Shown here piece after piece: positions 1 through 26,173 of a stretch of DNA of 26,173 bases. The stretch's first letter is position 1. Every line of letters starts with the position of its first letter. The position numbers and the translations under genes were made by a program. Source of the stretch: a bacterium (GTDB lineage: Bacteria; Zhuqueibacterota; QNDG01; JAFGCO01); assembly GCA_016932575.1 (NCBI GenBank), contig JAFGCO010000062.1:1-26173 (forward strand). Reading direction: 5' to 3'. The notes below the pieces were generated by a model. It saw only the letters and a program-made list of their open reading frames with translations. It did no database searches and was not told the origin of the DNA.

Positions 1-1323
1 GTCAAGGTCCGCCGCGTAAACGGATGCAGCACCGTCGGCCTGTGAGGTAATCACTTTTTCTTCGGAAAAATTTCCTGATCCGTCATTCTCATACCACGCG
101 ATTTTGTCATCTTCTGCGGAAGCGGAAAACGCATCGGGATCACCGTCACCATCCAAATCGGCAGCACTGACAACCTGTGCACCACGGGCTTCCGGGTTGA
201 TGAGTCTTGGTTCAGAAATATTGTGGGTTGGAAGAATATAGAATATACAACCGAAAACAACACTGGCAAGAGACAAGAAAATGCTTAAGGGTTTTTTACC
301 AAAGTGTTTTTTCAGTAAAGTACTGAGGAAAACCCCTCCCATCATACCCAGGGTTCCGATTGTCAGGAATACAGTTGTATGATCAAAGTCGAGAACCAGC
401 GGGCCAAGAGTCCAGCGAAACATAATGTTGCTGCCATTACAGTAAACATAATCAAAGAAAAATTTTGTTGTGCCGTTCCGCATGACATTATGCGTAACCC
501 AGAATATGCAAGCAATGAATAAAATAATCCAGGGTGTGTTTCTCCGAACGTCTTTCAGATCTTCTCCGAACGAACTTTTCTGATTTTCAGGAGGTTTGAC
601 CCGTTCCCGGGTGGTCAGAAATGTAATCAACAGAAGAATAATAGCAATCGCCCCAAAAACGCCCATTGTCACCTGATAGCCCAGAGCCTGACTATATCCC
701 AATTCTGCGTTGTATCCCGGATGAGACGGATTTGATCCGAAGAATCTCGCCAGGGGAATGGTAAAGGTGGTAATTAACATTGCGCCTACAAAGGCAAAAA
801 AGAAACGATACTGAGACAGTGTTGTTCGTTCTTTTGGATTCGGTGTCATCACTGCCATCATGGATGAATAGGGAATGTTGATGGCAGTGTAAGCCATTGT
901 CGCCAGAATATAAGTCACATATGCATACACCACTTTCATGTTCTGGTTTAATTCAGGAGTAATGAACATCGCACATGCGAGTATCCCATAGGGAACAGCC
1001 ATCCATAAAAGGTATGGCCGGAATTTACCCCAGCGGGTATTGGTACGATCTGCAATCATTCCCATGATGGGATCGTTAATCATATCCCAGACACGGGTGA
1101 TTAAAAACATAAAGCTGGCCACTTTTAAATCAATTCCGAATATGTCCGTATAAAATATGGTAAGAAAAAAGCTCCATGCCTGATACAGGATATTGGATGC
1201 TGTATCTCCCAGTCCGTATCCGACTTTTTCGATGACAGATAATTGTCCGCCCCCTTCATTAAAAGATGCTTTTCGGGTATCAGATGTAACATCTTTCGAA
1301 GTTGAGTTGATATTTGACCTCAT
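1..1323 (-). CDS. GPH-family (MFS) sugar:cation symporter with FG-GAP-like insert, partial
   Basis: Open from ATG at 1323 to the window edge (441 codons, no stop), so the C-terminus is missing. The glycoside-pentoside-hexuronide symporter fold is visible: an N-terminal YGLGDTASN motif (about 36-44), the cytoplasmic loop 2-3 motif DRTNTRWGKFRP (92-103), and hydrophobic segments at about 45-62, 68-88, 103-122, 131-152, 172-192, 216-237, 264-282, 316-336 and 345-364, i.e. TM1-9. After TM9, instead of a short loop, residues 370-441 read as FG-GAP/VCBS-like repeat: DLDGDGDPD at 389-397, then KIAWYENDGSG, and a second copy begins with AADLD at the edge. By topology this loop faces outward. A ribosome binding site AAGGAG lies 11 bases before the ATG. 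It is divergent from the pectinase genes and likely imports their sugar products; the substrate is inferred from context only. Confidence 0.85.
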   Translation of the reverse strand, partial: MRSNINSTSKDVTSDTRKASFNEGGGQLSVIEKVGYGLGDTASNILYQAWSFFLTIFYTDIFGIDLKVASFMFLITRVWDMINDPIMGMIADRTNTRWGKFRPYLLWMAVPYGILACAMFITPELNQNMKVVYAYVTYILATMAYTAINIPYSSMMAVMTPNPKERTTLSQYRFFFAFVGAMLITTFTIPLARFFGSNPSHPGYNAELGYSQALGYQVTMGVFGAIAIILLLITFLTTRERVKPPENQKSSFGEDLKDVRRNTPWIILFIACIFWVTHNVMRNGTTKFFFDYVYCNGSNIMFRWTLGPLVLDFDHTTVFLTIGTLGMMGGVFLSTLLKKHFGKKPLSIFLSLASVVFGCIFYILPTHNISEPRLINPEARGAQVVSAADLDGDGDPDAFSASAEDDKIAWYENDGSGNFSEEKVITSQADGAASVYAADLD

Positions 1324-1598
1324 TGTGGTTTATTCTCCTTGAGAGCATTTGAGATAAAAATTTAATGACTATTATTATAATAATCAAGCCTTTGATTTAA
1401 AAGTCGTCAATATCACGGTCTGTTCAAGATGGGATACCGGAAAAAGTATGATGATATGATCACAATTTAAAGGCCGGTCAATGATATTGATCCGGGAGAT
1501 TCTATGTGTTTCATTTGAAAAGGGTTGAATTCCATTATCTCAATGATTATTTTATTCTGATAATCAAATTTTTATAAATTCACTATTCGGAGCCAGTC
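1324..1598. promoter_or_regulatory. Divergent intergenic region between symporter and GH28 genes
   Basis: No gene is seen here. It must hold the promoters of both divergent genes. On the plus strand TTGAAT (1525-1530) and TATTTT (1548-1553) are 17 bases apart and are a possible promoter for the GH28 gene. On the minus strand a TATAAT lies at 1379-1374 without a good -35 partner. A perfect 14-bp palindrome, ATTATTATAATAAT, covers 1371-1384, and GATTAT/ATAATC arms spaced by nine bases lie at 1545-1565. Either could bind a shared regulator, but both are AT-rich and could arise by chance. Confidence 0.3.
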
Positions 1599-2852
1599 AT
1601 GACAGATAAATACAGGATGATTGTACTGATGATTCTGTTCATGAACATTGGCACACTTATCATTGCTCAACCATGGCAGCGATACATGATTACAGACTAT
1701 GGAGCTGTCGGTGATGGAAAAACTTTGAATACAGAAGCGATTCAATCTGCGATTGACCGGTGTGCCTCTGAAGGCGGTGGAATTCTTGTTGTCCCTGAAG
1801 GCATATTCTTGAGCGGGGCTGTCTTTTTTAAACAAGGCGTCCATCTTCATGTGGAGAAAGGCGGGGTTTTAAAAGGCACGGTCAATCCGGATGATTATCC
1901 TCAGGTGGAAACCCGATGGGAGGGCATTGAAGGCCGTTGGACGTCGGCTTTTATCAATGCTTTTAATCTGAATGAAGTGACATTCACCGGAGAGGGAATG
2001 ATCGATGGTTCCGGCGATGCGTGGATGGCCCGTTATCCCAGAGGAACGAAGGAACTCCATATCGGGCGACCGAGACTGATTGCTCTCCAGAATTGTAAAA
2101 ACATAACGGTTTCAGGCCTTATTTTGAAAAATCAGGCATGCTGGTGTTTATTTGTTCTTTATTCCGAGGATGTGCTGATAAAAGATCTGATCATTCGTGC
2201 AGATCACAATATTATTATGTCCGACGGCATTGATATCGATTCCAGCCGGCGTATTCGTATTACCCATTGCGATATTGATGTCAATGATGATTGTATTGCC
2301 ATTAAATCCGGCAGGGATGAAGATGGGCGAAGAGTCAATCGTCCGGCTGAAGATATCATTGTCGAACAGTGCCGTTTCCGCTATGGGCATGGAGGTGTGT
2401 CAATGGGAAGTGAAATGTCCGGAGGAATTCGCAACGTGGAAATTCGGGACTGTATTATTGAGGAGGACAACTGGGCTCCCATTCGATTTAAATCCCAGCC
2501 GAGTCGCGGCGGTGTGGTTGAGAATATTACCTATCGGGATATTCAGCTGAAAAATACACGAAAGGCATTCGAGTTTAACATGGCCTGGCGCATGCGACCG
2601 CCGTTGAAACCGCCCTCAGATCCGTTGCCTGTTGTCCGCAATGTCAGCATTATTAATGTATCGGGTACTGTTCAGTCTGTGGGTGATATGCACGGATTGA
2701 AAGACAGTCCGATCCGAAAAGTGACATTTGAAAACTGTCATATTGCAGCTCAGAAGGGTTTTCTTCTTGAGTACGTCGAAGATATTGACTTATCGGGTCT
2801 GACATTGCATGTTGAAGAAGGCGAAGCCATTATGATTAAAAATATTCAATAA
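1599..2852 (+). CDS. Secreted glycoside hydrolase family 28 (polygalacturonase-like)
   Basis: A right-handed parallel beta-helix enzyme predicted to hydrolyse galacturonosyl linkages in pectin. Residues 1-23 form a signal peptide with probable cleavage at IIA|Q. The N-terminal ITDYGAVGDGKT motif (31-42) is typical of GH28 and related pectinases. All four GH28 active-site signatures are present: SDGID (208-212), NDD (229-231), GHG (263-265) and RFK (296-298), so the predicted acids are D209, D230 and D231, with H264, R296 and K298 in support. The length (417 aa) is normal. GGAG at 1589-1592, six bases upstream, supports the ATG at 1599. It is the first gene of the plus-strand run, followed 76 bases later by the CBM9-like/PKD gene. 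Whether it is endo- or exo-acting, and whether it prefers homogalacturonan or rhamnogalacturonan, cannot be read from sequence. Confidence 0.92.
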   Translation: MTDKYRMIVLMILFMNIGTLIIAQPWQRYMITDYGAVGDGKTLNTEAIQSAIDRCASEGGGILVVPEGIFLSGAVFFKQGVHLHVEKGGVLKGTVNPDDYPQVETRWEGIEGRWTSAFINAFNLNEVTFTGEGMIDGSGDAWMARYPRGTKELHIGRPRLIALQNCKNITVSGLILKNQACWCLFVLYSEDVLIKDLIIRADHNIIMSDGIDIDSSRRIRITHCDIDVNDDCIAIKSGRDEDGRRVNRPAEDIIVEQCRFRYGHGGVSMGSEMSGGIRNVEIRDCIIEEDNWAPIRFKSQPSRGGVVENITYRDIQLKNTRKAFEFNMAWRMRPPLKPPSDPLPVVRNVSIINVSGTVQSVGDMHGLKDSPIRKVTFENCHIAAQKGFLLEYVEDIDLSGLTLHVEEGEAIMIKNIQ

Positions 2853-2928
2853 AATCAGACTGCTGGTATGCCCTGTTATTATACCGCCAGTGAATTCTGA
2901 AAATCCGGACAATTTAAAAGGATAAAAC

Positions 2929-4056
2929 ATGAAATATTATCCGTCAATAGGTCTTTTATTCATACTGTTTCTCTGGAGCCCTGCTTTCACACTTGAACGG
3001 CCGGACAAAACCTTTAAAATTTTTCAATTTCCCGCGCAAATGATTCCGCGCATCGATGGTGATGCAAGTGACTGGGATTGTGTCCCTGATGCATATAAAA
3101 TCCGAACAGATCAGCTTGTTGATGATGAGGGGCATCATGAGAAACCGAATCCGGAATCTTTGGATATCTGTGTCCGTGTGGGTTGGGTTCGTGGCTTCAC
3201 CCGCCTCTATTTTCTCTATGAAGCCTTTGATGATTACTGGGACTTTTCTTTGCCGGATCTTCATAATGATACCTTTGAGCTGGTTGTGGACGGTGATGCT
3301 TCAGGAGGCCCTCTCATAGATTGGGAGCATCATAAAATATGGACATCTCAGGAAGTAGGTATAAGCCGTGCCGCTGACGACAAGAGAATCCGGCTCTCAG
3401 ATGCAAACTGGGCAATTCATGGTGTGCATGCACAAAATTATCATATTTTCACACCGGCTGAAGGGAAGGTATGGACCCTGGTCTGGGGAGTTCAGCCATG
3501 GATCAAGGAGCTGCCCTTTGCTAACGCGGTTTGTGATTATCATTTTAAACCGGGGGAATCCGGGAAACTGGTTCTTGAGTTCTGGATCACACCATTTGAT
3601 TATGCCGGTCCGGAAGGGCCTTGCAGGGCTGTTCAGTCTGTGCTCGAGGAAAATAAAATTATCGGATTGTCTTTTGCGGTACTCGATTATGATGATGTTC
3701 TCGGCAGTCAAAAAGATGGATTCTGGAATCTCTCAAGAGAGCATAAAATGTATGGTAATGCGTCTTACCTGTGCGCCTTCCAGCTGATGCCGTTTGAACC
3801 TGGTTTTAATCAGTCAATCCGGGCAGACTGGTCTTTCAGAGTCATCGATATGAATTGTCGCAGCGTGGCATTTCAGGATCATTCGATCGGAAAGATCACG
3901 TCCTGGGAATGGGACTTTGGAGACGGCACCACCTCCAAGGAACAGCACCCTATCCATATTTATCAAAAAGCGGGAACCTATACAGTTATTCTGAATGTGA
4001 AAGGTCCAGGCGGAAGCTCACGTTTGTCCAAAGTATGGGAGATCACTGTAAAATAA
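2929..4056 (+). CDS. Secreted CBM9-like (DOMON-type) binding protein with C-terminal PKD domain
   Basis: 375 residues with a hydrophobic signal peptide at 1-20. The N-terminal domain opens with IPRIDGDASDWD (39-50), the usual entry strand of CBM9-like/DUF1083 sugar-binding domains, and continues through about residue 295 with YFLYEAFDDYW and NDTFELVVDGD segments typical of the fold. The last 50 residues form a PKD domain: WEWDFGDGTTS from 326 and a YQKAGTYTVILNV strand. I see no glycosidase catalytic signature, so binding or tethering of pectic chains, or a scaffold role, is inferred. AAAGGA at 2917-2922 is a good ribosome binding site. It is sandwiched between two GH28 genes and probably co-transcribed with them (gap to the next gene about 50 bases). 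The family assignment of the N-terminal domain is from motif memory, not a search. Confidence 0.7.
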   Translation: MKYYPSIGLLFILFLWSPAFTLERPDKTFKIFQFPAQMIPRIDGDASDWDCVPDAYKIRTDQLVDDEGHHEKPNPESLDICVRVGWVRGFTRLYFLYEAFDDYWDFSLPDLHNDTFELVVDGDASGGPLIDWEHHKIWTSQEVGISRAADDKRIRLSDANWAIHGVHAQNYHIFTPAEGKVWTLVWGVQPWIKELPFANAVCDYHFKPGESGKLVLEFWITPFDYAGPEGPCRAVQSVLEENKIIGLSFAVLDYDDVLGSQKDGFWNLSREHKMYGNASYLCAFQLMPFEPGFNQSIRADWSFRVIDMNCRSVAFQDHSIGKITSWEWDFGDGTTSKEQHPIHIYQKAGTYTVILNVKGPGGSSRLSKVWEITVK

Positions 4057-4108
4057 AAAACAAGAACACGCCTTATTAAATATCACCTCATAAGAAAGGA
4101 TTATCGGC

Positions 4109-5647
4109 ATGATTGTAAACAGGCACATTCAAAAATTAATTCCTGTTTTACTGTTTTTGATCGCAGGAATACGAATTTTTGCCTCTGACTATAATGTAAA
4201 AAACTATGGCGCTGTCGGAGACGGAAAAACGATTGACTCGCCTGCCATTAACAGAGCCATCAATGCGGCAGCAGAAGCGGGAGGCGGTACGGTTTATTTT
4301 CCTGCAGGCACGTATTTGAGTTTTTCAATACGGCTGAAAAGTCATATCGGATTATATCTGGATCATGGCGCGGTAATCCTGGCCGCAAATCACGAGGAAT
4401 ATGAGGGCGGTTATGATCCGGCAGAACCGAACGAATGGGACAGGTATCAGGATCACGGACACAGCCATTGGCACAACAGTTTAATCTGGGGTGAAGGTTT
4501 GGATGATATCTCAATTTCAGGTTCAGGCAGGATTTTCGGTCAGGGACTTCAGCGCTGGGATACGGACGAAGTCGGTGCAGGAAACAAAGCAATAGCACTG
4601 AAGCATTGCCGCAATGTAACGATCAGGGATATCACCATGCAGACATGCGGGCATTTCTGTATTTTACCTACAGGTGTGGATAACTTTACCATTGATAATC
4701 TCAGGATCGATACCAACCGGGATGCAATCAATGTGGACTGCTGCAGAAATGTGACCATTTCCAATTGTCTGATCAATACACACAATGATGATGCCATTGT
4801 ACTGAAAAGCTCTTATGCTTTGGGGTTTGCGCGAGTGACTGAAAATGTTACGATCACCAATTGTCTTGTGAGCGGTTATGATGAGAATACCCTGCTGGAC
4901 GGCACATTTCAAACAAAAGATGATCGGGTACCCGACCACGGCGGGACGACCGGCCGCATCAAATTCGGCACAGAATCGAATGGCGGATTCAGAAACATTA
5001 CAATTTCAAATTGTACATTTGAGCACTGCCGCGGTCTTGCGCTGGAAACTGTGGATGGCGGAATTCTCGAAGACGTGACCATATCCAATATAACCATGCA
5101 TGATATCACCAATTCACCCATTTTTCTCAGGCTGGGGCGGCGTATGCGTGCCCCGGAGAGTACGGCAATCGGTAAAATGCGCCGTATCAATATCAGCAAC
5201 GTGGTTATAAACAATGCAAATCCCGAATCCGCCTCGTTAATTGTGGGTATTCCGGGTCATGACATTGAAGATATCAAGCTGAGCCATATCCAGATCCTGG
5301 TAAAAGGAGGCGCACCAAAAGAATATGTTGATATTCAGGTTCCCGAATTGGAAGAGGGATATCCTGATCCGCGGTTTTTTGGAAAAATACCGGCATACGG
5401 TTTTTTTATCCGGCATGCGGATGGTATTGAGTTCAGTGATGTGAAAGTGAAATTTATGGATACGGACTTTAGGCCGGCGTTTGTGCTGGAGGATGTGAAG
5501 AATGCGGCATTCAATTGTGTGAAGGCTCAAAAGGTGAAAGACGTGCCCGCATTCATATTAAAGGATGTCAGGGATTTCACTTTAAACCAGTGTGAAGACA
5601 TAGAGGACCTTACAATTACAAATACGAATAAGCAGGAGATATATTGA
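4109..5647 (+). CDS. Secreted GH28-like beta-helix protein with atypical active site
   Basis: 512 residues with a signal peptide of about 25 residues (cleavage IFA|S) and the GH28 entry motif VKNYGAVGDGKTID. Two of the GH28 acid motifs are clear: TNRDAIN (202-208, D205) and NDD (226-228). The position of the canonical GHG is occupied by GRIKFGTES (282-290), with no histidine, and the RxK strand by RGLALETVDGG (308-318). Such sequences form a divergent GH28 group, so hydrolase activity on a rhamnogalacturonan- or galacturonide-type substrate is likely, but specificity is open. Repeated N[VI]TI[ST]NC turns are the beta-helix rungs. AAAGGA at 4095-4100 supports the ATG at 4109. It is only distantly like the upstream GH28, so this is not a recent tandem duplication. 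The gene ends 119 bases before the GH2 gene. Confidence 0.82.
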   Translation: MIVNRHIQKLIPVLLFLIAGIRIFASDYNVKNYGAVGDGKTIDSPAINRAINAAAEAGGGTVYFPAGTYLSFSIRLKSHIGLYLDHGAVILAANHEEYEGGYDPAEPNEWDRYQDHGHSHWHNSLIWGEGLDDISISGSGRIFGQGLQRWDTDEVGAGNKAIALKHCRNVTIRDITMQTCGHFCILPTGVDNFTIDNLRIDTNRDAINVDCCRNVTISNCLINTHNDDAIVLKSSYALGFARVTENVTITNCLVSGYDENTLLDGTFQTKDDRVPDHGGTTGRIKFGTESNGGFRNITISNCTFEHCRGLALETVDGGILEDVTISNITMHDITNSPIFLRLGRRMRAPESTAIGKMRRINISNVVINNANPESASLIVGIPGHDIEDIKLSHIQILVKGGAPKEYVDIQVPELEEGYPDPRFFGKIPAYGFFIRHADGIEFSDVKVKFMDTDFRPAFVLEDVKNAAFNCVKAQKVKDVPAFILKDVRDFTLNQCEDIEDLTITNTNKQEIY

Positions 5648-5766
5648 TTTTGAGCTTAAATGAAATATTATTTGTAATAACAGATGAGGAAAAAATTGGG
5701 AGAGTTCTTGGGTCGTAGAGTCGAAAGAGTCAAGAAACAGGAATCAAAAAATAAGACAAGGTAACA

Positions 5767-8751
5767 ATGAAACCGAATGATAAAAATCGCGTAATTCAGA
5801 ACTGTCTCCATTTAACGGCTATTTTTATCCTGATCGCGTATGTATCTGTTTACGCTCGTATCAAATACAATTTCAATCCCGGATGGCTGGTATTTGTGGG
5901 TGATACGATTGGCATTGAGTCAGTCGATTATAATGATTCCGGCTGGCAATCAATAACACTTCCTCATGCCTGGAATGAGAATGAGGCATTTAAACTGGAT
6001 ATTCACGACCTTTCCACAGGCATCGCCTGGTACCGTAAACATTTCAAGATTTCAAAGGCTTTCTGCGGAAAAAAAGTGTTCATTGAATTTGAAGGTGTGC
6101 GCCAGGCCGGTGAAATATTCGTCAATGGTGAATTTGTCGGATTGCATGAAAATGGCGTGATGGCATTCGGATATGATATCACAGACAAAGTTAAATTTTA
6201 TCCGGCAGAAAATGTCATTGCAGTACGCACAGACAATTCCTGGGACTATTGTGAGAGATCAACCGGCACACGGTATCAATGGCATAATGACAACTTCAAT
6301 GCCAATTATGGCGGCATTCCGAAAAATACCTGGCTGTATATTATGGATAAACTGTATCAGACCCTGCCATTGTACAGTGATCTTGGCACGACGGGTCAGT
6401 ATATCTATGCAGAAAACATTGATATTAAAAACCGGTCTGCCGAAATCACGGCTGAAACACAGGTGAAAAATGAGTATCCAACCTCAGTAATATGTCAATA
6501 TATCGTGCATATCGAAGATATGAACAGCAGGCGTATTAAAACAATTGATGGTGGCAAGCGAAAGATTGCACCGGGAGAAACCCGAATCTTAAGGGCAGGT
6601 GCATCTGTGGATTCGCTTCACTTCTGGAGCTGGGGATACGGTTATCTTTACACTGTTACAACGATTCTTCAGGCGGATGGAGAGATAATCGATATTGTAA
6701 AGACCCGTACCGGTTTCCGTAAGACAGCGTTTGCCGATGGAATGATCAAATTGAATGACAGGATTTTACTGGTGAAAGGATATGCGCAACGGACCAGCAA
6801 TGAGTGGCCCGCTGTCGGCATGTCTGTACCGCCGTGGATGAGCGATTTCAGCAATCGCATGATTGTCAGCAGCCATGGAAATCTGGTCCGCTGGATGCAT
6901 GTCACACCCTGGAAACAGGATGTGGAATCGTGTGACCGCGTGGGGCTTATACAGGCCATGCCGGCCGGCGATGCAGAGAAAGACAGTCAGGGCAGGCAGT
7001 GGGAGCAACGGATCGAGCTGATGCGAGATGCAATCATCTACAATCGCAATCATCCCAGCATACTCTTTTATGAAGCAGGCAATAAAACGATAAGTGAAGG
7101 CCATATGCAGGAAATGAAAAATATCCGTGATCAGTACGATCCTGATGGCGGGCGCGCCATAGGCTCACGCGAAATGTTAGACAGCCGGATTGCCGAGTAC
7201 GGGGGTGAAATGCTTTATGTCAACAAGAGCAGCACAATCCCAATGTGGGCCATGGAGTATATGCGTGATGAAGGCCTGCGAAAATACTGGGATGAATATT
7301 CCCCGCCTTTTCATGAGGATGGGGAGGGGCCGCTTTACAAAGGCAGAGACGCCAGCGAGTATAACCGCAATCAGGATTCATTTGCAAAAGAATGTATTGC
7401 ACGCTGGTACGATTTCTGGCGGGAACGTCCGGGTACCGGACGATTTGTGAATTCGGGCGGTGTCAAGATTATCTTTTCAGACACCAATACTCATTTTCGA
7501 GGTGCTGAAAATTATCGGCGAAGCGGTGTGGTTGATGCTTTGCGTATTCCCAAAGACGCATATTTTACCCATCAGGTTCTGTGGAACGGCTGGCTGGAAA
7601 CTGAAAAAAACAGCAGTTACATCATTGGGCACTGGAACTACGCTGAGGGTGTGATTAAAAATGTGTACGTTGTATCCACAGGCGAGAAAGTGGAATTGTT
7701 TGTCAATAATGAGTCTCGGGGGTTTGGTGAACGGGATTATCATTTTTTACATACATTTAAAGATGTCGAATGGGAAGCAGGCACGCTGAAAGCGGTAAGC
7801 TATGACGCATCGAATCGTGTCTTATGTCAGACAGAAAAAAGGACTTCAGGTCGACCAGAAGGAATCAAACTGACGCTTCATACCCATCCTGAAGGATTCA
7901 GAGCTGACGGTGCAGATTTGGCCCTTGTCGATGTGGAGGTAGTTGACGCCGATGGTTGCCGTTGCCCGACCTCGAATGCGATGATCGACTTCGAGCTTAA
8001 CGGGCCGGCAGAGTGGCGCGGCGGTATTGCAAAGGGTTCGGATAATTATATCCTTTCAAAAAGCCTGCCGGTTGAATGCGGGATCAATCGTGTTATTCTC
8101 CGGTCGGTTCCTGAAGAGGGGCAAATCAGTTTGACGGCCAGATCTGATGGACTTAAATGCGGCGTAATGAAATTAGAATCGCATTCAGTAAAAATGACCG
8201 AAGGACTTTCGCTTGATATTCCGGATACGGGGTTGCCCTCATTTTTAGAATATGGGCCGACGCCTGATACACAGGAGATAAAAACAACCCGTCGCTCTGT
8301 TAAAATTGTCAATGCCATTGCAGGGAGCAATCAAAATGATGCCATCTTTAGTTATGACGGCAATCAGGTAACCCGCTGGACCAATGCCGGGGATTGCTCA
8401 AAAGCCTGGATCATGTATGAATTTGAAAAAGAAACCCGGATCAATCAGATCGCAATTAAATTAAGCGGATGGCGAACCAGACGTTACCCTGTTGTTGTCA
8501 AAGCCGGAGATAAAGCGGTGTTCACCGGATTGACCAAACGGAATCTTGGTTATTTTTATATCCTGTTTGAACCTCTCAAGGCGGACCATATTTCAATCCG
8601 GCTTTTAGGAGAAAGAGAATACAAAGAAATGTTTGATTTCAATGAGATCACAAGCCACCTGGACAAGGAGACACAGAGTGATCAACAGGTCAGGAATGTC
8701 GAGAAGCTGAACATTGTCGATGTTGAGGTGTTTTTTAAGCAGGATCAATGA
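5767..8751 (+). CDS. Secreted glycoside hydrolase family 2 enzyme with C-terminal F5/8C-like domain
   Basis: 994 residues with a signal peptide ending near VYA (28-30). Domain order: GH2 jelly-roll sugar-binding domain (about 35-195, with WYRKHF and FEGVRQAGEIFVNG), Ig-like domain (about 210-320), TIM barrel (about 325-615), a DUF4982-like/Ig-like region (about 640-800), and a C-terminal discoidin-like F5/8C module (about 840-950, with FSYDGNQVTRWTNAG). The family acid/base strand reads NHPSILFYEAGNK: the position that is Glu in classical GH2 (GNE) is Lys440. The likely nucleophile is E497 in WAMEYM. Galactosidase-type activity is the usual annotation; the real linkage is unknown. AAGG five bases upstream fits the ATG. 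Context points to side-chain trimming of pectin. Confidence 0.83.
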   Translation: MKPNDKNRVIQNCLHLTAIFILIAYVSVYARIKYNFNPGWLVFVGDTIGIESVDYNDSGWQSITLPHAWNENEAFKLDIHDLSTGIAWYRKHFKISKAFCGKKVFIEFEGVRQAGEIFVNGEFVGLHENGVMAFGYDITDKVKFYPAENVIAVRTDNSWDYCERSTGTRYQWHNDNFNANYGGIPKNTWLYIMDKLYQTLPLYSDLGTTGQYIYAENIDIKNRSAEITAETQVKNEYPTSVICQYIVHIEDMNSRRIKTIDGGKRKIAPGETRILRAGASVDSLHFWSWGYGYLYTVTTILQADGEIIDIVKTRTGFRKTAFADGMIKLNDRILLVKGYAQRTSNEWPAVGMSVPPWMSDFSNRMIVSSHGNLVRWMHVTPWKQDVESCDRVGLIQAMPAGDAEKDSQGRQWEQRIELMRDAIIYNRNHPSILFYEAGNKTISEGHMQEMKNIRDQYDPDGGRAIGSREMLDSRIAEYGGEMLYVNKSSTIPMWAMEYMRDEGLRKYWDEYSPPFHEDGEGPLYKGRDASEYNRNQDSFAKECIARWYDFWRERPGTGRFVNSGGVKIIFSDTNTHFRGAENYRRSGVVDALRIPKDAYFTHQVLWNGWLETEKNSSYIIGHWNYAEGVIKNVYVVSTGEKVELFVNNESRGFGERDYHFLHTFKDVEWEAGTLKAVSYDASNRVLCQTEKRTSGRPEGIKLTLHTHPEGFRADGADLALVDVEVVDADGCRCPTSNAMIDFELNGPAEWRGGIAKGSDNYILSKSLPVECGINRVILRSVPEEGQISLTARSDGLKCGVMKLESHSVKMTEGLSLDIPDTGLPSFLEYGPTPDTQEIKTTRRSVKIVNAIAGSNQNDAIFSYDGNQVTRWTNAGDCSKAWIMYEFEKETRINQIAIKLSGWRTRRYPVVVKAGDKAVFTGLTKRNLGYFYILFEPLKADHISIRLLGEREYKEMFDFNEITSHLDKETQSDQQVRNVEKLNIVDVEVFFKQDQ

Positions 8752-8868
8752 TTCGGAAAATTATGGGCACTCATTATATCGATATCGTTCGATTCATTTA
8801 ATCGTCCGGATGTGTAACTCAGGGCAATTCGCGGGGACAGGTTCTAAATATCTGACAAGGATTCCGAT

Positions 8869-11001
8869 ATGAAAATAGTGAAAAAATTTTTATGTGTTTT
8901 TATGTTGATGACTCTTTCTCTATGTACAAAAAGACCCTGTCAGGAATCCGGAGAACCGGGTCTGGATGAGATTGCCGAAAATTTTCAGTCGCCCCCGATA
9001 GAATACAGCATGACTTTTTATTGGGGATGGGATGGAGAAGTGACCGAAGAAGTCATTGCCCGGGATCTGGATGCTTTTAAGATGCGGGGGGTTCATATAG
9101 TCACCCTGGAGCCGGGTTATGATATGGGCCATCCCTATCTGTCCGAAGGCTGGCTGAAAATGGTCAGGCGTACAGTGGAACTGGCCGGCGAAAGAGACAT
9201 GCGTGTCTGGATCGTGGATGAGGGGAAATATCCCAGTGGATTCGCCGGGGGAAAATTTACAACTGACGCGCCGGAATTAAGAATGAAGGCCCTCATCATA
9301 GACGACCGAATCGCGATCTCAGGCGGAGAGACGCTGAAGCAGTGCCTTTCCGAAGATGTTGTGAGTGCCGTCGCGGTCAATCAGATCGACAGCACCTGTC
9401 AGATTCTTGACATACAATCAGGAGAGCTGCGATGGAAAGCTCCCGAAGGCAGATGGCAGGTGATTCTGGTCAAACATGATTTCCGCAGTTCTCCCACCCG
9501 GGCTGTGAACAATCCCACACGCGGCAAGGATCCCAGCAATTCACTTTGTGATTATCTTGACTCTGCGGCCACACGGCAGTTTATTCAGTTTACGCATGAA
9601 CAGCATGAAAAATTTGTCGGTTCGGAATTCGGCCGAACAGTTCTGGGATTCAGGGGTGATGAACCCGATTACAGCATTCGCGGTATTCCGTGGACGCCTC
9701 AGATCTTTTCGCAGTTTCAAGAGCGCAAAGGTTATGACGTTCGGCCCTATGTCGCCGCTTTTTTTGCGCCACGGCTGACAGAAATACAAAAACGCGTGAA
9801 AGCGGATTACTGGGATGTCTGGTCTGATATGTTTGGTGAACATTTCTTCAAAGTACAGGCGGAATGGTGCGACCGTCACAATCTGGAGTATCTTGTTCAT
9901 CTGAATAAAGAAGATGATATGACAGCTCTAATTAATCATGAAGGAGATTTTTTTGAATGCATGCGGCATGTGCAAATGCCGGGAGTAGACGCTATCTGGA
10001 ATCAAATATGGCCGGACAAGATCGCAGATTATCCCAAATATGCTTCTTCGGTGTCTCATGTGTACGGCAAACCGCGTGCGTTTACCGAAAGCTTTGCCGC
10101 TTATCGGATTCCTCCGACAGTCACACAAGCCAAATGGGTTCTGGATCATCAATTCGTGCGGGGCATCAATATGGTTGAAGTGATGTTTGTCCCTGCATCC
10201 ACAACAGGTGAGCTCGGTCTGAAAGGATGGACAGCCACGGAACAGTTTTGCTCTATCGCCCGGTACGTCCATCGAGCAGCCTATCTTTTATCACAGGGAC
10301 ACCCGGCCGCCCGGATCGCTGTATACCACCCAACGACAAGTCTGTGGCTTGGAAAAAAAGAGTCGAATCAATCTGTTCTGCGATTAATGCAGCAGCTTCT
10401 TGAACATCAGCTTGATTTTGATTTTGTGGATGAAAATGCGCTCGTTTCTGTTCTCAAATTTGGAAGTGGTGAATTGATCAATCTGAGCGGACAGTCATAC
10501 ACTACAGTTATTATTCCATCTGTCAAGGCCATTTCAAAGGCAGCGATCGGTCGGTTGCGATCCTTTGCTGCTTCAGGCGGGAAGGTGGTTTTCCTTGGCA
10601 CTGAACCTTCCCTGATTGTGGAAAAGACATTCCTGAATGCATCCGGTCCGCCGGATCTCAGCTGGGCTGTCCGGGAACCCTCCGGAGATCTGACATCCCG
10701 CGTGGTCGACGCTTTTCCGCAGCCGGATATCAAGCTGAAAAATTCCTGTACTTCAATAAAATATATACACAGACACTTTAGCGATGCTGATCTGTATTTC
10801 TTTTTTAATGAAAGCAATAAGGATCAAATTCGAGAAATCATTCTTTCAGGAAGCGGTCAGGCACAGATATGGGATGCAATGAATGGAACCATTTCACCCA
10901 TTGCCACTCAATCCCCCGAAAATGGCAGGGTGAGATTGAATCTGGAACTGGATCCTTTTGAAACGAAATTCATTGTCATTGACAATATGACGTTCCGGTG
11001 A
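8869..11001 (+). CDS. GH106-like alpha-L-rhamnosidase, exported
   Basis: 710 residues. The N-terminal barrel carries MTFYWGWDGEVTEE (48-61), RDLDAFKMRGVHIV, VWIVDEGKYPSG (113-124) and VNNPTRGKDPSNSL (213-226), all in the style of GH106 enzymes, which remove alpha-L-rhamnose from rhamnogalacturonan and related glycans. Candidate catalytic glutamates are E265 (GDEPDYS) and E407 (FTESFAAY). The protein ends with LELDPFETKFIVID, a usual end strand, but it is shorter than the roughly 1000-residue family norm as I recall it, so it may be a compact subfamily. A hydrophobic leader ends at LSLC (16-19), which resembles a lipobox but has Leu before Cys, so lipoprotein status is doubtful. AAGGA at 8857-8861 supports the start. 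It ends the plus-strand catabolic run, facing a convergent minus-strand pair. Confidence 0.72.
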   Translation: MKIVKKFLCVFMLMTLSLCTKRPCQESGEPGLDEIAENFQSPPIEYSMTFYWGWDGEVTEEVIARDLDAFKMRGVHIVTLEPGYDMGHPYLSEGWLKMVRRTVELAGERDMRVWIVDEGKYPSGFAGGKFTTDAPELRMKALIIDDRIAISGGETLKQCLSEDVVSAVAVNQIDSTCQILDIQSGELRWKAPEGRWQVILVKHDFRSSPTRAVNNPTRGKDPSNSLCDYLDSAATRQFIQFTHEQHEKFVGSEFGRTVLGFRGDEPDYSIRGIPWTPQIFSQFQERKGYDVRPYVAAFFAPRLTEIQKRVKADYWDVWSDMFGEHFFKVQAEWCDRHNLEYLVHLNKEDDMTALINHEGDFFECMRHVQMPGVDAIWNQIWPDKIADYPKYASSVSHVYGKPRAFTESFAAYRIPPTVTQAKWVLDHQFVRGINMVEVMFVPASTTGELGLKGWTATEQFCSIARYVHRAAYLLSQGHPAARIAVYHPTTSLWLGKKESNQSVLRLMQQLLEHQLDFDFVDENALVSVLKFGSGELINLSGQSYTTVIIPSVKAISKAAIGRLRSFAASGGKVVFLGTEPSLIVEKTFLNASGPPDLSWAVREPSGDLTSRVVDAFPQPDIKLKNSCTSIKYIHRHFSDADLYFFFNESNKDQIREIILSGSGQAQIWDAMNGTISPIATQSPENGRVRLNLELDPFETKFIVIDNMTFR

Positions 11002-11003
11002 AA

Positions 11004-11028
11004 ATCCGTATGATTATAAACATCGGAT
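11004..11028. terminator. Weak hairpin between convergent genes
   Basis: ATCCG (11004-11008) and CGGAT (11024-11028) pair, with ATG/CAT extending the stem past one bulged T around an eight-base loop. It starts three bases after the GH106-like stop. No T-run follows on either strand, so intrinsic termination is uncertain. Confidence 0.25.
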
Positions 11029-11128
11029 ATTCAACTTAAAGGCAGAAAAGAATCGAATTGAAGTCTGCAGCAAATGTGAAATCCCATATGGAATGATGAA
11101 GCCAAAGGGAGATCAACATGATTCAGTA

Positions 11129-11707
11129 TTATTTGCCCTGCGGATTCTTACTCCTGGCCTTCAGCTCTTCGGTGTTTGTTTTAAAATTGCAGTATCTCGC
11201 CAGGACAAAGAGGTAATCGGAGAGCCGGTTGATGAACGGAAGCACATTCAAATACGGATTCCGGATATCCTTGATGTCAGTCAGACCGACGATATGCCTT
11301 TCAGCACGTCGACAGATGGTGCGTGCCAAATGGGCCCTGCATGCGGATTCATGTCCTCCGGGCAGGATAAATTCATGGCAGTCTGGCAGCTCGGATTGCA
11401 TTTGATCGATCCGGGCTTCAATATCCTTCGTGTTCCAGGGCATTTTAGCAATCTCGCATATTCCGTCTGCCTGAGGATGGACAGAAGCCAGCCGGGTGCC
11501 GATCGATATCAGGCAGAGTTGAAGCGTTTGTAAATCCATCATGGTTTCTTGTAACGAGACAGGCAGGGCAGAGATTAATAATCCCAGGACTGTGTTTAAT
11601 TCATCCAGGTCTCCGCAGGCTTTCAGAAGGGGATGATCCTTGGATATTTGCTCACCACCGGCAAGATTTGTTTTTCCATGATCTCCCTTTTTTGTATAGA
11701 TTGTCAT
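11129..11707 (-). CDS. pduO: Cob(I)yrinic acid a,c-diamide adenosyltransferase, PduO type
   Basis: 192 residues. The enzyme transfers the adenosyl group of ATP to cob(I)alamin, giving adenosylcobalamin in the cytoplasm. All family motifs are seen: the ATP-binding TKKGDHGKTNLAGG (5-18), GDLDELN (32-38), FILPGG (113-118), RTICRRAER (129-137) and NRLSDYLFVLAR (160-171). Length is normal for PduO/MMAB-type enzymes. Its ATG overlaps the TGA of the upstream nucleotidyltransferase gene in an ATGA arrangement, so the two are translationally coupled. No B12-dependent enzyme lies in the window, so it probably serves cofactor needs elsewhere on the chromosome. Confidence 0.93.
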   Translation of the reverse strand: MTIYTKKGDHGKTNLAGGEQISKDHPLLKACGDLDELNTVLGLLISALPVSLQETMMDLQTLQLCLISIGTRLASVHPQADGICEIAKMPWNTKDIEARIDQMQSELPDCHEFILPGGHESACRAHLARTICRRAERHIVGLTDIKDIRNPYLNVLPFINRLSDYLFVLARYCNFKTNTEELKARSKNPQGK

Positions 11708-13116
11708 TGCATCACTTCATCTTTTATTTTCAATAAATAATCATATGCCGCATCGTGATCGTTGGGAACCTGGCCTTCCAGAATCGCTTCTTCAATTCGC
11801 TTTTTTAATTGACCCACCATCGGACCCGGTTCAAGATGGCAGATTTCCATAATTTCTTCTCCCCGAACCGGTGATTGAAAGGCCCGCATCCTGTCTTTTT
11901 CTTCCACCTCGGACATTCGTCGGGTTACATAGTCGAAATTGGCCAGATGTTTTTTTACCCGTTTCGGATTTCCGGATGTGATATCGGCCCTGCACAGCGT
12001 CATCAAATCTTCTATATCGTCTCCGGCCTGAACCAGCAGCCGGCGGATGGCTGAATCTGTGACATCTTCGCCGATGAGCTGAATGGGCCGCATGTGCAGG
12101 CCCGTCAATTTCTGGCTGTATTTCAAGAAGGCATTTGAAAGCTTTAACCGGGGAACAATCTGTTTCAACATATGAACTCCGATCCTTTCGTGGCCATGAA
12201 ATGTCCACCCCTCTCCCCTGACGAAACGTTTGACACGCGGCTTGCCGATATCATGAACCAGGGCGGTGAATCGTAAAAGCAGATTATCCGTATCATTTGC
12301 AATATTATCCAGTACTTTCATGGTATGCTCAAAAACATCTTTATGATGATGCCTGCCGCGTTGCTCAATTCCTGTCAGCCGAGTAAGCTCCGGAAAAATA
12401 ATATTCAGTATGCCTGTTTCGAGAAGTATATGAAATCCTGCCGACGGTCTATCATGCGACAGAATTTTCAACAGTTCATCCGTAATGCGTTCCTGTGATA
12501 CAATTTTTAAACGTTTTTTTTGCGAACTCATGGCCTTGAGAACATCCGATTGGATTGTAAAAAGGAGCTGGCTGGCAAACCTTGCGGCCCGCATCATACG
12601 CAGCGGATCTTCAGAAAATGTGGTTTCCGGTTCCAGCGGTGTCCGAATTAATTTTTTCGCCAGGTCTTTTCGTCCGTTGAATGGATCCACAATCAAACCA
12701 AATTTTTTCTGGCTGAGGTTCATAGCCATGGCATTGATGGTGAAGTCGCGGCGTGTTAAATCTTCTTTGAGGTTTGTTTTCTCGATATCGGGTTTTCTGG
12801 AATGATTGCGATACGATTCTTTTCTTGCACTCACAAATTCAAGTTTGAGGCTCTCTCTGAAAAAAGAGGCCGTACCGAATTTCGGATAGACAACATATCC
12901 ATGGCCGTTAAAGATCTCTCTGGCTCTTTGAGCAAGAGACGGACCGTCTCCCACGACCACAAAATCAATTTCAGCAATCGGATGATTCAACAGGGTGTCG
13001 CGTACAAAACCTCCCACAGCATAAGCAGGAGTGTTCATCTCGTTGCCGAGCGTGCCAATAGCTCGAAGCAGAGATTCCGTCTGTCCGGGAATCTTTATAT
13101 TATGCATACGTTTCAA
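11704..13116 (-). CDS. cca: CCA tRNA nucleotidyltransferase / poly(A) polymerase family with HD domain
   Basis: 470 residues. The class II nucleotidyltransferase head has YAVGGFVRD (32-40) followed by EID (49-51) as the metal-binding pair; Glu in place of the first Asp also occurs in other bacterial homologues, so activity is not excluded. The EDLTRRDFTINAMA motif (118-131) is intact. The RNA-binding neck follows, then an HD hydrolase domain (HHHKD near 256-260, ALVHDIGK 285-292). It probably adds or repairs the tRNA 3' CCA end; A-adding-only or poly(A) activity cannot be excluded. The longest reading starts at TTG (13116) just after GGA. An in-frame ATG at 13107 lacks a better ribosome binding site, so the start is unsettled by three codons. 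Confidence 0.87.
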   Translation of the reverse strand: MKRMHNIKIPGQTESLLRAIGTLGNEMNTPAYAVGGFVRDTLLNHPIAEIDFVVVGDGPSLAQRAREIFNGHGYVVYPKFGTASFFRESLKLEFVSARKESYRNHSRKPDIEKTNLKEDLTRRDFTINAMAMNLSQKKFGLIVDPFNGRKDLAKKLIRTPLEPETTFSEDPLRMMRAARFASQLLFTIQSDVLKAMSSQKKRLKIVSQERITDELLKILSHDRPSAGFHILLETGILNIIFPELTRLTGIEQRGRHHHKDVFEHTMKVLDNIANDTDNLLLRFTALVHDIGKPRVKRFVRGEGWTFHGHERIGVHMLKQIVPRLKLSNAFLKYSQKLTGLHMRPIQLIGEDVTDSAIRRLLVQAGDDIEDLMTLCRADITSGNPKRVKKHLANFDYVTRRMSEVEEKDRMRAFQSPVRGEEIMEICHLEPGPMVGQLKKRIEEAILEGQVPNDHDAAYDYLLKIKDEVMQ

Positions 13117-13173
13117 ATATTCCGAAGAGGTTTGTTATTTTCTGAATACAGATAAATTCTCATTTTATATTAA

Positions 13174-13195
13174 CTCACACTATGAAAAGAGTGAG
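13174..13195. repeat. Small hairpin upstream of cca
   Basis: CTCACACT and AGAGTGAG form an eight-pair stem with one mismatch around a six-base loop. It lies between the divergent cca start and the ORF remnant at 13217, has no T-run on either side, and could be an operator or a chance structure. Confidence 0.2.
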
Positions 13196-13216
13196 GCCTA
13201 TTTAATAATAATATAA

Positions 13217-13456
13217 AAAATTGGATCAGAAAACAAAGAAAATGTTCGAATTTTTAAAGACGATGTTTATGTGCTGGCAGAGCTGGGTGAACCGGATGAA
13301 AACAATCCTGAAGTCGCTTTCTGTCGGCATCGCATATTGGATGCCGGCGGCAATCCGGGAGACCGTGAGATGGTTTTTGACTGGTCGGCTAACAGCGATT
13401 ATGCCGAATTCACGCCGTTTCATTTTACATTTTTTCTTTTGCATTTCGTATTGTAA
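13217..13456 (+). pseudogene. Unrecognised ORF remnant without a proper start
   Basis: This frame is open from just after a TAA at 13214 to the stop at 13456 and reads like real protein (VLAELGEPDENNPEVAFC, then RHRILDAGGNPGDREMVFDW), then changes near 13426 into a Phe-rich tail that looks like untranslated AT-rich DNA. The frame has no ATG; the only near-cognate start is GTG at 13271, with no ribosome binding site. The likeliest reading is a decayed or truncated fragment whose 5' and 3' ends are lost. I do not recognise the family. A short GTG-started peptide of 61 residues remains possible. Confidence 0.35.
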
Positions 13457-13495
13457 AATAATATTTTATATTTGTATTTTAAACGATCAGATAAA

Positions 13496-13816
13496 ATGAA
13501 CAATAATCGTCTGTCAACCTACCAGACAATTTACGAGACGGTTCGAAGAATCCCCTGGGGTCGAGTATCGACCTACGGACAAATTGCAGGCCTGGCAGGT
13601 ATGCCTGGCCAGGCGAGGCTGGTGGGTTATGCGCTTCATTCACTTGCTGAAGACACAGATGTGCCATGGCACCGGGTAATCAATGCCAAAGGCGGAATCA
13701 GTCAGCTGCCGGATCCGGATGCCTGTTTAAGGCAAAAGATGCTTTTGCAGTCCGAGGGAATTCGGGTTGATGAAAAATGGCGGATCAATCTGGAATTATA
13801 TGGATGGAAAGGTTAA
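13496..13816 (+). CDS. atl: Alkyltransferase-like protein (ATL), MGMT family without the acceptor cysteine
   Basis: 106 residues covering only the C-terminal DNA-binding domain of O6-alkylguanine-DNA alkyltransferase. IPWGRVSTYGQIAGLAG (19-35) is the helix-turn-helix, RLVGYAL (41-47) includes the arginine-finger position, and the active-site strand reads PWHRVIN (57-63) where a true transferase has PCHRV. Trp58 in place of the alkyl-accepting Cys is the hallmark of ATL proteins, which bind O6-alkylguanine lesions and pass them to nucleotide excision repair instead of repairing them directly. The ATG at 13496 is preferred over an upstream in-frame TTG at 13472 because homologues begin close to this helix; no strong ribosome binding site is seen for either. 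The gene stands alone on the plus strand. Confidence 0.9.
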   Translation: MNNNRLSTYQTIYETVRRIPWGRVSTYGQIAGLAGMPGQARLVGYALHSLAEDTDVPWHRVINAKGGISQLPDPDACLRQKMLLQSEGIRVDEKWRINLELYGWKG

Positions 13817-13935
13817 ACCGGTATATTTGAAGAGATATTTAAAAGAATGTTGATTTTGCTTGATTTTCCAAAATATATTTTGTATGATGGATTGAGTTCT
13901 TCAGGTTGAATAGTTGAATTTAATTCATGACTTTG

Positions 13936-14034
13936 GTGTACAGAAGACGCCTTTTTATTTGAATTGAAGCGTGTACGTACACACGCCGTCTGTTCATTAA
14001 TAAATTGATAGTTTTGGTAATTGTGTACGTTAAC
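13936..14034. promoter_or_regulatory. Three GTGTAC elements, AraR-like operators, upstream of GH51
   Basis: GTGTACGTACAC at 13971-13982 is a perfect 12-bp palindrome. GTGTACGTTAAC at 14023-14034 matches it at 10 of 12 positions, 52 bases downstream (about five helical turns). A half-site GTGTAC lies at 13936-13941, 35 bases upstream. The TGTACGTACA core is close to the TGTnCGTACA core of GntR-type AraR arabinose repressor operators as known from Bacillus. The position, 72-170 bases before an arabinofuranosidase followed by araA, fits arabinose-responsive control. No regulator gene lies in the window. Confidence 0.5.
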
Positions 14035-14105
14035 GCAGATGTTAATTATTTCATATCATTCATAATTTTTTGTCAGGTGTCATTCAATAAAATGGAGTTT
14101 GAAAA

Positions 14106-15695
14106 ATGAATAAAAAAAATTTAGGAAGGAAACTGTCTCACAGAACAATCGTTCTGAATGCATTCGTTCTGATACTGGGTCCGCTTGGAGGACAAAGGTG
14201 CCCGGCGGCAGAAACTGTCAATCAACTGATTATCAATGCAAACCAGGAAAGAGGAACCATCAGCCGCCATATTTATGGCCACTTTGCCGAACATCTCGGC
14301 CGGTGTATTTACGGCGGCATCTGGGTGGGAGACAATTCTGATATTCCCAATACCCGGGGCATCAGAAACGATGTGGTGGATGCTCTGAAAAAATTGAATA
14401 TTCCCAACCTCCGCTGGCCCGGCGGATGTTTTGCGGATGAATATCACTGGAGGGATGGTATCGGGCCGCATAATGAACGTCCCAAAATGATTAATACCCA
14501 TTGGGGCGGGGTCATTGAAGACAACAGTTTCGGAACCCATGAATTTATGGATTTATGCGAACAATTGGGAACCGAACCGGTTATTTGCGGCAATGTGGGG
14601 AGCGGTACGGTTGAGGAAATGTCAAAATGGGTGGAATATATCAATTTTGACGGTGTGAGTCCGATGGCTGATGAAAGAAGACAAAACGGCCGGGAAGATC
14701 CCTGGGGTATTCGCTATTGGGGAGTCGGTAATGAAAACTGGGGATGCGGCGGGCAGATGACCCCTGAATTTTATGCAGATCAGTACCGGCGGTACGCTAC
14801 ATACTGCAGGAATTACGGTGAGAACCGGTTGCTGAAGGTCGCCGGCGGAGCCGGGGAAGCGGACTATCACTGGACAGAAGTTTGTATGGAAAAAATCGGT
14901 TCAAGACGTATGTGGGGTCTGTCTTTGCATCATTATACAACAACCGTCTGGGGAGCACCGAAAGGATCTGCCACCGTATTCGATGAGGATGGGTATTTTA
15001 TTATATTGGATAAATGCCTTCAGATACCGGAAGTGATCGATCGTCATATTGCTATAATGGATAAATATGATCCGGAAAAGAGGGTCGCACTGGTCGTGGA
15101 TGAATGGGGAACCTGGTATGATGTTGAACCCGGAACCAATCCCGGTTTTTTATTTCAGCAAAACACCATTCGTGATGCGCTTGTTGCAGGCATTCATTTA
15201 AACGAATTTAACAAACGATGCGATCGGATCAGGATGGCAAATTTGGCACAAACCATCAATGTGCTTCAGGCTGTGATTTTCACAAAAGATGAGAAAATAT
15301 GTCTCACACCCACATATCATGTCTTTGAAATGTATAAGATGCATCATGATGCGACACTGCTGACAACCGATTTGAAATGTGAAAACTATGTATTTGAAGA
15401 TAAATCATTACCGTCATTGAATGTCTCAGCATCGAAGGACACGCTGGGAAAAGTGCACATTTCCCTGTGCAATATCAATCCGAACCGGCCGGCCGACCTG
15501 CATTGTGAAGTACAGGGCATGACAGTGAAAAAAGCGACCGGTCGTGTTTTAACAGCCCCGGAAATCAATTCCCATAACACATTTGAAAAACCGGAAATGG
15601 TGAAACCGGCTCCGTTTAAAGATATGAAAATTGATGGCAGTATACTGACCATGACGCTTCCGGCGAAATCGGTAGTGGTATTGGAGATCGAGTGA
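14106..15695 (+). CDS. abfA: Alpha-L-arabinofuranosidase, GH51, with signal peptide
   Basis: 529 residues; releases terminal alpha-L-arabinofuranose from arabinan, arabinoxylan or pectin side chains. GH51 signatures: [18 protein letters not shown] (56-73), [14 protein letters not shown] (102-115), GVGNEN (206-211) with acid/base E210, and [10 protein letters not shown] (330-339) with nucleophile E333. Many GH51 enzymes are cytoplasmic; this one has a basic N-terminus and a hydrophobic stretch (about 14-29) ending near PAAE (33-36), suggesting export, which agrees with the other extracytoplasmic hydrolases here. GGAG at 14094-14097 sits eight bases before the ATG. The GTGTAC elements lie upstream and araA follows after 200 bases, so hydrolysis and the first step of arabinose use are neighbours. 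Confidence 0.93.
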
Positions 15696-15718
15696 TTCTA
15701 AGAACCAACCGGATTGAT

Positions 15719-15739
15719 CTGATATTTCATTAGTATCAG
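15719..15739. repeat. Hairpin between GH51 and araA
   Basis: CTGATA and TATCAG arms with a nine-base loop, 24 bases after the GH51 stop. No T-run follows, so it may modulate or process the transcript but is not a clear terminator. Confidence 0.2.
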
Positions 15740-15895
15740 CCCGATATGTCATACCCCATGCAGAAATTTTCAGTTGTATCGGGAGGTTCAACATTTCAGG
15801 GAAATATCCTCATTCTTTATTATGGGGCCGAAAAAAAGTAAAAAAAAGTCAATCCGTTTTCGAGTCAAAATTTGTTAACGATAAGGATATGTTCA

Positions 15896-17398
15896 ATGAA
15901 TATGAAAAAATTTGATGTATGGTTCGTCACAGGCAGTCAGCATCTGTATGGTGAAGAAACGTTAAAGCAGGTCGCAGAACATTCGAAAACGATCGCCAAA
16001 GCGCTATCCGATTCAAAACAAATTCCTGCAAATATTGTTTATAAACCGGTTGTGACCGGCCCGGAGGAAATTACCAAACTGTGTATAGAAGCAAATACGA
16101 CAGAACAATGTGTCGGTCTGATCACCTGGATGCATACATTTTCGCCTGCAAAAATGTGGATTGCTGGCCTCAATGCCCTGCATAAACCCTTTGTACACCT
16201 TCATACGCAGTACAACAGGGATATTCCATGGTCAGAGATTGACATGGATTTTATGAATTTAAATCAGTCGGCTCACGGCGGCCGTGAATTTGGATTTATC
16301 GGAACCCGGATGGGAAAGAACCGAAAGGTCATTGTCGGATTCTGGCAGGATGAGGATGTCCTGAACAGTCTGGAAACATGGATGCGGTCCGCGTGTGCAT
16401 GGCACGATTTACAGGGAGCTAAAATTGCCCGGTTCGGTGATAACATGCGGGAAGTGGCAGTGACCGAAGGCGATAAAGTTGAAGCCCAGATTCGCCTGGG
16501 TTATTCTGTCAATGCTTATGGATTGGGGGATCTTGTTACTGTTATTAATGAAGTGACAGATGCAGAGACTGACCGGTTGATTTCTGAATACGAGGATGCC
16601 TACGATTTGGTCAAAGAACTGCATCCGGATGGTGAACAATATGCGGCGCTGCGTGATGCAGCAAAAATTGAACTTGGCATGAGACGCTTTTTAGAGGACG
16701 GAAATTTCAAGGCATTCACAACGAATTTTGAAAATTTGCATGGTATGCGTCAACTGCCGGGTCTTGCGGTCCAGCGGCTCATGGCCGATGGGTACGGATT
16801 TGGTGCAGAGGGGGACTGGAAGACCGCCGCGCTGGTTCGTGTTATGAAAGTGATGAGCACAGGATTACAAGGGGGCACATCATTTATGGAAGATTATACC
16901 TACCATCTGGATCCCAAAGGCATGAAAGTCCTGGGTGCGCATATGCTTGAGGTCTGTGCTTCCATTGCCGAGGGAAAGCCCCGGTTAAAAATATATCCCC
17001 TTTCCATAGGCGGCAAGAATGATCCGCCAAGACTGGTTTTTAATGCGAAAACCGGGCCGGCTCTGAATGCGTGCATGATCGACCTTGGGAATCGTTTCCG
17101 GATAATTGTCAATGCGGTGGATGTCGTTCCCCTTGGGGCGCCGCTTCCCAATTTGCCTGTGGCCCGTGTGATGTGGTCTCCGAAACCGAATTTAAATATT
17201 GCCGCTGCGGCATGGATTCTTGCCGGAGGCGCCCATCATACAGGATTTACCCAGGCATTGACAACTGAGCATATGGAAGATTTTGCTGATATGGCAGGTA
17301 TCGAATGTTTGATCATTGATGAAAATACCCGGTTTCCGGATTTTAAAAAAGAATTGCGATGGAATGATGTTTACTATTTTATGCAGAGAGGAATTTAA
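15896..17398 (+). CDS. araA: L-arabinose isomerase
   Basis: 500 residues. Converts L-arabinose to L-ribulose with a divalent metal, in the cytoplasm. Recognised over its full length: [14 protein letters not shown] near the N-terminus, [43 protein letters not shown]-type strand ([12 protein letters not shown]), [10 protein letters not shown] and the C-terminal AGGAHHTGF, which include the conserved Glu and His metal ligands of the family. ATG at 15896 is chosen because AAGGA at 15883-15887 is eight bases away. A second in-frame ATG at 15902 is possible, and an upstream TTG (15872) has no support. No signal peptide. Ribulokinase (araB) and the 4-epimerase (araD), needed to complete the pathway, are not next to it. 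Confidence 0.97.
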
Positions 17399-17481
17399 TC
17401 AAGAAATGACTTGAGTTATACTGATTTACCCTATATATTTGGAATATGTGAAATTGGAATCAGGGTAACCCGAATCATTTG

Positions 17482-18225
17482 ATGAAAAAAAACAGATTAC
17501 AACAAACACTGGTTTTAATCAAACCCGATGCCTTAAAAAATTCTATGACAGGATATGTCCTCTCTCAGCTGTCGGAGGTTCATTGCGGCATTCGTTTCGC
17601 AGGTGCAAAAATTGTCAATGTCAGTCATATGATGGCTGAAGAGCATTATGTTGAGCATCAGGGAAAGCCATTTTTTCAGGCTTTGATTGATTATTTAACC
17701 GGGGCTGCACATTATCCGGATGAAGCCTGGAAGCGTCGTGTGATTGCCCTGGTATATCATGGGGAGAATGCCATTGAAAAGGTCAGGAGAATAGCAGGGC
17801 CCACCAATCCGCATGACGCACGTGAAACCCAGCCGGGCAGCATCCGTTCTTTGGGAACGGTTGTGTCTGTTAGGGATAAAAGAGGAAAGATCGTCGGTGA
17901 ACGCATGGATAACCTGGTCCATGCATCCGCTGACGAGCCGGCGGCTGAAAGAGAGATTAAGCTCTGGTTTAAGCCCAACGATATTCCTCCAGCAATGCAT
18001 CTGTTTGATACCGGTATTTGTCAGGATATGTTTTCATTTCAGAAGGGCCGGATTCTGAAAAACCATCAGGGCGATTCCATTTGTCTCCTGGCACCGGGAG
18101 ATACGGTATGGACATCGGATCTGGATACATTGAATACATTTGGCGAAGGTAAGCTCTCGGACCATTCGGTAAAATCAGTGATTGTAAAATATTTGATTAA
18201 TGAGACTCGGGATTCATGGGTCTGA
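17482..18225 (+). CDS. ndk: Nucleoside diphosphate kinase, long form with C-terminal extension
   Basis: 247 residues against about 140 for ordinary Ndk, which moves the gamma phosphate between NTPs and NDPs. Family parts: TLVLIKPDALKN (9-20), HYVEHQGKPFF (55-65), VIALVYHGENAIEKVRRIAGPTNP-type nucleotide strand (87-110), ARETQPGSIRSLG (113-125) and the phosphohistidine motif NLVHASADE (144-152, H147). Two additions are seen: about 17 residues with RDKRGKIVGE between the SIRSLG strand and the catalytic His, and roughly 80 residues after the kinase core (from about 168, FDTGICQDMFSF onward) that I do not recognise. ATG 17482 is preferred to the TTG one codon upstream. It stands just before the pyrimidine operon, which supplies the UMP that is phosphorylated onward to Ndk substrates, but it ends before the pyr promoter. 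Confidence 0.88.
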   Translation: MKKNRLQQTLVLIKPDALKNSMTGYVLSQLSEVHCGIRFAGAKIVNVSHMMAEEHYVEHQGKPFFQALIDYLTGAAHYPDEAWKRRVIALVYHGENAIEKVRRIAGPTNPHDARETQPGSIRSLGTVVSVRDKRGKIVGERMDNLVHASADEPAAEREIKLWFKPNDIPPAMHLFDTGICQDMFSFQKGRILKNHQGDSICLLAPGDTVWTSDLDTLNTFGEGKLSDHSVKSVIVKYLINETRDSWV

Positions 18226-18299
18226 TTTCAATTTTCCCAATTTTATCAAATGATCAATTTATCGAATATGAATTTTAAAAAAATTCCAAATAAAAATGC

Positions 18300-18328
18300 T
18301 TGACAAAGTTGGAAATTCTGTGTAAAAT
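18300..18328 (+). promoter_or_regulatory. Sigma-70-type promoter of the pyr operon
   Basis: TTGACA (18300-18305), exactly 17 bases, then TAAAAT (18323-18328). It is the best promoter in the window, and its start site would fall near 18335, just before the PyrR-binding hairpin. Confidence 0.75.
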
Positions 18329-18340
18329 AAAATGAAAAAA

Positions 18341-18446
18341 ATGCCTCCTTTAATCCGATCCGGTGAGATCAGAAAGGGGATCAAATGCGGTATCAAGGAA
18401 TAAAATATTTTTAACCTCCTGACATATTTGGTCGGGAGGTTTTTTT
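18341..18446 (+). promoter_or_regulatory. PyrR-controlled transcription attenuator leader
   Basis: The loop segment GATCCGGTGAGATC (18357-18370) fits the PyrR RNA consensus (UCC-N-G-N-GAG core in a short stem). Outer arms CTCCTTT (18345-18351) and AAAGGGG (18373-18379) close this anti-antiterminator. The same AGGGG (18375-18379) can pair with CTCCT (18416-18420), the 5' arm of the terminator, making the antiterminator. The CCTCCT sequence occurs twice (18344-18349 and 18415-18420), so the two folds are mutually exclusive. Known logic: PyrR with UMP stabilises the first hairpin, the terminator forms and the operon is shut off; PRPP opposes this. Confidence 0.8.
18413..18446 (+). terminator. 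Intrinsic terminator of the pyr attenuator
   Basis: An 11-pair stem AACCTCCTGAC / GTCGGGAGGTT (one G-U pair) around the loop ATATTTG, running into seven T residues (18440-18446). It lies 160 bases before pyrR with no coding sequence between, so it acts as a conditional terminator. Confidence 0.9.
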
Positions 18447-18605
18447 ATGCATTTTAGCAAATACCATGCTGCAGTTGATTGTCGATGCATGAAGACTCGA
18501 AAAGAAAGAAAATCATCGAAAAATGTTGATTATTGGCTTAACTTCTGAACGAAAAACTCTCGAACAAGACATTAATTATTATCATGCATATCTCGGAGTC
18601 AGGAT

Positions 18606-19142
18606 ATGAAAGTCAAATGTGAAATTATGGATGCCAAGGATATTACCCGTACGTTGAACCGCTTGACCCATGAAATTCTGGAAAGAAATCACGGAACAGA
18701 TAATCTGGTGATTGTGGGCATTCGAAACCGGGGAGATGCACTGGCGTACCGAATCATTCGAAGAATTGAACAGATTGAAGGAAAAACCGTTCCGCTGGGC
18801 ATGCTGGATATTACTTTATACAGGGATGATTTTCAACGTCTGACGGACCGCCCGATTCTTCAGGAAACAGATATCGATGTCGATATTACCGATAAAAAAT
18901 TGATACTCGTGGACGATGTGCTGTACAGCGGAAGAACCATCCGGTCGGCTATGGATGCTTTGATGGATCTTGGTCGGCCCGCCTTAATTCAGCTGGCGGT
19001 CCTGATTGACCGGGGTCACCGGCAGCTCCCCGTCAAGGCGGATTATGTGGGAAAAAATGTGCCTACTTCAGTCAATGAACAGATTCAGGTAAAAATCAAA
19101 GAAAAAGACGGAGAGGATCGTGTTTTTTTGGTGGAGAATTGA
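18606..19142 (+). CDS. pyrR: Bifunctional pyr operon attenuation regulator / uracil phosphoribosyltransferase
   Basis: 178 residues, the normal PyrR length. The PRPP-binding loop [13 protein letters not shown] spans 101-113, with [10 protein letters not shown] (38-47) and [10 protein letters not shown] (67-76) earlier, both typical of PyrR and not of Upp. The protein senses UMP and PRPP and binds the leader RNA described just upstream; many members also convert uracil and PRPP to UMP. GGAG at 18595-18598 is seven bases before the ATG. It is the first gene of pyrR-pyrB-pyrC and thus autoregulated. The match between this gene and a consensus PyrR-binding loop in its own leader makes both calls firm. 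Confidence 0.96.
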
Positions 19143-19200
19143 GAAGATATATTCATCCTTTTCAATGGTTGTGTGAATTATTCATTATAGAGAGGCCCGT

Positions 19201-20151
19201 ATGCAATTAAAAAGCCGCCATTTATTGGGATTGGAAGGCGTATGTCAGGAAGACATCACCTTAATTTTAGATACAGCCGAGTCTTTTAAAAAAGTACTGG
19301 ACCGGCCGATTCCGAAAGTACCGACGTTGAGAGGCAAGACTGTGGCCAATTTGTTTTTTGAACCTTCCACCCGAACACGATTTTCTTTTGAATTGGCTGA
19401 AAAGAGACTGTCAGCGGATTCTGTCAATTTTTCCAAGGTAGGATCAAGCGTGGCCAAGGGCGAAACATTGAAAGATACAGCACGAAACATTGAGGCAATG
19501 AAAATCAATTTTGTGGTGATGCGGCACTCTGCCCCCGGCGCCCCCCATTTTCTTTCACAATGCCTGGATTCAGTGGTAATTAATGCCGGAGACGGGGCCC
19601 ATGAACATCCAACCCAGGCTCTGCTGGATATGATGACATTGAGAAATTGTTTTCAATCCCTTAAAGGACTGAAAGTTGTGATTGTAGGAGATATTGAACA
19701 CAGCCGTGTTGCCCGGTCCAATATTTACGGATTGCTCACAATGGGTGCCAATGTTGGCGTATGCGGTCCCGCAACGTTGATTCCCAGGGAGATCAAAGCC
19801 CTGGGTGTTACGGTTTATCCCGGCATTGAGGAAGCGATGAAAGAAGCCGATGTATTAAATGTGCTTCGTATTCAATTGGAGCGGCAGAAGGAAGCATTGT
19901 TTCCTTCACTGCGGGAATATCGAAATCTGTTCGGTATTACGCGTGAACGGCTGGACCGTGTCAACCGTCGCATTACCATTATGCATCCCGGCCCTATCAA
20001 TCGCGGTGTGGAGCTTGACAGCGATGTGGCAGATGGTGACTACTCAGTGATACTCAGTCAGGTGACCAACGGAGTGGCGGTTCGTATGGCTGTGCTTTAT
20101 TTGCTCGATGGAGGCCGGCAGAAACTCGAAGGAGATGATCATGGCAATTAA
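19201..20151 (+). CDS. pyrB: Aspartate carbamoyltransferase catalytic subunit
   Basis: 316 residues. Condenses carbamoyl phosphate with aspartate in de novo pyrimidine synthesis. Carbamoyl-phosphate site FEPSTRTRFSFE (53-64), the SVAKGET loop with K86 (83-89), MRHSAPGAPH (107-116) and HPTQALLDM (136-144) are all present, as are the aspartate-domain VGDIEHSRVARSN and HPGPINRG motifs. AGAGG at 19191-19195 serves the ATG. It lies 58 bases after pyrR and its 3' end overlaps the start of pyrC by 11 bases. No regulatory subunit gene (pyrI) is adjacent, so control probably rests on PyrR attenuation. Confidence 0.97.
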   Translation: MQLKSRHLLGLEGVCQEDITLILDTAESFKKVLDRPIPKVPTLRGKTVANLFFEPSTRTRFSFELAEKRLSADSVNFSKVGSSVAKGETLKDTARNIEAMKINFVVMRHSAPGAPHFLSQCLDSVVINAGDGAHEHPTQALLDMMTLRNCFQSLKGLKVVIVGDIEHSRVARSNIYGLLTMGANVGVCGPATLIPREIKALGVTVYPGIEEAMKEADVLNVLRIQLERQKEALFPSLREYRNLFGITRERLDRVNRRITIMHPGPINRGVELDSDVADGDYSVILSQVTNGVAVRMAVLYLLDGGRQKLEGDDHGN

Positions 20152-21433
20152 GATAGAACAGGTGAAATCGGTATTGCTGAAGAATGCGCGCGTTGTCGAT
20201 CCTCAGGTGAAACTTGATCAGATAACCGATATCTTAATCGAGAAGGATATCATTCGGAAAATCGGTCCGGTCCGGGAGTTTAAAGGAAAAACCGTTGATT
20301 GTAAAAATAAAATTGTTATCCCTGGAATGATGGACATGCATGTGCATTTACGCGAACCGGGTGAGGAACATAAAGAAACCGTTATCACCGGGTGTCATGC
20401 GGCTGCGGCTGGCGGCTTTACTGAGCTGGCCTGTATGCCCAATACGAAACCTCCCATTGATTGCCGAAGCGATGTCGAATTTATCAAAGAGCGTGCTGAA
20501 AATCATTTAGTCAATGTACATCCCATTGCTGCTGTTACCATTGGTCAGGCGGGGGAACAATTAACGGAAATGGGAGACATGATAGAAGCCGGCGCTGCGG
20601 GTTTTTCAGATGACGGCAAGCCGGTTCTTACCGCTGCTCTTATGCGCCGGGCTTTGGAATATGCCACGATGCTTGGAAAACCTGTTATCGATCATTGTGA
20701 GGATCTGTCTTTAAGTGAAAGCGGCGTCATGCATGAAGGCAAGATCTCCGCTGTTTTGGGTATGCCATCCATCCCCTCGATAGCCGAAGAAATCATTGTA
20801 GCCAGGGATCTTTTGATTGCCGAATATACAGAGGGGCTCCTTCATCTCGCTCATATATCCACTGCCGGTGCAGTGCGGCTTATTCGGGAAGCAAAATCAA
20901 GAGGTGTCCGTGTCACGGCAGAAACCTGTCCGCACTATCTGGTGCTTACTGATGAGGCAGTGCGGGGATTCAATACATTGACTAAAATGAATCCTCCGCT
21001 GCGAAGCGAAAACGATCAGAAAATGCTGATCCGGGGTTTAAAGGACGGTACAATTGACACCATTGCCACAGATCATGCGCCGCATGCAATTGAAGACAAA
21101 GAATGTGAGTTTCAGGTTGCTGCTTTTGGTATTATCGGATTAGAGACTGCCTTTGGCCTGATTTGGACCCATTTGGTAGAAAAAAAATTGCTGACTCTGG
21201 AAGAGTTGATTTTGAAAATGTCTGTACATCCGAGGCAGATACTTCAGCTGCCGGAAAATAAAATTGAAAGCGGTGCACCGGCCAATCTGACATTGGTTGA
21301 TCCTGATATTATGTGGACTGTGGATAACACTGCATTTGAATCAAAGTCAAAAAACATGCCTTTTCAGGACTGGAAGCTGAAAGGAAAAACATTCGGTGTG
21401 ATCAATCGGGGAAAGATGATTTTAACCGTTTAA
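20141..21433 (+). CDS. pyrC: Dihydroorotase, type I
   Basis: 430 residues. Zinc amidohydrolase that cyclises N-carbamoyl-L-aspartate to dihydroorotate. Metal-site motif DMHVHLREPG (65-74), the FSDDGKPV strand, HCEDLSL, and ATDHAPH near the C-terminal third agree with Bacillus-type PyrC. Two earlier in-frame ATGs exist (20108, 20135), but GAAGGAG at 20128-20134 is at proper distance (six bases) only from 20141, and homologues begin at about this point, so that start is chosen; it gives an 11-base overlap with pyrB. Translational coupling within the operon is likely. Confidence 0.96.
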   Translation: MAIKIEQVKSVLLKNARVVDPQVKLDQITDILIEKDIIRKIGPVREFKGKTVDCKNKIVIPGMMDMHVHLREPGEEHKETVITGCHAAAAGGFTELACMPNTKPPIDCRSDVEFIKERAENHLVNVHPIAAVTIGQAGEQLTEMGDMIEAGAAGFSDDGKPVLTAALMRRALEYATMLGKPVIDHCEDLSLSESGVMHEGKISAVLGMPSIPSIAEEIIVARDLLIAEYTEGLLHLAHISTAGAVRLIREAKSRGVRVTAETCPHYLVLTDEAVRGFNTLTKMNPPLRSENDQKMLIRGLKDGTIDTIATDHAPHAIEDKECEFQVAAFGIIGLETAFGLIWTHLVEKKLLTLEELILKMSVHPRQILQLPENKIESGAPANLTLVDPDIMWTVDNTAFESKSKNMPFQDWKLKGKTFGVINRGKMILTV

Positions 21434-21481
21434 TTCAACTTTTTTTTCATTTATAAAATATGTTCATATATCAGGGGCTGA

Positions 21482-22786
21482 ATGCTTTCGGTTGCTATTC
21501 AAACGCTGGGTTGTAAACTCAATCAGGCGGAATCTGCCATGTTAGCTCAGGATTTCATTGACCGGGGATATATTGTGATCGAATCCGGTGAGGATGCGGA
21601 TGTATCCGTCATCAATACCTGCACGGTCACTGCCCGCAGTGATTCAAAATGCCGGCAGGCAATTCGTAAATGCATCAGAGCAAATCCGGAGGCTACGATA
21701 ATCGTCGCGGGTTGTTATCCCCAGATTTCAACCGATGCCATCGCCGAGATCCCGGGTGTGGATTATATTTTAGGCGTTCAGGAAAAACTGCAAGTTTTCA
21801 AGTACTTTCCCGGACCGGGCAAATTAAATACTCCGGTTGTGGCTGTTTCTCCGGTGAATCATGTGCAGTGTGTGCAGGATCACGGTATCGGATACTATGG
21901 CAGTCAAACCCGGGCGGTTCTGAAAGTACAAAGTGGCTGTGATAATGATTGCACTTATTGTATTGTTCCAACGGTACGGGGTCCCAGCCGGTCAGTGCCT
22001 GTGGAAACGGTTTTGAAGCAAACCCGGCAGCTGGTTCAACAGGGCTATAAAGAAATTGTGATTACAGGTATTCATGTGGGGGAATATGGAAAAGATCTGC
22101 CCGGTCAGTCCTCCCTTCCGGATCTGCTGAATGCAATGGTTAAAGTTGAAGGCTTATTAAGAATTCGGCTGACTTCATTAGAACCTCATCATGTTTCGGA
22201 TAATCTTCTGAGGATTATGGCCGATTATCATACGATCTGCCGCCATTTTCATCTTTCCATACAAAGCGGAAGTCCTGAAATACTTGCGGCAATGAAACGT
22301 AAATCCAGCCAAATTACAATTAAAAATGCCATTCAAAAAATTTTACATGCATTTCCGGATGCTGGCCTTGGAACAGATATTATTGCCGGATTTCCCGGGG
22401 AAACGGACTCTCATTTTCAGGAAACGCGCGAATTGTTAGAGAGCATGCCATTTTCATATTTTCATGTCTTTCCATTTTCTTCACGTCCGGGAACTTTGGC
22501 TGCGGCTTTGCCGAATCAGGTACCTGTCCGGGACCGCATGGAACGCGTGAAAAATTTACGCGAACTGGGGAAGGAAAAGTCGAAAATGTTCCGGAAACAG
22601 TGGATGGGGCGTACTGCGGATGTTCTTCTGGAATCCCGAAACCGCCAAGGATCAATGAGCGGATGGACTTCTCAATATATTCGCGTCGAAGTCGGATTTG
22701 ATCCAAAATTGGTGAATTGTGTGGTTCCCGTTCAATTGGAAACATTGACAGATAAGGGCATTCGCGGCAAGGTGAGTGCGGTTTAG
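21482..22786 (+). CDS. mtaB: tRNA threonylcarbamoyladenosine (t6A37) methylthiotransferase
   Basis: 434 residues. Radical-SAM methylthiotransferase that converts t6A to ms2t6A at position 37 of ANN-decoding tRNAs. The N-terminal cluster domain has C11 (QTLGCKLNQAE), C47 (NTCTVT) and C78 (AGCYP); the radical-SAM triad is C153, C157 and C160 (SGCDNDCTYC). The QTLGCKLNQ opening is typical of MtaB rather than MiaB or RimO. LSIQSGSPEIL and GTDIIAGFPGETD mark the SAM domain, and a short TRAM-like tail closes the protein. AGGGG at 21473-21477 precedes the ATG by four bases. It follows pyrC by 48 bases with no terminator seen, so it may be read through from the pyr operon. Confidence 0.94.
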   Translation: MLSVAIQTLGCKLNQAESAMLAQDFIDRGYIVIESGEDADVSVINTCTVTARSDSKCRQAIRKCIRANPEATIIVAGCYPQISTDAIAEIPGVDYILGVQEKLQVFKYFPGPGKLNTPVVAVSPVNHVQCVQDHGIGYYGSQTRAVLKVQSGCDNDCTYCIVPTVRGPSRSVPVETVLKQTRQLVQQGYKEIVITGIHVGEYGKDLPGQSSLPDLLNAMVKVEGLLRIRLTSLEPHHVSDNLLRIMADYHTICRHFHLSIQSGSPEILAAMKRKSSQITIKNAIQKILHAFPDAGLGTDIIAGFPGETDSHFQETRELLESMPFSYFHVFPFSSRPGTLAAALPNQVPVRDRMERVKNLRELGKEKSKMFRKQWMGRTADVLLESRNRQGSMSGWTSQYIRVEVGFDPKLVNCVVPVQLETLTDKGIRGKVSAV

Positions 22787-22804
22787 TTATTGAAATTAAT
22801 ATAC

Positions 22805-22820
22805 ACTGATTTCAATCAGT
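22805..22820 (+). terminator. Possible weak terminator after mtaB
   Basis: ACTGAT and ATCAGT arms around TTCA, then TTTAAAA. The stem is short and the T-run weak, so it could at best attenuate read-through into the sigma factor gene. Confidence 0.3.
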
Positions 22821-22860
22821 TTAAAAGATTGAATAAAATGAATTCTCCGGTGTTATATAA

Positions 22861-23469
22861 ATGGTGTTTTTGTTTGTATCCGAAGCAAGAACCATGGGAG
22901 GGCGGTTGCACGAGGCAGATGATGATCGCTCTGTGATTATTCGATGTAAAGAAGGCGACATACAAGCGTACAATATTTTGGTGGACCGCTATATGAAGCG
23001 TGCTTATTATACAGCCCTGGGATTTGTCGGTAATCATGATCATGCGCTGGACCTGTCTCAGGATGCTTTTGTAAAAGCATTTCGTGCGATTAAGAAAATT
23101 GATGAAGACCGTCAGTTTTTTACTTATTTTTACAGGATTCTGCGCAATTTATGTTTTAATTTTATACGTGATAAAAAACGGCATGCCCGTTCTTTTTCAG
23201 AGATATCAGAAGCCCGGCGTGAAAATATTGCCGCTCAGGAACCCGATCCTGCCTTAGCTCTGGAAAAACAGGAACAAAAGGAACTGGTTTGGACCGCTAT
23301 TCAGCAATTGAAGCCGGATCAGAGAGAGATTATCATTCTAAAGGAATTTCGTGATTATTCCTATCAGGACATTGCTGAATTACTGGATATTCCCATAGGG
23401 ACGGTTATGTCGAGATTATACCATGCAAGACAATCATTAAAAAGCAAGCTCGAGGGGGTAATATTATAA
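22861..23469 (+). CDS. ECF-type sigma-70 family RNA polymerase sigma factor
   Basis: 202 residues. Region 2 is at about 35-100 (NILVDRYMKRAYYTALGF, DALDLSQDAFVKAFRAI-type strand, then FFTYFYRILRNLCFNFIRDKKR) and region 4 at about 145-198 (LKPDQREIIILKEFRDYSYQDIAELL, IPIGTVMSRLYHARQSL). No region 1 or 3, so it is an extracytoplasmic-function-type factor. The start is uncertain: ATG 22861 gives the longest reading, ATG 22894 (MGGRLH) is equally possible, and neither has a good ribosome binding site. Its TAA overlaps the next ATG by one base (TAATG), pointing to coupled expression with a membrane protein of anti-sigma character. Its target promoters and signal are unknown. Confidence 0.9.
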   Translation: MVFLFVSEARTMGGRLHEADDDRSVIIRCKEGDIQAYNILVDRYMKRAYYTALGFVGNHDHALDLSQDAFVKAFRAIKKIDEDRQFFTYFYRILRNLCFNFIRDKKRHARSFSEISEARRENIAAQEPDPALALEKQEQKELVWTAIQQLKPDQREIIILKEFRDYSYQDIAELLDIPIGTVMSRLYHARQSLKSKLEGVIL

Positions 23470-23930
23470 TGTCTGAGACCCGAGCCCGGCAAAAACGATT
23501 TGAAATATTATGCATGAAAGCATTGGATGATATTTTGGAAAATGGAGAAAAAAAAGAGTTTGAGGCTTTGACTCATGAATCTCTGGAATATAAACAAGAG
23601 TATGAGGCAATGAAAAAAATCCGTGAAATTACCAAAACAATGGAATTCAGCACCCCTTCCGATGCCATTTGGGATAAATACTGGACCGGCATATACAATC
23701 GCATCGAACGGGGGATCGGCTGGTTAATTTTTACATTGGGAGCCGTCATTTTATGTACATGGGGCGCATTTCGCTTTATTGAATCCATTATTTCGGATGA
23801 TCATGTCACTGTCGTCGTTAAAATAGGCGTGCTTCTTTTCTCGTTGGGTTTGTCAATTCTGGTGGTTTCAGTTGTAAGAGAACGGTGTTTTATAAAAAAA
23901 AGGGATCCTTACAGGGAGATCAAACGATGA
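23469..23930 (+). CDS. Putative membrane anti-sigma factor, two TM segments
   Basis: 153 residues. An acidic, helical cytoplasmic N-terminus (CMKALDDILENGEKKEFEAL, 15-34) resembles the anti-sigma domains that follow ECF genes, but the zinc-binding HxxxCxxC pattern of ZAS domains is missing. Transmembrane helices at about 83-103 and 113-136 are joined by a short, acidic outer loop (about ten residues) too small to be a sensor domain. It starts at TAATG with the sigma gene and overlaps the next gene by ATGA. Position and layout make it the likely antagonist of the sigma factor; this is inference from context, as the family itself is not recognised with certainty. Confidence 0.6.
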   Translation: MSETRARQKRFEILCMKALDDILENGEKKEFEALTHESLEYKQEYEAMKKIREITKTMEFSTPSDAIWDKYWTGIYNRIERGIGWLIFTLGAVILCTWGAFRFIESIISDDHVTVVVKIGVLLFSLGLSILVVSVVRERCFIKKRDPYREIKR

Positions 23931-24241
23931 TCATTGTACCATCGAGTCAGATTGCAGGGAAAAAAATCGTCGAAACCCTGGGATTGGTCAAAGGAAATAC
24001 CATCCGGGCCACCCATCTGGGATTTGATTTTATGGCCGTTTTAAAAAATATTTTTGGGGGAGAAATTTGTGAATATACCAAACTGATGGCTGAAGCCAGG
24101 GAACAATCTTTAGACAGGATGGCCGCGATGGCCGAAGGATTGGGTGCCAATGCCATTGTGGATGTTCAGTTTTCCACAAGCTATATTATGGGGAATGCGG
24201 CGGAGATACTGGTCTACGGAACGGCTGTGAGAGTGGAGTAA
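23927..24241 (+). CDS. YbjQ/UPF0145 family protein
   Basis: 104 residues from ATG 23927, where AGGGAG (23913-23918) is eight bases upstream and the ATGA overlap with the preceding stop is typical of coupled genes. Family features: a VETLGLVKGNTIRATH-type opening strand, a middle helix EYTKLMAEAREQSLDRM, GANAIVDVQFSTSYI and the ILVYGTAVRV final strand. Members form small ring oligomers sometimes described as heavy-metal-binding, but their biochemical role is not established. In this window it is the third gene of the sigma/anti-sigma unit, so it may belong to an envelope or stress response. Confidence 0.85.
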   Translation: MIIVPSSQIAGKKIVETLGLVKGNTIRATHLGFDFMAVLKNIFGGEICEYTKLMAEAREQSLDRMAAMAEGLGANAIVDVQFSTSYIMGNAAEILVYGTAVRVE

Positions 24242-24810
24242 GGATTTGGTTTTTTAAAATCGGCTGATGTTGAAAAAGGATTTTTTTGATTTTGAATTTG
24301 TGGTTTTAGCGATTTTTTATAAGAACGATTGAACATAATTTGCCATCCTTCCTTTTTTATTGATTTTTAGTGTGATTGTTATTATAATGAAGCAATTCTA
24401 ATTTCACCACGACTTGACATCATTTGCGCTGCAAAAAAAATCTTACAGGGAGAGTTTGATTGTTCCGACATGATCATAATTATTTACAGAAGGCCAATAA
24501 TATCACGGGGCTGTATCAGAAGTATAAAAAATAAATATAACCGCAGAGAACACAGAGCAGACGCAGAGAGCACAATGAGTGAATAATATTAAAACAGTTA
24601 AACTGATTGCGGAAGAAAAATTCTATCAATTCAAAGCCGGAAGAATTCTCTGGAATAAACGGGTAAAAATAAAAAATAAATACGGGGGGCGTCATTTGGG
24701 AATCCTGTAAAGAGAAGCGGGTGGTGTTTGGAATAGAGAAGAAAAGTTATAGGAAATACCTTTTGGACAGGTGAAAGCATTGGGTCTTATCAACAGAATG
24801 TTGCGATAAA
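24242..24810. other. AT-rich non-coding stretch with a promoter-like pair
   Basis: No convincing gene. TTGATT (24360-24365), 17 bases, then TATAAT (24383-24388) looks like a plus-strand promoter, but no good ORF follows; a 38-codon ATG frame from 24470 lacks a well-placed ribosome binding site. The interval includes the CAGAG-rich repeat at 24541-24575. Reading-frame decay suggests old intergenic or remnant DNA. Confidence 0.4.
24541..24575 (+). repeat. Short CGCAGAGA/CACAGAG tandem element
   Basis: CGCAGAGAA (24542-24550), CACAGAGC (24551-24558), CGCAGAGAG (24562-24570) and CACA (24571-24574) form a quasi-periodic purine-rich tract. Very similar strings are familiar as scattered intergenic repeats in many environmental bacterial genomes; function unknown. 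Confidence 0.5.
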
Positions 24811-24962
24811 TTTTTACAGTATTAGGCAAATTGGAGATATGAATATATTAACCATTTTTTACAGTAATAGCCAAATCGTTTTGGCTATATTTAGACAAAA
24901 TCATGTTTTTGGCTAGTATTGTAAAACTTCGTAAACATATTTTACAGTATTAGCCAAATTTT
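24811..24962. repeat. Array of a 19-base element in direct and inverted copies
   Basis: Consensus TTTTACAGTATTAGCCAAA. Copies: 24812-24830 (one mismatch, AGGC for AGCC), 24857-24875 (AATAG for ATTAG), an inverted copy at 24908-24926 and a perfect copy at 24940-24958. The inverted and last copies form a 19-base stem with two positions that would be G-U in RNA, loop 13 bases. Copy two is followed by its own partial inverse, giving TAGCCAAA-TCGT-TTTGGCTA (24868-24887). The array ends about 60 bases before the nuclease-like ORF, a natural operator position. Confidence 0.7.
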
Positions 24963-25020
24963 CGGTGTTAAAGCAGCAGCTAATAATATATGTTATATCA
25001 TTAAAAAATATTGAGATACT

Positions 25021-25875
25021 ATGGAAAAATTAAAACATTTTTTTCACAATCTGCTCAATGAGAATGGTTTTCCATTCCAATATGCGGCTATCGAGGAGTC
25101 AAGTATTCAGTTTATAGAAGGCCATGATTTTCCTTGGTCATTTGAGGTTTCTGAATTTCCAATTAGTATAGGCAAATTTGATACTCATATTGATTTTATA
25201 CTTAAACATAATAAATTCCCGATATATATAATATGTGAATGCAAAAGAGCTAATCCTGCTTTTTCAAATTGGTGTTTTGCAAGATCACCACATAGCCATA
25301 AACATCAAAACAGATTTTCTCCAATAATATTTGACAGAATGAAACATACAAGTCATGGTGACTATAGTAATCAGGTTGTAACGCTCGACAAACAGAATAT
25401 TGGATATCATATAGGCTATGATATTAAGTCCGATAAACAAGGGGACAAATTTTCAAAAGGACGGGGTGCTTTTAAGGATGCTGTTACACAAGTCATTAAA
25501 GGTTATAATGGATTCATTGATTATTTCTGTTCGAAATGCTTAGTAACTGGAGGTCAGTATTTTGATGTGATCCCAGTAATATTTACAACTGCAAATCTGT
25601 GGTCAAGCGATATTGAGTTAAACAATGCCGATATTCGAGATGGTACTATATCATATGAGTCTATTAATTTCAAAGAAGAAGAGTACATATGGTTTCAAGA
25701 GAATATATCACAGACTCTAAAGCATAATATTCATCTTGAAACTAATCCCGTAGAATTGAAAGATGTATTAGATTATTATTTTACTCGTAGTATTGGTATT
25801 ATTAACTCAAAATCTATTAAGAAATTCCTACTATATTTAGATGACAGACTGAGATATATAAGAAAGTATGAATGA
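25021..25875 (+). CDS. Uncharacterised protein, PD-(D/E)XK nuclease-like
   Basis: 284 residues, soluble, no signal peptide. THIDFILKHN (55-64) followed by PIYIICECKRANP (67-79) has the form of a PD-(D/E)XK core: D58, then E73-C-K75 on the next strand. Such cores occur in restriction enzymes, Cas4-like and other DNA-cleaving defence proteins; nothing beyond the core is recognised, and no methyltransferase or partner gene is visible. ATA and other A/T-ending codons are far more frequent than in the upstream housekeeping genes, which points to horizontal origin. There is only a weak GAG-like ribosome binding site before the ATG. The repeat array lies directly upstream and a large bulged hairpin 14 bases downstream, so the ORF looks like a discrete acquired unit. 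Confidence 0.6.
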   Translation: MEKLKHFFHNLLNENGFPFQYAAIEESSIQFIEGHDFPWSFEVSEFPISIGKFDTHIDFILKHNKFPIYIICECKRANPAFSNWCFARSPHSHKHQNRFSPIIFDRMKHTSHGDYSNQVVTLDKQNIGYHIGYDIKSDKQGDKFSKGRGAFKDAVTQVIKGYNGFIDYFCSKCLVTGGQYFDVIPVIFTTANLWSSDIELNNADIRDGTISYESINFKEEEYIWFQENISQTLKHNIHLETNPVELKDVLDYYFTRSIGIINSKSIKKFLLYLDDRLRYIRKYE

Positions 25876-25889
25876 CAAGATATAACAAT

Positions 25890-25992
25890 ATGCTGAACGC
25901 GGAATTTTAACAGCGACTTCTTTTGGGACTTGAGAGATTTGTGGAATCGCTTGCTTCGGGAAAGACTTTCCATGTTAAAATCCGGTTAGCAT
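25890..25992. repeat. Long inverted repeat with three bulged bases, attC-like
   Basis: The right arm (25973-25992) has the reverse complement ATGCTAACCGGATTTTAACA. The left arm (25890-25912) is this same 20-mer with exactly three extra bases (G25895, G25899 and one A at 25903-25904). The loop is 60 bases. AAC (25896-25898) and GTT (25985-25987) sit near the two ends as in the R'' and R' boxes of integron attC sites, although the full GTTRRRY consensus is met at only five of seven positions. Total length is within the attC range. It may instead be an end of another mobile element. Confidence 0.35.
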
Positions 25993-26173
25993 CACCGTTC
26001 GCGGCGTACACCATTTTCAAAGTAAAATACCCCACTCCAAAAACGGGAAAAGGATATTAAAAGATAAAAGAAAATGATTGAAAGATATTGGATAAAGAAA
26101 GGCGCATGGCCTATAGAAGCGTTGCCATGCGGGAAGGGATACAAGGGATCAGGATTGGGATAAAGGAACCCAA
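25993..26173. other. Non-coding right end with one hairpin
   Basis: No gene is seen. CGCATGGC (26103-26110) and GCCATGCG (26124-26131) form a perfect eight-pair stem around 13 bases, with no T-run after it. The rest is purine-rich and unremarkable. Confidence 0.4.

Follow-up and report, generated by a model that had tools for sequence, protein, structure and literature searches.

As a rule, MFS transporters are helix bundles with little else attached; insertion of large ectodomains into the fold is best known from animals (PepT1 and PepT2), and FG-GAP/VCBS propellers are normally domains of secreted proteins. Here, we ask whether a bacterial reading frame that runs from a GPH sugar symporter straight into FG-GAP repeats encodes a genuine protein, how that protein is built and what its propeller might do. 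Nothing was found in the open-access literature on bacterial GPH symporters with FG-GAP repeats, ectodomains or MFS domain insertions.

The stretch of DNA analysed (the window; 26,173 nucleotides) comes from a genome of 4.41 Mb in 72 contigs; it starts at the first base of contig C13, and the rest of the gene lies outside it. A minus-strand ORF at window positions 1-1323, open at the contig edge, encodes TM1-9 of a GPH symporter and then, with no break, an FG-GAP_3 repeat, with Pfam matches to MFS_2 at residues 35-367 (E = 9e-71) and to FG-GAP_3 at residues 389-441 (E = 2e-11), so that the unbroken frame described in an earlier note on this DNA was borne out. The part that encodes a GPH:cation symporter from its start codon to the end of TM9 (residues 1-368; 220-1323, minus strand) covers positions 1-312 of the 427 in the MFS_2 profile, and the core is 71-73% identical to uninserted KSB1 orthologues. 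Positions 1-222 (minus strand) encode the first 1.5 units of an FG-GAP/VCBS propeller in the TM9-TM10 loop, recognised by the FG-GAP_3 match, by a DLDGDGD motif and by homology to the relative L138 described below, and cut by the contig edge. At the left junction (FYILPTHN/ISEPRL, the slash marking the boundary) the insert starts at about position 222, the codon for N368: the earlier note had rightly placed it after TM9, and its proposed start at 213 was a few bases out. A second repeat does begin where expected, some 49 residues on, the measured period being 49-50 residues.

Where, then, is the other half of the symporter? A search of the same genome matched window positions 1-94 to the right-hand terminus of contig C62 (94 bp, 97% identical, three mismatches in 94 positions). 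By ORF reading, a minus-strand frame there (L028 5731-6681), also open at the contig edge, holds the remaining repeats and, beyond a right junction reading DSSLN/LTLLLL, a stretch beginning NLTLLLLFNFIWSLIAGAMPVF that corresponds to TM10-12 and the C-terminus; the MFS_2 profile is divided between the contigs, positions 1-312 in C13 and 313-427 in C62. Helices TM10-12, predicted to lie beyond the repeats, are thus present, both here and in the intact L138. Because 3 of the 94 positions differ, the two contig ends represent either strain copies or neighbouring units; neighbouring, near-identical units, with at least one unit lost in the gap, are more likely than divergent strain copies of one place. 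The propeller of this genome has at least four units, probably five or six. Elsewhere in the same genome, the gene for a secreted FG-GAP protein (G000:C59 1-2435, L029), with 14 repeats and then a PKD-like stretch, is also cut by a contig edge, indicating that repeat arrays break up this assembly.

Scanning genome contigs with TM1-9 led to L138 (contig JAFGBG010000014.1), from a metagenome-assembled genome labelled Sedimentisphaerales, Planctomycetota, a phylum label that rests on metagenome binning, as that of the window genome rests on its relatives; both insert bearers are metagenome assemblies. In L138, the whole protein is one ORF of 825 residues on one contig, 83% identical to that of the window over TM1-9 and 76% over TM10-12, and this single chain matches both MFS_2, in two stretches, and FG-GAP_3. 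Its insert, in the same loop, comprises 332 residues (363-694) forming six FG-GAP/VCBS units of 50 residues, the last behind a longer spacer. The L138 junctions (LPQYN/LSKQ on the left, DSAFN/LMLLLL on the right) correspond to a point at which uninserted relatives read LPxxNF/VLL; judged from these residues, the insertion is clean and at the same place in both bearers.

A join lying close to a contig edge, within near-identical repeats, together with the inexact overlap of the C13 and C62 ends, could suggest an assembly chimera that joins a symporter gene to one for a secreted FG-GAP protein. We consider this exceedingly improbable: in the separately assembled L138 a single ORF spans both junctions, at the same residues, the MFS_2 profile is broken between C13 and C62 at exactly 312/313, and the order of the symporter gene and its GH112 neighbour is kept. 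The misassembly or frameshift near position 213 that the earlier note had considered, whether a false join or a fusion of two genes, is ruled out by L138. Because the same hybrid gene is intact in a bacterium of another phylum, the symporter-propeller hybrid is a real and maintained protein.

The transport core was assigned by profile, motif and model. L138 scores 363.6 bits against TIGR00792 (cut-off 231), which places it among GPH cation:sugar symporters, and 314 bits against MFS_2 (cut-off 27), for which the window half scores 239 bits and the C62 half 71 bits. The helix II cation-site motif (WDxxxDP) is present as WDMINDP, with the second aspartate invariant in the alignment; we take the two aspartates to be Asp55 and Asp59 of MelB. 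An AF2 model of full L138, of moderate confidence (pLDDT 63, pTM 0.56, 12 sequences), has twelve membrane helices outside the insert and an insert that is almost wholly beta. Its top PDB matches are MelB structures (E 2e-9 to 1e-8, MelB-normalised TM 0.78-0.81; 0.79-0.81 for 9oli, 9old and 7l16), with PepT2 and PepT1 also among the matches; as modelled, the core is a 12-TM MelB fold, recovered across the insert. In MelB, loops behind odd-numbered helices face outward. Alignment to MelB and positive-inside counts (29 K/R inside against 8 outside, insert left aside) put the insert on the outer side between TM9 and TM10, in keeping with the outward-facing loop predicted earlier. We are all but certain that this is a 12-helix GPH (MelB-type) symporter with a whole Ca2+-type FG-GAP/VCBS propeller in its extracytoplasmic TM9-TM10 loop. 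It shares the transport core, the twelve helices and the MelB fold with other GPH symporters (MelB, TIGR00792, PF13347), whereas ordinary members lack the insert and the hybrid has 332 extra residues in loop 9-10.

The propeller itself is built from repeated FG-GAP_3 (PF13517) units, which score 160 bits over four stretches in L138, 69 bits over two stretches in C62 and 45 bits in the window. DxDxDG motifs of loop AB number six in L138 (one of them DxDxDK), one in C13 and three in C62 (two degenerate), and the insert is strongly acidic, with 72 D/E against 24 K/R. Modelled alone, using an alignment that included secreted FG-GAP arrays from the window genome, the L138 insert (pLDDT 81, pTM 0.81) shows repeated four-stranded units and a long hairpin, and is predicted to fold as a closed propeller of four-stranded blades. 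VIA aligned it along its whole length with aldos-2-ulose dehydratase (4a7k; Z 27.0, 301 residues, 3.1 A) and also matched it to the LGI1 and integrin propellers; because many propellers score alike, these matches show fold, not function. VCBS propellers are reported to multiply individual internal blades, and those that are highly repetitive have a median of six (PMC9218822); the near-identical internal units found here fit that pattern. The repeat profile, DxDxDG loops, predicted propeller and local blade amplification are thus shared with VCBS/FG-GAP_3 propellers such as PVL, AAL2, aldos-2-ulose dehydratase and integrin alpha; characterised examples, however, are soluble or carried on secreted or ectodomain chains, whereas this ring is built into a polytopic transporter.

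These comparisons bear on one possible role: the propeller could bind glycans in the manner of a lectin, catching pectic oligosaccharides close to the path of the substrate and concentrating them there. In Foldseek searches with the insert, the lectins PVL, AAL2 and PAL came first (E 1e-11 to 2e-10), ahead of scaffold and enzyme propellers and integrins; AAL2 was the sole phmmer match in the PDB below E = 0.1 (E = 0.004), and VCBS propellers are often carbohydrate binders (PMC9218822). However, the GW motif of loop DA', which forms the sugar pocket of PVL (PMC8023676), was absent on motif inspection from every unit of L138, C13 and C62. Its absence speaks against a PVL-type lectin, which we rejected on this motif, but leaves room for glycan sites of another kind. 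Glycans and proteins are both known ligands of VCBS propellers (PMC8023676, PMC9218822), and integrins, with the same fold, exemplify protein binding; we regard a lectin-like role as rather unlikely.

Has the insert been kept for a reason? Across KSB1, Bacteroidales, Planctomycetota and Acidobacteriota there are insert-free orthologues with 57-73% identity along the entire core, and in loci of this kind most of the close orthologues lack the insert. The two bearers group as sisters in a maximum-likelihood tree (100/98), and a single gain is enough to explain the insert. Between them, pS is 0.73-0.89, near saturation, which rules out a recent insertion, while pN is 0.11 in TM1-9 and 0.15 in TM10-12, against 0.19 in the first part of the insert and 0.31 in the last; the insert has a pN/pS of about 0.2-0.4, with most Ca2+ motifs conserved. 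Because synonymous sites are near saturation while the amino acids of the insert are kept, it is, by these substitution counts, old and under purifying selection, somewhat more relaxed toward its C-terminal end, and it probably moved between phyla together with the symporter gene. No third case of FG-GAP repeats joined to TM10 was among the matches listed for junction queries over 82 KSB1-phylum and 392 Planctomycetota genomes, or over 161 genomes of the order of L138 and 393 of the order of L142; a suspicious match in genome G801 proved to be an ordinary secreted FG-GAP protein.

The insert-free close orthologues might also mean that a fragment of a secreted repeat gene recombined into a permissive loop and was kept only as harmless, a view consistent with PepT functioning without its ectodomain (PMC4597091) and with the readiness of propeller repeats to amplify (PMC9218822). 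We judge such a passenger quite improbable, for the reading frame of the insert is intact in both phyla although synonymous change has reached saturation, with the constraint given above and most Ca2+ motifs kept.

The neighbouring genes suggest what the symporter carries. Further along the window, all on the plus strand, lie genes for a GH28 pectinase family enzyme (1599-2852; Pfam Glyco_hydro_28, E = 2e-38), a protein with a C-terminal PKD domain (2929-4056; PKD_4, E = 1e-15), a GH28 rhamnogalacturonidase (4109-5647; NCBIfam RhamgalacuronBT4146, 727 bits, cut-off 500), a GH2 family enzyme (5767-8751; Pfam GH2 domains) and a GH106 alpha-L-rhamnosidase (8869-11001; Glyco_hydro_106, E = 4e-47), and a GH88/105-type enzyme is also found around the symporter. 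In both C62 and L138 the symporter gene is followed directly by one for a GH112 phosphorylase (in C62, 662 bits to PF09508 and 820 bits to TIGR02336, a profile named for galactosyl-N-acetylhexosamine phosphorylases); the symporter-GH112 pair recurs in KSB1, Bacteroidales, Planctomycetota and Acidobacteriota loci, some of which are duplicates of one record. GH112 also includes galactosyl-rhamnose phosphorylase, tied to rhamnogalacturonan I (PMC8950772). By its gene content, the symporter gene sits in a pectin/rhamnogalacturonan locus, and because its neighbours include GH112, the rhamnogalacturonidase, a second GH28, GH106, GH2 and the GH88/105-type enzyme, its cargo is likely galactosyl-rhamnose or a related rhamnogalacturonan fragment.

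For the propeller, the mammalian PepT1 and PepT2 (SLC15A1/2) offer a parallel: these MFS symporters, too, have an ectodomain that is rich in beta structure and folds on its own, placed in an outer loop of their C-terminal half at TM9-10, the position to which the junctions and the 29-to-8 count assign the propeller. Within their MFS fold sits an ectodomain of two Ig domains, which binds trypsin and has been proposed to dock this hydrolase at the uptake site; transport is unimpaired when the ectodomain is removed (PMC4597091). The likeness is one of mechanism, not homology: PepT1 and PepT2 are peptide transporters of the POT family in animals, and their two Ig-like domains have no sequence relation to the propeller symporter. 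By this analogy we favour docking over glycan capture and over a harmless passenger, as a candidate role falling just short of an even chance. Of the two roles raised in the earlier note, hydrolase docking has a precedent in PepT1 and PepT2, while oligosaccharide capture is weakened by the missing GW motif. The insert may be dispensable for transport, since removal of the PepT ectodomain leaves transport unimpaired (PMC4597091); it could also bind glycan or cation only, or act as a spacer.

Our overall explanation, a propeller-bearing GPH symporter whose ring is a docking platform for a partner at the transporter mouth, seems to us about as probable as its negation. Under this docking model, the core would import galactosyl-rhamnose or a related rhamnogalacturonan fragment, which the adjacent GH112 phosphorylase would split in the cytoplasm. 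The ring would sit on the outer face of the carrier, tied by very short linkers at both ends, which is possible because the termini of a propeller meet. It would translocate nothing itself. Its task would be to keep a partner that is secreted or periplasmic, most likely an enzyme that degrades pectin or a component of the cell envelope, at the mouth of the transporter, and products would be released right at their site of uptake. Present in two phyla beside pectin-degrading enzymes, the propeller symporter offers a compact test case for transporters that recruit enzymes or glycans directly.

Other GPH symporters also carry inserts, which we sampled by long reading frame rather than as a census, with no prevalence implied. 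Arrays of Ig (Big_9-like) domains of about 260-300 residues lie in the TM5-6 loop of L030 (same genome as the window; gene at L030:3321-5600), L135, L137, L165, L177-L180, L191 and L193-L195, in KSB1, Planctomycetota and Bacteroidales genomes, and L136 has a short Ig insert there. Each array starts and ends mid-repeat, so that its two halves of a repeat could together complete a single domain at the membrane. Such symporters resemble the propeller symporter in family and in bearing adhesion-type beta domains in an extracytoplasmic loop, but the loop and the fold differ and they are far more widespread. The window genome also has, at L031:2035-3717 (minus strand), a GPH symporter whose TM5-6 loop holds about 110 inserted residues, charged and probably helical; a helical insert in the same loop is seen in part in L181. 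A GPH symporter at L182:434-2410 (minus strand) has a beta-rich insert in the TM7-8 loop (residues about 282-470), by eye a CBM6/35-type sandwich, for which we found no Pfam match and no PDB sequence match.

All inserts seen in these GPH symporters lie in outer loops. Tentatively, and with well under even confidence, we suggest that the GPH symporters found in KSB1, Planctomycetota and Bacteroidales make up a modular class. Its members would accept ready-made binding domains solely in outer loops: Ig arrays in loop 5-6, a beta-rich domain in loop 7-8 and a VCBS propeller in loop 9-10. If so, these would be hybrids of transporter and receptor, drawing enzymes or glycans to where import takes place. 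That relatives of the propeller symporter have Ig arrays in a different outer loop suggests a wider design, which annotation pipelines overlook by reporting separate domains. A further insert adjoins the propeller-bearing symporter at L138:3625-5643 (minus strand), in an SSS sodium/solute symporter with an ACP-like domain at residues 335-408 (NCBIfam ACP, E = 8e-14): relatives (55-72%) match residues 1-331 and 409-672 and little or nothing between, so the ACP-like domain is a clean insert.
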